Notes under the pieces: model-generated
What the model saw: only the letters and a program-made list of their open reading frames with translations
The model's database searches: none
What the model was told of the DNA's origin: nothing
Made by a program: the position numbers and the translations under genes
Source of the DNA: Methanogenium sp. S4BF
GTDB taxonomy: Archaea; Halobacteriota; Methanomicrobia; Methanomicrobiales; Methanomicrobiaceae
NCBI RefSeq assembly: GCF_029633965.1
Contig: NZ_CP091277.1
Coordinates: 1,299,940-1,363,939, forward strand
Direction: 5' to 3'
DNA: 64,000 nucleotides
In this document: piece by piece, positions 1 through 64,000 of the stretch
Layout of the letters: each line of letters begins with the position of its first letter
Position numbering within the stretch: the stretch's first letter is position 1

Positions 1-3000
1 CCTTTACGACTGAAAAAGCAAAAAAAGAGAAGAGAGAGTTTTATATACCACGATTAGAACGGGAAAAGAGTCTCTATGGCACAGAGTTTGAGATTAAACT
101 GCGAAATGAACTCACACAAAAAGCCATTGCTAAAGAATGTGCGGAATGGATCCGGCGTAAGGTGACTTTTCGCTCAAATATCACAACTGAGAACATGGGG
201 GGCTTCATTAATGTTCAAAATAATGATAGCAACATTACCTATATGCCGGTAAATGGTTTTACCACTGTTGACATTGGGTGTGAAAAAGGGAATAACGCAT
301 ATAATATTGTAAACCGGCTCGGTGCTCCATTCAGCCAGGAATACTTCAGAATATTTGATGAAATATGGAATGATAAAGCAAAACTTCAGGATGTAACTGA
401 TGAAGTAATTGAGAATATATCAACCGTTTATAGGGAAAATTCTCCCCAATTCATCTATTTTGTAATTCTGTATAACATCTTCAATGAATTCCTGGATGAC
501 ATTTCAGAAGATGTGCTCCCAAACGAGGCAACCGGATTTAAGAATAGTCAGATCTGGAATAAATTGTATGACTTCCAGAAGGATGCTGCACTCTCAATTA
601 TCAATAAACTTGAGACCTATAACGGCTGTATTTTGGCAGACAGCGTGGGTCTGGGAAAAACGTACACCGCTCTTTCTGTGATTAAATATTATGAGAACCG
701 CAACAAGTCTGTATTAGTATTGTGTCCTAAAAAGCTTTCAGATAACTGGAATACGTTTAAAATGAACCTGCTCAACAATCCCATTGCCAAGGATCGTCTG
801 AGCTACGATGTACTTTTTCATACCGACCTCTCACGAAATCACGGATATTCAAATGGCATTCCACTTGACCGGGTTAACTGGAGTAATTATGACCTCGTTG
901 TCATTGATGAATCCCATAACTTCCGCAATGGTGGCGATGTCGATACGGAAGATAATGAGAAAGAGAACCGATACGAGCGGTTAATGAATCAGGTCATCCG
1001 CAAAGGTGTCCGAACAAAAGTCCTTATGTTGTCTGCCACGCCGGTGAATAACCGATTTTCAGATCTGAAAAATCAGCTTGCACTGGCATACGAGGGAAAT
1101 ACCGATCAGATCAATGAAAAACTGAAGACAAAACAGAATGTTGAAGATATATTCAGAATTGCACAGCAAGCCTTCAATACATGGAGTAAATTTGAGACGG
1201 AGGAGAGAACGACTGAAAATCTTCTTGATATGCTTGACTTTGAATTTTTTGAAGTTCTCGACAGTGTCACCATCGCCCGTTCGCGGAAGCATATTGAAAA
1301 ATATTACAATACAGAAGAAATTGGGAAATTTCCGGAGAGAAACAAACCCATTTCTGTTCGCTGTCCCCTGACGACTCTTCCGGGAGCAATTGACTATGAT
1401 GATATCTATGATACATTATCTCAGTTAAATCTGAGTATATACACTCCTTCTGCCTTCGTTCATGAGAGTAAGATTCCCAAATATGAAGAGAAATATGATA
1501 CCAAATTAGCGAATACTTCGTTCAAACAGAGAGATCGTGAGAGGAGTCTTCGTATCCTTATGCGGACAAATCTTCTCAAACGACTTGAGAGTTCTGTTCA
1601 TGCATTTCGGCTTACCGTGGGAAAGGTGCTTGAAAATATCACCCTGACAATTGAACAGATTGAGAAATTTCAGGAAAACGGTTCGATTGAATTTAATAAC
1701 AGGACCATCTCTGATGATTTTGATTTCGACGATCAAAACTCGGATCTCTTATTCACATCCGGAAAGGTCAAAATTGAACTCAGGGATATGGACTACCGGA
1801 GTTGGCTTTACGATCTGAATGACGATCGGGGTCTGTTAGAAGAACTGCTGAAAGCAACATCTGCCATCACCCCTGAACATGATGAGAAGTTAAATGTCTT
1901 TTATAATGTCATCCGGGATAAGATACAGAATCCAATCAATGATAATAATAAAAAAATCCTGGTCTTTTCTGCATATGCCGATACCGTAGAGTACCTGTTT
2001 AATAATGTCAGTCAGATGGTGAAGTCAGAATTTGGACTGGATACTGCAATGATCACAGGTTCTGTAAACGGGAGAACAACAGTCCCAAAACTGAAGGCTG
2101 ATTTCAACCAGGTCCTTACCTGTTTCTCACCAGTTTCTAAGGAGAGAGATCTGCTTTCGTTAAAAGAGCAGGCCAATATTGACATCCTGATTGCAACGGA
2201 CTGCATTTCAGAGGGACAAAATCTTCAGGATTGTGATTATCTCATAAACTACGACATTCACTGGAATCCTGTCCGAATTATTCAGAGGTTTGGCCGTATT
2301 GATCGTATTGGGAGTAAAAACGACGTCATTCAGCTGGTTAATTTCTGGCCGGATATCTCCCTTGATGATTATATCAATTTAAAGTCACGGGTGGAGACCC
2401 GCATGCGAATTTCGGTGATGACATCAACCGGCGATGACGACCTCATCAATGAGGAAAAAGGGGATCTTGAATACCGAAAACAGCAGCTTGAACGACTGCA
2501 AAATGAGGTTGTGGATATTGAGGATATGTCCGGCGGTATATCCATTATGGACCTCGGTCTGAATGAATTCAGGATAGATCTTCTGAGTTACATTAAGGAT
2601 AATCCTGATGTAGGGAGGTCACCTTTTGGGATGCATGCGGTGGTAAAAAGCCGTGGCAATGATGTTCCGCCCGGCGTCATATATGTCTTAAAAAACATCA
2701 ATGATGATGTCAATATCAACAATTGCAATCTCCTACACCCGTTTTACATTGTATATGTCAACGATGACGGAAGGGTGTTTTACAATCACCTCTCTCCCAA
2801 AAAGACGCTTGATATGATCCGGTACCTGTGCAGGGACCAGAATATGCCGGACAAACAATTGTGCACATTGTTTAATAGAGAGACAAGAGACGGCAGGAGG
2901 ATGGATACATATTCCAATCTGCTTGAAGATGCGATATCCTCTATCATCGATGTGAATGATGAGAGTGATATTGACAGCCTCTTTTCTCCCGGAGGGACAT

Positions 3001-3068
3001 CAGCACTCCAGACGCACATCTCCGGTCTGAATGATTTTGAACTCATATGTTTTCTGATTGTCAAATGA
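1..3068 (+). CDS. SNF2-type DEAD/DEAH helicase, 5' end outside window
   Basis: The reading frame is open from base 3, so the gene starts left of the window; the GTG at 162 is internal. Helicase motifs are visible: Walker A ADSVGLGKT (about 636-662), DESH (about 905), SATP motif III (about 1036), a C-terminal helicase domain with ATDCISEGQNLQ (about 2194) and the arginine motif QRFGRIDRIGS (about 2282). This is the SNF2/HepA-like layout. Proteins of this type next to DUF4391 often carry an N-terminal phospholipase D-like nuclease; whether this one does cannot be seen because the N-terminus is cut off. It would act as an ATP-driven DNA translocase in the defence island that follows. The next gene begins 22 bp after its stop. 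Confidence 0.9.
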   Translation, partial: FTTEKAKKEKREFYIPRLEREKSLYGTEFEIKLRNELTQKAIAKECAEWIRRKVTFRSNITTENMGGFINVQNNDSNITYMPVNGFTTVDIGCEKGNNAYNIVNRLGAPFSQEYFRIFDEIWNDKAKLQDVTDEVIENISTVYRENSPQFIYFVILYNIFNEFLDDISEDVLPNEATGFKNSQIWNKLYDFQKDAALSIINKLETYNGCILADSVGLGKTYTALSVIKYYENRNKSVLVLCPKKLSDNWNTFKMNLLNNPIAKDRLSYDVLFHTDLSRNHGYSNGIPLDRVNWSNYDLVVIDESHNFRNGGDVDTEDNEKENRYERLMNQVIRKGVRTKVLMLSATPVNNRFSDLKNQLALAYEGNTDQINEKLKTKQNVEDIFRIAQQAFNTWSKFETEERTTENLLDMLDFEFFEVLDSVTIARSRKHIEKYYNTEEIGKFPERNKPISVRCPLTTLPGAIDYDDIYDTLSQLNLSIYTPSAFVHESKIPKYEEKYDTKLANTSFKQRDRERSLRILMRTNLLKRLESSVHAFRLTVGKVLENITLTIEQIEKFQENGSIEFNNRTISDDFDFDDQNSDLLFTSGKVKIELRDMDYRSWLYDLNDDRGLLEELLKATSAITPEHDEKLNVFYNVIRDKIQNPINDNNKKILVFSAYADTVEYLFNNVSQMVKSEFGLDTAMITGSVNGRTTVPKLKADFNQVLTCFSPVSKERDLLSLKEQANIDILIATDCISEGQNLQDCDYLINYDIHWNPVRIIQRFGRIDRIGSKNDVIQLVNFWPDISLDDYINLKSRVETRMRISVMTSTGDDDLINEEKGDLEYRKQQLERLQNEVVDIEDMSGGISIMDLGLNEFRIDLLSYIKDNPDVGRSPFGMHAVVKSRGNDVPPGVIYVLKNINDDVNINNCNLLHPFYIVYVNDDGRVFYNHLSPKKTLDMIRYLCRDQNMPDKQLCTLFNRETRDGRRMDTYSNLLEDAISSIIDVNDESDIDSLFSPGGTSALQTHISGLNDFELICFLIVK

Positions 3069-3090
3069 GCATGAATGGAGGTGTGTTTAT

Positions 3091-3765
3091 ATGTTAGATC
3101 TACCTGTTGGCACCAAATATCAGAAACGGATTCCAAAAACCAAATTTTACCAGCATCTCTCTCTTTCACCAAAAGTGAAACAGCAGTTTGTAGACGAGAT
3201 TGATACAATTTTCTGGCAGAACAAACTTTCTCCGGATACTCTTGGCATCGCTGCGGGAAAGGAGGTGCAGGAGATTGAGGTCTTTGAGATTAAATTGCGC
3301 CAGTTTGGAATCAGTAAAAATCTCCTTGAGATCATGGACCGGCAAATTCCCTATCACATTGTCTTTGTCCTGACGTTTGATGGAATGGCACAGATAGTCA
3401 TCGGGTATAAGGAGAAGAGCAAAAAGAAGGATGATACCTACAAAGTTGAGAAGTATGTCTATTCTGAATGGTGTTCCCCTGATGAATGTGCACAGGAACT
3501 GAAAGGGCTGAATCTGGATGGCATATATGAAAATCTTTTGAGAGAGTATCTTCCTGAAGAGCAGCCGCAATTGAAGGATTTGAGAGAGACAATTGCTCTT
3601 CAAAAGGAGATTGAGAAACAGACCGCTCTGTGTGCAGCGCTGGAGAACAAGATGAAAAAAGAGAGACAGTTCAACAAGCAGGTCCACCTGAACCAGGAAT
3701 TGAGAGAGCAAAAAGCAAAGCTTGAAGGCATGCTTTCTGAACAGATATCCAATTGCAACGAATGA
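3091..3765 (+). CDS. DUF4391 family protein
   Basis: A 224-residue protein that I recognise as DUF4391. The family has no proven biochemical activity but is regularly found beside SNF2 helicases and type III restriction genes. An upstream ATG at 3058 overlaps the helicase, but a strong ribosome site GGAGGTG (3077-3083) lies 7 nt before the ATG at 3091, and the family-like sequence begins there (MLDLPVGT). The C-terminal third (about residues 160-224) is rich in Glu, Lys, Gln and Leu and is probably a coiled coil. By context it is likely a partner of the helicase. Confidence 0.8.
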   Translation: MLDLPVGTKYQKRIPKTKFYQHLSLSPKVKQQFVDEIDTIFWQNKLSPDTLGIAAGKEVQEIEVFEIKLRQFGISKNLLEIMDRQIPYHIVFVLTFDGMAQIVIGYKEKSKKKDDTYKVEKYVYSEWCSPDECAQELKGLNLDGIYENLLREYLPEEQPQLKDLRETIALQKEIEKQTALCAALENKMKKERQFNKQVHLNQELREQKAKLEGMLSEQISNCNE

Positions 3766-3805
3766 ATCCGAACAGAAAAAACAGTCATATAAGCATATGA
3801 GAAAT

Positions 3806-3851
3806 ACCAATGACGATATATATTATATCAAAGTAATTGTCTATCATTGGT
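3806..3851 (+). promoter_or_regulatory. TATA box inside an 8-bp inverted repeat, upstream of the XRE-ImmA gene
   Basis: ACCAATGA (3806-3813) and its exact reverse complement TCATTGGT (3844-3851) flank the AT-rich element GATATATATTATATC (3814-3828), the likely archaeal TATA box. The start codon is at 3892 with ribosome site GGGAGG at 3879-3884. The arrangement fits an operator at which the downstream XRE-type protein could repress its own promoter. Operator function is inferred from geometry only. Confidence 0.5.
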
Positions 3852-3891
3852 TCTTGTAATCATCATCTGAAGGAAATCGGGAGGAATAGCG

Positions 3892-5055
3892 ATGGAGACA
3901 ATCATTAACGGTAAAATGATTCAGTGGGCACGGGAGCGTGCACGCTTATCTCCTGCAGAACTCGCTGAAAAGTGTAAAACCGATCCAGAAACTGTTCGGA
4001 AATGGGAGTCCGGGGAACGTGCAATTACGGTCACAAAGGCAAAACAGCTTGCAAAAATAGCACTGATACCATATGGACTTCTCTTTGCTGATAATCCTCC
4101 GGAAGAGAAGATTCCCATTGCTGATTACCGGACACAAGGTTCTGCCGGTATCAGGAGACCCAGTCCCGAACTCCTTGAGACAATAGATGATGCTAAACTG
4201 AAGCAGGAGTGGTATCGCGAATATTTGATCGCTGAGGAATTTCCTCCTCTGGGTTTTATTGGAAAATATGATACTAATGCTGAACCTGAATTCATTGCAC
4301 AGGAGATCAAACGAGTTCTTGGGGTCGATGATACGGAGTATTATGCCTGTAAAGACTGGGAACAGGCATTTAGTTATCTTATAAATCATGCAGAAGACGA
4401 AGGAATTACGGTCCTTGTCAATAGTACGCTGAAAAACAATACCCATCGGCCGCTGGATGTTGAAGAATTCCGGGGTTTCGTTCTTTCTGACTCCTATGCA
4501 CCGTTGATTTTCATCAATGGGAAAGATGCAAAGGCTGCCCGGATGTTTACGCTCATGCATGAGATTGCTCATCTCTTCATTGGTGAGAGCGGTGTCTGTG
4601 ATGACACCATTGCGGGAAATGGTTCCATCCCACAGGAACAGTGGTGCAATCAGGTTGCTGCTGAATTTTTAACGCCAAAGGACCGGTTTCTGGAGTTATG
4701 GAAAGAAGGAGAAAGTGCTGACTCCAATCTGGATACGATCCGGCTGAGACTGAGGGTGAGCAGATTGGTTGCTATTTTCCGTGCATATCAACTGAACCTA
4801 ATTTCCTACGAAGAGAAGCAGGAATTCGTCTCCACAGAGATGACACACTTTGCAGCAATCAAAACGAAGCAGAAGGATACGAAAGGCGGACCGGATTATT
4901 ATGTCATCAAGAGATTTAAGACTGGGAGGAATCTTGCGATGGCGATCATTTCTGAAGTGCGGGCAAACCGGATGCTCTACCGGGATGCCTTCCATCTGCT
5001 TGGCGTGAAAAATATTGAAGCCCTGAATACATTTGCGGGCGCTTTGGACTATTAA
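3892..5055 (+). CDS. XRE-family HTH regulator with ImmA/IrrE metallopeptidase domain
   Basis: A 387-residue protein. Residues about 5-60 form an XRE helix-turn-helix (WARERARLSPAELAEK and the following residues). A zinc-peptidase motif HEIAH is at residues 223-227 and starts an ImmA/IrrE domain. In known ImmA-type systems the peptidase cuts a repressor after a stress or phage signal; here HTH and peptidase are fused in one chain. It is separated by 2 bp from the downstream DUF4411 gene, and this pairing (XRE-ImmA followed by a PIN-like DUF4411 protein) recurs in prokaryotes, so the two may form a regulator/toxin unit. It probably controls its own promoter through the inverted repeat upstream. 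Confidence 0.9.
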   Translation: METIINGKMIQWARERARLSPAELAEKCKTDPETVRKWESGERAITVTKAKQLAKIALIPYGLLFADNPPEEKIPIADYRTQGSAGIRRPSPELLETIDDAKLKQEWYREYLIAEEFPPLGFIGKYDTNAEPEFIAQEIKRVLGVDDTEYYACKDWEQAFSYLINHAEDEGITVLVNSTLKNNTHRPLDVEEFRGFVLSDSYAPLIFINGKDAKAARMFTLMHEIAHLFIGESGVCDDTIAGNGSIPQEQWCNQVAAEFLTPKDRFLELWKEGESADSNLDTIRLRLRVSRLVAIFRAYQLNLISYEEKQEFVSTEMTHFAAIKTKQKDTKGGPDYYVIKRFKTGRNLAMAIISEVRANRMLYRDAFHLLGVKNIEALNTFAGALDY

Positions 5056-5057
5056 CG

Positions 5058-5546
5058 ATGAAATATCTGCTGGATTCGAATGTATTTATTGAGGCGAAAA
5101 ACGGCTATTATTCATTTAATATTGCAGGGGGGTTTTGGGATTGGCTCGAACTCTTTATGGAAGAGCAGTCATTTCTGACCATCCGGGAAGTCAGGAAAGA
5201 ATTGACTGATTATAATGATGAATTGAAGGACTGGATAATACAATTTCAACCGAGTCAGTTTATAGAGGAAGATCTGGAAATTCAACAGAATATGAGAGAG
5301 ATTACCAATTACGTTCTCAATCACGAGACATTCTCCCCGGAGAATAAAAGTATGTTTCTTGCGAAAGCCGACCCATGGTTGATTGCCACCGCGATGGCAC
5401 GAGGGTATGTTGTTGTCACGCATGAAAACAAAGTGGGAAAAGGGGCAAAAAAGGTCAAAATTCCAAATATATGTGAGACGTTCGGTGTTGAATATATCAA
5501 TGTCTTTGAATTGATGAGGACAAAGAATGTAAATCTACGATTGTAA
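5058..5546 (+). CDS. DUF4411 family PIN-like protein
   Basis: A 162-residue protein starting 2 bp after the XRE-ImmA gene. The N-terminus MKYLLDSNVFIEA carries the first acidic residue of a PIN-like fold, and DPWLIATA (about residue 106) plus a VVTHEN segment supply the later acidic/polar positions. This matches the DUF4411 branch of the PIN superfamily, many of whose members are RNases and toxins. By context it is probably the effector partner of the XRE-ImmA protein. RNase activity is inferred from fold assignment, not shown. Confidence 0.85.
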   Translation: MKYLLDSNVFIEAKNGYYSFNIAGGFWDWLELFMEEQSFLTIREVRKELTDYNDELKDWIIQFQPSQFIEEDLEIQQNMREITNYVLNHETFSPENKSMFLAKADPWLIATAMARGYVVVTHENKVGKGAKKVKIPNICETFGVEYINVFELMRTKNVNLRL

Positions 5547-5641
5547 GGCTGATTCACATCTGCCAGATATCATTGTACACAATTATTATTCCAATACGTA
5601 ATCTGAATTTTAAATCTCAGTCAAACAACGGAGAATTATCT

Positions 5642-7573
5642 ATGAGCAAATCCGGGCCAGAATACCTGAAAATGGAAACCACCAACACCACAGAAGACCA
5701 TATCGAAAAAATTGCTTCACTATTCCCGAATGTCATCACCGAAATTGAGGATGATGAAGGCATTCTCCGCAAGGGAATTGACTTCGATCTCCTCCGGCAG
5801 GAGCTCTCAGGTGGCTATGTCGAAGGAAGAGAAGAACGCTACGACTTTACATGGGTTGGGAAGAGGAAGGCCATCGTCGAGGCGAACCGCCCCATCAAAA
5901 AGACCCTCCGGCCCTGCATGGAAGAGAGCAAAAACTGGGAGGACACCCAGAATATCTTCATCGAAGGGGACAATCTCGATGCCATGAAACTCCTCCAGGA
6001 GAGCTATCTCAACTCAGTCAAGATGATCTATATCGATCCCCCGTATAATACAGGAAACGACTTCATCTACAACGACCGGTTCGTGATGGACGCTGACGAA
6101 TATGATGAAGAGACCGGCGCAGTGGACGATGCAGGCAACCGGATGTTTAAAAACAATAAGGAACGGGGCCGGTATCACTCAGACTGGTGCTCGATGCTCT
6201 ATCCCCGACTGAAGCTTGCACATACCCTGCTTCGTGATGATGGAGTTATATTTCTTTCAATTGATGAACATGAGATGCCTAATCTCCGCCATATGATGAA
6301 CGAGATCTTCGGTGAGGATAATTATATTGAATCAATAATATGGAAGAAACGAAGTACGCCTCCCAATGATAAAATCATAGGTGCAGCTCATGAATATATC
6401 CTAATCTATTCTAAGGACATCCAGAAACTTTCTTTGAATCTCAGAGAAAGGACCAATGAACAGATTGAGAGATATCAAAATCCTGATAATCATCCAAAAG
6501 GACCTTGGGTACCCGGAGATTTAATGGCTAATGTGAAGGGTGGAAGATATGTAAAATCTCTCAATTTTCCTATAATTAATCCCAATACAGGAGAAGAACA
6601 TTATCCTTCTTCAAACGGAAATTGGCGATTTAATAAAGACAAAATTGACGAACTCATTAAAAATAATGAAATTTACTTTGGCAAAGATAACAAGGGCCGT
6701 CCTAAATTGAAACGTTTCTTATCCGATGTTAAAAAAGGAATAACATATACAACCATTTGGGATTTTGTTCCATTTAACACAGTAGGCTCAAAGGAAATGG
6801 CTGAATTGTTAGGAAACTTAACTGTTTTCAATAATCCTAAGCCATCAGGGTTAATTGTAGAATTACTTAAGCTTGGCTCATTAAATAATTCACTAATCCT
6901 CGACTTCTTCTCCGGTTCTTGCACAACCGCCCATGCCGTCATGCAGCTGAACGCGGAGGACGGCGGCAGCGGCACCCGCAAATTCATCATGGTGCAGCTG
7001 CCTGAGCCCTGCTGCGATGAAGGGAGTGAGGCATTGAAGGCGGGATTCCATACCATCGCAGAGATAGGCAAGGAGAGAATCCGTCGTGCCGGTGAAAAGA
7101 TCAAAGCCGAATTGGAGGAGGCGAACCGGCAAAAAACCCTTGACGGAGAGCAAATGAAGATTCCCGATATCGGATTCCGGGTCTTCAAAATCGATGACAC
7201 CAATATGAAGGATGTCTATTACGCAGCAGAAGACTATACTCAGGAGACCATAGAAGGACTTGTTGATAATGTCAGGGGAGACAGAACGGACACAGACCTC
7301 CTCTATCAGGTCATGATCAACTGGGGCCTTCCTTTAGACCTCAGACACGAGATGGAAACCATCGACGGGTATACCGTGCACATCGTTGATGGCAATGCAC
7401 TTGTCGCCTGTTTTGAAGCAAACATCTCTGAAGATGTGATGCGAACAATTGCGGAGAAAAAACCCCTGCGGGCCGTCTTCCGGGATGGTTCATTCAGGAA
7501 CAGCCCTGGCAAACTCAATATTGAAGGCATATTCAAGACCATTGCACCGGACACGAAACTGAGAGTGATCTGA
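5642..7573 (+). CDS. mod: Type III restriction-modification system methyltransferase subunit Mod
   Basis: A 643-residue N6-adenine DNA methyltransferase of the beta class. The catalytic motif IV DPPYNTGNDF is at about residue 132 and the AdoMet-binding motif I DFFSGSCTTAHAV follows at about 420; this order defines the beta group used by type III Mod. An in-frame ATG at 5573 exists, but GGAG precedes the ATG at 5642 and the conserved protein begins there. The central part (about nt 6340-6890), where the target-recognition domain lies, is much more AT-rich than both flanks, which suggests domain exchange. Mod supplies sequence recognition for the Res subunit encoded downstream. Its last base is shared with the RhuM start codon. 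Confidence 0.95.
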   Translation: MSKSGPEYLKMETTNTTEDHIEKIASLFPNVITEIEDDEGILRKGIDFDLLRQELSGGYVEGREERYDFTWVGKRKAIVEANRPIKKTLRPCMEESKNWEDTQNIFIEGDNLDAMKLLQESYLNSVKMIYIDPPYNTGNDFIYNDRFVMDADEYDEETGAVDDAGNRMFKNNKERGRYHSDWCSMLYPRLKLAHTLLRDDGVIFLSIDEHEMPNLRHMMNEIFGEDNYIESIIWKKRSTPPNDKIIGAAHEYILIYSKDIQKLSLNLRERTNEQIERYQNPDNHPKGPWVPGDLMANVKGGRYVKSLNFPIINPNTGEEHYPSSNGNWRFNKDKIDELIKNNEIYFGKDNKGRPKLKRFLSDVKKGITYTTIWDFVPFNTVGSKEMAELLGNLTVFNNPKPSGLIVELLKLGSLNNSLILDFFSGSCTTAHAVMQLNAEDGGSGTRKFIMVQLPEPCCDEGSEALKAGFHTIAEIGKERIRRAGEKIKAELEEANRQKTLDGEQMKIPDIGFRVFKIDDTNMKDVYYAAEDYTQETIEGLVDNVRGDRTDTDLLYQVMINWGLPLDLRHEMETIDGYTVHIVDGNALVACFEANISEDVMRTIAEKKPLRAVFRDGSFRNSPGKLNIEGIFKTIAPDTKLRVI

Positions 7574-8694
7574 TGGCAGAGATGGCAGATGAAAATGAGT
7601 CCACCAATAAACGTCTGGAATGGCAGGAACCCCCAAAGGGACATATCCTGATATACCAGTCAAAAGATGAGACTTTCAGGCTTGATGTCCGCTTTGAAGA
7701 TGAATCAGTATGGCTGACCCAGCAGCAGATGGCCGAACTTTTCCAGACCACCAAGCAAAATATCAGTCTCCATATAAAAAACATCTATTCTGAGAGCGAA
7801 CTCCTCCCACAGGCAACTGTCAAGGAATACTTGACAGTTCAAACGGAAGGAGCACGTGAAGTCAAACGAACGATTGACTACTACAACCTTGATATGATCA
7901 TCTCTGTCGGTTATCGGGTGAGAAGCAGTATTGCCACCCGGTTTCGTATCTGGGCGACACAGCACCTGACGGAATTCATTAAAAAGGGGTTCATTCTCGA
8001 TGACGTTCGCCTGAAAGAACCGGAAAGCAGTAGGTACTTTGAGGAACTCTTAGCACGGATCCGCGATATCCGTTCATCTGAAAAGATTTTCTGGCGCAAA
8101 GTTCTGGACATATACGCGACCAGTATTGATTATGACCCAAACGCTGAAACAACACAGCAGTTTTTTAGACAGGTACAAAACAAGATGCACTGGGCGGCGC
8201 ATGGTCACACCGCAGCAGAATTGATCTATGAACGTGCAGATGCAAACAAGCCTGAGATGGGGATTACCAATTATCCGGGGAATACCCTGCTCAGACGTGA
8301 TATAGAAGTTGCAAAGAATTATCTCAGGGAGGATGAATTAGCAGTTCTCAATCGAATAGTGACCGCATATCTGGAAATCGCAGAATTGCAGGCGCTCAAC
8401 CGGATGCCAATGACCATGCAGGACTGGATTGAACGCCTGCACCAGTTTTTAACAATGACCGGACGTGAACTGCTGACAAACGCCGGAAGCATCAGTCACG
8501 AAACTGCACTACAAAAAGCACACGCTGAGTATGAAACCTACTGCAGGAATAAATTGCAGGAGCCGACAGACGTTGAAAGGCATTTTATAGAGATGGAAGA
8601 TGGAATAAAGCACATCAAGGGAAGAACTGAAGAAGAGCCATCTCCGGACACGAAAGCACACGCGAAAAAGGAATGCGGAGAAAATAATCATTAA
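7573..8694 (+). CDS. rhuM: RhuM family protein within the type III R-M locus
   Basis: A 373-residue homologue of the RhuM 'virulence' family, whose N-terminal part resembles Bro/KilA-N-type DNA-binding proteins. Diagnostic stretches are VWLTQQQMAELFQTTKQNIS, an HTH-like segment at about residue 40, and LDMIISVGYRVRSS. The start codon overlaps the Mod stop (TGATG), so the two are translationally coupled. RhuM genes are often seen between mod and res, but a role in restriction is not established; a regulatory or toxin-like role is inferred only from position. Confidence 0.88.
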   Translation: MAEMADENESTNKRLEWQEPPKGHILIYQSKDETFRLDVRFEDESVWLTQQQMAELFQTTKQNISLHIKNIYSESELLPQATVKEYLTVQTEGAREVKRTIDYYNLDMIISVGYRVRSSIATRFRIWATQHLTEFIKKGFILDDVRLKEPESSRYFEELLARIRDIRSSEKIFWRKVLDIYATSIDYDPNAETTQQFFRQVQNKMHWAAHGHTAAELIYERADANKPEMGITNYPGNTLLRRDIEVAKNYLREDELAVLNRIVTAYLEIAELQALNRMPMTMQDWIERLHQFLTMTGRELLTNAGSISHETALQKAHAEYETYCRNKLQEPTDVERHFIEMEDGIKHIKGRTEEEPSPDTKAHAKKECGENNH

Positions 8695-8774
8695 GGGCGG
8701 TATCTGAAGATGGAACCGATAACGTGTATTCAAAACAGCACCGCTGAATTTCTCACATTCACCGGAGGCATGGA

Positions 8775-11700
8775 ATGAAACTGCAATTCAAACACCAAGC
8801 ATTCCAGGCTGAAGCTGCACAGGCGGTCTGTGACGTCTTTGCCGGACAGCCACGGACAACACCCACCTATCTTATTGATACCGGACTTATCGAAAAGACC
8901 TCCCGGCAGATACGATTCGGTGACGGCGAATTGGTCGATGAGGATTCCATTGACAGCACCGGATACAGGAACAGCAGAATAAAAATTGCTGACACTCAGA
9001 TTCTTCAAAATCTGCAGAAAATCCAGAGAGATTTACAGATAGAGCCTTCAAAAGACCTTGAAGGGACATATAACCTGACCATCGAGATGGAGACCGGTGT
9101 CGGGAAGACCTACACCTACATCAAAACGATGTATGAAATGAACAAACGATTCGGGTTCACAAAGTTCATCATTGTTGTTCCATCCATTGCCATCCGTGAA
9201 GGAGTGTACAAGTCATTTGAACTGACGGAAGATCACTTCGCAGAAGACTATGGCAAGAAGATCCGCTATTTCATCTACAACTCAAAGCAGCTCCATAAAC
9301 TCGAGCAGTTCGCAAACGACAGCAGCATCCATGTAATGATCATCAATTCCCAGGCGTTCAATGCCAGAGGAAAGGATGCGAGACGCATTTACATGCAGCT
9401 CGATTCTTTCAGAAGCCGCAAACCCATCGATGTCATTGCACAGACAAACCCGGTAGTAATCATTGATGAACCGCAGTCGGTTGAAGGTGCGGCAACAAAA
9501 GAACGGCTGAAAGAATTTAATCCCCTCATGACCCTGCGGTATTCGGCCACCCATAAGAAGAACGAGACCTATAACATGGTCTACCGGCTGGATGCCCTTG
9601 AGGCATACAATAAACGACTGGTCAAAAAGATTGCGGTAAAAGGAATTTCTGTTACCGGTTCAACAGGGACTGAAGGGTATCTCTATCTGGAAGGTCTGAA
9701 TTTTTCAAAATCTGCTCCCACCGCCAGTCTTGAATTTGAGTGCAAAGGGAAGAACAGCCTGAGAAAAGTCAGCCGGAATGTAACGGAGGGATACAACCTG
9801 TATGAGCATTCAGGTGAATTAAACCAATATCAGGGATATGTAGTTTCAGAGATAAACGGCCTCACCAATTCGGTATCATTCACAAACGGAGTCACCATCA
9901 CTGCCGGTGAGATGCAGGGTTTAACAGATGAAGAACAGATCCGGCGCATTCAAATCCGCGAAACAATCAAGTCTCACCTTGAACGCGAACGTGCACTCTT
10001 CAAAAAAGGAATAAAGGTTCTGTCACTCTTCTTCATTGATGAAGTAGCCAAATACCGGCAGTACGATGATTCCGGGGAGCAGATACCCGGAGAATATGCC
10101 CAGATATTTGAAGAGGAATATCGTTCAGAGATTGAAAATCTCACATTGTCCTTTGGTGAAGATGACTATCTCTGTTACCTTAAGCAGATCAAAGCAGAAG
10201 AGACGCACCAGGGATACTTCTCCATTGACAAAAAGGGCAAATATGTTGATAGCAGCGCCAAAGGAAAGGAGAATGTCTCAGATGACGTTGACGCATATGA
10301 CCTTATCATGAAGAAGAAAGAGCAGCTCCTTGATCACAAGGAACCTGTTCGCTTCATATTTTCCCATTCTGCCCTTCGTGAAGGATGGGACAATCCAAAT
10401 GTATTCCAGATCTGCACCCTGAAGACAAGTAGTTCAGAAGTCCGCAAACGCCAGGAAGTTGGCCGTGGACTTAGGCTGTGCGTGAACAATCTCGGCGAAA
10501 GAATGGATACAAATGTGCTTGGTGGTGATGTCCACAATGTCAATGTTCTCACGGTTATCGCAAACGAAAGTTATGACAGCTTTGCCAAAGCCCTGCAGAG
10601 TGAGATGGCAGATGCCATTGCAGACAGACCACGCATTGTTGATGCCCGGTTATTTGAAGGCAGAGTTATTTCCAACATAAACGGTGCAGAACGGATCATT
10701 GATCCAGATCTTGCACGGAAAATTAACAATAGCTTGATCCGAAATTGTTATGTTGATGATGATTGTGCATTGACAGTAAAATACCATGAAGACGCTAAAA
10801 ACGGGAATATCAGTTTGCCGGAAGAGATTAATGATTACTCAGGATCAATAATAGAAATACTTGGCAACATTGGTAACCCTGATGCATTTAGGCCGGATGA
10901 TGCACGCAGCAGGAATGTTGACCTGAAAATAGTCGACGAGAAGCTTGAGATGAAGGAGTTTAAATCCCTCTGGGAAAGGATAAACTCAAAATCAGCATAT
11001 ATTGTCGATTTTGATTCAAATGAACTGGTAGAGAAATCCATAGCGGCACTGGATGAAAAACTCAGAGTCAAAAAAATATTTTACCGGATTGAGTCCGGTG
11101 CCCAGGTGGATACAATACAGAGCAAGGAATCGGTTGCATACGGTGAGTCATTCATCCAAAAAGAACAGGAAACCACAGTTGCTGCTGCAAAGGCAAACTC
11201 CTCTGTGAAGTATGATTTAATTGGCGAGATTGCCAAATCCACAAAACTTACCCGCAAGGATGTGGCCGCAATCCTGCAGGGCATAAAAACGACCACATTT
11301 GATCAATTTAAAGGTAATCCGGAAGAGTTCATCATACAGGCATCAAAGCTTATTGATGAACAGAAAGCAACGGTAATTGTTGAACATATTGAGTATCATA
11401 TTCTTGAAGACCGCTATGATACCGGCATTTTTACCGAGCCTTCAATGAAACGGGGCACCATTGGAAAGAATGCAATACCTGCAGACAAGAGTCTCTATAA
11501 TTACATCATAACCGATTCCGGGACTGAACGGAAATTTGCAGAAAAACTTGACACAGATACCAATGTTGCTGTGTATGTCAAACTTCCCAACGGATTTTAT
11601 ATTAACACCCCGGTTGGAAAATACAACCCCGACTGGGCAATTGCATTTAAGGAAGGAACAGTCAAGCACATCTACTTTGTTGCCGAGACAAAGGGAGATT

Positions 11701-11840
11701 TATCCTCAATGCAACTGCGTAAAATAGAGTCGTTGAAGATTCAGTGCGCGAGGGAGCATTTCAGGAGCATTAGTTCGGATTCGGTGAAATATGAGGTTGT
11801 TACCGATTATCATGGTTTATTGAATGAAGTTATGACGTGA
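8775..11840 (+). CDS. res: Type III restriction endonuclease subunit Res
   Basis: A 1021-residue helicase-nuclease. Walker A is ETGVGKTYTY (about residue 105), the DEAD-box equivalent is IIDEPQ (about 230), followed by YSATHKKN (about 257) and REVGRGLR-type motif VI (QEVGRGLRLCV). At the C-terminus NPDWAI (about 950) and FVAETKG (about 969) form a PD-ExK nuclease. Length and layout match type III Res. The start is preceded by GGAGG at 8763-8767. With Mod it should translocate from unmethylated sites and cleave DNA. A gap of 80 bp separates it from rhuM. No obvious lesions were seen. Confidence 0.95.
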   Translation: MKLQFKHQAFQAEAAQAVCDVFAGQPRTTPTYLIDTGLIEKTSRQIRFGDGELVDEDSIDSTGYRNSRIKIADTQILQNLQKIQRDLQIEPSKDLEGTYNLTIEMETGVGKTYTYIKTMYEMNKRFGFTKFIIVVPSIAIREGVYKSFELTEDHFAEDYGKKIRYFIYNSKQLHKLEQFANDSSIHVMIINSQAFNARGKDARRIYMQLDSFRSRKPIDVIAQTNPVVIIDEPQSVEGAATKERLKEFNPLMTLRYSATHKKNETYNMVYRLDALEAYNKRLVKKIAVKGISVTGSTGTEGYLYLEGLNFSKSAPTASLEFECKGKNSLRKVSRNVTEGYNLYEHSGELNQYQGYVVSEINGLTNSVSFTNGVTITAGEMQGLTDEEQIRRIQIRETIKSHLERERALFKKGIKVLSLFFIDEVAKYRQYDDSGEQIPGEYAQIFEEEYRSEIENLTLSFGEDDYLCYLKQIKAEETHQGYFSIDKKGKYVDSSAKGKENVSDDVDAYDLIMKKKEQLLDHKEPVRFIFSHSALREGWDNPNVFQICTLKTSSSEVRKRQEVGRGLRLCVNNLGERMDTNVLGGDVHNVNVLTVIANESYDSFAKALQSEMADAIADRPRIVDARLFEGRVISNINGAERIIDPDLARKINNSLIRNCYVDDDCALTVKYHEDAKNGNISLPEEINDYSGSIIEILGNIGNPDAFRPDDARSRNVDLKIVDEKLEMKEFKSLWERINSKSAYIVDFDSNELVEKSIAALDEKLRVKKIFYRIESGAQVDTIQSKESVAYGESFIQKEQETTVAAAKANSSVKYDLIGEIAKSTKLTRKDVAAILQGIKTTTFDQFKGNPEEFIIQASKLIDEQKATVIVEHIEYHILEDRYDTGIFTEPSMKRGTIGKNAIPADKSLYNYIITDSGTERKFAEKLDTDTNVAVYVKLPNGFYINTPVGKYNPDWAIAFKEGTVKHIYFVAETKGDLSSMQLRKIESLKIQCAREHFRSISSDSVKYEVVTDYHGLLNEVMT

Positions 11841-12420
11841 TTACTGAAATGAGCGCCGAAAATATTCTTGTGCGAATGTGATTGAAATACAAAGCATTGA
11901 CGGAAGTCAACTTACCCTTCCCAAAAAAGGCATGAATGTGGGCAGTATACCCCGTCCACATTCGCTAAATTCTCCTGAATTCCACCACATGCTCCAGATG
12001 TTCCACTGCATCCATATACCCAGTTTCTCCCCCGGACAGCGCAGCACCTTCGCGGGGCCACTCACGACACCCGCTAAGAGATTGCATCACCAAAGAAATG
12101 CCCCGCATTGTCACAGGGACGCGGGGACACGGGGCGGGGGGATGGAGGATTATATCTCCTGCCTCCCGCTGTCTCCCCGAGCCCGGAAATGGGGTCCTGT
12201 CCCGCATCCCATGGGGCCGTGATGGCACCCATATTTCAGGCCCATTTTTCCTCTTAAACATGCTAAAAATTGCAAATTTGGGCATATCCGGGCTTATCTT
12301 GGCATATTTACGTGGCATCGGGACCACCCTAAAAATAGGGATGTTATGAGCGTTATACGACAAAAAGTGCCTGGAAGTTCAGTCCCGCGCAGTGCCCGGC
12401 GACCAGTGACCAGTCCCTGT
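11841..12420. other. Intergenic, no supported gene
   Basis: About 580 bp after res. Short open frames exist on both strands but none looks conserved or has a clear ribosome site. The middle holds a G-run/C-run imperfect palindrome around 12118-12182, with a smaller GGAG/CTCC hairpin near 12144-12159, followed by an AT-rich stretch (12240-12345). It may be remnant DNA at the edge of the defence island. Confidence 0.5.
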
Positions 12421-13035
12421 TTACCCAGTCCTCCCCATTCCCTCCACATGGTTCAGATTATACCTCGCGTCCGAATACGCCGGGTCAATCTTCACAGCAC
12501 AGGTGAAACATTCCTTCGCCTCACTCGTGCGTCCGGCCGCAGCCATCGCCTCGCCTTTTGCGTTCCAGGCCATCGCATCATCCGGGCTCCTCGCAAGGGC
12601 AGTGTCATACCACTTGTGCCCCTTCGGGACTTCGGTAGCACTGCTCATCATCCGGGACACGACAGAGGCACCGTCCTTTTCATTCTCCGTGAGAGAAATC
12701 ACCAGATGGTCCAGCACCCGGTTGTTCTCATGAACCGACTGACCTGACCGGCGCAGGGCGTCCTCCCTCTTCGTCAGGGAAGTGATGAGACGTTCAAGCT
12801 CCTGTTTCACACCGGGAGAACGGACCGCTGAGGCAGCAATGCGCACAGAAAGTGCGTTTTCGCCTGCAGGGACGACTGTTATCCATTGCGTCCCGGCCCG
12901 TGAATCTGTCAGAAAACCCGTAGATTTCGTACATTCCGGCATGTCCTGACCGATGGCATCCGACTCCACCCGAAGTGTTGCATATTCATCCGCACCGCCC
13001 TCTTCGAAATATTCACTGACTGTTATCGTCACCAT
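12421..13035 (-). CDS. TPR-containing protein of unknown function
   Basis: A 204-residue protein without a signal peptide. The middle (about residues 75-115) is rich in Glu, Leu and Arg and probably coiled. Residues about 145-195 contain two tetratricopeptide-like units (ARSPDDAMAWNAKGEAMAAA, then AKECFTCAVKIDPAYSDARY). TPR units mediate protein contacts. The N-terminal part is unrecognised. It stands alone between the type III system and hicBA. A distant similarity in its TPR units to the secreted TPR protein at the right end of the window is family-level only. Confidence 0.7.
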   Translation of the reverse strand: MVTITVSEYFEEGGADEYATLRVESDAIGQDMPECTKSTGFLTDSRAGTQWITVVPAGENALSVRIAASAVRSPGVKQELERLITSLTKREDALRRSGQSVHENNRVLDHLVISLTENEKDGASVVSRMMSSATEVPKGHKWYDTALARSPDDAMAWNAKGEAMAAAGRTSEAKECFTCAVKIDPAYSDARYNLNHVEGMGRTG

Positions 13036-13393
13036 CCACTATCACTCCGGATAGCTATTTTCTCAACGATGGTGCAGATAAACTGAGCGGTATGGTCAAA
13101 CATTTATCCCCCTCATCATCTCACTCATCACCTCTCTCCTCTCTTTAAAAAATGTGCAGAACCGGTGGATTGAAACGTTTCAAACGGCGTCCGTCGAATG
13201 GCTGAAACATGGGGGTGAACTGCTTTGCAGGAAGAAGAGAATGAACACGTGTGAATGGATGGCAAAGGCAATGGAGGGAAATGAATACAGGGGAAGGCAC
13301 TGTTCCTTTGGTTATCTACTATCTCTCCTTCCTGTTTGGCTGGTTCGTGTGTATCCCCCGTGTTTCAGCAGGGGTCACCAGAGCTGTATGATA
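13036..13393. other. Intergenic, no supported gene
   Basis: About 360 bp between the TPR gene and hicA. An open frame at 13154-13423 on the plus strand has no recognisable features and runs antisense into the hicA reading, so it was not accepted. I see no repeat or RNA gene. Confidence 0.45.
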
Positions 13394-13626
13394 TCATATT
13401 GCCTCAAAAAATTCTTCCTTTGAGACTTCACAGTCCCGGATAATTTTTGCAAGAAGACCTTTTGAGATATCTTCCCCTTTATGAAATGGAACAACAGTAG
13501 TTCGTCCATCCGGGTGACGGAAAAAATATGACTCCCATTTTGTCGCGATTGGACAAACCCAGGTTTTACAAGAATTTTACATACTTTTTCGGGTGGTTGT
13601 GGGAGAATTCGCTGCATATCACCCAT
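13394..13626 (-). pseudogene. hicA: HicA-type mRNA interferase toxin, frameshifted
   Basis: The minus strand reads MQRILPQPPEKVCKILV, then GFVQSRQNGSHIF, which is the HicA fold with its catalytic His (GSH). After a run of T's (coding strand, about nt 13522-13528) the frame breaks. One frame over, the family sequence continues as FRHPDGRTTVVPFHKGEDIS and then LLAKIIRDCEVSKEEFFEAI to a stop at 13394. One missing base would restore a protein of about 75 residues. The catalytic His lies before the break, but the shifted tail destroys the second half of the fold. It may be a true mutation, slippage at the T run, or an assembly error. It follows hicB closely. Confidence 0.75.
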
Positions 13627-13640
13627 TGCATATCACCCAC

Positions 13641-13868
13641 TCAAACCAGAACATCTATCTGTTGCAGTCCAATGAATTCCAGGTGCGGGATCTCATTCAA
13701 TTCACTAGCACACAGTTCAGCCGCCTCTCTGATCCGCTCCATTAGTGTTGGCACATCTCCTGCCTGGGTGTGACATCCTGGAATCTGAGGTATTTCAGCC
13801 ACATATATGCCATCTTCATCCTGTTCAATGATGACCGTAAATCTGCGGGCTGTCTTCATAATCTGCAT
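13641..13868 (-). CDS. hicB: HicB family antitoxin
   Basis: A 75-residue protein with the HicB partial RNase H-like fold: FTVIIEQDEDGIYVAEIPQI followed by PGCHTQAGDVPTLMERIREA. AGGT lies just before the ATG at 13868. The short form has no C-terminal DNA-binding domain. It precedes the frameshifted hicA by about 15-25 bp; the two genes are joined by a duplicated GGGTGATATGCA unit. HicB normally binds and blocks HicA; with a broken toxin it may be free of selection or act in trans. Confidence 0.88.
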   Translation of the reverse strand: MQIMKTARRFTVIIEQDEDGIYVAEIPQIPGCHTQAGDVPTLMERIREAAELCASELNEIPHLEFIGLQQIDVLV

Positions 13869-14168
13869 ATGTACCTGCAGAGCTGATAAATATTCGGACG
13901 GTGACGGCCAGTACTGTATTTAGCCATTTGTGAAATGGGTTGCTTTCAGGAGGGTCCGGCCGATCCAACCATGACCTTCCCATTGGTCTTCTGGATCAAG
14001 GTTTTACCTGACATCGTTTGGATGTCAGCCACATCGCCTATACGCCAGAGGATGAAACGGAATCCAACATATCAACACAAACTCAGCAGGTTACTACCAG
14101 AAATAAACGTTGAAAATGTATTCTTTTTGGTTGAGAGACCCCCTTCCGTTCTCCCACCATGTTCCAAC
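13869..14168. other. Intergenic, no supported gene
   Basis: About 300 bp between hicB and mcrC. No open frame with family features was recognised. It probably contains the hicBA promoter near its left end and the 3' end of the mcrBC transcript near its right end. Confidence 0.4.
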
Positions 14169-15494
14169 TCAATTGAAAGCTGCATGAACAGACGCTGAAA
14201 GACTCTCTCTGAATACTGCCCACCCCTCCGGCGTATTCAGATCCGACGACAAAACTACTGATTTAATATACAACGGAATCCTCAGTTCCTCACCGGCAGG
14301 ACCAACACATTCAAAGAAAAACGTCCCGTACTCCCTGTCATCAATATCAGGATATAAAAGCACCCCTGCCTTAGCCCGGAGTTTTGTCACATACGCATAC
14401 ATCTGATACATATCAGCCTGCGAGACACCAAATGTACGGTCCTCTTCATCAAGAATCTTGTATTTTGTATCGATCACAAAAACGGATGAATGATGCCTGA
14501 TTACCAGATCAGGAATCAGCCGGAAAACACCACGGGAATGTTCCTTTGTGGCAAGGTTTCCAATATATTTCTGTGGTTCGATTTCAGGAGTGCAGTGAAA
14601 GAAATATCGGGGGTCGCTCTGCAGCACAACGGCGATAAACTCCTCAAAGAGCGTATTCATCGGTATCATGAGTGAGAATGATTCCACTTCGGATGCCTGC
14701 AGGGTAAGTGTTGAATTAGAGAGAAAAATCCGGCAGAATCTGATGAAAGGTTCATACATACGGTTGAGACGATTGAAGACGATACGATCGATGTCAACGA
14801 CTCGTACCGGCTCTGATCCAACCTCGTCAAGAGAGTTTACGACCGAACGAAGAAGACGAATAGTCCCAAAATTCTGCGATTTTCGGGCCATCAGATGACA
14901 GGAATATTTCAGGGTTTTATGAATCATCGTATCAGCAGAAAGCTCATGATACCGGCAGGGAATAATATGAAGACGGGCAGGATTTGCATATTGCCTGACC
15001 TCAATTCTCCCTCGAATGAAACGAAGCTCCTGTTCCTGTTTCTTATACTCTCTGACCTTTGTTGAATGGATAAGAGCACTCAGCTTCCGTGCAAATATCC
15101 GGATGAACACCTCAAAAAGATCAAGTTCTGCCAGATCAAGACCTGCAAAATCCGACTCTTTTATTGAGAGGCGATTGGTCATTGAAAGCATCTTCAGAAG
15201 ATTTCCGGCAACGATCTTCTTGTGCTCTTTTGAGTGACCGTCACGATACAGTTTTGGAAATATCTCAAGAGTAATACTGCCTGCTTTCACCACTCCAACA
15301 AATCCCAGTGGTTTAATGTATTTTCGATTAATCTCGAAAAACCGCTCATTTTCGTTTATATTCTCAAGGTGCTGCAGTGTCTTCCCGGTAAGTCTGAATG
15401 TGTTGTCTTCAAAGCTGTCACTCTCTGAAACCTCATAGGGGTACCGTTCAAACTCATAGAGCGTTGCTGTGGAAGACATATTCTCCCTAATCAT
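14169..15494 (-). CDS. mcrC: McrC nuclease subunit of McrBC restriction system
   Basis: A protein of about 441 residues with the McrC layout: an N-terminal beta-rich segment, ARKLSALIHSTKVREYK in the middle, and a C-terminal PD-(D/E)xK nuclease with LIPDLVIRH followed by VFVIDTKYKIL, which supplies the Asp and the D-x-K pair. McrC is the endonuclease that works with the McrB motor. It overlaps the 3' end of mcrB, and ATG candidates are at 15494 and 15479; I give 15494, and the second has an AGGGAG very close upstream. Translational coupling to mcrB is likely. Confidence 0.92.
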   Translation of the reverse strand: MIRENMSSTATLYEFERYPYEVSESDSFEDNTFRLTGKTLQHLENINENERFFEINRKYIKPLGFVGVVKAGSITLEIFPKLYRDGHSKEHKKIVAGNLLKMLSMTNRLSIKESDFAGLDLAELDLFEVFIRIFARKLSALIHSTKVREYKKQEQELRFIRGRIEVRQYANPARLHIIPCRYHELSADTMIHKTLKYSCHLMARKSQNFGTIRLLRSVVNSLDEVGSEPVRVVDIDRIVFNRLNRMYEPFIRFCRIFLSNSTLTLQASEVESFSLMIPMNTLFEEFIAVVLQSDPRYFFHCTPEIEPQKYIGNLATKEHSRGVFRLIPDLVIRHHSSVFVIDTKYKILDEEDRTFGVSQADMYQMYAYVTKLRAKAGVLLYPDIDDREYGTFFFECVGPAGEELRIPLYIKSVVLSSDLNTPEGWAVFRESLSASVHAAFN

Positions 15495-18400
15495 CCCGGG
15501 AGATGTAATCGTCGTCTTCTGTCTCATCTTCATCCTGGCCGGATGAATGATCCATTTTTGTGAGTCTTTTTAGAGCAGAAAGGAACACACCATTGTGGCA
15601 GGGTTCTGTAAACATGAATGACCGGTCATCAGAACGAAGCGTGACAAAATCTTTGCCAAGGATTTCAGAGAGCTTTTTGGGAGAATCGTAAAAGTACTCC
15701 TGAAGAAGAGGCAGAACCTCATAGTACCATATAAATTCGAGTGAACCACAGGCATCGTCAGGTGTTCTCTCGTCTTTCAGTTTTACAAAATAACTGTGAC
15801 CAATTTGATGATCCCTGTCATACTTTTCAAGAATTGCATTATTTAATTGTTCATGAACCGCAATGGCAATATCAAAGATCTCCTGCACTTTGGCATCGTT
15901 GCTTACCAGCAATTCTCTGAGAACGTCTGAATCAGGCATCATTTCAAAAAATCCAAACCGTCTCCTCAGGGCAATATCCACAAGAGCAATGGATTTATCA
16001 GCAGTGTTCATGGTGCCGATAATATAGAGATTTGGTGGGATGCCAAACCTGGTTTTGGAATACGGCAGCGTAATTGGCAGTCCGTTCTCAGCACACAGCC
16101 TCTTGTCAGCCTCAAGAAGAGTGATAAGTTCACCAAATATTCGGGAGATGTCACCCCGGTTAATCTCATCGATGATCAGGTAGAAAGGAGCTTCTGAAAC
16201 GGATTCAAGAGCAGAGTCACACTCTTCTTCGGTTAATTCAGGAATATTCTTACCCTTCACCCATTTTTTTTCAATTCCTGCTGTTTGAAGAAGGACATTG
16301 AATGCCTGCCGGGCAAATTCCTTGAAAACCCCATCTTCAACCTGATAATGGATACACCCTTCATCATCTGCTTCCGGGCGCAGTCCCTCGATAAAATCTT
16401 CATATGCAAAGGACGGATGGAATGTCACAAAACGGGTATTTTTGACAAACTCAGTATTCTGTTGAACGGTTATGCCCAAAGATTCTGGTGAAATACCATC
16501 GGATAACGATATAATCTCATTTACATCGTTATTAGAAAGACCCAGAATACTGAAACTCATTTTACCGAAATTTATTCGGGGATTATTTTTAGGTAAATCG
16601 CTATTCTTTATCTGTGCATAGGTGGGTCCATTAAACTGCGTGATAACCTCAAATATTAGGAAATCAACATTTTTTTGAATACATTTTACTACTGTTGTGT
16701 ATCTCTTTGCTTTCTCTGCTGTATAGGCAAATCCAAAATCACCTTCCTGGATTTCATCATAATATTCCTGCCAGTTTGGATTCGCATCTGATTTACCAAA
16801 TCTTTTGGACCATTCATATCTGAAAGTGTCACCCATTTTCAGAGATTTTACCTCACCGTCATGTGGTTCGTAAATAGTAATTGAATAAAACTTTTTATCA
16901 GAGAGATTCTGGTTATGAAAATTATATCCCGTAATTCCAGAGGACGAAATATATTTGGTTGCAAGAAACGTCTTTCCTGTGCCAGGAGGGCCGTAAAGAA
17001 TCACCTGTTTTTTTCTTTCCAGTAACTGATCAAGCATTCCCGTATCAATAATTGGTTTCGGCGTCATTCTGTTCATAATTCTTTCATACTCATCCTTTGT
17101 TAGTTCAGTAACCCGTTGTGAAAATTTCCCCTTCATATCTTTTGGGATAGGGATATTCAGATTCGTTTCTTCCCAGTCAACATCGTGATAATAGGATTTC
17201 TGCGGTTCATCATCGTAATAGGTCTCGGAACTCAGGACACCTTTGCCCACAATCCTGGTTTTCCCCTCATTAATTAGGACAATATCTCCTTTTTTTAGTG
17301 AAAATAGGTATTTATAGAGAGAACCTGAATGTGATTTATCATTATACGCGTTATTGTAATGCGTTTTAAATTCAGCAGGATCTGAAAATGTAAGAGCGTC
17401 TGCACCGTATTTTTCCACAAACACTTTCCAGGAATCAAGATGAATATAATTTTCATCTCTCCATCGATTCCAGAAACATAACCCGGTAATAATTTTAGTT
17501 TTTGGATTGCAGAATGACGGGTTCATAACCCAGTATTTACGTTCTGAAATTCTTTCCAGGATGTATTTTGTAAACTGATCGAATGATAAACTGGCAATAG
17601 TCTGATTGCATTTCCCAATTAACCCGGAATCATTTGGAATCGAAATATTCAGATCGGTTTCCTGCCATAACACATCGCGACAAAGATAGCAATTGTCATC
17701 ATCATCCTTCCGATATTTTGGATCTGATTTGACAACTCCATATCCGATAAAAGAATTCTTCCCACGGTTGGCGACAATAATGTCACCGAGTTTAAATTCG
17801 TATAAAAATTTGATATGCTGGTTTGCTGTGTAGTCTGAACCATCAGCAGCTTTTTTTATTGTTTCTTTGTCAGCGGTAAAAAGTTCTTTTTTGAGATTTT
17901 CATATAATCCGCCCCAGTTAATACTGACAATTTCATTATCCTGCCAAAATTTATTATCCCATAGATAAGCATTTTCTCCGGGAGCAACTTTCCAGATATT
18001 CACCCAACTAATATCACAGAGGAAATCATCCAATGTAACAAAATCTGCGTCCTTGAAATCCGAGTCTTTCCGAAGCTGTTTCAGAACCTGTGCAGCTTTT
18101 TTGCAGAATTCACCATATGTATCCCCAATCTGTTCTCCCTTATCAGGCACTTCTTCATAATCAAATCCTAAAAATGCAAGTGCTCTCTCTGAAAATAGAT
18201 TACTGATGGCGTATTTGTCCGGATAAAAATAGGTGAGTAATTCTGAGGTAATACTCCTGGTTACATCATTTTCCCTCATGAACCGCTGATATCGTACTGA
18301 GATATCGTTATTGCCAAAAAGAAGATCCTTTAGCGTATCAATGAATTTCTGACTGTATAGTTTCTCAGCTAATTTGATATTTATCGGAGAATCACGATTG

Positions 18401-18642
18401 GCATCATCTCCCCCATCTTCTGTCGCAAATAGCTCACTGAGGATTTTTATGGCTCTTTCTGTATCGGGTGAATCAATGTTTTCTTTTGAAAAAACGGATT
18501 GTATTTCACGTTTCAGCCATTCTTGTATTTCAGATCCTTTTTTGCCATCACGACCAGCTTCCTCTTCAAGTTCATCGTAACGCTGTTTGAATCTCTCTAT
18601 GTAAATTGGAATAATTTTTTCCAGGTTTTTATTTCCAATCAT
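15487..18642 (-). CDS. mcrB: McrB-like AAA+ protein with two EVE-like modules
   Basis: A 1051-residue AAA+ protein. Walker A GPPGTGKTF is near residue 550, the McrB motif HPSFAYEDFIEG near 738, Walker B LIIDEINRGD near 818, sensor GTMNTADKS near 875 and ALRRRFGF near 893. The N-terminal half carries two similar PUA/EVE-like modules (about 211-340 and 370-525), each ending in an 'ETxLNI(S/P)IP' stretch, so the module appears duplicated. EVE-like domains read modified bases, consistent with recognition of modified cytosine. Between Walker A and the HPS motif there is an extra segment of about 150 residues (575-730). It is transcribed before mcrC. Confidence 0.92.
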   Translation of the reverse strand: MIGNKNLEKIIPIYIERFKQRYDELEEEAGRDGKKGSEIQEWLKREIQSVFSKENIDSPDTERAIKILSELFATEDGGDDANRDSPINIKLAEKLYSQKFIDTLKDLLFGNNDISVRYQRFMRENDVTRSITSELLTYFYPDKYAISNLFSERALAFLGFDYEEVPDKGEQIGDTYGEFCKKAAQVLKQLRKDSDFKDADFVTLDDFLCDISWVNIWKVAPGENAYLWDNKFWQDNEIVSINWGGLYENLKKELFTADKETIKKAADGSDYTANQHIKFLYEFKLGDIIVANRGKNSFIGYGVVKSDPKYRKDDDDNCYLCRDVLWQETDLNISIPNDSGLIGKCNQTIASLSFDQFTKYILERISERKYWVMNPSFCNPKTKIITGLCFWNRWRDENYIHLDSWKVFVEKYGADALTFSDPAEFKTHYNNAYNDKSHSGSLYKYLFSLKKGDIVLINEGKTRIVGKGVLSSETYYDDEPQKSYYHDVDWEETNLNIPIPKDMKGKFSQRVTELTKDEYERIMNRMTPKPIIDTGMLDQLLERKKQVILYGPPGTGKTFLATKYISSSGITGYNFHNQNLSDKKFYSITIYEPHDGEVKSLKMGDTFRYEWSKRFGKSDANPNWQEYYDEIQEGDFGFAYTAEKAKRYTTVVKCIQKNVDFLIFEVITQFNGPTYAQIKNSDLPKNNPRINFGKMSFSILGLSNNDVNEIISLSDGISPESLGITVQQNTEFVKNTRFVTFHPSFAYEDFIEGLRPEADDEGCIHYQVEDGVFKEFARQAFNVLLQTAGIEKKWVKGKNIPELTEEECDSALESVSEAPFYLIIDEINRGDISRIFGELITLLEADKRLCAENGLPITLPYSKTRFGIPPNLYIIGTMNTADKSIALVDIALRRRFGFFEMMPDSDVLRELLVSNDAKVQEIFDIAIAVHEQLNNAILEKYDRDHQIGHSYFVKLKDERTPDDACGSLEFIWYYEVLPLLQEYFYDSPKKLSEILGKDFVTLRSDDRSFMFTEPCHNGVFLSALKRLTKMDHSSGQDEDETEDDDYISRDD

Positions 18643-18779
18643 AATTTGATCCTATATAATAGCTGAAATTATTCGTTCTAAAGCGATAAACCCTTTTATT
18701 TGAGTTTTTTCATATTTTGAAGCTCAAATGGCATCCATTCATTTCTTTCTGTTCGAAATAATAGAAAGAAGGTATTGAA

Positions 18780-19050
18780 GAATTGATTAGATGCTTTATT
18801 CTGGATCAGGGGTAATTTCTCCAATTATCGCCACCGGTTTGTGCTTAAATTTATTTTCCCATTTGAATTTGAAATTATTTTCAATGATTCAATAAAAGCC
18901 GCTCTAGATGTAAATACAGGTCAAGGTTTCAATATGACCTCATATTCGGATGATACCCGTGGTGACCCTTACGATTTGCCAATTGAATCATGGGAAACAA
19001 TATTGTCTTTTGCTACATCAGCCGAAAAGGTGCAAAATCGATAGAGACCT
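18780..19050 (-). pseudogene. Possible decayed minus-strand gene upstream of mcrB
   Basis: On the minus strand a short coding-like end reads FKWENKFKHKPVAIIGEI and then TPDPE followed by a stop at about 18797-18799. Upstream, in neighbouring frames, SPRVSSEYEVILKP and PVFTSRAAFIESLK can be read but are broken by two in-frame stops and a frame change. No family was recognised. The GC content is low. It may be the eroded remnant of a gene that once preceded mcrB; chance is not excluded. A tandem repeat ACCAAAAAATCCAA lies just to the right (about 19058-19090). Confidence 0.25.
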
Positions 19051-19205
19051 AGTACCAAACCAAAAAATCCAAACCAAAAAATCCAAACCCCCCAAAACCT
19101 CCCAAACCCGATCTAAAGTATCTCACATTCACCTGACACCGGCATGAATCTCTGCAAAGAGATCGTTCACAACACAGAGCATCTCCCCGCTTCTGTCTGA
19201 AACCG

Positions 19206-20528
19206 TCACCATCCATCCGCCACTGACACGAAATGCTGCATGAAAAGATCCATCGCCTTTCGTGTTCCCTCTCTCGCCCTTTCACTGTCCTGATACCCCA
19301 TCGTGACAGTCATATGCCCCCGGAACGTGCTCGTCACAAAACAGGTGGTCGGCATGTAGCATCCGGGATAGCAGATATAGGCATCCGTCAGCCCTTCCAC
19401 ATCCGGGAGAGTGATCGGTCCGGGATTCGAGACGAAGATATCCGCAAAACCTGACTTCTGAAGGGCCGCCATCTCTTCCACCATCTGGTGAATCTGCCTG
19501 CCTTCCGGGTCAGAGGACATGTCCATTTGGACCTGCTCACGGATGCCGATGGCGTTTTCCTTCAAAAGCTTCGTCTCCCTGATGACACGGGGAAGCACAT
19601 CTTCCATCCCTTCTCCCCCCCGGCGATCGAGAGGAAAGCAGACATTGGCAGCCTGGTTGCTCATCACCCGTGACCCGTCGGTTCTGTGCTGGCGCAGGTT
19701 GACGGGGAAGAAAATATCAATCGGCCCGCTATGACCGGTGAGGTCACTCATGGAGAGAAAATACGCCGCCAGTACCACATCATTGACACTGCCCCCGAGC
19801 GTTCCGGCAGAGCGGCGAACTGCCGCAACGACCGGAGAGCTGACACATTCCCGGTGATACGCTGAAGGCTGAGATGACGTCCCGAACGGATCGGGCCACA
19901 ACGGATTGATCACGTTCATATCCGGAGGAGCATCCATTCCTTTCGGGTCCGTCCCTCTGGTCCAGAGCGTGTCACGTTCCGGGAACCCCCCGATTTCAGG
20001 AGAGATGCTGCCGGGCTTTTGGTACTCCTGCAACAGCTGGGACATGAGCGTGTGGAGACCGAATCCGTCAGCGGCGGCATGGGCGAGGTTGATTACGATC
20101 ACATCACCCGAAGGTCTTCGCAGCAGCCGTACGCGAAACTGCAGCGGCCCGGAGGGATCAACAGGGCCGGTGACATGGGAATGATAGTCGTCGCCGCATT
20201 CCTCCACCCGCACCGGAGGGACCCTGACATCATCGGCCATCTCCCAGACTGCCGGGCCATTTCCCCGGATAAGCCTGCTGTGAAGCACAGGATGGGCCAT
20301 AAGACACGCCTGAGCAGCCTCCTGAAGAGCATGCGGGTCAAGATTCCGGTCAAACTCCATCACCGCACACATGGTGGCATCACCCATGAGCCGTATGGAA
20401 TCGGTGAACAGATCAAGAGACGAGGCAGGACAGGTGTACATGCTCAGATATACCACCCCGGGAGCAATGAATTTCATCATACGGGACGGCAGGCTCCACC
20501 CCGCACCGAAAAAATGGTCCGGATGCAT
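19206..20528 (-). CDS. Condensation-domain/WES-type acyltransferase-like protein
   Basis: A 440-residue protein related to the chloramphenicol acetyltransferase-like fold of NRPS condensation domains, PapA and wax-ester synthases. The active-site motif HHxxxDG is present as HAAADGFG near residue 147: the second His and the Asp-Gly align if the first His is read as Asn-Leu-Ala. A DPFGTSSQ-type C-terminal lobe and FFPVNLRQHR are also family-like. I prefer the ATG at 20528 to the TTG at 20540. No carrier protein or adenylation gene lies nearby, so a stand-alone acyl transfer to a lipid or alcohol is more likely than peptide synthesis. The substrate cannot be inferred. Confidence 0.75.
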   Translation of the reverse strand: MHPDHFFGAGWSLPSRMMKFIAPGVVYLSMYTCPASSLDLFTDSIRLMGDATMCAVMEFDRNLDPHALQEAAQACLMAHPVLHSRLIRGNGPAVWEMADDVRVPPVRVEECGDDYHSHVTGPVDPSGPLQFRVRLLRRPSGDVIVINLAHAAADGFGLHTLMSQLLQEYQKPGSISPEIGGFPERDTLWTRGTDPKGMDAPPDMNVINPLWPDPFGTSSQPSAYHRECVSSPVVAAVRRSAGTLGGSVNDVVLAAYFLSMSDLTGHSGPIDIFFPVNLRQHRTDGSRVMSNQAANVCFPLDRRGGEGMEDVLPRVIRETKLLKENAIGIREQVQMDMSSDPEGRQIHQMVEEMAALQKSGFADIFVSNPGPITLPDVEGLTDAYICYPGCYMPTTCFVTSTFRGHMTVTMGYQDSERAREGTRKAMDLFMQHFVSVADGW

Positions 20529-20708
20529 CCTAAGAACCAATCATTACCCGTCAGCAGGGTTCGCAACCGGTTACCAGTCATTTTAAAATCGGTTCTACAT
20601 TTGAAAGCCGGAATTCGTTCTTTTCAAAAATCCACCCACCTATCTGGAATTCCCATTTAAATCAAAAAAAGCATAGATTTAACTGATTCAGGTATATTAT
20701 CTGAGATT

Positions 20709-21302
20709 ATGATTGATACCATAATGGCAAACGTAAAAGGGTTCCTTTTCAATCCTGTTGACACATTTCAGCAGACAAAAGGAGATGAACCAAAAGCAGT
20801 ATTCACCTACTTTGTCGTGCTTCTCGTAATCTATTCAGTCCTTTCTGCCATTATTGCAGCCATAGGAATGGACAGCATGCTTGCCGGCGCATTACCGGGT
20901 GCAGGAGGTATTTTCGGTATATTTCTCGCGTCCCTGATAGGCACTTTTATCCTGACACTCATCTTTGCCGCATGGCTTCACCTGTGGGTGTATCTTTTCG
21001 GCGGGCGCAACGGAATCATGCAGACGGTGAAAGCGGTTGTCTACGGGAGCACTCCCGAGCTTCTGTTCGGATGGATACCCTTTATCGGGTTTCTATTTTC
21101 AATCTGGTCACTGGGTCTGGGCATTCTTGGAATACGCGAGCTGCAGGAGCTGAGTACAGCAAAAGCAGTCATGGTCTTTGTAATCGCGGTTGTAATCCCG
21201 CTCATTGTTCTCGTTCTTCTGGCGGCATTCTTCTTTATAAGTGTCATGACAGTGACAGGAACTGTCCCTGAGCCTTCGGAAAATCTCTTTACTGCCTTTT
21301 AA
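20709..21302 (+). CDS. YIP1 family membrane protein
   Basis: A 197-residue integral membrane protein with about five hydrophobic spans. The N-terminus (VKGFLFNPVDTFQQTKGDEP) and the following hydrophobic hairpins match the YIP1 domain as found in archaea. A second ATG at 20724 is also possible. It is divergent from the acyltransferase gene, with about 180 bp between them that probably hold both promoters. Function in archaea is unknown. Confidence 0.82.
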   Translation: MIDTIMANVKGFLFNPVDTFQQTKGDEPKAVFTYFVVLLVIYSVLSAIIAAIGMDSMLAGALPGAGGIFGIFLASLIGTFILTLIFAAWLHLWVYLFGGRNGIMQTVKAVVYGSTPELLFGWIPFIGFLFSIWSLGLGILGIRELQELSTAKAVMVFVIAVVIPLIVLVLLAAFFFISVMTVTGTVPEPSENLFTAF

Positions 21303-21694
21303 TCCGGTTACACAGTCTGCGGGAAAACCGGCCATTGTCGGCAGTGACAGAACCAATAACCCCCTTTTTTAAGCCCTGCATCGCAAACCCGAATGCAATA
21401 ATCTGCCACCGCTGTTTTTGGATGAACTGGGGACAGAATGGACCTTTTTTTAAGCCCTCTTTTGCCCTCGAAAAAAGGCAGTGTTTTTGCGTTTTATTTC
21501 TAAAAGAACGACCATTTGTGAATTTATGAGCAGGTGCGGTTGGAGGATATTTCAGGAGGATGTGCAGACACTGTCTCTGGATGAGAACGGCCCGCTCCGG
21601 CCGTCTGTGTGGACGTTTTTTCCGGGTGGCGGGCCTGTTGGGGGCCTATTTAAGCGTTACATATGTCTTTACCTGCTTCCTATCCAAAACAGAA
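21303..21694. other. Intergenic with T-rich direct repeats
   Basis: About 390 bp. The element CCTTTTTTAAGCCCT occurs at 21363-21377 and, with one more T, at 21443-21458. T runs after the YIP1 gene could end transcription. A short frame at 21481-21810 runs antisense into the next gene and was not accepted. Confidence 0.45.
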
Positions 21695-22669
21695 CTAATT
21701 GTATTTTTTTACATATCCATTTGGATAAACAATCAATGTTTCTCCATCATTTTCCCAGAATTTACCACCAGGGTGTCGCGATTGCCAATCTAAATTCAAC
21801 CAGTAGATAGGATCACCATCACTAGTGTGGTCTGTGTGGTACGCTATTGAACTGCAATGGTATCGCTTACAAATATAATTCGCAATATTCTGTAAACCCT
21901 GTTTGCTCGAAGCTACCTTCAACTCGGCATAGGCATGCCCACTTCCATTGGAATTATGGGCGAGAATGATTCGGGGATATCCGCCGATTGACTGCATAAC
22001 CGATCCAACCACAATGGCGAAGTCATCGCAGTCTCCCTTCAGACCGAGATTGATTGTCCGACTCGCGGGTGAAAAATATTCAAAGCCTTTAGGATCATTC
22101 ACGTAGGTCCAACGGTTGTAAACATTCTCCCAAACATCACATATCTGGGCTATGTTATATTCACCGCCGTGTGAACTATCGATCTGCATAAGAGCATAAT
22201 CACGGGTGGTCGGATTGGTATAATCCATGGCCTCCACGATTAGATCGGCCTGTTTGGAAGCAGCGGATTCTGTTTTTCCATCAATCTTGGTCTCGATATT
22301 ATCAACAGCAACTTTTGATCCCGTAACAATCATGTCGGATATATCCCCGGCAGCAGAAGCAACTTCATCCGAAGTTGCCATGTTAAAAGCAAAAGCGGCC
22401 CCCTTGAATATTACCACGCCAATAATCAATATGATTGCAATTGCAATAATTGAGGAAAGAATGGAACTGCCTTCTCCTGATGGTTCTTCGCCCATCACAG
22501 AATCCGGGGCGTATTTCGAATTATTTTGTAGTTCATAGCGTTCACCGTCGATATCAAGATATTCGACACCGTCGACAATGACATGAAGGGAATTTTCCAG
22601 ATCGTATTCCACACCGTCTATTTCTATACGCTCGCTCTCGACCTCAAACCAATATTCGTCATTAGACAT
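21695..22669 (-). CDS. Membrane-anchored transglutaminase-like protein
   Basis: A 324-residue protein. Residues 1-55 are acidic and contain a repeated beta-type unit (IDGVEYDL, VDGVEYLD, IDGERYEL). One membrane span lies at about 73-96. The C-terminal half has the transglutaminase-like catalytic set: Cys in LKGDCDDFA (about 211), His in GHAYAE (about 244) and Asp in WLNLDWQ (about 292). Archaeal members of this fold are usually proteases or have unknown targets. It stands alone, convergent with the YIP1 gene. The N-terminus is probably cytoplasmic and the catalytic domain external, judging from lack of a signal peptide and the internal span. Confidence 0.8.
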   Translation of the reverse strand: MSNDEYWFEVESERIEIDGVEYDLENSLHVIVDGVEYLDIDGERYELQNNSKYAPDSVMGEEPSGEGSSILSSIIAIAIILIIGVVIFKGAAFAFNMATSDEVASAAGDISDMIVTGSKVAVDNIETKIDGKTESAASKQADLIVEAMDYTNPTTRDYALMQIDSSHGGEYNIAQICDVWENVYNRWTYVNDPKGFEYFSPASRTINLGLKGDCDDFAIVVGSVMQSIGGYPRIILAHNSNGSGHAYAELKVASSKQGLQNIANYICKRYHCSSIAYHTDHTSDGDPIYWLNLDWQSRHPGGKFWENDGETLIVYPNGYVKKYN

Positions 22670-23511
22670 GAATATGTTACAATATTTTATATTTGGTAAT
22701 AAAAATTGTGAAATAAATATGCTGCCGAAATGTTTTGCAAAGGAGTGACACAGCGTTTATCCGGATTTATTTTTTGGACACCCAATTGATGGTTGAGGGG
22801 AAATCCACTTTTTAAGAGGACAGGAGTTCACGCCTGGTGTTGGTCATATTCTTCTCTTTCACGGCGCGGGAATTAAAATAGGAGGGAGATATGGGTGAAA
22901 AATGGAAAAAAATCTAATACGGAGTTATTGGAAAACGGCCGCTCACCCTTCGGGGCAACGGCCTCCCTTCCTGACCTGCTCAGTTGTACGGATGCACCAA
23001 ACGCTCACCGTCACTGCTGCGCAGTCATGCTCCGGTGGTGGGGTATCCTCCCTGTCCTCTCTGTCTGCCCCTTTTGCAGGTTTAGACAGTGAGGACATTG
23101 CTCATCCGTGCGATAAATAATCAGGTTCAAAGTTTTCCCACCAAAAAATGTGGAATCACATATTTTTTTGTATTTCAAATCATACAAAATTTTTAAATAA
23201 TAGTATCTCAAGTTCACTACCATTGCATTGATTGTATTCATTCCAACCGGTGTTCAGCAAAAAGTTGGATTATTTCAACCAAACGACAATATCCACACAT
23301 TTACAAGAGCTTTTTGAAGCGCAGGGGTGAAAGGGGGGGTCCTTTCCTACAATAGTCTCGTCGTTTTTCGTACGCTGGCGTGTCAATAGGTGACCGTGGG
23401 TGAATGAATTATCGATTGTGCAATGTAGTGAGATGGTTTTGTGAATGGAACGATGATGAGAGCTGTATTGGTTGCTCATGTAAATGTAAAATCATAAATT
23501 GGGGTATTTTC
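22670..23511. other. Intergenic between two divergent exported-protein genes
   Basis: About 840 bp. Several short frames (for example 22895-23120 plus, 23011-23241 minus) show no family features. A CPHC motif in the minus frame at about 23075 hints at a zinc ribbon but the context is not coding-like. The right part is AT-rich and likely carries the promoter of the secreted protein gene. Confidence 0.4.
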
Positions 23512-26500
23512 ATGAATTGGCGAAATATAGTCAAAATTTTATTTGTTGGATTGTTAGTTACCTGCTTTGTACAAACTTCTTGTGCAATTGAACAAAATGA
23601 GTTAACGGGAAATGATTATTGGTTCCCTCTGATTAAAAACGTCGGAGGAGCTACCGATAATTATCGTTGTAGCATCTATTTTTATGCACTAGAACCTGAA
23701 ACAACGGCCTATTTAGATTTAAACTACAATGATGCCCTGGACGCAGGCGAACCGATTGTCGTTACGGGAAGTAATGGACGTTTTTCAGAACCTGGGGGTT
23801 CTCAATTAATCAGCGACAAACCTATTCAAGCGTTTTTTTATTATTCTAATGATAATTCCGGATGTTATGACGATCAAAGACTTAATTATCCAGCGGCTCT
23901 TCCCGGCACTGAGTTTATTGTTCCGCATACGGGTGTCGTGAATGTTGTTGCTACCGAAGACAATGTCGTCCTTACAATTGGTAATTTACAGACAGTTAGC
24001 TTAGAAAAAGGACAAATTTTCGCCCAGAATGTAAATTCAGGAGATCGAATACACAGCGATAAACCTGTTGCGGTGACGCTGTATAATTATAACAGACCTA
24101 ATCTGGATAACAGCTGGGCCGTGACATTACTTCCACTCTCTATGTTTGACACAGAATTTTGGATTCCACAAACAATTTCACCACTGGTGTACAATTCTCC
24201 GGCTTATGCCCACCAACAAGTCTACATAACATACGCTGACGGGACTATTGAAATCCTGAATACACAGGAGAATATGTACCAATTTATCTCAGATCAACCT
24301 GCCGCTGCCTATTTCTTCTTCGACATTTATTCACGTGACTGGTGGGCATCAGTATACAGACATTATGCTTGTGCGAATGAGATATTCCCTTATTCATTAC
24401 TAAATACGGAGTATATTCGAGCAGGAGCCGTCTACGTTACTCGAGATAATACGCTTCTCCAGATCGATTATGAAAATGATGGAATAATTGATGAAGAAAA
24501 AACACTCAATGCCGGAGATGTTTTCAATCCCTTCAGAAGAATAGGCACTGCACATTATGCGGATCTTGATACTGTTGATATCGGGCATATCAGTGCTAAC
24601 AATCCTGTTCAGGTTGGGTATTTTGCGGCTCAGTATTGGTCCGACAAGAGTGAGGCTGTGTGGGCATATACTGTCAATCCATGTGTACCAATTGGAAATA
24701 GGATACATGACGAGAATCTCCCTGATTTAAAGGTGAATAATATCTCTTTAAATATTGACGATCCAGGAAATGGAGATGATGTAACCTTCTCATGTATACT
24801 CTCCAATACGGGAGAGGCAAATGCAGCGGCATTCGGATGCAAATTGTATGTGGACGATGTTGAAATCGACCTCGCATCGATAGACCAACTTGCGGCAGGG
24901 ACATCATGGGAGGGTTCATTCGATCTTCCATGGATAGCGACGGCCGGAACACATACGGTCAGGGTGAAAGCTGACTGGCAGAATGTAATTGCGGAAAGCA
25001 ATGAAGGGAATAACATCCTGACAAAAACTATTGAAGTTGCTGAAACTCAGCAAATCGAGCTACTTTATCCATCAGAACCAATGATCGATTTTGGTGAAAT
25101 TGGTGTGGGAGATCAGTCGGTCGATTGGGTGGAGATAAAAAATAATGGAAATGAAAAGATAGAGATGTCGTGTGCAATTAGTGGAGAAGCAGCTGAGGAA
25201 TTCTCTTTCGTTATAAATAACGAACCTTTGTTGCTTGATAGCGGGGAACAAGGTACAATCCTGGTAATGATTGACCCAACTTCAAGTGGCACAAAAAATG
25301 CGATCCTTCGTATTACCGGTACAGAATTAAATTCGATTGATGTCGATTTAACAGGGCAAGCTTATCCACAATATCATCCAAAATTTGATGGATATTATTT
25401 TCCGAACTATGGCGATGAAGTCTGTTGGGAATTTTTCAAAGAAACCTACGACATTCAATCCTTTGACTTATTAAACCTCATTAATCCAATATCCTCAAAG
25501 ATATTTAACGAATATAATCGGGCATTATTAATATATGGGTGGTATTCATATAATTCTAATCAGAACCCCGGGTCCTGTTATGGCATGGCAACAAGTAGCC
25601 AAATAATGTTCCAATCAGCATGGGAAAACAATCTCCTCGAAGAACGTACAAAATATCTGGGAACTGGAATTTCTGTTAGAGATGATCCAATTCCTGAGAA
25701 TTGGAATGTTTTCATAAATTATCCCGATTTTCTTCAAAATATCGAAGATTGGATCGAATACTACCAGATAATCCAACTGGATAATTCTTGTATATGGAAT
25801 GAACGCTATGGATTTGAAAATGCATATAATGAGATTAAATCTCGCTTAGATGATCCTTCTTCCTGGATAGAAAATCCAATCGTGCTAAGTATTGTTTGGG
25901 AAGAAATTGAATCTGGTAAACTCGTAACAAAATGTCATGCTGTCGCTCCCTTTAAAGTAAATGGAGATACGATTGAAATTTATGATCCAAATTCTCAACA
26001 GACACCGGTTGATATCACCTTCGACGCCGATCACAAAACTGCACGATATCGTGGATTTGACTTAATTCGGATGTCGATTACTGATCTCTCTGCTGTAAAG
26101 AAAAAACCAGTCCTTCCAACCAGTTTTGAAGCAATTATTGCCGGAGGGAAACTTCTTGCTTCTGACAGCGACGGTAACTATCTAGGTTATGTTGATAACG
26201 AATTCAGGGATGAAATCCCAGATACGAAGGCAATTTTTCTAAAGGGCGATAGCAATTCTGACATACCCGTCTTTTATGCAATTCCTGAAATCCCAGTTAA
26301 CCGAGAAATATTTGGGACTGGAGATGGCATGGGGAAAGTAATCATAACAAAACCGCACAGCATAGTGGTAATTGAATCCATGATGACTACCAATACCCAT
26401 GATCTATTGAATTTGCCACCAGATGGTTCTTCGATTGAGTGGGTTTCAGAGGGAGGAACTTCTTCAGTTAAGATCGAACTAACAAACGAATTAACAGAAA

Positions 26501-27189
26501 AAGTTCGAGTTGTCACCGTGCAATCTGATGACATAGAGCCCAATGAAGGTTTGAGTGTTGATTTCACGGAAAATAATGAAAGTATTGAAATCTGCAACAT
26601 TGGGTCTGGAAAAACACTGAATATTAAAATTGAGAATGTTGACACTGATTACAGTTCCAATGAATTATCCAATCCGCTTGCTCTTGAATCGAATTCTCGC
26701 ATGGTAATTACACCCGAAAGCTGGGACGATCTCGCAAACACCTACATCAAGGTGGAATATGACATCGGAAACGATGACACCATCGACAAGACCGAGATCA
26801 TGACGGGACTTGTGGCGTCTGTGGACATCAACCCTGATGTGATTAACCTTGGAAGTAACGGCAATTTTGTCACTGCATTCATCGAACTGCCCCAGGAATT
26901 TGATCCCAGTGCTATTGTCGAAGATTCCGTTTGTGTTGCTACAGTCAATGGACAATCCATTGATCTCCTTTCAATTGAACCACGCAATGTCGGAGATTAC
27001 GACGAAGATGACATTCCGGATTTGATGGTAAAATTCGACAGACAGATTATTGCTGATTCCTTATCTGAAGGAGAACATGAAATCACCCTGCTTGGTCAAC
27101 TCAATGACGGGACGTATTTTAGTGGTATGGATTCAGTTACTGTGAAATCATCACCAAAACAGAATGCCAATAAGAAGAACGGGCCGTGA
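23512..27189 (+). CDS. Large secreted multidomain protein with IgGFc-like, CARDB and papain-like regions
   Basis: A 1225-residue protein. I chose the ATG at 23512 because a signal peptide begins there (MNWRNIVKILFVGLLVTCF, then an Ala-Ile-Glu cleavage region); the longer frame to 23404 lacks one. Residues about 30-390 resemble the IgGFc-binding N-terminal family. A CARDB domain is at about 403-510, and an ASH/HYDIN-type beta domain at about 523-620 (IDFGEIGVGDQSVDW). A Cys in GSCYGMA (about 689), a His in CHAVAPF (about 809) and YDPN (about 824) could form a papain-like catalytic triad. The end contains a DYDEDDIPDLMVKFD calcium-type loop. No C-terminal anchor or sorting motif was seen. Confidence 0.8.
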   Translation: MNWRNIVKILFVGLLVTCFVQTSCAIEQNELTGNDYWFPLIKNVGGATDNYRCSIYFYALEPETTAYLDLNYNDALDAGEPIVVTGSNGRFSEPGGSQLISDKPIQAFFYYSNDNSGCYDDQRLNYPAALPGTEFIVPHTGVVNVVATEDNVVLTIGNLQTVSLEKGQIFAQNVNSGDRIHSDKPVAVTLYNYNRPNLDNSWAVTLLPLSMFDTEFWIPQTISPLVYNSPAYAHQQVYITYADGTIEILNTQENMYQFISDQPAAAYFFFDIYSRDWWASVYRHYACANEIFPYSLLNTEYIRAGAVYVTRDNTLLQIDYENDGIIDEEKTLNAGDVFNPFRRIGTAHYADLDTVDIGHISANNPVQVGYFAAQYWSDKSEAVWAYTVNPCVPIGNRIHDENLPDLKVNNISLNIDDPGNGDDVTFSCILSNTGEANAAAFGCKLYVDDVEIDLASIDQLAAGTSWEGSFDLPWIATAGTHTVRVKADWQNVIAESNEGNNILTKTIEVAETQQIELLYPSEPMIDFGEIGVGDQSVDWVEIKNNGNEKIEMSCAISGEAAEEFSFVINNEPLLLDSGEQGTILVMIDPTSSGTKNAILRITGTELNSIDVDLTGQAYPQYHPKFDGYYFPNYGDEVCWEFFKETYDIQSFDLLNLINPISSKIFNEYNRALLIYGWYSYNSNQNPGSCYGMATSSQIMFQSAWENNLLEERTKYLGTGISVRDDPIPENWNVFINYPDFLQNIEDWIEYYQIIQLDNSCIWNERYGFENAYNEIKSRLDDPSSWIENPIVLSIVWEEIESGKLVTKCHAVAPFKVNGDTIEIYDPNSQQTPVDITFDADHKTARYRGFDLIRMSITDLSAVKKKPVLPTSFEAIIAGGKLLASDSDGNYLGYVDNEFRDEIPDTKAIFLKGDSNSDIPVFYAIPEIPVNREIFGTGDGMGKVIITKPHSIVVIESMMTTNTHDLLNLPPDGSSIEWVSEGGTSSVKIELTNELTEKVRVVTVQSDDIEPNEGLSVDFTENNESIEICNIGSGKTLNIKIENVDTDYSSNELSNPLALESNSRMVITPESWDDLANTYIKVEYDIGNDDTIDKTEIMTGLVASVDINPDVINLGSNGNFVTAFIELPQEFDPSAIVEDSVCVATVNGQSIDLLSIEPRNVGDYDEDDIPDLMVKFDRQIIADSLSEGEHEITLLGQLNDGTYFSGMDSVTVKSSPKQNANKKNGP

Positions 27190-27282
27190 GATTTGTCGGG
27201 AAGGACACAATACGGTTGAAAATTGAACTCTCTTTTTTTTAAACTGCCATTTCGGCGGTTTTCCGGTCCGTTTCACCCATAT

Positions 27283-28587
27283 TCAGCTATTAAATTTAAT
27301 ATTCGCGCAAATCCATTTCATCCAGCTTTTTACCGTCGATGCCCTCCTTCTGCATGTAGTATGATTGCATCTCATCTCATTTTTCATAATTATCTGTGTC
27401 ACATCATCCTTATCGATATCAACCGGCTTGAAGTCGCAATCCTTTAACAATATAATCGCTGAACGAAACGAAGGTCGTCTTAGCAGCTGAGTAAATATTA
27501 GACGATTACGACATCTTCTATTTGAACAACTCCTCATTTTTTCCCCCAAATCTGTTAAGATGAAAGAACCTCTATTTTTGGTATCCCTTTTTAGTAAACC
27601 AAGATAAATTGCTGCATTCGCATAATAATCTCCCTGACGTCCATGAAAGTCAAAATATTCAGAAATTTGATCTTTTGTTTTCAAATCTTCACCAAAGGAC
27701 GTGATTATATCAATGATTTTATCGAGATCATTTGCCTGGGGAAATGGGACATTAGGCTCCGATACATCTATTGGTACTGAACGAATCAGTTCCTCATAAT
27801 TAACGATTAAAATGGGATCTTCATTAATCGAGAAGGATCGTAATTCAACAATCTTAAGATCACCAAAATTTTCACCGAATTGGAACTTTGTAAGATAAAA
27901 TATGCCATTTGAATAGAAAAAAAAGATTGGAATGACAGGTTTGACTGTTTTTTGTGACCATTCTTTCCAGGGATAATAGAGCTGTCGAATGTGAAAATCG
28001 TCGCGCTTGCCTATCTTTGCTTCAATCAGATATATTCCGTTTTTTCCTTCGTAGCCAGAATCAACTTCTATTTGGACACCATTTACTTCGATTTGTACAT
28101 TATTGTCCGGTAAATTAAGAGAGAAGTTTCCAGAGCGAAGTCTCCCTCTTATTGTGAGGTGTAATTGAGATTCATTGGTGAATGTTTTTAATAAAGAAAC
28201 AAGATTTGCATAATCAATAGCCTGAGATTCACTGGTTATCGTTTTACCATTTAGGCTTTCAATTGCCTCATAATCAGGAGAAGGGTCATATATTTCTTTG
28301 AGGACATTGTCAAATTCTGTATCATATTTAAAATAGGATTTTTTCTTACTGTCCCGGTAAATTACATATTCACCATTTTTTATGGGAAGAATGGATAGAT
28401 TGTGCTTTTTAAAAATTGTTGGCCTTGAACTTATTGTATCATGCTTCGCCATTAAGCGGGCTTCTCTTTCCCCTTCTTTTTTGAGTGTGGTTGCTGAAAT
28501 CTGGACAAATCCATCGGATTCGATTTTACTGAGGAGATCCAAGGATTGAAAGACTTTATTCCAAGCCTCGTCCATCTTTGTGTCCAT
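27283..28587 (-). CDS. Type II restriction endonuclease, PD-(D/E)xK type, linked to Dam methylase
   Basis: A 434-residue protein. Residues about 172-200 hold the nuclease core: VEVNG-type strand, then EVDSGYEGKNGIYLIEAKIG, with the E-A-K active-site pair near 188. The C-terminal region is probably winged-helix (YFDFHGRQGDYYANAAIYLG). It lies 9 bp downstream of a Dam-type methylase on the same strand, which is the classical layout of a type II restriction-modification pair. By analogy to other Dam-linked enzymes GATC is a plausible target, but specificity is not readable from the sequence. An alternative start is Met5. Confidence 0.8.
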   Translation of the reverse strand: MDTKMDEAWNKVFQSLDLLSKIESDGFVQISATTLKKEGEREARLMAKHDTISSRPTIFKKHNLSILPIKNGEYVIYRDSKKKSYFKYDTEFDNVLKEIYDPSPDYEAIESLNGKTITSESQAIDYANLVSLLKTFTNESQLHLTIRGRLRSGNFSLNLPDNNVQIEVNGVQIEVDSGYEGKNGIYLIEAKIGKRDDFHIRQLYYPWKEWSQKTVKPVIPIFFFYSNGIFYLTKFQFGENFGDLKIVELRSFSINEDPILIVNYEELIRSVPIDVSEPNVPFPQANDLDKIIDIITSFGEDLKTKDQISEYFDFHGRQGDYYANAAIYLGLLKRDTKNRGSFILTDLGEKMRSCSNRRCRNRLIFTQLLRRPSFRSAIILLKDCDFKPVDIDKDDVTQIIMKNEMRCNHTTCRRRASTVKSWMKWICANIKFNS

Positions 28588-28596
28588 AATTGCATT

Positions 28597-29511
28597 TTAG
28601 TAGTTCATGACGATAATCTCATTGATTTCTCCCCGCTTACTGGCATCAGAATTAATCATTCTCCTTGCAGAGACACGTTCGATTTTATATTTCGCATATA
28701 AGACGTCAAAAAAATCGTCTTCAGGACAAATATTTTGAGGATCTGAATTACTTAGCATCAACTTCGCCTGCTTCACATCGCACTTCGTAAAGAACTTTGC
28801 GAGACGTTTTTGCTCAGCATCACTAAACCCATCCTTGGAATACCCTGTAAATGATGCAGTGTTGCTCAGGGGTCGATACGGGGGATCAAAATATACGAAT
28901 GAATTCTTGTTGATATAACGGGATGACTTCTCAAAATCACCAAGATGTATTTTGGTATTTTGCAAAATTTGTGAATCTGCTCTCAAAACATCTAAATGAA
29001 CAATTTTTGGGTTTTTATGTCGTCCAAAGGGGACATTGAATTCTCCACGAGAATTTACTCTGAATAAGCCATTAAAACAGGTCTTATTCAGGAAAATAAA
29101 TTGGCATGCTCTTGGTATCCATGCTTTACTATAATTTTCAAAATTGATATTCTGTTTTGTCCGATTAAATTCATCGCGGACTGAATAATAATACTCTTTC
29201 CGCCCTTCTTCATCCTTAGATAGGAATGTTTCAGTGAGACAGCAGAGGCATTCAATGAGATCATCAACATCTCTTTTGACGACATTATAAGCAAGAATCA
29301 ACTCTTCATTTATATCATAAATATGACATTCTTCAAATGAGAATTTATGATTGAAATGAAAGAAGACGGCACCTCCGCCAATGAAGGGTTCCACAAATGT
29401 AGATATTTCACCATTTTTTAGTTCTTTTGGTATCCGTTTTGCGAATTCTTCAAGCAATTGAGTTTTTCCGCCTGCCCACTTTAGGAAAGGTCTTGGATTA
29501 GTTTCAGACAT
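28597..29511 (-). CDS. dam: D12-class N6-adenine DNA methyltransferase (Dam/DpnM type)
   Basis: A 304-residue alpha-class adenine methyltransferase. It shows motif X FLKWAGGKTQLL (residues 9-20), the AdoMet motif VEPFIGGGAVFF (40-51) and catalytic DPPYRPLSNTASFTGY near 207. Length and motif order match the Dam/DpnM/M.MjaIII group, many of which modify the A in GATC. It is the upstream gene of a two-gene operon with the restriction enzyme and would protect host DNA from it. Confidence 0.92.
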   Translation of the reverse strand: MSETNPRPFLKWAGGKTQLLEEFAKRIPKELKNGEISTFVEPFIGGGAVFFHFNHKFSFEECHIYDINEELILAYNVVKRDVDDLIECLCCLTETFLSKDEEGRKEYYYSVRDEFNRTKQNINFENYSKAWIPRACQFIFLNKTCFNGLFRVNSRGEFNVPFGRHKNPKIVHLDVLRADSQILQNTKIHLGDFEKSSRYINKNSFVYFDPPYRPLSNTASFTGYSKDGFSDAEQKRLAKFFTKCDVKQAKLMLSNSDPQNICPEDDFFDVLYAKYKIERVSARRMINSDASKRGEINEIIVMNY

Positions 29512-30014
29512 TATGAGATCTCATTATTTATTACTCAGCTACTGTTCTATGTGTAATTTATTTTATTTGATGGAATTTAGGATTAGCTAAATGGGTATGA
29601 GAAATGTATTCTTTTCAACAAGTCCGTTTCTAATCCCCGTTCATCTGCATACTGACACAGAACGTTCTTTCCGAACTCATTGTTGATCCAAAGCAGAGTT
29701 AAATATCCAATTTGCTCTCTCCAGGCACAGAGATTGCATACCCAGATTTTCTTCCACGTCACCAAAGAGACAAAGGAAATCAATTCTTCACACCATAATT
29801 TAAGACACGAGTATATATGCAAAATCGGTGTAGAGCGTGAAAGTGAATGAAGTAAATTAATTTGAATAAATTTATGTGACGCCTATATCTCCATCCTGCC
29901 CTTGCTATCAATTCTATTCTTTTTATACATACACATCGCAGACTTTTTCTATATCACCCCATCCACACAATCAACTTCTGTGCACACCAGATCATGCACA
30001 GGAGCAATATCTCC
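29512..30014. other. Intergenic, no supported gene
   Basis: About 500 bp upstream of the methylase. An open frame at 29583-29822 (minus, 79 codons, Trp- and Cys-rich) has no recognisable family. The segment is AT-rich and should include the methylase promoter. Confidence 0.4.
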
Positions 30015-30158
30015 ATGAAAGAAATCGAACAGGAAGTTCTCAACAACATCCCGGACCCGATTGCAAAGCTCGTCTGGGAGAAATGGATCGCAGAAGGAAA
30101 GGCCCGGCTTATCCTGCCGAACGGGGAGATGCAGACATGCAGCCGGCAGTTCCGATAG
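30015..30158 (+). CDS. Small hypothetical protein
   Basis: A 47-codon frame from ATG 30015 to TAG 30156-30158, reading MKEIEQEVLNNIPDPIAKLV and then WEKWIAEGKARLILPNGEMQ. The composition (amphipathic, charged) is coding-like, and AGGAGC lies 11-16 nt upstream. No family was recognised. It is followed by decayed sequence, so it may itself be a leftover of a mobile element. Confidence 0.4.
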   Translation: MKEIEQEVLNNIPDPIAKLVWEKWIAEGKARLILPNGEMQTCSRQFR

Positions 30159-30736
30159 AAGGCAGCCCCACAAAGAAGCCATGTCCCAACATAGGTCTTA
30201 CCGGAACTGCCGATGAACAATCGGTGGCTGAAAATAAAAATCCGCGAACACTGCAGGCACGCCCATCACTGCGGGCCCCATCCCGCTTTACCTCGTCCCG
30301 CAGACCATCTCTGCAGAGATCCATGAGCACGGCGGGAACATCTCCGGGATCACCATCCGGCGGACCAAACACCACGCCTACGCGATTACCCTGATCAAAT
30401 CCGGGGCGCAGGCGAAGACAGCAGAAAAGGCAGGTGAGATAGATGCAGCCTGAACCCGGCACGCTTGCCCGGGCGAGAGGGGAGGACCTCTTCCGTCATC
30501 GTAACGGAGGAGACCTACTACCTTGGACGGGATGATATTCACGCCCGGGTCTTCTGCGGGCAGAGTGTCCCCTTCTCCGGTTTGAAGAAGACGGCGTCTG
30601 CTCCAACGGCGCCATCTTCATGGTCACCTTCATCGACGGCCACATCACCCAAATGCCCGCCCGGCCCCGACCAGATACTCCCCCCGCACAAACGTTAATG
30701 CAGGAGAGATGCCACCCATGACCACGGAGGACGGAA
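30159..30736 (+). pseudogene. Decayed open frames of unknown origin
   Basis: Two stretches read like protein but have no intact frame. The first, ITAGPIPLYLVPQTISAEIH and onward to AEKAGEIDAA with a stop at about 30451-30453, has no start codon after the preceding stop. The second begins VIVTEETYYLGRDDIHARVF (about 30492) and can only be continued as EEDGVCSNGAIFMVTFIDGH in another frame. No family was recognised. The whole looks like a remnant of a small-gene cassette, perhaps of mobile origin. Confidence 0.35.
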
Positions 30737-31132
30737 ATGAAACCAACAGAGGAGGATATCCGGCATGCACTCAATCGGCTCAGGACACTTGCGGGATTTG
30801 AAAACGTACGGTTTATCATCCTCTTTGGCTCGGTCGCAGAAGGACGGGCGACAGATACCTCTGATATTGACCTCTGTATCTATTACGCCGGGACGCCTGA
30901 TGAGGGACAGCAGTTCCGGTTTGCGGCCCTGACCCTGTTGTGTGACGACCGGTATGACATCCGGATATTCGATAACCTGCCGCTCTATGTCCAAAAAGAG
31001 GTTCTGCGGGGCCGGGTGCTCTACTGCCCGGATGAGCGGTATCTCTATGATACTGCACACGAGACAATCCGGGAGTATGACGACTTCAAACACCGCCTGG
31101 ATGACTATCTCGGGGTACGGGCGATCGGATGA
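30737..31132 (+). CDS. MNT-type nucleotidyltransferase-domain antitoxin
   Basis: A 131-residue protein with the minimal nucleotidyltransferase signature FGSVAEGRATDTSDIDLCIY: GS followed by D-x-D. Such MNT proteins pair with HEPN RNase toxins, and some AMPylate the toxin. The next frame starts inside its stop codon (ATGA) as expected for an MNT-HEPN operon, but that frame is cut short. The upstream region has no clear promoter. Confidence 0.85.
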   Translation: MKPTEEDIRHALNRLRTLAGFENVRFIILFGSVAEGRATDTSDIDLCIYYAGTPDEGQQFRFAALTLLCDDRYDIRIFDNLPLYVQKEVLRGRVLYCPDERYLYDTAHETIREYDDFKHRLDDYLGVRAIG

Positions 31133-31254
31133 AACCAGACGTCCGTGCTATAATTGATGATGGCATCAGAAGAGCTGTGTCCATCCAGGGTCTTTGTGGT
31201 ATCGATCTGAATTTTATGAGCCATTCACAAGGGAATACATTTATACCATTTTAA
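31129..31254 (+). pseudogene. Truncated partner of the MNT antitoxin, possibly HEPN
   Basis: A 41-codon frame overlaps the antitoxin stop by 4 bp and reads MKPDVRAIIDDGIRRAVSIQ before ending at TAA 31252-31254. Its position and its N-terminal 'PDVRAII' resemble the start of DUF86/HEPN toxins, which are normally about 130-150 residues and carry an R-x4-6-H site. That site is absent here. The identity as HEPN is inferred mainly from context. Confidence 0.4.
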
Positions 31255-31337
31255 GGTCGACAATTCAGTGTTATACGCGCTATCGTTCTGTGAAAACGGG
31301 ACGATAGTTTCTTCTTACTTTTCGTAATATTATCTGA

Positions 31338-31864
31338 ATGAATAATCGGGTAGCTGTTTTTATCGGTAGTGGATATGTTTCCAAGGTACTCTCGAATGAT
31401 GTCCGCATGGACTTCATGAAATTTTGTGATAAAGCCTGCGGAGACAAGGAACGCCTGAGAACCTATTTCTATGACTGTATGCCATATCAGAGCGAACCTC
31501 CCACAGAGGACGAAAAGACAGATATTCCCGGTATTGCAAATTCAGAAATTCCATTGAGAAGCAGCCGCGGTTTCAGATGCGGTTTGGATAATTAAGTAAA
31601 TCCAAGAGTGGTGATTATGAACAGAAAAGAGTCGACATCCTCCTTGCAGTCGAATTGGTAAGACTGAGCTGGGCACATCAGATCGGACATGCCATTATTG
31701 TCACCGGGGACAGCGATTTTGTTCCTGCGGTCGAAGCAGCAAAGGATGCAGGAGTCATTACTTCACTCTATTATTCAAGGAAATCCATTCATGACGAACT
31801 ATTACAGGCTGTCGATGAACGATATGAAATGAATGACGAGTTCATCCAGTCGGTGAGGAGGTAA
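31338..31864 (+). pseudogene. NYN-domain (LabA/DUF88) ribonuclease-like gene, broken
   Basis: The first frame (31338-31595) reads MNNRVAVFIGSGYVSKVLSN and ends early. The second resumes after a frame shift near 31550 and an in-frame TAA (about 31591) with KSGDYEQKRVDILLAVELVR, IIVTGDSDFVPAVEAAKDAG and SSIHDELL-like sequence to a stop at 31862-31864. This is the LabA/DUF88 NYN family. The first catalytic Asp, normally in 'FIDGGY', is replaced (FIGSGY). A frame shift, a stop codon and a lost catalytic residue together mark a pseudogene. Confidence 0.75.
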
Positions 31865-32013
31865 TCGCTACTCTCTGGAAGCAATAATACAATCCATTGG
31901 ATTTGGAGAGATGATAGCACTAAATTCCCAGTGTTTTTAACAATTCTTTGGATATTTACAGGAATTGTGGCGTTTTCCACAATTAACTATAATCCATATC
32001 AAAAATACCAAAA

Positions 32014-32098
32014 TGCGAGGGAAGGGATTCGAACCCTCGAATACCTGCGTAACTGGATCTTAAGTCCAGCGCCTTTGGCCTGGCTTGGCTACCCTCGC
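32014..32098 (-). tRNA. tRNA-Leu (anticodon UAA)
   Basis: An 85-nt cloverleaf on the minus strand. The acceptor stem GCGAGGG pairs with CCCTCGC, the anticodon stem-loop is CTGGA-CTTAAGA-TCCAG with anticodon TAA, and the T-loop is TTCGAAT. It has the long variable arm of class II tRNAs. CCA is not encoded. It lies at the junction between the decayed accessory zone and the sensory genes, a common integration position, but no direct repeat of its 3' end was found nearby. Confidence 0.95.
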
Positions 32099-32606
32099 AC
32101 AGAAAAACCCGAACCGGGACCAAACGAAGACCGGGATACGGGAACCGGGCCGCCGACAAATACACCGTGCTCCTTTTTTGAGAAACACCGGCACCTGCCT
32201 CTTTCGTCCGGAGAATGATTTTCAATGCGTTCAGTACATCAACGCGCTCAACGATCAGCGCCCGATGCCTCCCATGCACTCCGTGCCGGAGTACTGGATA
32301 GTATACATTGCTGTTCAGGGGTAAAAATGTGGTGGAGTGAATTGGCATGCGGGCAACGGATACGGTCCGGGGGCGGGGGACAGAAGCCGGGCGGAGGACA
32401 GGGGCCGGAGGCACGTGCGGAGAAGACGAGAGTGGAGGGGAGGTGAACGGAGAGAGAAAGAGGAGAGATGAAGCGGGCCCGGTTGTTCTGTCCGGGGCAG
32501 GATATATCAGGGTCTCACCGGCTGAACACCAACCGGTCGGAACGGGAATTGTTCATTTCTCATCCGTATCAGAATCTGCATCTGGGACAGTATCTGAGAC
32601 ATTATC
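32099..32606. other. Intergenic upstream of tRNA-Leu
   Basis: About 510 bp. Open frames on both strands overlap the tRNA or lack family features and were not accepted. The part 32345-32460 is strongly purine-biased (G- and A-rich plus strand). No RNA gene or repeat array was recognised apart from the tandem Asp/Ser-coding repeats that belong to the next gene. Confidence 0.4.
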
Positions 32607-34352
32607 TTATACTTTATCTGAGACAATACCTGAAACAGTACCGGAATCTACATCTGAGCCATTATCTGAATCTTTGTCTGAATCATTGTCCGAATCCCCC
32701 TCCTCATCCCCATAGAAATCCAGATGTTTGCGCAGGAATTCCCGGATTTTGGAGGATTCAATCCATCCCTGGTCCAGTCTCGTGATGATCCCGTCGATGA
32801 TGGTCACCTGATCGTAAATGATCTCCCTGGAATTTTCAAAATCCATGTCCGTCACGCCGGTGATGACCATCAGGGGATTTCTTATTTCATCGTTCAGGGT
32901 TGCAAGCTGCGTGAGGTTCTCTTCGATCTTTTTCAGGGCATCCGTCTCAATACGGCGTGATTCCCGCTCTTTTGTGATATCACGTGCTACCTGGAGGATA
33001 TACACCTTACCTTCATGGTTCAGGAAACGCATTTTGACCTGAACCGGAAATACCGAACCGTCTTTTCTCATGTGCTCCGTATAAAAGGAAACCTGCCCAA
33101 TCCCATTGGCAAGTTTTTCCATGATCATTTCACGGTCCGGGGGGGACATCCGGCAGATATCCCCGGTATTTCTTCCCATCAGTTCATCATGGGTGTAGCC
33201 AAGACTGCGGCTGGCCGCATCATTCACCTCAACGATCGTGCCGGCTGACTCTTTCGCATCATAATCACAAAGGAACACCGCCTCATTCAGTGAATTGAAC
33301 AATGCCTGGTACTTGTCCTTGCTTTCCTGAAGACGTGCCTTCACCTTCTTCTGCTCGGCGAGCTCATCCTCCAGTTTTGCCGATGTTTTCGTCAGCCTCT
33401 TCCTCAGGGAAACCGACCATAACAGCGCCCCTGCAAGAAGGATAATAGCAGGCAGAAGGACGAAAACAACAATCTTCATCAGGGTGGCAAAGAATTCCCG
33501 TTCCTCATATACCCCAAACCATTTGTTGTATATCTGATCGTACCTTCCGTTTTTCTTGATAATCGCAAGGCCTTCATCGATAGTGGGAAGAAGAACACTT
33601 CCATTTGCCGATGCGGCAATGCAGTAGTCCCGTATTTCCAGCGGGTGGCCGGTCGGGTGTACACCGGTAATCCCAAACGAATTGATGAGATATTCCCCGT
33701 GGAGCTTCGAGATGAGGGCCGCATCACAGGCCCCGGAAGAAACGAGCATCAGCGCATCATACTGATTTTTCACCGGAATGATAGTGTTTGAAGGGTCGAG
33801 GCCGAGGGCATAATCATGCATAATGTCCCCCTCTTCAACAGCAATCTCCTTTCCCTTCAGATCATCAGAATTACTGATATCCGAGCCATCCCCAACAAAA
33901 ACGGCATGCGAAACCGTGATGTATGGCCGGGAAAAATTAACAACAGCGTCACGGCCCTCAGAGTAGAACATACCGCTTACGAGATCAATATTACCGCTTT
34001 CGAGATCGCTTCTCACGTCCTGCCACGGCCCCGGCCGGATACTGATATTCAGGGACATCTCCTCAGCCACGGCATTCATGATATCGATATTAAACCCGCC
34101 CGGCCGGCCGCTATGATCAACGTACTCATAGGGGGGGAAATATTCGTCGGCACCGACGATGATCACATGATCAGCAACGTGTGAGGCAGATGCCGGTGCG
34201 ATGCAGGCACTGAGGAAGAGAATAATTATCAGGACCGGTATCCGGTCCCTGAGGCCGGTTCCCGGACAGCAGTCCGGATTGGACACAGGGGTACCTCCTC
34301 CGTTCATGGCGGCGGGGGCCCGGCTCCGTTCAGATCTGATTCTCCCCGTCAT
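32607..34352 (-). CDS. Solute-binding (SBP_bac_3)/PAS sensor without kinase core
   Basis: A 581-residue protein. A signal/anchor segment (IPVLIIILFLSACIAPASAS) is at about 40-58, an SBP_bac_3 amino-acid-binding-type domain at about 62-290, a membrane span near 300-322, a coiled linker, and a PAS domain with PAC at about 350-465. Near 480-495 the H-box position reads LNDEIRNPLMVI: the phospho-acceptor His is absent. No ATPase domain follows. The C-terminus (about 548-581) is a low-complexity Asp-Ser tail. Its start overlaps the stop of the upstream kinase by 4 bp, so it may sense a ligand and act through that kinase. A start at Met16 is also possible. Confidence 0.82.
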   Translation of the reverse strand: MTGRIRSERSRAPAAMNGGGTPVSNPDCCPGTGLRDRIPVLIIILFLSACIAPASASHVADHVIIVGADEYFPPYEYVDHSGRPGGFNIDIMNAVAEEMSLNISIRPGPWQDVRSDLESGNIDLVSGMFYSEGRDAVVNFSRPYITVSHAVFVGDGSDISNSDDLKGKEIAVEEGDIMHDYALGLDPSNTIIPVKNQYDALMLVSSGACDAALISKLHGEYLINSFGITGVHPTGHPLEIRDYCIAASANGSVLLPTIDEGLAIIKKNGRYDQIYNKWFGVYEEREFFATLMKIVVFVLLPAIILLAGALLWSVSLRKRLTKTSAKLEDELAEQKKVKARLQESKDKYQALFNSLNEAVFLCDYDAKESAGTIVEVNDAASRSLGYTHDELMGRNTGDICRMSPPDREMIMEKLANGIGQVSFYTEHMRKDGSVFPVQVKMRFLNHEGKVYILQVARDITKERESRRIETDALKKIEENLTQLATLNDEIRNPLMVITGVTDMDFENSREIIYDQVTIIDGIITRLDQGWIESSKIREFLRKHLDFYGDEEGDSDNDSDKDSDNGSDVDSGTVSGIVSDKV

Positions 34353-37300
34353 TCACCTGCCTCCCCTTTTGATGATGCGGCCCGGAACATGCCTTCCGGC
34401 ACGTGGATCTCGAACCGTGCCCCGGCACCCGGTGTCCCGGTCTCCGTTATGGTCATGCCGGTGATGGAAAGGATCTCACGCGAGAGAAAGAGCCCGAGCC
34501 CGGAGTTCTTAAAATACTCTCTCCGGAATATCTTCTCCTTCGCATCCGCAGGAATTCCTACTCCGTCGTCCTCGCAGATAATGATGAGCTCTCCAGGCTT
34601 CTCTTTGGTATAAAACGAGATCCCGGTGATGGTTTCCCCGTGTTTGACCGCATTATCGATGAGATTATAGATCACCTTCTCAAAGAGCGGGTCGGCAAAA
34701 ACCTCGATATCCTCTATCGCATTGTGAACCCGGATCGTTCCGAATGACGGTGTCCGTTCCACATTCCCGATCACACTGCCCACATTGAACCAGTCGGGCG
34801 CCTGTTCACCGAGGTCCTTATAATACCCGGTGAACGTGATCTGCCGCTCAATCGTCTCGACGGCTCCCGTGATCTTCCTGAGATACTCCTCCGTCTTAGT
34901 GCCGGGCGGGATCTCATTTTCAAGCTCAATCATCTCAAGATATCCTGCTGCACCCGTGATCTGGTTGAGGATATCATGGCGGGTGATGCTCGACAGCAGA
35001 TTTATCTTCCGGTTGACCTCCCGCACTGCCTCTTCGGCCTTCTTGCGTTCGGTAATGTCCCTGCCGATTCCCAGCACACCGGCCACACGCCCTTCCGGAT
35101 TGTACAATGGCGTCTTGATGGTCTCAAGGAGGACACGCCTCCCATCGACAGCGAACGTTATCCATTCCTCGTTTACGCTGGGTTTTCCTGCTTTCGCAGC
35201 CTTCCGGTCATTATCCCGGAAGAAGTCGGCAAGCTCCCGGTTAACAAAATCATAATCGGTTTTTCCGACAATATCATCCTCTTTCGCACCGAGCAATTCC
35301 TCGAATTTTGAATTGCATGCAAGAAACACACCATTCTCATCCTTGAGCCAGATAAGGTCGGGAATGGTCTGGATGAGAGTCCGCAGGCGTCCTTCGCTCT
35401 TCCGGAGCCTCACTTCAGTCTGCTTCATCACGGTGATATCGCGGGCGATAGTGCAGGAGTAGTCCCCGCCTTCAAAGGAGATGCGGTACTTGATGAGATC
35501 GACCGGATATGTGGTCCCGTCGGGGTGCCGGTGCACGGATTCGAAACGGAAATACTCCTCCCCCTCAAGCCTCTCCCAAAGAATTTCCCATTCTTCCGGA
35601 TTTATCCCCGGATTGATATCAAAGATTGTTGTTTGTATCGGGGAATCGGATGCGATGCCGAAGGACGAGCGTGCATGCGCATTGGCATATACAATCAGAC
35701 CGTCCCGGTTGGTAAAATAAATCTCATCCGGAGAGTGATCGAATGCGAACTTTGTCCTCTCCAGCAGAGATTCGGCCTCTTTCCTCCGTGTGATATCATC
35801 GATGATAAGCCGTGCACCGTCCGGGGCATCGCCCCTCCATATCGGCGAAATATGAATCCTGAGAGAGACCATCTTCCCATCAGGCAGGGGATTTTGCAGT
35901 TCAAGTTCGGGGTACTCCGCTCCGTTCCCGATTACATCATTCATGACATCGGCAAACCCGGCATTGATGAGATGCCTGGTCTGCAGCAGATTGATCCCCC
36001 CTGTATTCCCGGTCTCCGGAAAGCCAAGCATCTCAGGCACTTTTCTGTTTACATAGGTGATTCGTCCTGCCCGGTCACAGGTCAGGATGCCGATGGGAGC
36101 ATTGTCTGCAAGATCACGGTACTTCTCTTCCGATCTCCTGAGCTCTTCTGCCATCAGTTCACGGTCGGTGATATCCTGAATCTGCACGAGGTATCCGGAA
36201 ATCACATTTTCAGAGGTTTTCAGCGGGGTGATGAGTACATTCAGCCAGATGGAGCCACGGCGGGATGTGGAGTACAGGTTCAGTTCCCGGACCTTCTCAA
36301 AATCAAAATTAACTTCATACCTGAGAGTCTTTCCTTCGGCAAGCTGTTTTTTTCTCTCATCACTGATATTGGGATCTTCAAAGAGCGAGAAGCCGGAAAG
36401 CACCTCCCGGTCATCCACGCCAAACAGCTCAAGGCAGGCCGAATTTGCGTGTGTCAGGGAGCCGTCCCGGTCATAGAGTTCGATTGCAATCGGGGAGTTG
36501 TCATATATCGCCCGGTACTCCTCCTCACTTCTCCGGAGCGCTTCTTCCGCCTCTTTTCTCCCGGTAATATCTCTTGCGACGCCGATGAACACTTCACGGT
36601 TGTGCCACCATCCGCGGGCGATCTTCGTCTCGACATCGATCAGGCTCCCATCCTTTGCCATTACCGGAACGGAAAAGGAGTCCTGTGCTCCTGCACGCAT
36701 CGCCCCGAAATTACCGGGCACCTCTCCCCGTCTCTCCCCGGGGTGCAGAAGAATGAACGCCGTTCCGACCAGTTCGTCCTTATCATAGCCGAGCCGCCGT
36801 ATGACCGTCTCGTTCACCGTTACGATGCGCCCCTCCCGGTCAAGGATGAAGACCATCTCGCCGAGTGAGTTGAAGAGCACCTCCAGATTCTTTGCATTTC
36901 TCTTCACCTTCTCCTCGGCAGCAAATCTCTCGAATGTGCTCCCCAGCTCTGCACCGGCCGACAAAAGAATCTCTTTTTCGTCTTCGGATATGTCATACCG
37001 CCTGGCGCTTACGGCATTCAGGGCCCCTACGATTCTCCCCTTTGCAACCAGAGGGACACTGATGAGTGAGGAGAAGCCGGTGATATCCGCAACCTCAGGG
37101 GAGAACACTTCGAGATTGTTGGAAATTATAGGTTTTCCTTCGAGGAAGAGCGAACAGAAGGGCGGTTCATCCACAGACACCGTTTTGATGATCTCAAACA
37201 GCGGCTCAGGGATATTGACGGAATGGACAATTGATGCGCTCCGGGTATCCGGATCGACGATATAAATTCCCCCGCCCTCAAAGTCGAGGAGCGAGAGAAT

Positions 37301-38239
37301 GGAATCAAGAACATTCCTGAAGAGGGAGGCGGGATTTTCAGCCTCGTTTGCCGTTGTGATGATATTATTGAGAACAGAGAGTTTCTTTGAATGGTGGGAG
37401 AGTCCGGCATTTGCCTCCCTGAGCTTTGTCTCCATCGCCTTGAGGCTGCTGATGTCGGTAAGAACTCCCTGTAATCCTGTCACCTGCCCGTCTTCAGTCA
37501 CCGGACGGCCGGTGGTCTGAACCCAGATGCAGCCCCCGCCTTTTTTGAGAATACGGTACTCCGAGGACCTTTCTTTGCCTGAGAGCAGATGATCCAGCTC
37601 ATTGAGTCGTTCTGCCCGGTCATCGGGGTGCACAAATTCAGTATACTGCCTCCCGATAAGCTCAGATACCGAATACCCGATTATCGAACTGATGTTCGGG
37701 GTGAGATAGGTAATCACTCCCGTTGTGTCAACAACAAAGAGGATCTCATTCATATTCTCGACAAGGGAACGGTATTTCTCCCGGCTGATCCTGAGGTCGG
37801 CCTCAGCTTTCTTCTTCGCGGTGACATCCTGGTGAACCGAGAGAATGCATGGCCGCCCCTCGAATGTGATCATCAGGCCGGATAATTGCAGGGTTTTATG
37901 CTCCCCGGAGAAAGTAACTACCTCTATTTCATAATCTGAAACAATTCCACGGGCACTGAGCTCAATTAACCATTCAGTTCTCTGCTCAGGGTCACTCCAG
38001 ATGTCCAGGACATTGAAGCTGCTGAGATCTTCATCTTCCCCGTCAAAGATCTCAATGGTTTTTTTGTTTATGAGGAGAACCTCGCCTTCGGGGGATATGA
38101 TGCTCAGCGACATGGGGATCTCACTCAGGATGCGACGGAACTCGTCTTCGCTCTCTCTCTGCCAGGTATGAGCTTTCGTCAGCGCTTCCATCGCTGAGGA
38201 GCGTTCATGTCCTTCTGCTGCATCCCTCTTTGTCATCAT
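34349..38239 (-). CDS. Multi-PAS/GAF sensor histidine kinase
   Basis: A 1296-residue cytoplasmic kinase with no membrane spans. At least six PAS/PAC repeats surround a GAF domain (about 305-445, NIITTANEAENPASLFRNVL). The H-box is SSITRHDILNQITG (about 1085), typical of methanogen kinases, and an HATPase_c domain is at about 1185-1288, with the N-box NLIDNAVKHG and the G-boxes DDGVGIP and NSGLGLFLS. No receiver domain is present. PAS repeats usually bind haem, flavin or small ligands, but none can be assigned here. It is the first gene of a two-gene operon. Confidence 0.92.
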   Translation of the reverse strand: MMTKRDAAEGHERSSAMEALTKAHTWQRESEDEFRRILSEIPMSLSIISPEGEVLLINKKTIEIFDGEDEDLSSFNVLDIWSDPEQRTEWLIELSARGIVSDYEIEVVTFSGEHKTLQLSGLMITFEGRPCILSVHQDVTAKKKAEADLRISREKYRSLVENMNEILFVVDTTGVITYLTPNISSIIGYSVSELIGRQYTEFVHPDDRAERLNELDHLLSGKERSSEYRILKKGGGCIWVQTTGRPVTEDGQVTGLQGVLTDISSLKAMETKLREANAGLSHHSKKLSVLNNIITTANEAENPASLFRNVLDSILSLLDFEGGGIYIVDPDTRSASIVHSVNIPEPLFEIIKTVSVDEPPFCSLFLEGKPIISNNLEVFSPEVADITGFSSLISVPLVAKGRIVGALNAVSARRYDISEDEKEILLSAGAELGSTFERFAAEEKVKRNAKNLEVLFNSLGEMVFILDREGRIVTVNETVIRRLGYDKDELVGTAFILLHPGERRGEVPGNFGAMRAGAQDSFSVPVMAKDGSLIDVETKIARGWWHNREVFIGVARDITGRKEAEEALRRSEEEYRAIYDNSPIAIELYDRDGSLTHANSACLELFGVDDREVLSGFSLFEDPNISDERKKQLAEGKTLRYEVNFDFEKVRELNLYSTSRRGSIWLNVLITPLKTSENVISGYLVQIQDITDRELMAEELRRSEEKYRDLADNAPIGILTCDRAGRITYVNRKVPEMLGFPETGNTGGINLLQTRHLINAGFADVMNDVIGNGAEYPELELQNPLPDGKMVSLRIHISPIWRGDAPDGARLIIDDITRRKEAESLLERTKFAFDHSPDEIYFTNRDGLIVYANAHARSSFGIASDSPIQTTIFDINPGINPEEWEILWERLEGEEYFRFESVHRHPDGTTYPVDLIKYRISFEGGDYSCTIARDITVMKQTEVRLRKSEGRLRTLIQTIPDLIWLKDENGVFLACNSKFEELLGAKEDDIVGKTDYDFVNRELADFFRDNDRKAAKAGKPSVNEEWITFAVDGRRVLLETIKTPLYNPEGRVAGVLGIGRDITERKKAEEAVREVNRKINLLSSITRHDILNQITGAAGYLEMIELENEIPPGTKTEEYLRKITGAVETIERQITFTGYYKDLGEQAPDWFNVGSVIGNVERTPSFGTIRVHNAIEDIEVFADPLFEKVIYNLIDNAVKHGETITGISFYTKEKPGELIIICEDDGVGIPADAKEKIFRREYFKNSGLGLFLSREILSITGMTITETGTPGAGARFEIHVPEGMFRAASSKGEAGE

Positions 38240-38564
38240 CCCGTTTCCTGAGGCCCCATTTCCAGAAAATAAAACCTTTTGAAACTAATTATTCCGGGAC
38301 GTATATATATGTGGTTAATCATCCATTCCATTTATCACCGGAGCGGTAATGCCCGGATGCTTCATTTCTGTCTGCCAGAATACCGGCATTCCGTTTCAAC
38401 AGACCCATTCTGCAATCCTGACGTTCGGTCTTTCAATGAACCGGGATGCAAAACCGACATCCTGTAATTCTGCACATTACAAAAAAGAGGGGAGGAGCCC
38501 CCCTATACCCGGAAACAGACGATAGCGTGATCTCCCTCACGCCATGCATCAGTCCTCCTCCCGT
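38240..38564. other. Intergenic with kinase promoter
   Basis: About 325 bp. It holds the likely kinase promoter at its left side (see 38302-38310). The right side follows the stop of the small heat-shock gene. A frame at 38279-38467 on the plus strand has no family features. Confidence 0.45.
38302..38310 (-). promoter_or_regulatory. TATA box of the multi-PAS kinase operon
   Basis: The element TATATATAT lies about 63-71 nt upstream of the kinase ATG at 38239. An archaeal start about 25 nt downstream would give a leader of roughly 40 nt. The sequence is symmetric, so direction is assigned only by the neighbouring gene. Confidence 0.45.
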
Positions 38565-39083
38565 TCACTCAATCGCAATCCGCCGCTTCGTCTCAAGCGC
38601 ACTCACCGGCAGCCGGACCTCAAGCACCCCGTTCCTGAAGGAGGCCTTGGCGCCTTCGGGGGTCACCGCCCGCGGCAGGGGCACGACACGGGAGATGGAG
38701 CCATACTTCCGCTCGTGGAGATAATACCTGCCCTCCTCGCCTTCCTCTCCTTTTTTCTCCTCCCGCTCCTCCTTGCGTTCGCAGGTGATCTGGAGCGCCT
38801 TGGGAGAGAGCAGCTCCATCGAGATATTCTCCTTTTCAATCCCCGGAATCATGTCGGCAGCGACAATGACCTCATTCTCGTCCTGGGTCACATCCACCTG
38901 GAACCCCCCGATTCCCCCTTCCCGGAAGAGGGGCACCATCTCGGCCCCATGCTCTGCCTCAGGCAGGGCAAGGGAGGAAGAAAGGGAAGACGTCGACGAC
39001 ATCAGGTTCATGAGCTGATCCATCTGCCGCCGCATATCCTCAAATTCGTCATAGAATGACCATCTGTAGGGTCTTCGTATCAT
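38565..39083 (-). CDS. hsp20: Small heat-shock protein, Hsp20/alpha-crystallin family
   Basis: A 172-residue chaperone. The alpha-crystallin domain spans about 60-165, with FRNGVLEVRLPV as the conserved A-x-x-n-GVL strand and a C-terminal I-x-I motif (RRIAIE) that docks oligomers. A Glu/Lys-rich insert (EEREEKKGEEGEEG) lies in the loop between strands. The frame extends to 39116, but AGGAGGTGA stands 7-8 nt before the ATG at 39083, which I take as the start. It would hold unfolded proteins in the cytoplasm. Confidence 0.93.
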   Translation of the reverse strand: MIRRPYRWSFYDEFEDMRRQMDQLMNLMSSTSSLSSSLALPEAEHGAEMVPLFREGGIGGFQVDVTQDENEVIVAADMIPGIEKENISMELLSPKALQITCERKEEREEKKGEEGEEGRYYLHERKYGSISRVVPLPRAVTPEGAKASFRNGVLEVRLPVSALETKRRIAIE

Positions 39084-39508
39084 TTCTGTACTCACCTCCT
39101 GCATACCCGGCATCACGTGCGCACATACACATACTGCTCAGCATACTGCCATACACAGCATACCCCGCACCCGGATATTGCACGGATACCCGAGTCATGC
39201 CGGTGAAAATATTTAAAGGGTTTGATCAGGACGAAATCAAAGCACACAGCACCCGTATTTTGGTTAAAAATGCTAAAATTCGCCATTTTTCAGAAATTCA
39301 GACAGACCGGAAAAAAACCACATCAAAAGGGAAAAACAGAACACAGGCAGCTCTTTATGCCGACACCCGGACCCGCAAACACCCCTTCCGTACCCTCTTT
39401 GCACCGGAATATCCCGCACCCGGCCGGACCACAATCGATATAGCGTCTCCGCCGAAGGGAACACTAGCGCAGGAAACCGCACCGAAAAATCCGGGGTGAG
39501 CAGGAGCG
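39084..39508. other. Intergenic with possible heat-shock promoter
   Basis: About 425 bp. An AT-rich element ATATTTAAAG lies near 39208-39217 and could serve the hsp20 gene (long leader) or an unannotated transcript. A plus-strand frame at 39056-39499 is not convincing. No repeats or RNA genes were recognised. Confidence 0.35.
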
Positions 39509-40255
39509 ATGATGACAGGAAGTATCAAACAAGGGTCCGCTGCACAGGCACTCTGTGCAGCCGTGCTGCTCATCGCCTTGCTGTCCGGGGCGGCTGCCGG
39601 ATACCAGATGAGCGAGCGATCATATCAGGCGGTTTCTGCCTGTTACACCGATGACCTCATCGAAGGATACGGGAACGTGCCGGTGTACCACCGGAACGGA
39701 ACGGTTCTCACGACCGGCGTCATCGAAGGCCTTCCCGATGAAAAGGCCCTGGGGGACTGGCGGTACGGGATGGGCCGGATTGTAGACGATACCCGTCCGG
39801 AGATGCAGGCGTATTCCTTCCCGGACGGGCCGGTCATCTCCTGTGGATATGACCTGTTGGGCACCATCTGCGTCGGCATATGGGAAGAGGCAGACACCAC
39901 CCGAAGAACACGGGGCGACATCTATGCCGTCATCGACGCGGCAGCCCGGCAGCGGGGGATTCGGGATGTGACGGTCATCTTCATCGCTGAACCCATATGC
40001 GACACAAAACCCCTCCCATGGATTGATCCAGACGAGACACCCATACTACCACCGCTTCACGAGATCGCAAACGGCTATCCGGGTGCACAGGCATACACCC
40101 AAAACACTCCTGAAAGGCAGTTCCCGTCAGGCATCACACACTCCTCCGTCTCCTCCCTCATCTCGTGCCTCTCGCCAGAGGAAAAAAACAGCCTTCTGAC
40201 GGCCAAACCTCCCCGGATTCCGGGAGAATATTCCCTTCAGCAAAGCCATCACTAA
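39509..40255 (+). CDS. Exported protein of unknown function
   Basis: A 248-residue protein with a signal peptide (ALCAAVLLIALLSGAAAGY at about 14-32, Ala-x-Ala site). The mature part contains three Cys residues that could form disulfides and several tyrosine/glycine-rich turns; no family was recognised. GAGCAGGAG lies just upstream of the start ATGATG. Its GC content is like the core genome. It is monocistronic, with about 115 bp to the convergent gene downstream. Confidence 0.65.
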   Translation: MMTGSIKQGSAAQALCAAVLLIALLSGAAAGYQMSERSYQAVSACYTDDLIEGYGNVPVYHRNGTVLTTGVIEGLPDEKALGDWRYGMGRIVDDTRPEMQAYSFPDGPVISCGYDLLGTICVGIWEEADTTRRTRGDIYAVIDAAARQRGIRDVTVIFIAEPICDTKPLPWIDPDETPILPPLHEIANGYPGAQAYTQNTPERQFPSGITHSSVSSLISCLSPEEKNSLLTAKPPRIPGEYSLQQSHH

Positions 40256-40371
40256 ACCGATTCCCGGACGAAAGAAACCACCATGAACCATCAGATTTTC
40301 TCTGAACCATTCAAATGGCCGGTTAAAAAGAATGGTATGCTCCGGCCCTGCATCTAAAAAAAGAGAGGGAA

Positions 40372-40602
40372 TTACCCCATCTTCTCGACTTTCAAAGCCA
40401 TCTCTTCGGCCTTATCCTTCCCGATCACAAGCCCACCGGAGACCCGCAGCCAGTAGGCGAGGTCTTTCAGGTGTTTTCGTTCCAGACTGGTAAAGGCCAG
40501 ACCATCCAGGTGGGATTTGGTCTGCCGTTCAAGGAATCGTTCTGCTGCGGGCCCGAGGTAGAACGTGACCTCTTTTAACACCCTGTCTGAGATAAGCGAC
40601 AC
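40372..40602 (-). CDS. Conserved small protein of unknown function
   Basis: A 76-residue, mostly helical protein (ISDRVLKEVTFYLGPAAERF onward, with LKDLAYWLRVSGGLVIGKDK). No catalytic motif is visible. It starts 8 bp downstream of the Cache-HAMP gene on the same strand, so the two are probably co-transcribed. I think similar small proteins occur next to chemoreceptor-like genes in related methanogens, but I cannot verify this here. Confidence 0.65.
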   Translation of the reverse strand: MSLISDRVLKEVTFYLGPAAERFLERQTKSHLDGLAFTSLERKHLKDLAYWLRVSGGLVIGKDKAEEMALKVEKMG

Positions 40603-40610
40603 ACGACCAC

Positions 40611-41432
40611 CTATTGGGTATCCTCATCGTCGTGGTCCATCATCATAATCTTCAGGCTGGCGACCATTCTGCCGAATGACTCCGCAAGCTGACCGATTTC
40701 ATCATTCCGGTTGACATCAACCTGCACGCTCGTATCACCCATGCTGATCGCGTTCGCCGTAGTGTTCAGTTTGTGGATGTCCCGGATCATCGACCGTGCA
40801 AACAGGGCGACAAATCCGCCGGCGATCAGAACGGAGATCAGGATGATGACATAGACGATATTCCCGATGAAGTCCTGCCGGTCGATGACCTTCTGGCTGT
40901 TCATGTCGATGCCGACGATACCCACCGTCTCTCCCTGAGAATTAAGAACCGGTGCATAGCCGGAGATGACAACACCCCATTCATCAACCGTGAACTCTTT
41001 TTCAGAGACGGGCCGTTCGAATCCGATGAACATCTCCTCGGTCGGGGTATCGTATACTTCATTGATGCCTGCGGTGCCCTCGGAGATTCCGTATTCGGCA
41101 TCCACGACAAAGGCGACGTCGTCACCGACTTTGCGCATCGTATAGAGGTAGAGGATCTCATCGCTGGATTCCTGAATGGTATACAGCTGATCCCGCATTG
41201 CGATAAATTCAGGAGTGGCTTCATCCCCTTCCTGCAGGGTGGATAACACATCGCCGTCCACCTGGGTGGCAATGACGCTCGCCAGTGCCGTCAGTTCATC
41301 CTGCGTTGTCTCTTTGAGCGCATCTTTGGTCTCGCCATATGTATAGAAAAAGCTCATCCCGGAGATGACCACGATCAGAATCAGAAAACTGACGGTGAGC
41401 TTCGTCATTATGCTGTTATACCATTTTACCAT
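40611..41432 (-). CDS. Cache-HAMP membrane sensor without output domain
   Basis: A 273-residue membrane protein. Two membrane spans (about 9-28 and 192-214) bracket an extracellular Cache-like sensor domain that ends with GYAPVLNSQGETVGIVGIDM. A HAMP domain follows (RSMIRDIHKLNTTANAISMG), and then the protein ends in an acidic His/Asp tail. No kinase, methyl-accepting or cyclase domain is present, so it must signal through a partner, possibly the 76-residue protein encoded next. The longer frame uses a GTG at 41441; I prefer the ATG at 41432. Confidence 0.85.
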   Translation of the reverse strand: MVKWYNSIMTKLTVSFLILIVVISGMSFFYTYGETKDALKETTQDELTALASVIATQVDGDVLSTLQEGDEATPEFIAMRDQLYTIQESSDEILYLYTMRKVGDDVAFVVDAEYGISEGTAGINEVYDTPTEEMFIGFERPVSEKEFTVDEWGVVISGYAPVLNSQGETVGIVGIDMNSQKVIDRQDFIGNIVYVIILISVLIAGGFVALFARSMIRDIHKLNTTANAISMGDTSVQVDVNRNDEIGQLAESFGRMVASLKIMMMDHDDEDTQ

Positions 41433-41695
41433 ACGTATCACAATCCACCATTGGGATCAATATTCTTCAGTACAATCACATTTTAAGCATAAATACCTAC
41501 CAAAATTGAAATTGGCGATGAAATTGGCAATAATATTTAAAACATAGCCTGAAATGAGGAAAATTATCGAAACCATTATTCCTGCGAAGAGAGGCACCCT
41601 CCTGTACGCAGGTCACTTCAGATAAAAAATGACATGTCCTCCGGGACGAATGGAAGACGGTGTGTGCCCTAACCATCCCTGTTCAGCACACTGCC

Positions 41696-43450
41696 CTACA
41701 ACAGCACCAGATATGCCACAATCGAGAGCAGGAACGCAAACAGGAGAATCGCAAGGCCCAGCGGGGCGATGAAGGTGAGCATCGCATTCACCGTGCTTGC
41801 GAGCTGGGAGATGCGGTTTGACCCGAAGACGGTCACGCCCTCCACCCAGCCGGTGCCGCCTGCCGCCTCGGCGGGTGCAAGGTCGGCCATCGCCGCCCGG
41901 ACCGCGTCCTCTGCATAGGGGATGATTGCCTCGGCCGAAACCCGGTAGCCCACCGGATTCCTGCCGGAGAGGGTATTCACCACATGGGAATCGGTGGTCA
42001 TCACCTCGCACTCATCAACCACGGTCAGCAGATGGTTTCGCAGCACCTCGCGGACCCCGTGCTCCACATTATTGCCGTCAAAGAGCACGTAGGCCGTCGT
42101 CTGCCCCGCCACCCGGACAGCAAGCGCCATAATCCCGAGGTCGCCAAAACCCTCCTCACGGGAGAACGGCACCGCCCGGTGGCCGGCCCCCGCCTCAAAG
42201 GCAGAACAGGGCAGAGACGCACATCCTTTTGCCGCCGCCTCAGCCGCCTTCCAGTATTCATAGGCGGAAAGCGACCCGGCCACGACCGGTTCGGTTACAT
42301 CCACCATGCAGTTGTGGGCATCCACGAACGCGACGTGCCGGTAGTGCCCCCGGCACTCCGCCATCACCGCAAGGCCGATGGCATACTCGAGGTCCTCCGT
42401 CTTCTCCGGGGACCGGGTGGCAACAAGAAGCAGGGTGTCGCCAAACCCCTGGGCGCAGATGTCCACCGTCCCGCAGGTATACCGGCGGGAAGGCGTCGCC
42501 TTCGGGAAAAAGACCGCATCCTTCCGGGACGCCTTCACCGCATCTGCCATCAGAACCACCTCACTCTCGGAGACGAGATTGAAGTCATGCGTCGCACAGC
42601 CGTGGGCGACAAAGGTGTCCCTGCCCAGCATATCATGGAGCACCTTTGGCAGATTCGCCCCGCCAATCTCCCCCATCGGGCCGGGGTGCAGGTTCGGCAC
42701 GGTGAACGTGATATCCCCCCGTCCTGCACGGGAAAAGAAGAGCGACGCCTGCTGGACATAGACGTCCTCGCCAATCTCCATAAAGAAATCATCCAGCGCC
42801 TTGTCGCCGTCCGTATTGTGGGCGATGAACGCATTGATGAAATGCAGGGCGCTGATGCGGAAGTTCTTTTTGAGGGGGCGCTCCACCAGCCAGAGAAAGA
42901 GCAGCACCCCGCAGCCGAAGAGCAGGTGCAGGGCGAGCACAAAATACAGGAAATCAATACCGAAATAGAACGCACCCGCAACTGCCGCCGCAATGCTCTG
43001 CAGGGCCGCGGCAGGCACCATCCGCTTCATCCGGTAGTCGGCAATCCCCGCGAGCACAATCAGCCGGACGGCAAAGACCACGCCGAGCGCCACGGCAAAG
43101 AGCACGGGATAGAGGTTCGGATACGGCAGGAAGAGGAGCAGAAAACTCACGATCACCTGAAAGACCATGCAGGCCATCGCCAGCAGGGCCGAACGGTTCC
43201 ACGTAATCTTCCCCCCGACCACCTCAACACAGGGTTTGGTCAGGATAAAGGCGAGGAGGGCGGGAATCACATAACCAAAAAAGCCGAATATCAGCAGGTA
43301 ATTGCGTCCGCCGATAAATCCGGCCCCGTCGATCACCAGCCCCAGCAGGATCATTATAGCGACCGAACGCGGCCATGCGGGTGCCGCAAAAATGTACCGG
43401 GAAAGGTCTTCCAGTGCAGTATTTCCGCCAATTTCTGTCAGATTCTTCAC
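41696..43450 (-). CDS. DUF2070 family membrane protein
   Basis: A 584-residue protein of the archaeal DUF2070 family. The N-terminal 200 residues contain about six membrane spans; the large soluble part (about 210-550) contains the conserved stretches PNLHPGPMGEIGGANLPKVL, VAHGCATHDFNLVS and TTDSHVVNTLSGRNPVGYRV, which are rich in His and Asp and could bind metal. A final hydrophobic span ends the protein. It is almost universal in Euryarchaeota, but its function is unknown. It is transcribed alone from a TATA box at 43485-43491. Confidence 0.9.
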   Translation of the reverse strand: MKNLTEIGGNTALEDLSRYIFAAPAWPRSVAIMILLGLVIDGAGFIGGRNYLLIFGFFGYVIPALLAFILTKPCVEVVGGKITWNRSALLAMACMVFQVIVSFLLLFLPYPNLYPVLFAVALGVVFAVRLIVLAGIADYRMKRMVPAAALQSIAAAVAGAFYFGIDFLYFVLALHLLFGCGVLLFLWLVERPLKKNFRISALHFINAFIAHNTDGDKALDDFFMEIGEDVYVQQASLFFSRAGRGDITFTVPNLHPGPMGEIGGANLPKVLHDMLGRDTFVAHGCATHDFNLVSESEVVLMADAVKASRKDAVFFPKATPSRRYTCGTVDICAQGFGDTLLLVATRSPEKTEDLEYAIGLAVMAECRGHYRHVAFVDAHNCMVDVTEPVVAGSLSAYEYWKAAEAAAKGCASLPCSAFEAGAGHRAVPFSREEGFGDLGIMALAVRVAGQTTAYVLFDGNNVEHGVREVLRNHLLTVVDECEVMTTDSHVVNTLSGRNPVGYRVSAEAIIPYAEDAVRAAMADLAPAEAAGGTGWVEGVTVFGSNRISQLASTVNAMLTFIAPLGLAILLFAFLLSIVAYLVLL

Positions 43451-43484
43451 CCCGGATGATATTATCCTAGGTTTGATCGGGTGC

Positions 43485-43491
43485 TATATAT
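43485..43491 (-). promoter_or_regulatory. TATA box upstream of the DUF2070 gene
   Basis: TATATAT lies 35-41 nt upstream of the ATG at 43450. The predicted start site is within about 10 nt of the start codon, giving a very short leader. The element falls between the PfkB stop and the DUF2070 start. Confidence 0.5.
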
Positions 43492-43507
43492 GGGATATGA
43501 TATCCCT

Positions 43508-44401
43508 TCAGGGCAGAGGAACCGGCGACAGTGCACCAAAGTGCGTCCGGTAGCGTGCCGCCATCCGTTCCCAGTCCGGCAGGTTCGTCTGGCACCCGGC
43601 CATCTCCACCACAAAGGACGCGGCTGTCGTGCCGATTTCAACGGCCGTCACCGGGTCATACCCCCGCTTCTCCGCCGTCAGAAATCCCGCACGGAAGGCA
43701 TCCCCGGCACCCGTCGGGTCGACGAGCGTCACCGGAACGGAGGGCACATGCACCTCTTCTTCGTCCTGATAGAGCAGACTGCCGTCCGCAGACATGGTGA
43801 TGATCACCCGCGGCACCATCGCAATCAGCTCCTCACGGGAGAACCCGCCGATTGCACAGATGCGTTCGGCCTCGTGCCGGTTCACAAAGAGCAGGTCGGT
43901 GCGCTGCAAAATCCCGCAGATCTGGTCACGGGAGAACCGCACCAGGTCCTGCCCCGGATCAAACGAGACCCACGAGGCCTTCTCTGCCACACGCACACAG
44001 AAATCCGGCTCACTCGGCGCCAGATGCACGCGGTCCAGGACCGGCGCCTCTGCGTCGTTGAGCGCCTCGGACGCACCCCATTCAAAGTAGGTGATCTGGT
44101 CGTCGGTCCCGTCATTGAAGAGATAGCAGGTCGAGGAATGCATCTCCGGTTTCACAATAAACCGGCGCAGCACGCCGAGTTTTGCAAGCCAGTGATCATA
44201 CTCGCTGCCGGCAAAATCGCCGCCAACCGCCGTCACCAGTTCGGCCGTCCCGCCCAACATGGCGATACCTGCCGCAATATTTGCCGCACCGCCGCCGTAG
44301 AAGACCTTGTGTGCGGTAATAAACGTAGAATGATTCTTTGCAATCAGTTCGGGAACCGTAAAGAGATGATCCGTGGTGGTGTGACCCACAACCGAGATCA
44401 T
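43508..44401 (-). CDS. PfkB-family carbohydrate/nucleoside kinase
   Basis: A 297-residue ribokinase-like kinase. The N-terminal [16 protein letters not shown] and the C-terminal signature [13 protein letters not shown], with the catalytic Asp in GAGD, are intact. Archaeal members include nucleoside kinases of the MJ0406 type and sugar kinases; the substrate cannot be decided. Its start overlaps the DUF555 stop by 4 bp, so it belongs to the operon DUF-like gene, nitroreductase, DUF555, PfkB. Confidence 0.9.
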
Positions 44402-44739
44402 TTTATCAGTTCAACCTCGATGACCTTCAGCGGAATGTCACGCAGGGACTGTCCGATAACAGACTTTGCGATCCGCTCGGCATGTGCCTCGGATTCTGCC
44501 TTGAAGACCTTCATCTCAAGGGAGAGACCCACCAGTGCAATGTTTGCCACAATCAGGGCATTGTTCAGTTCCTGTTCACAGAAGGGGCATATTGCCTGCC
44601 CAATCTCAATCTCCACAAACTTCGCCTTCGGGTTCAGCCGTTTGCCGGCCTCAGCGATGGCAATGCCGATGGCATCGTCGAGGGTGTCCACATCGCGGAC
44701 AACCCATCCGGATTCCAGTGTTACGCGGTAATCACTCAT
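44398..44739 (-). CDS. DUF555 family protein
   Basis: A 113-residue protein of the archaeal DUF555 (UPF0212) family. It contains a CPFC metal-binding-like pair (about residue 51) and otherwise alternates strands and helices. Function unknown. It lies 11 bp after the nitroreductase gene and overlaps the PfkB gene by 4 bp, a tight operon position. Confidence 0.88.
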
Positions 44740-44750
44740 TTTTTTGCCTC

Positions 44751-45278
44751 TTACCAGATATTTTCGTGTACGTGCTCGCCAATGGGCATCCTGCCCGCAT
44801 GGGACGGGGGCAGATGACCTTTGCCTGCCGCCAGCAGAACCAGCGGACGGATATGTTCGGGGAGCCCCAGCACTTCAGAGACCGCCTCCTCATCGAAGGC
44901 GCCTGTCCAGCAGGTCTGCAGACCGCCCGCATGGGCCCCGAGCATCATATAGGTCGCGGCAATCGTCGCGTCCTGCACGGCATAGAGAATGCCGCGCTCC
45001 CCGTACTGCGACATCGAGCGGACATAATTGGCACAGACCACAAAGATGCAGGGCGCCTGCATCAGGTGCTGCTGCTGAAACGCCGCGTCAGAGAGGTCTT
45101 CACGGATGCCCTCGTCGGTGACGATGACCACATCCCACGACTCACGGTTGCCCGCCGAAGGGGCCCGCTCCGCCGCACGCACGACCGCTGCGATTTCCTC
45201 GGAGGTGAGGTCCTCGGCAGTATACTCACGGACCGATGAACGTGTCCGCAGGAATCCCTGAAATTCAGAGGAATCCAT
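44751..45278 (-). CDS. Nitroreductase-family flavoprotein
   Basis: A 175-residue nitroreductase. The FMN-binding N-terminal motif [10 protein letters not shown], the central [15 protein letters not shown] and the C-terminal [11 protein letters not shown] are typical. The frame can be extended to 45323, but the family begins at [13 protein letters not shown] (45278). This start overlaps the end of the upstream gene by 14 bp. The natural substrate in methanogens is unknown. It would use FMN and NAD(P)H or F420H2. Confidence 0.9.
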
Positions 45279-45624
45279 GTTCAGAAAGGAACTCCCATGC
45301 TTCCTGTGCGGGAGTCGTGGCAAGGCTTACCGCATCGCCCAGCTTCTGGGATGCGTCAGCGAACTCGTCTGCCTCAATACGTGAGATGGCCTCGCTCACA
45401 CGCTCTGCCGCCTTCTGGAAGTTCAGATTCTTGGTCATATTGAATCCGAGGACCAGATTCGACCGGAAGAGCTCCAGGAAGTTCGTCGTCACGCGCTTGG
45501 CAGCGGTCTTCTCCGCTCCTTTGTAATCATACAGGGTGGCAACAATCTGTGATGCGGCGATAAGTTCCGACTTGGACCGCTCAGAAAACTGATACTCTGC
45601 AACTGCTTCTTTTGCATTCATCAC
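45265..45624 (-). CDS. Conserved archaeal protein of unknown function
   Basis: A 119-residue, all-helical protein with no Cys or signal peptide. It is rich in Ala and Glu, with helix-forming stretches such as AAERVSEAISRIEADEFADA. I do not recognise a named family. It is the first gene of the nitroreductase-DUF555-PfkB operon and overlaps the nitroreductase start by 14 bp. The sequence starts with a double Met, so the exact start is uncertain by one codon. Confidence 0.75.
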   Translation of the reverse strand: MMNAKEAVAEYQFSERSKSELIAASQIVATLYDYKGAEKTAAKRVTTNFLELFRSNLVLGFNMTKNLNFQKAAERVSEAISRIEADEFADASQKLGDAVSLATTPAQEAWEFLSEHGFL

Positions 45625-45691
45625 AAAACCTACCGATTATCTCATATAAAAATGGGAGGGGCGATACTCTTCACCCCGCTATCTATATTAT

Positions 45692-45994
45692 CTATTTGGA
45701 TCCTTTGATGGATGCCGGGGAACGACGGATTCTCCTGCGGAACCGTGGGTCGTTTTCAGGGCCTCTGCCCCTGCCGCCGCGTGCACCGCCGCGAGCGCCG
45801 CCACGTGCACCGCCGCGTCCGCCTCTGCGTCCGTCATCCTGGGATGCACGCAGTGCCTTCTTCAGCTGGTTACCGGTCTTAAACCGCTGGTTGGGACCGG
45901 GCTTCTTATAGTTGGTTTCCTTTGCCGGGACCAGTCTGACCTGACCCGTTACGCTTTTAATCTGCGTCCACTTTGTAGTTCCTGTTTTTCCCAT
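45692..45994 (-). CDS. DUF5350 family RGG-rich basic protein
   Basis: A 100-residue, very basic protein. Residues 1-45 match DUF5350 (TTKWTQIKSVTGQVRLVPAK). Residues about 50-80 form an Arg-Gly repeat of GGARGGARGG type, and the tail is again Arg/Lys-rich. RGG repeats in other organisms bind RNA; this suggests a nucleic-acid role, perhaps at the ribosome, but that is inferred. A strong ribosome site AAGGAG precedes the start. It stands alone between two operons. Confidence 0.85.
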   Translation of the reverse strand: MGKTGTTKWTQIKSVTGQVRLVPAKETNYKKPGPNQRFKTGNQLKKALRASQDDGRRGGRGGARGGARGGARGGRGRGPENDPRFRRRIRRSPASIKGSK

Positions 45995-46057
45995 AGAGCA
46001 ACTCCTTACTAATTAACACAGGAAAACTGATAAATGTAACCGAGAGGGAGCGCCCCC

Positions 46058-47893
46058 TCAGGTGATCTTTGCCAGTTCCTCTTTCAGCAGTTCTGAGATG
46101 ACCTTTCCGTCCGCCCGTCCGCGAAGCTCTTTCATCACAACCCCCATCAGGGGGCCCACGGCACGCATGCCCTGTTCACGGACAAATGCATCGCGCTCGG
46201 CAATGGTGGCGCAGATGACTGCACGCACCTCTTCCCGGCTGATGGAGGGCGCCACCGCCTCGATGGCCGCTGCGATATCCGCCCCTTCCGAGAGGGCGCG
46301 GATGACCGGCGGAATGGCCTCCTTTGCAACCGCCCCGTTCTCCACCCGGAGAAGGAGGTCCAAAAGCCCCTCATCCGGCACGGCCGCGACATCCGCTCCG
46401 TCACGGGAGAGCTCCTTTAACGTCCCCAGAAGGGTGCGTGCCGCAAGCGTGGACTTCACGCCCCGGCTGACCGCCTCTTCAAAGAGGGCGCACCGGCGGG
46501 AATAGACCATCTGGCGGGCAAGGGACAGGTCCAGCCCCATCTCCGCTGCAAACCGGTCCGCCTTCTCGGAGAGCAGTTCCGGCAGCACAAGCCCGTTATA
46601 GTAGACGTCGGTGACCGTCACCGGCAGCACATCGGTCTCCGGGTACATCCGGGCCGCACCGGGCAGGGGCCGCATATACGCCGTGCTGCCCTCCTCAAGC
46701 ATCTTGCGCGTCTCCTCCGGCACCCCGTCCATCGCCATCTGCGCACGCCGCCGCACCTGTTCGATGGCGCAGACGACCTTCTTTTTGGCATCGGCGACGA
46801 GGACGACACAGTCATCCGGCCCCGCACCGACGGCTGCCTTCAGCGCGGCGACCTCGGCTTCGGTGACCCCGTAGGCAGGCAGTTCATCGGTATGGAAGAG
46901 CCCGCCCACGCCGCATTTCTTCGCGTAGTCAGACATCTCGCTCCCGAGACGCCTGCCGGGCTGAATCTCGCACCCGACAAGGCCGGCATACCCGCGGAGG
47001 CAGACCGCATGAATCGTCTTCGCCCGTTTCAGGATGGCTGAGCCGGTCTCTTTAAAGAGCGCGGTCACGTCATGGGACTGCTCATCCACCGAGGCGCCCC
47101 GTGACAGGAGTTCCTCGCGGATGGCAACCAGATTCACCTGCCGCTGCACCTCACGCCGGACCACTTCCTCGATGAGCCGGAGTTCCTGGACGCCTTTGAT
47201 CTCGACACGGGCACCCTCGCGGATGGAGATGTTCACATCCTGCCGGATAGTGCCGATGCCGCGCTTCACCTTCATCGTCGAACGCAAAAGCATCCCGATG
47301 TAGGCGGCCACCTCCTTCACCGCCTCCGGCGTGTGCATGTCGGGAGCGGTCGTTATCTCTGCGAGGGGGATACCGAGACGGTCGAGGGAGAAGGTGTCGC
47401 CCTCCACCCGCTGGGCCGCCTCCTCTTCGAGGCAGATGGACTCAATCCGGGCCCCCATGGGGAGAGAGCCGTTGAGCGCCACCAGAGCCGTCCGCTGGAA
47501 CCCGCTCGTGTTGGAGCCGTCGATGACCAGTTTGCGCATCACATGCACCTGTTCGACCGGCGTCATGCCCATCATCCGTCCAAAGGTCAGTGCCAGCTCC
47601 AGCGCCTCGGGGTTCAGGGGCGCCGGCGGCTCCTCGTCGTTCTCCACCAGACAGGTGGTGTCATACGCATAGTAGGAGAACGGGCGCATGACCATCATCT
47701 CCTCGCGGGCCGCCCGGTCAATCTCACCCATCTCGGAGACCGTCGCCCGGAGATAGCGGAAGAACTCGCCGTTGTGCTCCGCGACATCCCGCAGGACGGT
47801 CGGGCAGTGGCAGAAGAGCTTCTCCCGCGTGTCGAGCTGCTGGTGAATCTCAATGCCTGCCTTCAGGCCCAGTGCCGCATAATCAAAGTCCAT
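46058..47893 (-). CDS. gatE: Glutamyl-tRNA(Gln) amidotransferase subunit E
   Basis: A 611-residue archaeal GatE. The N-terminus DYAALGLKAGIEIHQQLDT and HCPTVLRD define the GatB/GatE fold; the C-terminal YqeY-like tRNA-binding tail follows at about 470-611. GatE binds Glu-tRNA(Gln), activates the glutamate and receives ammonia from GatD, making Gln-tRNA(Gln). The frame extends to 47920, but the family starts at the ATG at 47893. It overlaps gatD by 11 bp. Confidence 0.96.
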   Translation of the reverse strand: MDFDYAALGLKAGIEIHQQLDTREKLFCHCPTVLRDVAEHNGEFFRYLRATVSEMGEIDRAAREEMMVMRPFSYYAYDTTCLVENDEEPPAPLNPEALELALTFGRMMGMTPVEQVHVMRKLVIDGSNTSGFQRTALVALNGSLPMGARIESICLEEEAAQRVEGDTFSLDRLGIPLAEITTAPDMHTPEAVKEVAAYIGMLLRSTMKVKRGIGTIRQDVNISIREGARVEIKGVQELRLIEEVVRREVQRQVNLVAIREELLSRGASVDEQSHDVTALFKETGSAILKRAKTIHAVCLRGYAGLVGCEIQPGRRLGSEMSDYAKKCGVGGLFHTDELPAYGVTEAEVAALKAAVGAGPDDCVVLVADAKKKVVCAIEQVRRRAQMAMDGVPEETRKMLEEGSTAYMRPLPGAARMYPETDVLPVTVTDVYYNGLVLPELLSEKADRFAAEMGLDLSLARQMVYSRRCALFEEAVSRGVKSTLAARTLLGTLKELSRDGADVAAVPDEGLLDLLLRVENGAVAKEAIPPVIRALSEGADIAAAIEAVAPSISREEVRAVICATIAERDAFVREQGMRAVGPLMGVVMKELRGRADGKVISELLKEELAKIT

Positions 47894-49118
47894 TCTCAGA
47901 ACACCTCGTAAATTCACCACGCAGCGGCGTCGCCATCAGGCGGGCCGCCTCTTCGGTATCTGTCGTCTGCCCGAGGACCCACATCAGTTTGACACAGGCC
48001 ACTTCAGGCAGCATCTCCTCGCCTTCCACCACACCGGCGGCCAGCAGGTCACGCCCGGTGTCATAGACCCGGTCGCAGACGCGGCCGTTGAGGCACTGGG
48101 AGGTCATGACCACCACGGTGCCCGCGTCGGTGAGCGAGCGTATCGCATCAATCACCGGGGCGGAGGTGTGGCCCAGACCGGTGCCGGAGACCACCAGACC
48201 ACGGTATCCGTCAAACGCATGAATCACGTCCGGGTGCATGCCGGGATAGAAGGTCGAAAGCCCGACCTTCTCCTCCAGTTTCGCTGCGAGCACCGGTTCG
48301 GTGTCCGGCCGCCTGCGCACCGCATCCGCCGAGAGCGTCACGTCAAGCGAGGGGTAGGCCACCGACCCGATGTGCCCCATCCCGAAGCTCTGGAAGGCGT
48401 CACGCCGCGAGGTGTGCATCTTGCGCACCCGCGTCCCCCGGTGGATGGCGCAGGTGTCGTCGTTGGTGGACGCATGCATCACCACAGCCACCTCACCCAG
48501 ATCGGAGGTGGCGGCGGCAGCGCTTGCAAGCCCGTTCATCACATTGTCACTGGACGGACGGTCCGCAGACCGCTGGGAGCCGACAAAGACCACCGGCACC
48601 GGGGTGTCCAGCATAAAGGAGACCGCCGCTGCCGAGTAGGCCATCGTATCGGTGCCGTGAGTCACGATGACACCCTCCGCACCGTTTTTAATCTCTGCAC
48701 AGATGCTCTGTGCAAGCGTCTGCCAGATGGCAGGCGTCATATTCTCGGAGAGAATGGTCGCGAGCACCTCGGAACGGAACTGTGCGATATCGGCAAGGCC
48801 GGGGATGGCCCGCATGATGTCGTCTGCGGTGAACTGGCTCGTCACCGCACCCGTCCGGTAGTCCACGCGGCTTGCGATCGTTCCGCCGGTGGAGATGATG
48901 GAGAGCTGCGGGAGAGAAGTATCCTGTCTGACACTGATCGCCCCTGCCGCCACCGTCTCCTCCGGCGGTGCGGCCACCGTCAGGCATGAGGGGTCCACCC
49001 CGATATTGTATCCGCTGTTCAGTTTGATGACCGCCATGCCGTCGCGGTCTGTTATATATGTACCTTCGAGGTCTGCCCCGGCATACCGGCAGGTCACCTG
49101 TGTTCCTGATTCCATCAT
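47883..49118 (-). CDS. gatD: Glutamyl-tRNA(Gln) amidotransferase subunit D
   Basis: A 411-residue protein: an N-terminal beta-barrel domain (about 1-70) and an L-asparaginase-like domain with STGGTIASRVDYRTGAVTSQ (about 75) and the second catalytic motif THGTDTMAYSA (about 150). GatD releases ammonia from glutamine and channels it to GatE. The start overlaps the argH stop by 4 bp, so argH, gatD and gatE are co-transcribed. Confidence 0.96.
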   Translation of the reverse strand: MMESGTQVTCRYAGADLEGTYITDRDGMAVIKLNSGYNIGVDPSCLTVAAPPEETVAAGAISVRQDTSLPQLSIISTGGTIASRVDYRTGAVTSQFTADDIMRAIPGLADIAQFRSEVLATILSENMTPAIWQTLAQSICAEIKNGAEGVIVTHGTDTMAYSAAAVSFMLDTPVPVVFVGSQRSADRPSSDNVMNGLASAAAATSDLGEVAVVMHASTNDDTCAIHRGTRVRKMHTSRRDAFQSFGMGHIGSVAYPSLDVTLSADAVRRRPDTEPVLAAKLEEKVGLSTFYPGMHPDVIHAFDGYRGLVVSGTGLGHTSAPVIDAIRSLTDAGTVVVMTSQCLNGRVCDRVYDTGRDLLAAGVVEGEEMLPEVACVKLMWVLGQTTDTEEAARLMATPLRGEFTRCSENGL

Positions 49119-50599
49119 GATTCGTCAACCAGTTTCCGTGCGTCTCTAATCATCGCATCTTCTGCATCCTGCAGGCGTTTCTGTTCGGAGCGGACCCAGA
49201 TCCGGTCCTCTTCGAGGGCAAGGTCCCGCATCGAGAGGGCGCCGGTCACCGTTGCCGGTGCCGGGCCGCCGGGTGCGCTGCGCATCCGCACGCTCACGTC
49301 CACATCGAGGGCTTCTGCAATACGCTCCTCCGTGAGGCCGCGCTCCGCAAGAGAGATGCCGGAGAGGTCACGAGCCGCTGCTTCCAGAACGGCAAGGGTG
49401 ATCTCCCCGCTCCGGACCGCACGGCCGATGATATTGTGGGCCGCCCGGAAGGGGAGGCCGAATTCCCGCACCAGAACATCCGCCAGCTCGGTTGCGGTTG
49501 AAAAGCCCCGGCCCGCCTCCTCACGCATCCGCTCCGGGTGGAAGGTGGCGGTGCTGATGATGCCGGTGGCGATGCCGATGCAGGCGCCGGACTCTGCCAC
49601 CGCCCGCCAGAGGGAGGGGGTCACGTCCTGCAGGTCGCGGTTGTAGCTCATCGGAAGGCCCTTCACCGCGGTGAAGGCCGCCGTGAAGGCGCCTGCGACC
49701 GCACCGCTCTTGCCCCGCATGATCTCTGCGGTGTCCGGGTTCTTCTTCTGCGGCATAATCGAGCTGGTCGAGCAGTATGCATCGTCGAGCGTCACAAACC
49801 GGACAAAGGCAGAGCTCCAGAGCACAATCTCCTCTGCCAGCCGGGAAAGGGTGGACATGAGGATCGTGCAGGCGGCAGCCGTCTCGATGACAAAGTCACG
49901 GGCGGAGACCGCATCCATCGTATTGAGCATGAGGTCCGGGAACCCCAGCAGTCCGGCAGTCATCTCCCGGTCAATCGGGTAGCCGGTGGAGGCGAACGCC
50001 GCCGCACCAAGAGGCGACCGGTTCACCCGGATATAGGCATCCACCAGACGCTCAAAGTCGCGGGAGAGCGCCTGTTCGTAGGCCAGCAGATAGTGCCCGA
50101 GGGTGGTGGGCTGGGCATGCTGGAGATGGGTGAACCCCGGCATCACCGTCTCCGTATGATTGCCCGCCTGCTCCAGAAGTGCCGCCCGCAGGGAGGTGAG
50201 CCCCTCCAGATGGGCGAGAAGCTCACTCCTGAGCCGGATACGGATGCAGGTCGCCACCTCGTCATTCCGTGACCGCCCCATGTGCAGGCGGCCGCCCTTG
50301 TCCATGCCGGACGCAGCGATCAGGGACGCCTCAATACCGGCGTGCACATCCTCATACTCGTCGTCAAAGACCGTCTCCGGCACACCGTGTTCATACATCC
50401 CAAGCAGTGCGGCCATGACCGCTGATGACGCGTCCCGTTCGATGATGCCCTGCCGGTCCAGCATCAGGAGATGAGCAATATCAACCCTGACATCCGCATC
50501 GGCAATCCACCGGTCCGCTTCCATTGACGAGAGGAAGGCAGCCACTTCAGCGGGCCGTCCGCCCGTAAGCCGCCCCCTCCTCACCGGATCGCTCGACAT
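49115..50599 (-). CDS. argH: Argininosuccinate lyase
   Basis: A 494-residue member of the fumarase/aspartase superfamily. The signature SSIMPQKKNPDTAEI is at about 268-282 with the catalytic Ser loop, and HMGRSRNDEVAT and PGFTHLQHAQPTTLG are typical of ArgH. It cleaves argininosuccinate to arginine and fumarate, the last step of arginine synthesis. It is the first gene of argH-gatD-gatE. The ATG at 50599 lies inside a perfect inverted repeat (see 50596-50641). Confidence 0.96.
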   Translation of the reverse strand: MSSDPVRRGRLTGGRPAEVAAFLSSMEADRWIADADVRVDIAHLLMLDRQGIIERDASSAVMAALLGMYEHGVPETVFDDEYEDVHAGIEASLIAASGMDKGGRLHMGRSRNDEVATCIRIRLRSELLAHLEGLTSLRAALLEQAGNHTETVMPGFTHLQHAQPTTLGHYLLAYEQALSRDFERLVDAYIRVNRSPLGAAAFASTGYPIDREMTAGLLGFPDLMLNTMDAVSARDFVIETAAACTILMSTLSRLAEEIVLWSSAFVRFVTLDDAYCSTSSIMPQKKNPDTAEIMRGKSGAVAGAFTAAFTAVKGLPMSYNRDLQDVTPSLWRAVAESGACIGIATGIISTATFHPERMREEAGRGFSTATELADVLVREFGLPFRAAHNIIGRAVRSGEITLAVLEAAARDLSGISLAERGLTEERIAEALDVDVSVRMRSAPGGPAPATVTGALSMRDLALEEDRIWVRSEQKRLQDAEDAMIRDARKLVDES

Positions 50600-50641
50600 T
50601 TTTCGTAAACTCCTGCCTGTAGTATATGAAACGAAAAATGT
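50596..50641. promoter_or_regulatory. 11-bp perfect inverted repeat around the argH promoter
   Basis: ACATTTTTCGT (50596-50606) and its exact complement ACGAAAAATGT (50631-50641) are separated by 24 bp. The left arm contains the argH start codon; the spacer contains AGTATATGAA (50621-50630), which on the minus strand is a likely TATA box. A repressor bound to both arms would cover the argH start. Regulatory function is inferred from geometry. Confidence 0.45.
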
Positions 50642-50817
50642 TAAAGCAATGCATTTTCGGAAAAATCCGCCGCCGCCTGTTGTTCAGCCGCGGGCAATAA
50701 TTGTCCAACAGCCATTAAAATCAGACACATATGGGCAATGATTTGCTCAAAATGGGACATATTAATAATCACCGGGCAAAACATCTTATGGTAATTCATC
50801 CATCTGGAGATCATCAT

Positions 50818-51816
50818 ATGAAATCGAAAGGACTCTTAATTCTGGCCGTCTGCGCCATCGCCGCAGTTATACTCGTGGCCGGCTGCACAGACACCGGCAC
50901 GACCACACCTGAGAAAGACTCTCTCTCCTTCGGCTACCAGCCGTCAACCCACCAGATTGCATACATGGTGGCAAAGGAGAAGGGATGGTGGGAAGCAGAC
51001 CTTGCACCCTTAGGCATCACCACCATTGAAGACCACAAGTTCCCGACCGGCGCACCTGAGATGCAGTCCATGCTCTCCGGCGACATCGACGTCGCATATG
51101 TCGGTGCAGCACCGGTCATCTCGGCACTTGCCACCGGCCTTGACGCAAAAATCATCGCTGCAGTGCAGGTGCAGGGATCAGACCTTGTCATCCGGCCTGA
51201 ATTCAACTACACCGCCCCTGAAGACCTGAAGGGCCTCACCATCGCCACCTTCCCGCCGGGCACCATTCAGGACACCGTCCTGCGTGACTGGCTCCAGTCA
51301 AACGGCATCAACCCCGACACTGACGTAGACATCCGCCCGATGGGCCCCGGTGACGCCACGGTAGCCATCTCAGAAGGCGCTGTGGACGCAGTATTCCTGC
51401 CGCACCCCGCACCCGCCACCATCGTCGCGGAAGGCAACGGATACATCGCCGTTCATTCCGGCGTAATGCAGCCTGACCATGCCTGCTGTGCCCTTGTCGT
51501 CTCCGGCGACCTCATCCGCAACCACCCTGACATTGTGGAGCAGATTGTGAAGACCCACATCAAAGCAACCGACTATGCCATCGCAAATCAGGACGAGGCA
51601 GCCCAGATCTACTACGACATGAACAAGGTCGACATCGCAGTCATCAAGGACTCGTTTGAAACATGGGACGGACGCTGGATAACAGACCCATCCATCATCG
51701 TCGAATCCGTTGTTGATTACACCCAGGTGCAGGCAGACCTCGGCTACATCGACCGCCCGCTCACCGAAGATGAAATATTTGATCTGTCCTTCTACCAGAA
51801 GGCTACAGAAGCCTAA
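50818..51816 (+). CDS. ABC transporter solute-binding lipoprotein, nitrate/sulfonate/taurine type
   Basis: A 332-residue lipoprotein. The ATG at 50818 begins a lipoprotein signal (MKSKGLLILAVCAIAAVIL then VAGC with the lipid Cys); the longer frame from 50731 is not plausible. The mature part matches the SsuA/TauA/NrtA-like NMT1 group (SFGYQPSTHQIAYMVAKEKG, VGAAPVISALATG). Transport of a small anionic solute is likely, but nitrate, sulfonate, taurine or a thiamine-type precursor cannot be told apart. It leads a three-gene operon. Confidence 0.93.
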   Translation: MKSKGLLILAVCAIAAVILVAGCTDTGTTTPEKDSLSFGYQPSTHQIAYMVAKEKGWWEADLAPLGITTIEDHKFPTGAPEMQSMLSGDIDVAYVGAAPVISALATGLDAKIIAAVQVQGSDLVIRPEFNYTAPEDLKGLTIATFPPGTIQDTVLRDWLQSNGINPDTDVDIRPMGPGDATVAISEGAVDAVFLPHPAPATIVAEGNGYIAVHSGVMQPDHACCALVVSGDLIRNHPDIVEQIVKTHIKATDYAIANQDEAAQIYYDMNKVDIAVIKDSFETWDGRWITDPSIIVESVVDYTQVQADLGYIDRPLTEDEIFDLSFYQKATEA

Positions 51817-51894
51817 CCTTTTTTTCCCCTGCCTGCGCAGATCTGAAGAACCGACGGGGAACCACCCCGGGTACGCACCGTGGAGAATTCACCA

Positions 51895-52692
51895 ATGCGT
51901 AAACAGAAAAAACACACCTACCGGAACATCCTGATACCACTCGCCTCAGTAGCGGTGGTCATCCTTATCTGGCAGATCGTTGCCGTCTACGTAGTCGGAA
52001 ACATGTTTAAACTGCCCAGTTTCACCGATGTTGTTGCCGCATTCATCAGGGACATGTTCGGTCCGCGGGGCACCCTCCCCACAGATATCGCAGTGAGCCT
52101 GTATCACTTTGCAATCGGCATGGCAGCAGCGCTTCTTGTCGGTATTCCGACCGGTGTGTGCATGGGCTGGTTCCGCGACATCGACATGGCACTGAACCCG
52201 ATCGTCGAGATTATCCGGCCCATACCGCCCCTGGCATGGATCCCGTTTGCCATCATCTGGTTCGGCCTCACGCATGCCGCAGCGGGATTCATCATCTTCA
52301 TCGGCGCAGTCTTCCCCATCATCGTCAACACCTATACGGGCTTCCGCAATGTCCCGAAGGTCTTTATCGAGGCGGGAAAGGTGCTCGGGTGCACAAAGGA
52401 CATCTCCCTTATCCGGAAGATTGGATTCCCTTCATCCATCCCCGAAATAACCGCAGGCATCCGTGTCTCCATGGGCATCGGATGGATGTGTCTTGTCGGC
52501 GCCGAGATCTTCGGTGCGGGCACCGGAAAATACGGACTGGGGAAGAACCTCTGGACCTATTACAACCTCCACCAGATGGACAGCGTGGTCGTCTACATGC
52601 TGGTACTGGGTGTCATCGGCATCGTCATTGACATCCTCTTCCGGCATTACGTAAACAAACAGACCGTCCGGTGGCAGAACAATATGGAGTGA
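51895..52692 (+). CDS. ABC transporter permease, nitrate/sulfonate/taurine type
   Basis: A 265-residue BPD_transp_1 permease with about six membrane spans. The cytoplasmic EAA loop is present around EAGKVLGCTKDISLIRKIGF, the site that contacts the ATPase. The frame can be extended upstream with a GTG at 51880, but the ATG at 51895 fits better. It lies 78 bp after the binding protein; a T run follows that gene and may reduce read-through. Confidence 0.94.
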   Translation: MRKQKKHTYRNILIPLASVAVVILIWQIVAVYVVGNMFKLPSFTDVVAAFIRDMFGPRGTLPTDIAVSLYHFAIGMAAALLVGIPTGVCMGWFRDIDMALNPIVEIIRPIPPLAWIPFAIIWFGLTHAAAGFIIFIGAVFPIIVNTYTGFRNVPKVFIEAGKVLGCTKDISLIRKIGFPSSIPEITAGIRVSMGIGWMCLVGAEIFGAGTGKYGLGKNLWTYYNLHQMDSVVVYMLVLGVIGIVIDILFRHYVNKQTVRWQNNME

Positions 52693-52700
52693 GGAGACAG

Positions 52701-53462
52701 ATGGCAGTTGTATCAGTTCAGCACGTAACCAAGACGTTTCCGCGCGACGAAGGAGAACCGACCGTCGCACTCAAAGACGTGAACCTGGAGATTGGAGAGA
52801 AGGAGTTCATCTGCATCGTCGGCGCGTCCGGGTGCGGAAAGACCACCCTCCTGCGCATCATCGCAGGCCTTGAGACCACCACGGAAGGGACAATCCTCCT
52901 CAACGGGGTGCCCGTCGAAGGGACGGATACCGACCGCGGCATGGTCTTCCAGGAGTATTCCCTCTTCCCGTGGAAGAGTGTCATCGACAACATCGCATTC
53001 GGCCTTGAGATGCGGGGCATCCCAAAGACGGAGCGAAGGGAGAAGGCGGAGAAATACCTGAAAATCATCCATCTCGAACAGTTCAGGGATGCCTACCCGC
53101 ACGAACTCTCCGGGGGCATGCGCCAGCGGGTCGCCATTGCACGTGCTCTCGCAAACGAACCGAAGGTCCTTTTAATGGACGAACCCTTCGGCGCACTGGA
53201 CGCACAGACCCGCAATGTGATGCAGCGCGAACTCCTGGAAATCTGGGAGGAGACGCAGAAGACCGTCATCTTTGTGACCCACAGTGTGGACGAAGCGGTG
53301 TTTCTTGCGGATAAAATCGTCATCCTGAGCCCCCGGCCCGGTAAAATAGAGGAGGTCATTTCTGTTGACCTGCCACGCATGCGTGACCGGACCGCACCAG
53401 AATTTGCCGAATTGCGCAAACACATTCTGGAAACCATGGAAGAGAGTGCCCACATTCGGTAA
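52701..53462 (+). CDS. ABC transporter ATP-binding protein, nitrate/sulfonate/taurine type
   Basis: A 253-residue ATPase: Walker A GASGCGKTT (about 45), Q-loop FQEYSLFPW, signature LSGGMRQRVAIARAL (about 137) and Walker B VLLMDEPFGALD (about 156), with the switch His in FVTHSVDEAV. GAGGAG precedes the ATG at 52701; the frame extension to 52671 overlaps the permease and is not needed. It forms one importer with the two upstream genes. Confidence 0.95.
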   Translation: MAVVSVQHVTKTFPRDEGEPTVALKDVNLEIGEKEFICIVGASGCGKTTLLRIIAGLETTTEGTILLNGVPVEGTDTDRGMVFQEYSLFPWKSVIDNIAFGLEMRGIPKTERREKAEKYLKIIHLEQFRDAYPHELSGGMRQRVAIARALANEPKVLLMDEPFGALDAQTRNVMQRELLEIWEETQKTVIFVTHSVDEAVFLADKIVILSPRPGKIEEVISVDLPRMRDRTAPEFAELRKHILETMEESAHIR

Positions 53463-53465
53463 GTA

Positions 53466-53494
53466 TTATAAGGATACATTTCCATTTTTTATAG
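53466..53494 (+). promoter_or_regulatory. Candidate promoter of the L10e gene
   Basis: Two AT-rich elements, TATTATAAG (53466-53474) and TTTTTATA (53487-53494), lie in the 61 bp between the ATPase gene and L10e. The first would give a leader of about 27 nt. AGGAG (53511-53515) is the ribosome site. Confidence 0.4.
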
Positions 53495-53523
53495 CGCATT
53501 TATTCATAGAGGAGTCTTAAGCA

Positions 53524-54030
53524 ATGGTCCGAAAACCAGCAGTAATGTATAGATCTGTCACAAAGAGGGCATACACACGCCGAAAATATATGGGCGGCGT
53601 CCCTGGAAGCAAGATTGTGCAGTTCGATATGGGCAACCTGAGAGCTGATTTCCCGGTTGCTGTTTCAATCCAGGTCGATGAGAAATGCCAGATTCGCCAC
53701 ACCGCACTGGAAGCAGCCCGTGTTAACGTCAACAGGAAGCTTATCAAAGATGTCGGCAGAATGAATTTCCACCTCAAGCTGCGCACCTACCCTCACCATG
53801 TTCTCCGTGAGAACAAGCAGGCAACCGGTGCCGGTGCTGACCGTGTCTCAGAAGGTATGAGAATGGCATTCGGCAAGGCAGTCGGTACAGCAGCACGTGT
53901 TGAAGTCAACCAGAAGATCTTCACCTGCTACACCACCGAGGCAAACGCTGAGAAGGTGAAGGAGATCATGAAGCACGGCATCCAGAAGCTTCCGTCTCCC
54001 GGCAGAATCGTCATCGAAAGAACCAACTAA
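53524..54030 (+). CDS. rpl10e: Large-subunit ribosomal protein L10e (uL16)
   Basis: A 168-residue ribosomal protein of the archaeal/eukaryotic L10e family, the counterpart of bacterial L16. The sequence [20 protein letters not shown] and the following [14 protein letters not shown] are characteristic. It sits near the peptidyl-transferase centre and the A-site tRNA. It has its own promoter and is followed by a hairpin terminator. Confidence 0.97.
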
Positions 54031-54036
54031 TAGTGC

Positions 54037-54067
54037 ATATTCCCCCATCGGGGGCATATACTTTTTT
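54037..54067 (+). terminator. Hairpin and T-run terminator after L10e
   Basis: The stem ATATtCCCCC pairs with GGGGGcATAT around a 3-nt loop (54037-54059, one mismatch), followed by a run of T's at 54062-54067. This looks like an intrinsic-type terminator separating L10e from the fumarase genes. Confidence 0.65.
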
Positions 54068-54109
54068 ACCATCATTACCCACCTCAACAGAAGAGTTGGG
54101 AAGATATTC

Positions 54110-54952
54110 ATGCCCGGATTAACTGATCAAAAGAGTCTGCGCACCGCCGTTGCACAGGCAACCCTGCAGGCACTCAGGGAGGCGGAGATACACCTCCCGG
54201 ACGATGTAAAACAAGCGCTGGAGCGGGCATATGCCGCAGAAGACAATCCGGTCGCGAGAAGCGAACTGGAGGCGATTCGGGAGAACATCAGGATGGCGGA
54301 GAGCCGGAATGTCCCCCTCTGCCAGGATACCGGCGTCCCTGTCGTCTACATCACCATCCCGCCGGACGTCCCGTTCACGGACGCCATCCGGGAAGGGGTG
54401 GAGGACGGCGTACGGCAGGCGACCGCAGAGATTCCGCTCCGCCCCAACGTCGTCTCCCCGTGCACACGGGAGAACACGGGCACCAACTGCGGGATGGGCA
54501 TGCCTGCGGTGCACTGCACGCCGGGCGAGGCGTTCACCCTCACCGTGCTGCCGAAGGGGGCGGGGTCGGAGAACGTCTCCGCACTGCGGATGTTTCTGCC
54601 CTCGGAGACCAGGGCAATCAAACGGTTCATCACCGAGACGGTGCTGCGTGCCGGCGGAAAACCCTGCCCCCCGGTCATCCTCGGGATCGGCATCGGCTCC
54701 ACCGCAGACGGGGCGGCGGCCCTTGCCAAAGAGGCCCTGCTCACCCCCCTCGGGGAGATGAACCCGCTCGAACAGGAGATCTATGACGCGGTAAACGCCC
54801 TCGGCATCGGGCCGATGGGGCTGGGCGGCAAAACGACCTGTCTCGGCGTGCGGATACGTGAGGGAGGCTGCCACACCGCCTCGCTCCCTGTTGCGCTCAA
54901 TGTCCAGTGCTGGGCCGCCCGGCGGGCCACCGTTGAGGTGAACTATCCATGA
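54110..54952 (+). CDS. Fumarate hydratase, class I, alpha subunit
   Basis: A 280-residue alpha subunit of the oxygen-sensitive [4Fe-4S] fumarase. Cluster Cys residues are expected in LCQDTGVPV (about 66), CTRENTGTNCG (about 118-128) and GGKTTCLGVRI (about 242). It interconverts malate and fumarate. In methanogens this is part of the reductive branch to 2-oxoglutarate. The beta subunit follows with a 4-bp overlap. Confidence 0.94.
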   Translation: MPGLTDQKSLRTAVAQATLQALREAEIHLPDDVKQALERAYAAEDNPVARSELEAIRENIRMAESRNVPLCQDTGVPVVYITIPPDVPFTDAIREGVEDGVRQATAEIPLRPNVVSPCTRENTGTNCGMGMPAVHCTPGEAFTLTVLPKGAGSENVSALRMFLPSETRAIKRFITETVLRAGGKPCPPVILGIGIGSTADGAAALAKEALLTPLGEMNPLEQEIYDAVNALGIGPMGLGGKTTCLGVRIREGGCHTASLPVALNVQCWAARRATVEVNYP

Positions 54953-55485
54953 ACGCCCTCTCCACCCCGCTGGGCGATGAGGTGCTCACCCTCCGGGCAG
55001 GCGACCGGGTCACCCTCTCCGGCATGATCTACACCGCCCGCGACGAGGCACACCTTCGCATGCAGGAGGCAGGCATCCCCTTTGACCCGGAAGGGGCGGC
55101 TGTCTACCACTGCGGCCCGGTGGTGAAGGACGGCACCATCATCGCCGCCGGCCCCACGACCAGTGCACGGATGAACGAACTCTCCGGGTTCCTTCTGGAC
55201 GCAGGCGTCCGGGCACTCATCGGCAAGGGCGGCATGGGCGACACCGTGCGGGAGCAGCTGCGGGGCAGGGGCGTCTATCTCGCCTTCACCGGCGGGTGTG
55301 CGGCCCTTGCGGCGTCACGGATGACCCTGAAAGGGGTTTTCTATGAAGATCTCGGGATGCCTGAGGCAGTATGGGCCATCGAATGCAGAGAACTCCCCCT
55401 GACCGTTGCGATCGATGCCGAAGGGGGTGACCTCTTCCGTGATGTCCGCCTCGCTTCAGAGAAAATATTTGACGAAATGTTCTGA
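54949..55485 (+). CDS. Fumarate hydratase, class I, beta subunit
   Basis: A 178-residue beta subunit. The sequence LTLRAGDRVTLSGMIYTARD at the start, YHCGPVV (about 55), TSARMN (about 75) and KGGMGD (about 91) match the FumB swivelling domain. It completes the two-subunit enzyme. It ends 83 bp before the kor operon. Confidence 0.94.
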   Translation: MNALSTPLGDEVLTLRAGDRVTLSGMIYTARDEAHLRMQEAGIPFDPEGAAVYHCGPVVKDGTIIAAGPTTSARMNELSGFLLDAGVRALIGKGGMGDTVREQLRGRGVYLAFTGGCAALAASRMTLKGVFYEDLGMPEAVWAIECRELPLTVAIDAEGGDLFRDVRLASEKIFDEMF

Positions 55486-55568
55486 TTATCCGCCAGTTCC
55501 GGGCAATCAGTTGGGACTGTCGATACCTTTAGTAAAGAATGGAACAATATATAAGCAGGACGTGCCGG

Positions 55569-55841
55569 ATGAAACTAATAATCGATGAACGGCGATGCAA
55601 GGGATGCAACCTCTGCACCACCGTCTGCCCATATACCATATTTCAGGAAGGCAGAAAACTCAATGAGCGGGGCATTATCGTCCCCATCCTTGACCGGCCG
55701 GAACGGTGCACCAACTGCCGCCTGCGCCACCTCTACGGCAGACAGCTCTGCGGCGCATGCCAGATGATCTGCCCCGACCAGGCCATCTGCTGGAAAGAAG
55801 AAGAACCTTATTCCGAGAATAACGTGGTGATCGAGTTTTGA
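55569..55841 (+). CDS. korD: 2-oxoglutarate:ferredoxin oxidoreductase subunit delta
   Basis: A 90-residue ferredoxin-like subunit. The first cluster motif is CKGCNLCTTVCP. The second is CTNC followed by CGACQMICP with about ten extra residues between (RLRHLYGRQL), an insertion compared with the usual CxxCxxCxxxCP. The frame extends to 55539, but the ferredoxin begins at the ATG at 55569. It passes electrons between the Kor core and ferredoxin and leads the operon korDABC-sucCD-dacZ. Confidence 0.9.
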   Translation: MKLIIDERRCKGCNLCTTVCPYTIFQEGRKLNERGIIVPILDRPERCTNCRLRHLYGRQLCGACQMICPDQAICWKEEEPYSENNVVIEF

Positions 55842-56941
55842 GCAAAATTGAATTCATGCAGGGCAATACGGCATGCTGTGAGGGAGCTCTTGCGGCCGGA
55901 TGCAGTTTCTTCGGCGGGTATCCCATCACCCCGTCCACCGAGATTGCCGAGCTGATGGCACTGAGGCTCCCGAAGGCGGGAGGCACCTTCATCCAGATGG
56001 AGGACGAGATCGCGGGCATTGGTTCTGTCATCGGTGCATCGTGGACCGGCGCACGGTCCATGACGGCCACATCCGGGCCGGGGTTCTCCCTCATGATGGA
56101 GAACATCGGCTACGCGGTGATGACCGAAACCCCCTGTGTCATCGTCAACATCCAGCGGGGCGGCCCTTCGACCGGCCAGCCGACGATGTCTGCACAGGGC
56201 GACATGATGCAGTGCCGCTTCGGTTCACACGGCGACATGGCAACGATCGCAGTCGTCCCCTCGACTGTGCAGGAGATGTATGAACTCACCGCAAAGGCGT
56301 TCAATCTCGCCGACCGGTTCCGTGTCCCCACCTTCGTGATGTCCGACGAGACCATCGGCCATATGCGGGAGCGGGTCATCATCCCGGATTCGGTCGATAT
56401 CGTCCCCCGGAAACCCCTCCTCGAAGGAGAACTTCCCTTCCAGGCAGGCGAGGACGGCGTCCCCGGATTTGCGAAGTTCGGCAGCGGGCACCGGGTGCAT
56501 GTCACCGGGCTTACCCACGACGAACGCGGATACCCGGACACGACCAACCCGGAGACCCATGAAAAGCTGGTCCTGCGCCTCTACAACAAGGTGGAGTCAA
56601 AGCGCCACGAGATTGCGGACTATGATGCGGTCAACACCGATGCGGAGACCGTCTTTGTCACCTACGGCCCCTGTGCCCGCACCGTCCGGCAGGTCCTCCA
56701 CGACCACCCGGACGAGGAAATAGGCCACCTCAACCTGCGCATCGTCTGGCCGTTCCCCGAGGACACCCTGAAGCTCTTCCCCAATGCAAAGACCTTCATC
56801 GTGCCGGAACTGAACCTCGGCCAGATGGCACGCGAGGTCGCCCGGCACATGAGCGGCCAGAAGGTCCTCTCCATGCCGAAGATTGGCGGCCTCATCCATA
56901 CGCCCGCAGAACTCTATGCCGCAGTGGAGGCAGAGCGATGA
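55838..56941 (+). CDS. korA: 2-oxoglutarate:ferredoxin oxidoreductase subunit alpha
   Basis: A 367-residue alpha subunit. The N-terminal MSKIEFMQGNTACCEGALAA leading into GYPITPSTEIAEL matches KorA; this start uses TTG at 55838, overlapping the korD stop (TTGA), and fits the family length better than the ATG at 55856. It holds the substrate-binding part of the TPP enzyme that reductively carboxylates succinyl-CoA to 2-oxoglutarate. Confidence 0.95.
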   Translation: MSKIEFMQGNTACCEGALAAGCSFFGGYPITPSTEIAELMALRLPKAGGTFIQMEDEIAGIGSVIGASWTGARSMTATSGPGFSLMMENIGYAVMTETPCVIVNIQRGGPSTGQPTMSAQGDMMQCRFGSHGDMATIAVVPSTVQEMYELTAKAFNLADRFRVPTFVMSDETIGHMRERVIIPDSVDIVPRKPLLEGELPFQAGEDGVPGFAKFGSGHRVHVTGLTHDERGYPDTTNPETHEKLVLRLYNKVESKRHEIADYDAVNTDAETVFVTYGPCARTVRQVLHDHPDEEIGHLNLRIVWPFPEDTLKLFPNAKTFIVPELNLGQMAREVARHMSGQKVLSMPKIGGLIHTPAELYAAVEAER

Positions 56942-57735
56942 GCACCCGTGTCTTTGAGAAGTGGTACCGGGAAGACCGGCTGCCGCACATCTTCTGCACC
57001 GGGTGCGGCAACGGCACCGTGATGAACTGCTCCATCAAGGCAGTGGACGCGATGCAGTGGAATATCGACGACACCGTCTTTGTCTCCGGCATCGGCTGCT
57101 CCTCCCGTGCGCCGGGATACATCTCCACCGACTCCCTGCACACCACCCACGGCAGGGCGCTCGCGTTTGCCACCGGCGTGAAGATGGCAAACCCCGACCT
57201 CCATGTGGTGGTCTTCACCGGTGACGGGGACCTCTCGGCGATTGGCGGCAACCATTTCATTCATGCATGCCGCCGCAACATCGACATGACCGTCATCTGC
57301 ATGAACAATATGATCTACGGCATGACCGGCGGACAGGGGAGCCCCTGCACCCCGGTCGGGAAGATCTCGACCACCACCCCCTACGGGGCGGCAGAGCCGG
57401 TCTTTGATCTCGCAGAACTTGCGGTCGCAGCCGGTGCAAACCATGTGGCCAGATGGACGTCCTACCACACGGCAGAACTCACCAAGGCCATCATCACCGG
57501 CCTCTCCACCGAGGGCCTCTCGTTTATCGAGGCGATGGTGCAGTGCCCGACCGCCTACGGCAGGAGAAACAAACTCCGGCAGGTGACCGATCAGGTGGAG
57601 TGGATGCGGACGCATGCCATGCTCCTCCAGAAGGTCCGCCGGATGGAGCAGGAAGGCAAACCCATTCCCGAAGAGCACTTCGCCGTCGGTGAATTCGTGC
57701 GCCGGCACCGCCCGGCAATGGGGGTGCGCCGATGA
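56938..57735 (+). CDS. korB: 2-oxoglutarate:ferredoxin oxidoreductase subunit beta
   Basis: A 265-residue beta subunit with the TPP-binding part: FCTGCGNGT near the start, GDGDLSAIGGNHFIHACRRN (about 100) and MNNMIYGMTGGQGSPCTPVG (about 124), the GDG-N signature of TPP enzymes. It overlaps korA by 4 bp. Confidence 0.96.
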   Translation: MSTRVFEKWYREDRLPHIFCTGCGNGTVMNCSIKAVDAMQWNIDDTVFVSGIGCSSRAPGYISTDSLHTTHGRALAFATGVKMANPDLHVVVFTGDGDLSAIGGNHFIHACRRNIDMTVICMNNMIYGMTGGQGSPCTPVGKISTTTPYGAAEPVFDLAELAVAAGANHVARWTSYHTAELTKAIITGLSTEGLSFIEAMVQCPTAYGRRNKLRQVTDQVEWMRTHAMLLQKVRRMEQEGKPIPEEHFAVGEFVRRHRPAMGVRR

Positions 57736-58259
57736 GGCACGAAGTCCTCTTCTCCGGTTTCGGAGGGCAGGGAGTCATCCTCTCGGCCGTGATCCTCGGC
57801 CGTGCGGCAGCCCTCTACAGCAATAAACACGCCGTCCAGACGCAGGTCTACGGGCCGGAGGCGCGGGGCGGTGCGTCGATGAGCGCAGTGGTCATCGACG
57901 ACGAACCCATCCTCTACCCGAAGGTCACCACCCCTGATATCTATGTCATTATGTCACAGCAGGGGTTTGAGAAATACGGGGCAGGCGCATCACCTGAAGC
58001 CACGATGCTGGTCGACTCAGAACTGGTCTTCTCGCGGCCGCAGTGCGCCTGCATCGAAATCCCGGCCACGCTGGAGGCAAAAGACACCCTCGGCCGGGTC
58101 ATCGTCGCAAATATCATCATGCTCGGGGCCCTCGTGACCGCCACCGGTGTGGTCTCGGAGGAGGCCATTGAACGAGCGGTTCTCGACAGTGTCCCGAAAG
58201 GGACAGAGGACCTGAACCTGAAGGCCCTTCACCGCGGATTTGAACTTGGAAAACAATAA
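57732..58259 (+). CDS. korC: 2-oxoglutarate:ferredoxin oxidoreductase subunit gamma
   Basis: A 175-residue gamma subunit with FSGFGGQGVILSAVILGRAA at the start and TQVYGPEARGGASMSAVVID (about 37), which are typical of the CoA-proximal gamma domain. It overlaps korB by 4 bp and is followed 17 bp later by sucC. Confidence 0.95.
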   Translation: MRHEVLFSGFGGQGVILSAVILGRAAALYSNKHAVQTQVYGPEARGGASMSAVVIDDEPILYPKVTTPDIYVIMSQQGFEKYGAGASPEATMLVDSELVFSRPQCACIEIPATLEAKDTLGRVIVANIIMLGALVTATGVVSEEAIERAVLDSVPKGTEDLNLKALHRGFELGKQ

Positions 58260-58276
58260 TAATGAGGAAGTAACGG

Positions 58277-59365
58277 ATGAAACTCCTTGAATTTGAAGCA
58301 AAAGAGATTTTCAAAGAATACGGGATCCCGGTCCCGAACGGTGTGGTAATCAGAAACCCGGACGAACTCCGGCGCCAGCTCAACGGCTTCACGGACGAAG
58401 TCGTGGTCAAATCGCAGGTTGACGTGGGCGGACGGGGAAAGGCGGGCGGCATCATCATCACCGACAAGGCAGAGGCCGTCAGCACCGCCGAACATCTCTT
58501 TTCCTTCCCCATCAAGGGCCTCATCCCGAAGGCGGTTCTTGTGGAGGAGAAGCTGCCGATAGACCATGAATACTATGTGTCCATCACCATCGACCGGTCG
58601 ACACGCCAGCCCATGATTCTCTTTGCAGAGACGGGCGGCGTCGACATCGAGGAGACCGCCCGGACACGGCCGGAAGCACTCAGGCGTGCGGGATTCTCAC
58701 CGCTCCTCACCGGGGTGCCGGGATTCCTGATGCGCCAGATCCTCGGCAGCGCCCCCAAAGAGCTCGGGCCGGTCATCAATAACCTCTACAAGGCGTTCTG
58801 CGCCTCAGACGCCCTCCTGGCAGAAATAAACCCCCTCGTGACCACCTCGCGGGGCGTCTTTGCCGCAGACGCAAAGCTCATCGTCGACGACAATGCCCTC
58901 GCACGGCAGGGCATCACCGCAAACCGCGACCTGACCCCGCGGGAGCGGGAGGCAGAGGAGAACGGGTTCTCCTATGTCGAGCTGGACGGCTCGATTGGCG
59001 TCATCGGCAACGGTGCCGGGCTGACCATGTCCACGCTTGACCTCATCGCCCACTACAACGGTAAAGCGGCAAACTTCCTCGATGTCGGCGGCGGTGCCGG
59101 GCGGGAGCGGGTCATGAAGGCCGTCCGTCTGGTGGCCGGCATGCCGGATGTGAAGGTCATCGTGGTCAACCTCCTCGGCGGCATCACCCGCTGTGACGAG
59201 GTGGCAAAAGGCATCATCGAAGCGGGCATTGACCAGCACGTGATCACCCGTCTTGCAGGAACGAACGAAGAGGAAGGCAAGGCCCTGCTCGCGAAAAACG
59301 GCTACCAGATGCTCGACACCATGGAAGATGTCGTGAGACAGGCAGTACAGGAGGCAGCAGCATGA
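58277..59365 (+). CDS. sucC: Succinyl-CoA synthetase beta subunit
   Basis: A 362-residue ATP-grasp subunit. MKLLEFEAKEIFKEYGIPVP and KSQVDVGGRGKAGGI are the N-terminal nucleotide-binding signatures; LLGGITRCDEVAKGI (about 300) belongs to the CoA-ligase domain. With SucD it interconverts succinate and succinyl-CoA; here it would feed the Kor reaction. A TAATAATGAGGAAG stretch before the start supplies the ribosome site. Confidence 0.95.
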   Translation: MKLLEFEAKEIFKEYGIPVPNGVVIRNPDELRRQLNGFTDEVVVKSQVDVGGRGKAGGIIITDKAEAVSTAEHLFSFPIKGLIPKAVLVEEKLPIDHEYYVSITIDRSTRQPMILFAETGGVDIEETARTRPEALRRAGFSPLLTGVPGFLMRQILGSAPKELGPVINNLYKAFCASDALLAEINPLVTTSRGVFAADAKLIVDDNALARQGITANRDLTPREREAEENGFSYVELDGSIGVIGNGAGLTMSTLDLIAHYNGKAANFLDVGGGAGRERVMKAVRLVAGMPDVKVIVVNLLGGITRCDEVAKGIIEAGIDQHVITRLAGTNEEEGKALLAKNGYQMLDTMEDVVRQAVQEAAA

Positions 59366-60228
59366 TATACGGCGACCATACGACAGGCGTCATCGTCCAG
59401 GGGGCGACCGGCAACCAGGGCGCATTCCACATCAATCTCATGAACCAGTATGCACAGGAGACCGGCGGACGCGGTGTGGTGGCAGGCGTCACCCCCGGCA
59501 AAGGCGGCCAGAAGGTGCACGGCGTTCCGGTCTATGACAGTGTACGGGAGGCGATGGCGGAGCATGATGCAACGACATCCGTTCTCTTTGTGCCCGGATT
59601 TGCCGCAGGCGACTCCATCATGGAGGCGGCAAGCGCGGGCCTTGAACTGGTCGTCGCCATCACCGAGGGCATCCCGGTGCACGACACCATGCGGGCCCTT
59701 GCCTTTGCACGGATGGAGGGCTGCACGGTCATCGGACCGAACTGCCCCGGCATCCTCTCCCCCGGCGAACTGAAGCTGGGCATCATGCCGCCGCAGCTTG
59801 CCATGCCCGGACACGTGGGCATCATCTCCCGCAGCGGAACCCTCACCTATGAGGTCATCAACGAGCTCACACGGGCGGGCATCGGGCAGTCCACCGTGGT
59901 CGGCATCGGCGGCGACCCCGTGATCGGCCAGACCTTCACCGAGGTGCTGGAGCGCTTTGAGGCCGACCCGCAGACAAAGGCCGTCGTTTTGATCGGCGAA
60001 GTGGGCGGAAACCTCGAGGAGGAGGGGGCGACCTCAACCAGCCTCCCGCTTGTCACCTATATCGCCGGCATCTCCGCACCGCCGGAGAAGCGGATGGGCC
60101 ATGCAGGCGCCATCATCGAGGGCGGCGAGGGCGATGCGGTCTCAAAGATTGCACGGCTCAGGCAGCTGGGCTTCCCGGTTGCAGGAAAGCCATCCGACAT
60201 TCCGGGGCTGGTGCGGGAGCTGCTATGA
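59362..60228 (+). CDS. sucD: Succinyl-CoA synthetase alpha subunit
   Basis: A 288-residue alpha subunit. [15 protein letters not shown] is the CoA-binding Rossmann motif, [19 protein letters not shown] is conserved, and the phospho-His lies in [12 protein letters not shown] (about 247). It overlaps both sucC and the next gene by 4 bp. Confidence 0.96.
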
Positions 60229-61019
60229 CCCAGACGATGCTGAAGGCGGCCGCAGCACTTGCAGAAGAGGTCGGCGCAAAGGCAATCGTCTCCTTTATCG
60301 AGCCGGTGGAGTTCACCTGTGACATCCCTGTTATCTGGGTGCAGGACCTGCAGCTCGATGTCCTCCGTGACCTCACGATGCACGACATCCTTGAGATCTC
60401 CGAGCGCCACCTGCATGATGCCGCCGTACAGATCTACATCTCCCAGAGGTATGAATCGGGCAAGGTCGTCGGCGTCTTTCCGTATGCAATCTTAGTCTAT
60501 GACATCAACCAGGGCAAGGAGTTCATCAGCGTCAAGGAGTTCGACGATCTGGTGCCGCGGGGCGTCATGACCGCCGTCCTCCAGCTGGCCCTCGAGATCG
60601 CGGTCGAAGGGCGGGAGGGCCGCTCCATCGGCACCGCGTTTATCATCGGCAACACCGAGGAGATTCACAGCCACTCCCACTCGGCGATCATCAACCCCTA
60701 CCAGGGGCACCGGAAAGAGGTGCGTGACATCACCAACCGGGACAACTGGGAGAGCGTAAAGGAGTTTGCCCAGTTAGACGGGGTCTTTGTGGTCGACACC
60801 ACGGGCTCCATCCAGTCAGCCGGCCGGTATATCGATGTCAAAGGGGACGATCTGAGCCTCCCCCACGGCATGGGCGGCAGACACCGGGCCACCGCATCCC
60901 TCACCCGCATCATCCCCGCAGTAGGCGTCACCATCTCCGAGAGCGGCGGCATGGTCCGGGTGTTCCGGAACGGCGAGTGCTGGCTCACCGTCCGGTCTGA
61001 TGTCCGGATTAAAAACTGA
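60225..61019 (+). CDS. dacZ: Archaeal diadenylate cyclase (c-di-AMP synthase)
   Basis: A 264-residue DacZ. An N-terminal domain of about 110 residues is followed by a DisA_N-type cyclase core with DGVFVVDTTGSIQSAGRYI (about 185) and GMGGRHRATASLTR (about 212-225), which supplies the RHR nucleotide-binding motif. The usual DGA motif reads DGV here. It makes c-di-AMP from two ATP. The start overlaps sucD by 4 bp, so it is in the same operon as the Kor and Suc enzymes. A T run (61022-61028) follows the stop. Confidence 0.93.
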   Translation: MTQTMLKAAAALAEEVGAKAIVSFIEPVEFTCDIPVIWVQDLQLDVLRDLTMHDILEISERHLHDAAVQIYISQRYESGKVVGVFPYAILVYDINQGKEFISVKEFDDLVPRGVMTAVLQLALEIAVEGREGRSIGTAFIIGNTEEIHSHSHSAIINPYQGHRKEVRDITNRDNWESVKEFAQLDGVFVVDTTGSIQSAGRYIDVKGDDLSLPHGMGGRHRATASLTRIIPAVGVTISESGGMVRVFRNGECWLTVRSDVRIKN

Positions 61020-61022
61020 TCT

Positions 61023-61355
61023 TTTTTTGGTATCGATAACCCTCCTTTTTGGTCACCTGACCTGACGGACCACCACACAACCAGCGACGCCGGAGGGATA
61101 TGTACTGCCAGAGTCTCAAGATTGAGGCCCCATGCTCGTAAATTCAAGTGGTTCATCGGAACCACGGGGATGAGAAGAACCTGCACGGGTTTTCGAATGC
61201 CGGCGGGCACGATCCATACGGCGGCGGACACTCCCATCTGAGGGACGCAGTCTGCGAGTCGGATACAGACGGTAGCTGGGGAAGGCAAATCCTGCGGTTG
61301 TCCGCCCGATGAAGCGCTTATTCTCGTGAACTTGCATGTCAGACACAGCCAACAC
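61023..61355 (-). pseudogene. Decayed copy A of a Cys-rich small protein
   Basis: The minus strand at 61042-61140 encodes YEHGASILRLWQYISL and then RRRWLCGGPSGQVTKK, identical at 18 of 32 positions to the intact protein at 62142-62465. Upstream on the same strand about 60 bp of unrelated sequence (about 61141-61199) is inserted, then homology returns as RRRMDRARR where the intact copy has CCCKECARR: Cys codons read as Arg codons. The insert shifts the frame, so no intact protein is possible. The copy is oriented divergently to the peptide gene at 61909. Confidence 0.6.
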
Positions 61356-61908
61356 CTGGTGAATCTATCATATCGCCGGGCGAAGTTTCTAACGTTTCGT
61401 CGTCAGTATCACGAATTTTACCATGAAACGGCGGTATAAGATGATCCCATCAGCTGCGAATGCAACCCGCTGGTGCTGGGACCGATGCCTGATTGTGTTG
61501 TGTCCGATTATTTGAAGCAATTTCACACGAACTCCTGCAGATCAGGCATTGTCTCCGTGGCCTGCTCATGCTGCCAAATCTGGATGACAGAATTTATGTT
61601 CCCATTAGAAGATTTCATATCAGAACAGCCGAAAAATGTGTAATGCAACAGAAACGTTGGTGTTTACAGACGACACATTTCTGTCCAAAATATCTCTGTT
61701 TTTCTTTTAATGCATGGACATTTGGCGTATAAATCTCCAAATTGCACAGCTTTGAACATTTGGAGTTAGTTTGGTGGCAAGGAGGTTTCTGTTGATAATC
61801 GCTGTCTCTCAAATTAGCACTGACTGGACAGGCTCCCGGATATCCATACTAAAAACGAAAACCGAAACTGATGTAATCTCATACCATAATTTTGTAAATG
61901 GTAGTAAA
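61356..61908. other. Intergenic between copy A and peptide 1
   Basis: About 550 bp. By analogy with the second cassette it should hold the promoters of both genes. Short open frames (61493-61732 plus, 61615-61812 minus) show no family features. No clear TATA box was picked out. Confidence 0.35.
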
Positions 61909-62091
61909 ATGACTCAGCCACAATGGAAAAAACCGATTTTGCACATAATGGTCAGGCACACACAAGAGGAGCGAATTTTGTGGTCATGCAAAGGGGCGGA
62001 CAGGGGCCTGGCCTCCCATACAGTATATGGAAATTGCTGGTATATTCAGAACGAATGTGGAGGAGTGTGTGATATAATCTCAGTGAGCTAA
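61909..62091 (+). CDS. Small Cys-rich peptide 1, precursor-like
   Basis: A 60-residue peptide, starting MTQPQWKKPILHIMVRHTQE. The C-terminal third contains NCWYIQNECGGVCDIISVS. Cys residues are at 27, 43, 50 and 54. The paralogue at 62652 has the same spacing. The N-terminal part (W-x-x-P, I-x-x-R, IL-x-x-CK-G) looks like a conserved leader and the rest like a core. No signal peptide. Two small Cys-rich peptides with a conserved leader suggest modified-peptide precursors, but no modification enzyme is visible nearby. The reading frame upstream is open to 61771, but similarity between the peptides supports the ATG at 61909. Confidence 0.6.
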   Translation: MTQPQWKKPILHIMVRHTQEERILWSCKGADRGLASHTVYGNCWYIQNECGGVCDIISVS

Positions 62092-62141
62092 ATATACGTG
62101 GCTATACGTGGCACCGCACGTAACCAATGTGATATGCAACA

Positions 62142-62465
62142 TCAACGCGATGGGCGCACGTTGCACACATCACCTGTCAGCAAACAGTATGCGTCCAAAT
62201 CCAGTATCGCCCGGACGACTCCTTTTTTGATCACCTGACCATCCGGACCGTCCCACAACCACCGGCACCAGCGGGATAGGTATCGCCAGAACCTCTCAAA
62301 AAAGGCCCCCTGCTCATAAAGCCGGCGGGCACATTCCTTACAGCAGCACCCCTCACAGGTAAGGAAAGGGCAGAAAGCAAGTCCATGGTGCAGTATTGTC
62401 AGGCATACTGAACAACTGCACTGTTTTGTTCTTAATGACAAAACATCAAAGAACTCATTTCTCAA
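62142..62465 (-). CDS. Cys-rich small protein B of the duplicated cassette
   Basis: A 107-residue protein. The middle contains a dense Cys cluster (FCPFLTCEGCCCKECARR) followed by an aromatic, basic helix (LYEQGAFFERFWRYLSRWCR and WLWDGPDGQVIKK). An N-terminal CSCSVC motif adds more Cys. This may bind metal or Fe-S, or the helix may lie on a membrane; no named family was recognised. Its partner gene on the plus strand (62652) is divergent. A decayed copy lies at 61023-61355. The C-terminal 20 residues beyond the homology block are less certain. Confidence 0.55.
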   Translation of the reverse strand: MRNEFFDVLSLRTKQCSCSVCLTILHHGLAFCPFLTCEGCCCKECARRLYEQGAFFERFWRYLSRWCRWLWDGPDGQVIKKGVVRAILDLDAYCLLTGDVCNVRPSR

Positions 62466-62651
62466 TTGTATCTGTCACCTCATCACGTGAATCCTCTTTT
62501 GTCTATGCAGAACAAAAACATCGTGAGGTCATTGCAGACTTCTGAATGAACCGGGGACGGAATTTTGGCAAATTATCCCTGAACGTGCGGCACAGGCCAA
62601 AATAATTAAACGCATTCACTAAGATATTCACATAAAGAGATGTATTAAGCA

Positions 62652-62852
62652 ATGACCAACAGCTCACGGAACCACGACAAAAAACACTGGAAGACTCCGC
62701 AAATGACGATTATCATCAGAAATAACGATGAAAAAGTCCTTTCTGTATGCAAGGATGGACATCAGGCAGGAAACCCTGAATTAACGTACATGACATGCTG
62801 GTACAATAACCCCCTATGTGGGGTAATGTGCTCTTTGGTAAGTCCGAGCTAA
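62652..62852 (+). CDS. Small Cys-rich peptide 2, precursor-like
   Basis: A 66-residue peptide: MTNSSRNHDKKHWKTPQMTI, then RNNDEKVLSVCKDG and TCWYNNPLCGVMCSLVSPS. Cys residues are at 33, 49, 56 and 60, which gives the same intervals (16, 7 and 4) as peptide 1. Shared positions include W-K-x-P, I-x-x-R, E, L-x-x-CK-x-G, CWY, CG-x-x-C and S-x-S at the end. An AT-rich element AATAATTAAA (62601-62610) lies about 42 nt upstream and may be the promoter. Function is unknown; a RiPP precursor or a small secreted/regulatory peptide are the leading ideas. Confidence 0.62.
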   Translation: MTNSSRNHDKKHWKTPQMTIIIRNNDEKVLSVCKDGHQAGNPELTYMTCWYNNPLCGVMCSLVSPS

Positions 62853-63121
62853 TCTATCAGGCATCCGCGATAACCGATGTAATTTCGGAAAATACCGTAA
62901 TTACCGCACATCCGTTGAATCACCATCACCGGCGGAAAAAAACCTGCATCCGCACGTTCCCTTCCCGCATACCGGGAGTGGCGGGGAACCAGTGTCGACG
63001 GATCCCACAAATTTTTACAAACCAATTCCCACACCCGGACGCCCGACAGCGTAAAGCCTGCTGAAAGGAGCGACCCGTGTTTTATCAAAGATCTCTGCGA
63101 ACATCGCCCAAAAAGGTATAG
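62853..63121. other. Intergenic after peptide 2
   Basis: About 270 bp. A minus-strand frame at 62849-63256 is open, but it has no family features and overlaps the plus-strand small frame at 63122. I looked for a third copy of the Cys-rich protein here and found no convincing alignment. Confidence 0.35.
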
Positions 63122-63274
63122 ATGGAGCATAGAACGCTGGATACCCCGGTGGCGTATCTGTGTGAGATTGCCCATGCCCGGACGTATGATCCCGGGCTCA
63201 TGCAGGAGAGAGAACGGGCGTGGGAGATTGGGGACGGGAAGGAGCGGGATGAACAATTCGCAGCCGGTATTTGA
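63122..63274 (+). CDS. Small hypothetical protein
   Basis: A 50-codon frame (ATG 63122, TGA 63272-63274) reading MEHRTLDTPVAYLCEIAHAR and then TYDPGLMQERERAWEIGDGK. It is charged and coding-like, with AAAGGT about 7-12 nt before the start. No family was recognised. Confidence 0.35.
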   Translation: MEHRTLDTPVAYLCEIAHARTYDPGLMQERERAWEIGDGKERDEQFAAGI

Positions 63275-63410
63275 GTGGGGGAACTAACCGGTGAACATGG
63301 CAATCACACACATCACCCGGATGATGGCATGTGAATCACGTTTTCATTGCGTGTCCTGAAAGGTATGACAGCGCAGATGCTCCCTTTAATCAAGCCCTGT
63401 TTTGTCACAC

Positions 63411-63480
63411 TATTTTGAAATAATCGCCCCAAAATCCATTTTACCTTAAATAAATAGCGGCAGGTATTTATTTCAAAATA
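63411..63480. promoter_or_regulatory. 13-bp inverted repeat upstream of the secreted TPR gene
   Basis: TATTTTGAAATAA (63411-63423) and its exact complement TTATTTCAAAATA (63468-63480) lie 71-140 nt before the ATG at 63551. A second inverted repeat AAATAAATA / TATTTATTT (63448-63456 and 63465-63473) overlaps the right arm. The elements may be a regulator site or part of the promoter region. The 276 bp between the small frame and the TPR gene otherwise show nothing. Confidence 0.45.
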
Positions 63481-63550
63481 CAAATTTTAATATAACAGAC
63501 GATTCTGATTGAACATAGCAGAGAACAGGAATCATCATCGGATTCACTTC

Positions 63551-64000
63551 ATGAAACAAGCAGCCATACACCGATTCATCGGAGGATTTCTCATTATTCT
63601 CATGCTCTGCAGCGGAATAGGGAATGCGTCAGATGATATTGAGACAGATCGTTTTATTTCACAACTTCAATCGGCACTGAATGCACATGAGAATGGGAAA
63701 ACTGAGCAGGCCATCTTTATGATAGATAATGCTTCAGAAACCTATCTGCATACGAACTGGAGCTATTACATCTGCGGATACCTGATCTCAGAGATGGGGG
63801 ACGATGAACGGGCTCTCGTGCACTTAAATAAAGCACTGGAAACCGACAGCACCTATGCTCAGGCATGGTATTACAAAGGGAAGGCATTGTCTGGTCTGGG
63901 AAGAGACCGGGAAGCTGCGGAGTGTTTTGCCCGTGCAGAAGAACTTGATGAACGGTATACAGTTCCCTGGACAGAAAAATGGCCGGTCAGCATCATTTTC
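63551..64000 (+). CDS. Secreted TPR-repeat protein, 3' end outside window
   Basis: The frame runs from ATG 63551 to the window end (150 codons, no stop). A signal peptide is visible (FIGGFLIILMLCSGIGNAS). The mature part has TPR units: SALNAHENGKTEQAIFMIDN, then ALVHLNKALETDSTYAQAWY and GKALSGLGRDREAAECFARA. It probably mediates protein contacts outside the cell. Its full length is unknown. Confidence 0.8.
   Translation, partial: MKQAAIHRFIGGFLIILMLCSGIGNASDDIETDRFISQLQSALNAHENGKTEQAIFMIDNASETYLHTNWSYYICGYLISEMGDDERALVHLNKALETDSTYAQAWYYKGKALSGLGRDREAAECFARAEELDERYTVPWTEKWPVSIIF

What the first reader, a model, noticed from the sequence alone, without database searches (positions are those of the whole stretch)
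61023..62852. Tandemly duplicated divergent cassette of a Cys-rich protein and a small four-Cys peptide
Two units have the same layout: a Cys-rich protein gene on the minus strand and, divergently, a 60-66 residue peptide on the plus strand (61023-62091 and 62142-62852). The two peptides differ at most positions but keep four Cys at identical intervals (16, 7, 4), the CWY and CG-x-x-C motifs, a W-K-x-P leader start, an L-x-x-CK-x-G stretch and an S-x-S end. Strong conservation of the Cys frame amid general divergence points to selection on a folded, disulfide-bonded, metal-binding or enzymatically modified peptide. I recognise no named family, and none of the surrounding genes is a known modification enzyme or exporter.
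Basis: partly seen in the sequence, partly recalled or inferred. Interest (0 to 1): 0.75.

Follow-up and report, generated by a model that had tools for sequence, protein, structure and literature searches.

The report
Precursors of kinase-linked radical-SAM peptides
The two small four-cysteine peptides in this methanogen are raw material for chemically modified secreted peptides, made by an enzyme cluster that starts at the window's right edge, was acquired from outside the genus, and occurs in many anaerobic bacteria with an almost fixed serine or threonine at the end of each peptide where a kinase probably adds phosphate.

Summary
The peptides are real: 61909-62091(+) and 62652-62852(+), with Cys spacing 16/7/4. 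Two more copies lie 12 kb past the window end. Between the pairs sits a complete RiPP cluster: ABC exporter, PqqD-type RRE, S24/S26-like peptidase fused to GNAT, three radical-SAM proteins (one fused to an HprK-like kinase) and NTP_transf_5. The island is inserted between dacZ and the SAM-synthetase gene, which are neighbours in relatives.

The same cassette occurs in 79 loci from about a dozen bacterial phyla and methanogens. 60 loci carry the precursor family: W-x-x-P-x-L...E-x-V-L-x-x-C-K, variable Cys core, final Ser/Thr in 90 of 94. No Pfam or NCBIfam model covers it.

The minus-strand "Cys-rich protein genes" are decayed reverse-transcriptase fragments; such relics lie convergently downstream of precursors elsewhere too.

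Best mechanism: the RRE presents the leader, radical-SAM enzymes modify the Cys core, and the kinase phosphorylates the terminal Ser, as in paeninodin. The cassette is a sister of the named SynChlorMet cassette: a new variant of a known kind.

The parts
61909..62091 (+). precursor peptide 1 (60 aa): leader W6-K-K-P9 to C27-K28, core Cys C43, C50, C54, final Ser
   Evidence: own-genome profile hit E 3e-29
62652..62852 (+). precursor peptide 2 (66 aa): same frame, final Ser
   Evidence: own-genome profile hit E 6e-32
   Evidence: tblastn to RT fragments E 8e-15; RVT_1 hit of the relative L068 E 8e-5
   Evidence: relatives downstream of precursors in L057, L068, L069
63017..63262 (+). relic of the radical-SAM 3 gene, 3' end
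   Evidence: tblastn E 5e-17; DNA 72% identical, E 2e-19, to L008:12429-12604
63551..64000 (+). TPR protein with N-terminal hydrophobic segment, running past the window end; directly followed by the ABC exporter gene outside the window
   Evidence: a TPR/ABC pair (61% / 83% identical) also lies beside the SynChlorMet cassette of same-genus genome G004 (L223)

Best explanation
The two peptides are precursors of ribosomally made, post-translationally modified peptides (RiPPs) of an unnamed, widespread class. SHOWN: they belong to a family with a conserved leader (W-x-x-P-x-L-x-V-L-x-R...E-x-V-L-x-x-C-K), a fast-changing Cys-containing core and a nearly fixed final Ser/Thr. They lie with a cassette of PqqD-type RRE, S24/S26-like peptidase (with or without GNAT), radical-SAM protein 1, radical-SAM protein 2 fused to an HPr-kinase fold, radical-SAM protein 3, and often an ABC exporter and an NTP_transf_5 protein. 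In this genome the cassette is one inserted island between dacZ and the SAM-synthetase gene. INFERRED: (1) PqqD binds the WxxPxL leader, as lasso RREs bind YxxPxL leaders; (2) the radical-SAM enzymes modify the core, most likely forming Cys thioether or other carbon-linked crosslinks; (3) the HprK-like domain phosphorylates the C-terminal Ser, as PadeK/ThcoK do in paeninodin-type lasso peptides, and the NTP_transf_5 protein may decorate that phosphate, as PsmN does; (4) the S24/S26-like peptidase removes the leader and the ABC protein exports the product, probably an antagonistic or signalling peptide.
For: Gene content between the two precursor pairs. Precursors in 60 of 79 loci found with the radical-SAM 2/kinase fusion alone, with an HMM trained only on methanogen sequences; decoys and control loci empty at E < 0.07. 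Cassette conservation: of 59 loci of at least 9 kb, radical-SAM3 56, radical-SAM1 54, PqqD 53, S24/S26 51, precursor 47. Final residue Ser 82 and Thr 8 of 94, against 9.1% Ser in the rest of the core. Kinase fold: pLDDT 94, Foldseek to HPrK/P and PEPCK with probability 1.0. His and Lys invariant, Asp-Asp near-invariant, the motif required in lasso kinases (PMC9266682). In G190 the P-loop is destroyed and two of three precursors have lost the terminal Ser. Leaders under purifying selection, cores faster. Empty site in relatives.
Against: No transcript, peptide or enzyme assay. The linkage chemistry cannot be read from sequence. Two bacterial loci (L126, L148) have degraded kinase motifs yet keep the terminal Ser. 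In the sister SynChlorMet loci, which carry the related ScmC, the terminal Ser is not conserved. Peptide 4 of this genome lacks a canonical start codon in frame, so part of this copy may be decaying. Loci were collected through the kinase fusion, so kinase-free cassettes were not sampled.
Confidence: 0.78

Rival explanations
1. RiPP cluster as above, but the kinase-like domain does not phosphorylate the C-terminal Ser: it acts on another residue or partner, or uses ATP to drive another step, and the terminal Ser is kept for another reason such as peptidase, export or radical-SAM recognition.
For: Two loci with degraded kinase motifs keep the Ser; ScmC-bearing SynChlorMet loci lack a conserved terminal Ser.
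Against: 90 of 94 end in Ser/Thr, mostly 6-8 residues after the last Cys; catalytic His-Lys-Asp-Asp kept; direct precedent in paeninodin (PMC9266682); joint loss in G190.
Confidence: 0.3
2. The peptides are metal-binding products: the four Cys bind copper, zinc or an Fe-S cluster, with modification serving metal uptake or buffering (like methanobactin or bufferins).
For: Four regularly placed Cys; one of 26 members gives a marginal Pfam methanobactin hit, E 0.02.
Against: 25 of 26 give no such hit; no MNIO (DUF692) or MbnB/C-like gene in the cluster; 13 of 94 members have fewer than four Cys; core sequence and spacing vary strongly.
Confidence: 0.08
3. The product is a redox cofactor made from a peptide (like PQQ or mycofactocin) rather than a secreted peptide.
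For: PqqD and PqqE-like proteins.
Against: Several precursors per genome with strongly different cores; an exporter in many loci; a cofactor precursor would be nearly invariant in the modified part.
Confidence: 0.04
4. The window copies are pseudogenes: leftovers of a decayed cluster with no function today.
For: They lie among reverse-transcriptase and radical-SAM relics; only the island's distal part holds intact enzymes; peptide 4 lacks a start codon.
Against: Both window peptides are full length with ATG starts and the complete leader, Cys frame and terminal Ser, while neighbouring relics are riddled with stops; all cassette enzymes in this genome are intact.
Confidence: 0.1

Closest known systems
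SynChlorMet cassette (NCBIfam TIGR04248-TIGR04252: ScmA precursor, ScmC, ScmD PqqD-like, ScmE and ScmF radical SAM)
   Same: PqqD-like protein, radical-SAM/SPASM proteins and an HprK-related protein whose best NCBIfam hit is ScmC; aromatic-x-x-P leader; S26-like peptidase, ABC and NTP_transf_5 genes nearby; shared by methanogens and anaerobic bacteria
   Different: All enzymes score far below the cut-offs (ScmC 23.7 of 125; ScmF about 81 of 400; ScmD 22 of 100); precursors do not match ScmA, have W- not Y-type leaders, four spaced Cys and a terminal Ser; third radical-SAM protein; kinase fused to a radical-SAM protein
Paeninodin / pseudomycoidin-type lasso peptides (PadeK, ThcoK, PsmK, PsmN)
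   Same: Kinase with His-Lys-Asp-Asp and HprK relationship, C-terminal Ser on the precursor, nucleotidyltransferase, PqqD-like B1 (PMC9266682); weak NF033524 hit (E 0.09) for 2 of 26 precursors
   Different: No lasso B2 protease or C cyclase in the cluster; radical-SAM enzymes instead; Cys-rich core
Sactipeptides / ranthipeptides (AlbA, SkfB, StsB, PapB)
   Same: Cys-containing core with radical-SAM maturases; weak hits to the AlbA, StsB and PapB models; SkfB among the closest solved relatives of radical-SAM 3
   Different: No precursor match to a named family; separate PqqD RRE; kinase and nucleotidyltransferase; thioether not shown
PQQ and mycofactocin systems
   Same: PqqD-type RRE with PqqE-like radical-SAM proteins
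   Different: Several variable Cys precursors, exporter and kinase; no cofactor-type precursor

Membership tests
RiPP (general) | Genetically encoded precursor with conserved leader and variable core | tested here: met
RiPP (general) | Co-localised RRE and modifying enzymes | tested here: met
RiPP (general) | Mature modified peptide | not testable with these tools
   needs expression and mass spectrometry
SynChlorMet | ScmC, ScmD, ScmE/F models above curated cut-off | tested here: not met
   all far below cut-off
SynChlorMet | ScmA precursor (TIGR04252) | tested here: not met
   none of 26 precursors matches
Lasso peptide (paeninodin type) | B2 transglutaminase-like protease and C asparagine-synthetase-like cyclase | tested here: not met
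   no such gene among the long frames of L008 identified by Pfam/NCBIfam
Lasso-type C-terminal Ser kinase (works like) | HprK fold with His-Lys-Asp-Asp, and terminal Ser on the substrate | tested here: met
   motif from PMC9266682
Lasso-type C-terminal Ser kinase (works like) | Phosphorylation of the terminal Ser | not testable with these tools
   needs an enzyme assay
Sactipeptide / ranthipeptide | Radical-SAM protein with CxxxCxxC and extra C-terminal Cys (SPASM-type) | tested here: met
   all three proteins
Sactipeptide / ranthipeptide | Cys to alpha-, beta- or gamma-carbon thioether | not testable with these tools
   needs MS/MS or NMR
Sactipeptide / ranthipeptide | Maturase above cut-off of a named sacti- or ranthipeptide model (AlbA, StsB, PapB) | tested here: not met
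Diversity-generating retroelement | Reverse transcriptase with template/variable repeats differing at template adenines | tested here: not met
   no adenine-biased repeat around 131 precursors; all RT copies near precursors broken

The most novel reading that the evidence does not exclude
The convergent reverse transcriptase that repeatedly sits just downstream of these precursors was (or in unsampled genomes is) part of the system, copying or diversifying precursor genes; these would then be RiPP precursors diversified or spread by a dedicated retroelement.
Probability: 0.08. Interest if true: 0.85.

Novelty: new variant of a known kind. Interest (0 to 1): 0.62.

Why it matters
It links an unannotated precursor family to a conserved enzyme set shared by methanogens and about a dozen bacterial phyla, mostly uncultured anaerobes, and gives a directly testable prediction: a Cys-modified peptide with a phosphorylated (perhaps further decorated) C-terminal Ser. 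Radical-SAM chemistry combined with a lasso-type kinase, fused in one protein, would be a new combination in RiPP biosynthesis. Named bacterial strains carry it (Desulfofustis glycolicus DSM 9705, Desulfosediminicola flagellatus), so products could be sought at once. The leader motif also gives a search handle for small genes that annotation misses.

Tried and rejected
1. Homology of the minus-strand Cys-rich frames: no relation between them; replaced by the reverse-transcriptase relic reading.
2. The first genome-contig scan with the two peptides found nothing; the four-row alignment was too variable for the pattern search; the enzyme-based scan worked.
3. Diversity-generating retroelement: searched for adenine-biased repeats around 131 precursors; the repeats found were mainly paralogous precursors with conserved leaders. 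No intact RT near precursors, none of this lineage in viral contigs, none close in plasmids.
4. dN/dS between the two window copies: synonymous sites saturated, so closer pairs were used.
5. Own-genome matches at E above 0.1 (L006, L007) and relatives' hits at E 0.04-1 from the two-row profile were treated as noise; the four-row profile did not return the two own-genome matches.
6. SynChlorMet membership: failed the cut-offs and the precursor model.
7. PDB sequence search for the kinase domain gave nothing useful; a fold search was needed.
8. Literature: the only held paper with radical SAM, HPr kinase and RiPP together mentions the kinase in lasso clusters; no held paper names SynChlorMet. 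The library is open-access only, so this does not prove absence.

Full report
OBSERVATION. The two plus-strand peptides exist as described: 61909-62091 (60 aa) and 62652-62852 (66 aa), Cys intervals 16/7/4 in both, 20 identical columns. Their alignment score is 94 against 22.8 +/- 4.5 for shuffled sequence. A profile of the pair finds two more members in the same genome, about 12 kb further right on the minus strand (these also match the four-row profile built from them). Peptide 3 is MGSKKETDIVKQTSWECPVLLVHQRDHAQEAILAGCKGDNTVVSPDVGHNNCNFNTGLECIASCRDVTTS. Peptide 4 has an intact body from WQTPTLAVL to STISS but no canonical start codon in its frame, with an ATG-TAA one frame off.

SURROUNDINGS. 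L008 is G000:C1:1360900-1380000; window coordinate = L008 coordinate + 60960. It carries in order: a TPR protein (starts in the window at about 63551), ABC exporter (L008 ~3069-4976), PqqD-type protein (5135-5437), an S24/S26-like peptidase domain fused to a GNAT domain (5340-6446), radical-SAM protein 1 (6447-7610), an NTP_transf_5 protein on the minus strand (7841-9112), a radical-SAM protein fused to a 300-residue C-terminal domain (9444-11447), radical-SAM protein 3 (11444-12637), then peptides 4 and 3 (minus, 12843-13010 and 13409-13621). CxxxCxxC is intact in all three radical-SAM proteins and further Cys follow, as expected of SPASM-type domains. The next gene is the archaeal SAM synthetase. 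In same-genus genomes the DacZ gene (left of the peptides) and the SAM-synthetase gene (right of the cluster) are direct neighbours, 109-315 bp apart in three of them, and 171 bp apart in a same-family genome. None of the six same-genus genomes searched has the peptides or the kinase domain. The stretch from 61020 to the SAM-synthetase gene is therefore one inserted island of about 13.8 kb; its precursor-bearing ends have lower G+C than the flank on the SAM-synthetase side (0.44-0.47 against 0.60).

WHAT THE MINUS-STRAND 'CYS-RICH GENES' ARE. The two units share a 76%-identical DNA stretch on the minus strand. Relatives of it lie beside precursors in other genomes, and in the better preserved ones it reads as the C-terminal part of a reverse transcriptase (RVT_1; L068 at E 8e-5). 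In the window it is broken into pieces (61045-61427 and 62220-62357, minus). Around 131 precursors, relics within 1 kb were found 12 times downstream on the opposite strand and never on the same strand (some loci overlap, so the independent count is about 10). The two upstream cases are both in the window, where the units are in tandem. In a sample of 295 genomes of the phylum this RT lineage was seen only in two genomes, both of which have the precursors. No intact copy was found. At 63017-63262 (+) lies a relic of the 3' end of the radical-SAM 3 gene. The window thus shows precursor genes among the debris of earlier rearrangements.

RELATIVES. In 232 genomes of the class, precursors occur in 13 (two of these hits are weak, with stop codons inside), nearly all in another family of the order (Methanoregulaceae by the named records L091 and L099), with up to seven copies per genome. 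A scan of GTDB species genomes with the radical-SAM/kinase fusion returned 79 loci: Omnitrophota, Aminicenantes, Acidobacteria, Chloroflexi, Chlorobiaceae, several 'Deltaproteobacteria', Planctomycetota, WOR-1/WOR-3, KSB1, Poribacteria, methanogens and others. An HMM trained only on the methanogen peptides finds 105 hits in 60 of these loci; the best reversed-decoy E is 0.45 and the best control-locus E 0.08. In the 59 loci of at least 9 kb: radical-SAM3 56, radical-SAM1 54, PqqD 53, S24/S26 51, precursor 47, ABC 26, NTP_transf_5 22, GNAT 13. A tree of the kinase domain places methanogens in three separate places among bacteria, with this genome beside Methanolinea (99/94): repeated interdomain transfer is the simplest reading, with the caveat that many records are metagenome bins.

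PRECURSOR ANATOMY. Across 94 unique sequences: leader W-x-x-P-x-L..., 72 with four Cys, last Cys pair usually CxxC or CxxxC, last Cys 6-8 residues from the end in most. The final residue is Ser in 82 and Thr in 8, although Ser makes up only 9.1% of the rest of the core. In closer pairs the leader is under purifying selection (dN/dS about 0.03-0.26) and the core changes faster (about 0.3-0.8); the window pair itself is saturated at synonymous sites.

MECHANISM. The 300-residue domain fused to radical-SAM 2 was modelled on its Methanolinea relative (pLDDT 94), and Foldseek matches HPr kinase/phosphorylase and the related PEP carboxykinases with probability 1.0. It keeps an invariant His and P-loop Lys and a near-invariant Asp-Asp, the His-Lys-Asp-Asp set reported essential in the lasso-peptide kinases that phosphorylate the C-terminal Ser of paeninodin (PMC9266682). 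In pseudomycoidin a nucleotidyltransferase-like protein is needed for adding hexose to that phosphate (same source); an NTP_transf_5 protein is present here too. In methanogen G190 the kinase P-loop has become GLLKADKNI and two of three precursors end in Ala or Asp instead of Ser. Two bacterial loci with degraded kinase motifs keep Ser, so this is suggestive only. The PqqD protein as leader reader, the radical-SAM proteins as Cys-core modifiers, the S24/S26-like peptidase as leader-remover and the ABC protein as exporter follow from established RiPP logic and are inferred here. The linkage type is not readable from sequence.

COMPARISON. The nearest named system is the NCBIfam SynChlorMet cassette: the kinase domain's best hit is ScmC, and the PqqD and radical-SAM proteins hit ScmD/E/F, all far below cut-off. 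True ScmC loci in methanogens and related archaea carry Y-x-x-P-leader, Gly/Cys-rich small frames next to ScmC, one of which matches ScmA at 64.7 bits, but without a conserved terminal Ser. The present class is a sister: same logic, different precursor, extra radical-SAM protein, fused kinase. No Pfam or NCBIfam model recognises the precursor. Hence 'new variant of a known kind'.

Noticed in passing
L222:7161-7382(-), L223:6046-6240(+), L224:5613-5825 and 6026-6223(+), L227:5497-5721(+), L228:6937-7233(-), L229:6927-7283(-), L230:3227-3676(+): Small frames with a Y-x-x-P leader and Gly/Cys-rich repeats near ScmC genes. They look like SynChlorMet precursors, but those scanned score below the ScmA cut-off or have no hit; only L221:7501-7731(-) passes. 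The ScmA model may be too narrow.
   Followed up: partly
L057, L063, L067, L068, L069, L072, L102, L117, L148; window 61045-61427 and 62220-62357: Decayed reverse transcriptases of one lineage, convergent and roughly 70-800 bp downstream of precursor genes, in methanogens, Chlorobiaceae and an Acidobacteria bin. Cause of the association unknown.
   Followed up: partly
L223 (same-genus genome G004): A different but related cassette (true SynChlorMet) with an ABC exporter 83% and a TPR protein 61% identical to those of the window's island: the exporter/TPR pair is shared between cassette types.
   Followed up: no
L008:12846-13060 (-): Peptide 4 has no ATG, GTG or TTG near its leader; an ATG one frame off is followed at once by TAA TAG after a plausible ribosome-binding site: frameshift decay, a non-standard start, or a sequencing error.
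   Followed up: no
L109:5704-5923, 8792-8984 and 10618-10861 (+): Three Omnitrophota precursors share 85-91% identical leader DNA but unrelated cores, like other RiPP systems with fixed leaders and variable cores.
   Followed up: no
window 60225-61019 and L196: The dacZ / SAM-synthetase gap differs in length between same-genus genomes; in G003 (L196) it is about 1.2 kb, with unexamined content.
   Followed up: no
L175 (G134:C120), 1498-1818 and about 2145-2396: A reverse-transcriptase relic and what reads like a radical-SAM 3 relic lie together without a recognised precursor, resembling the decay state of the window.
   Followed up: no
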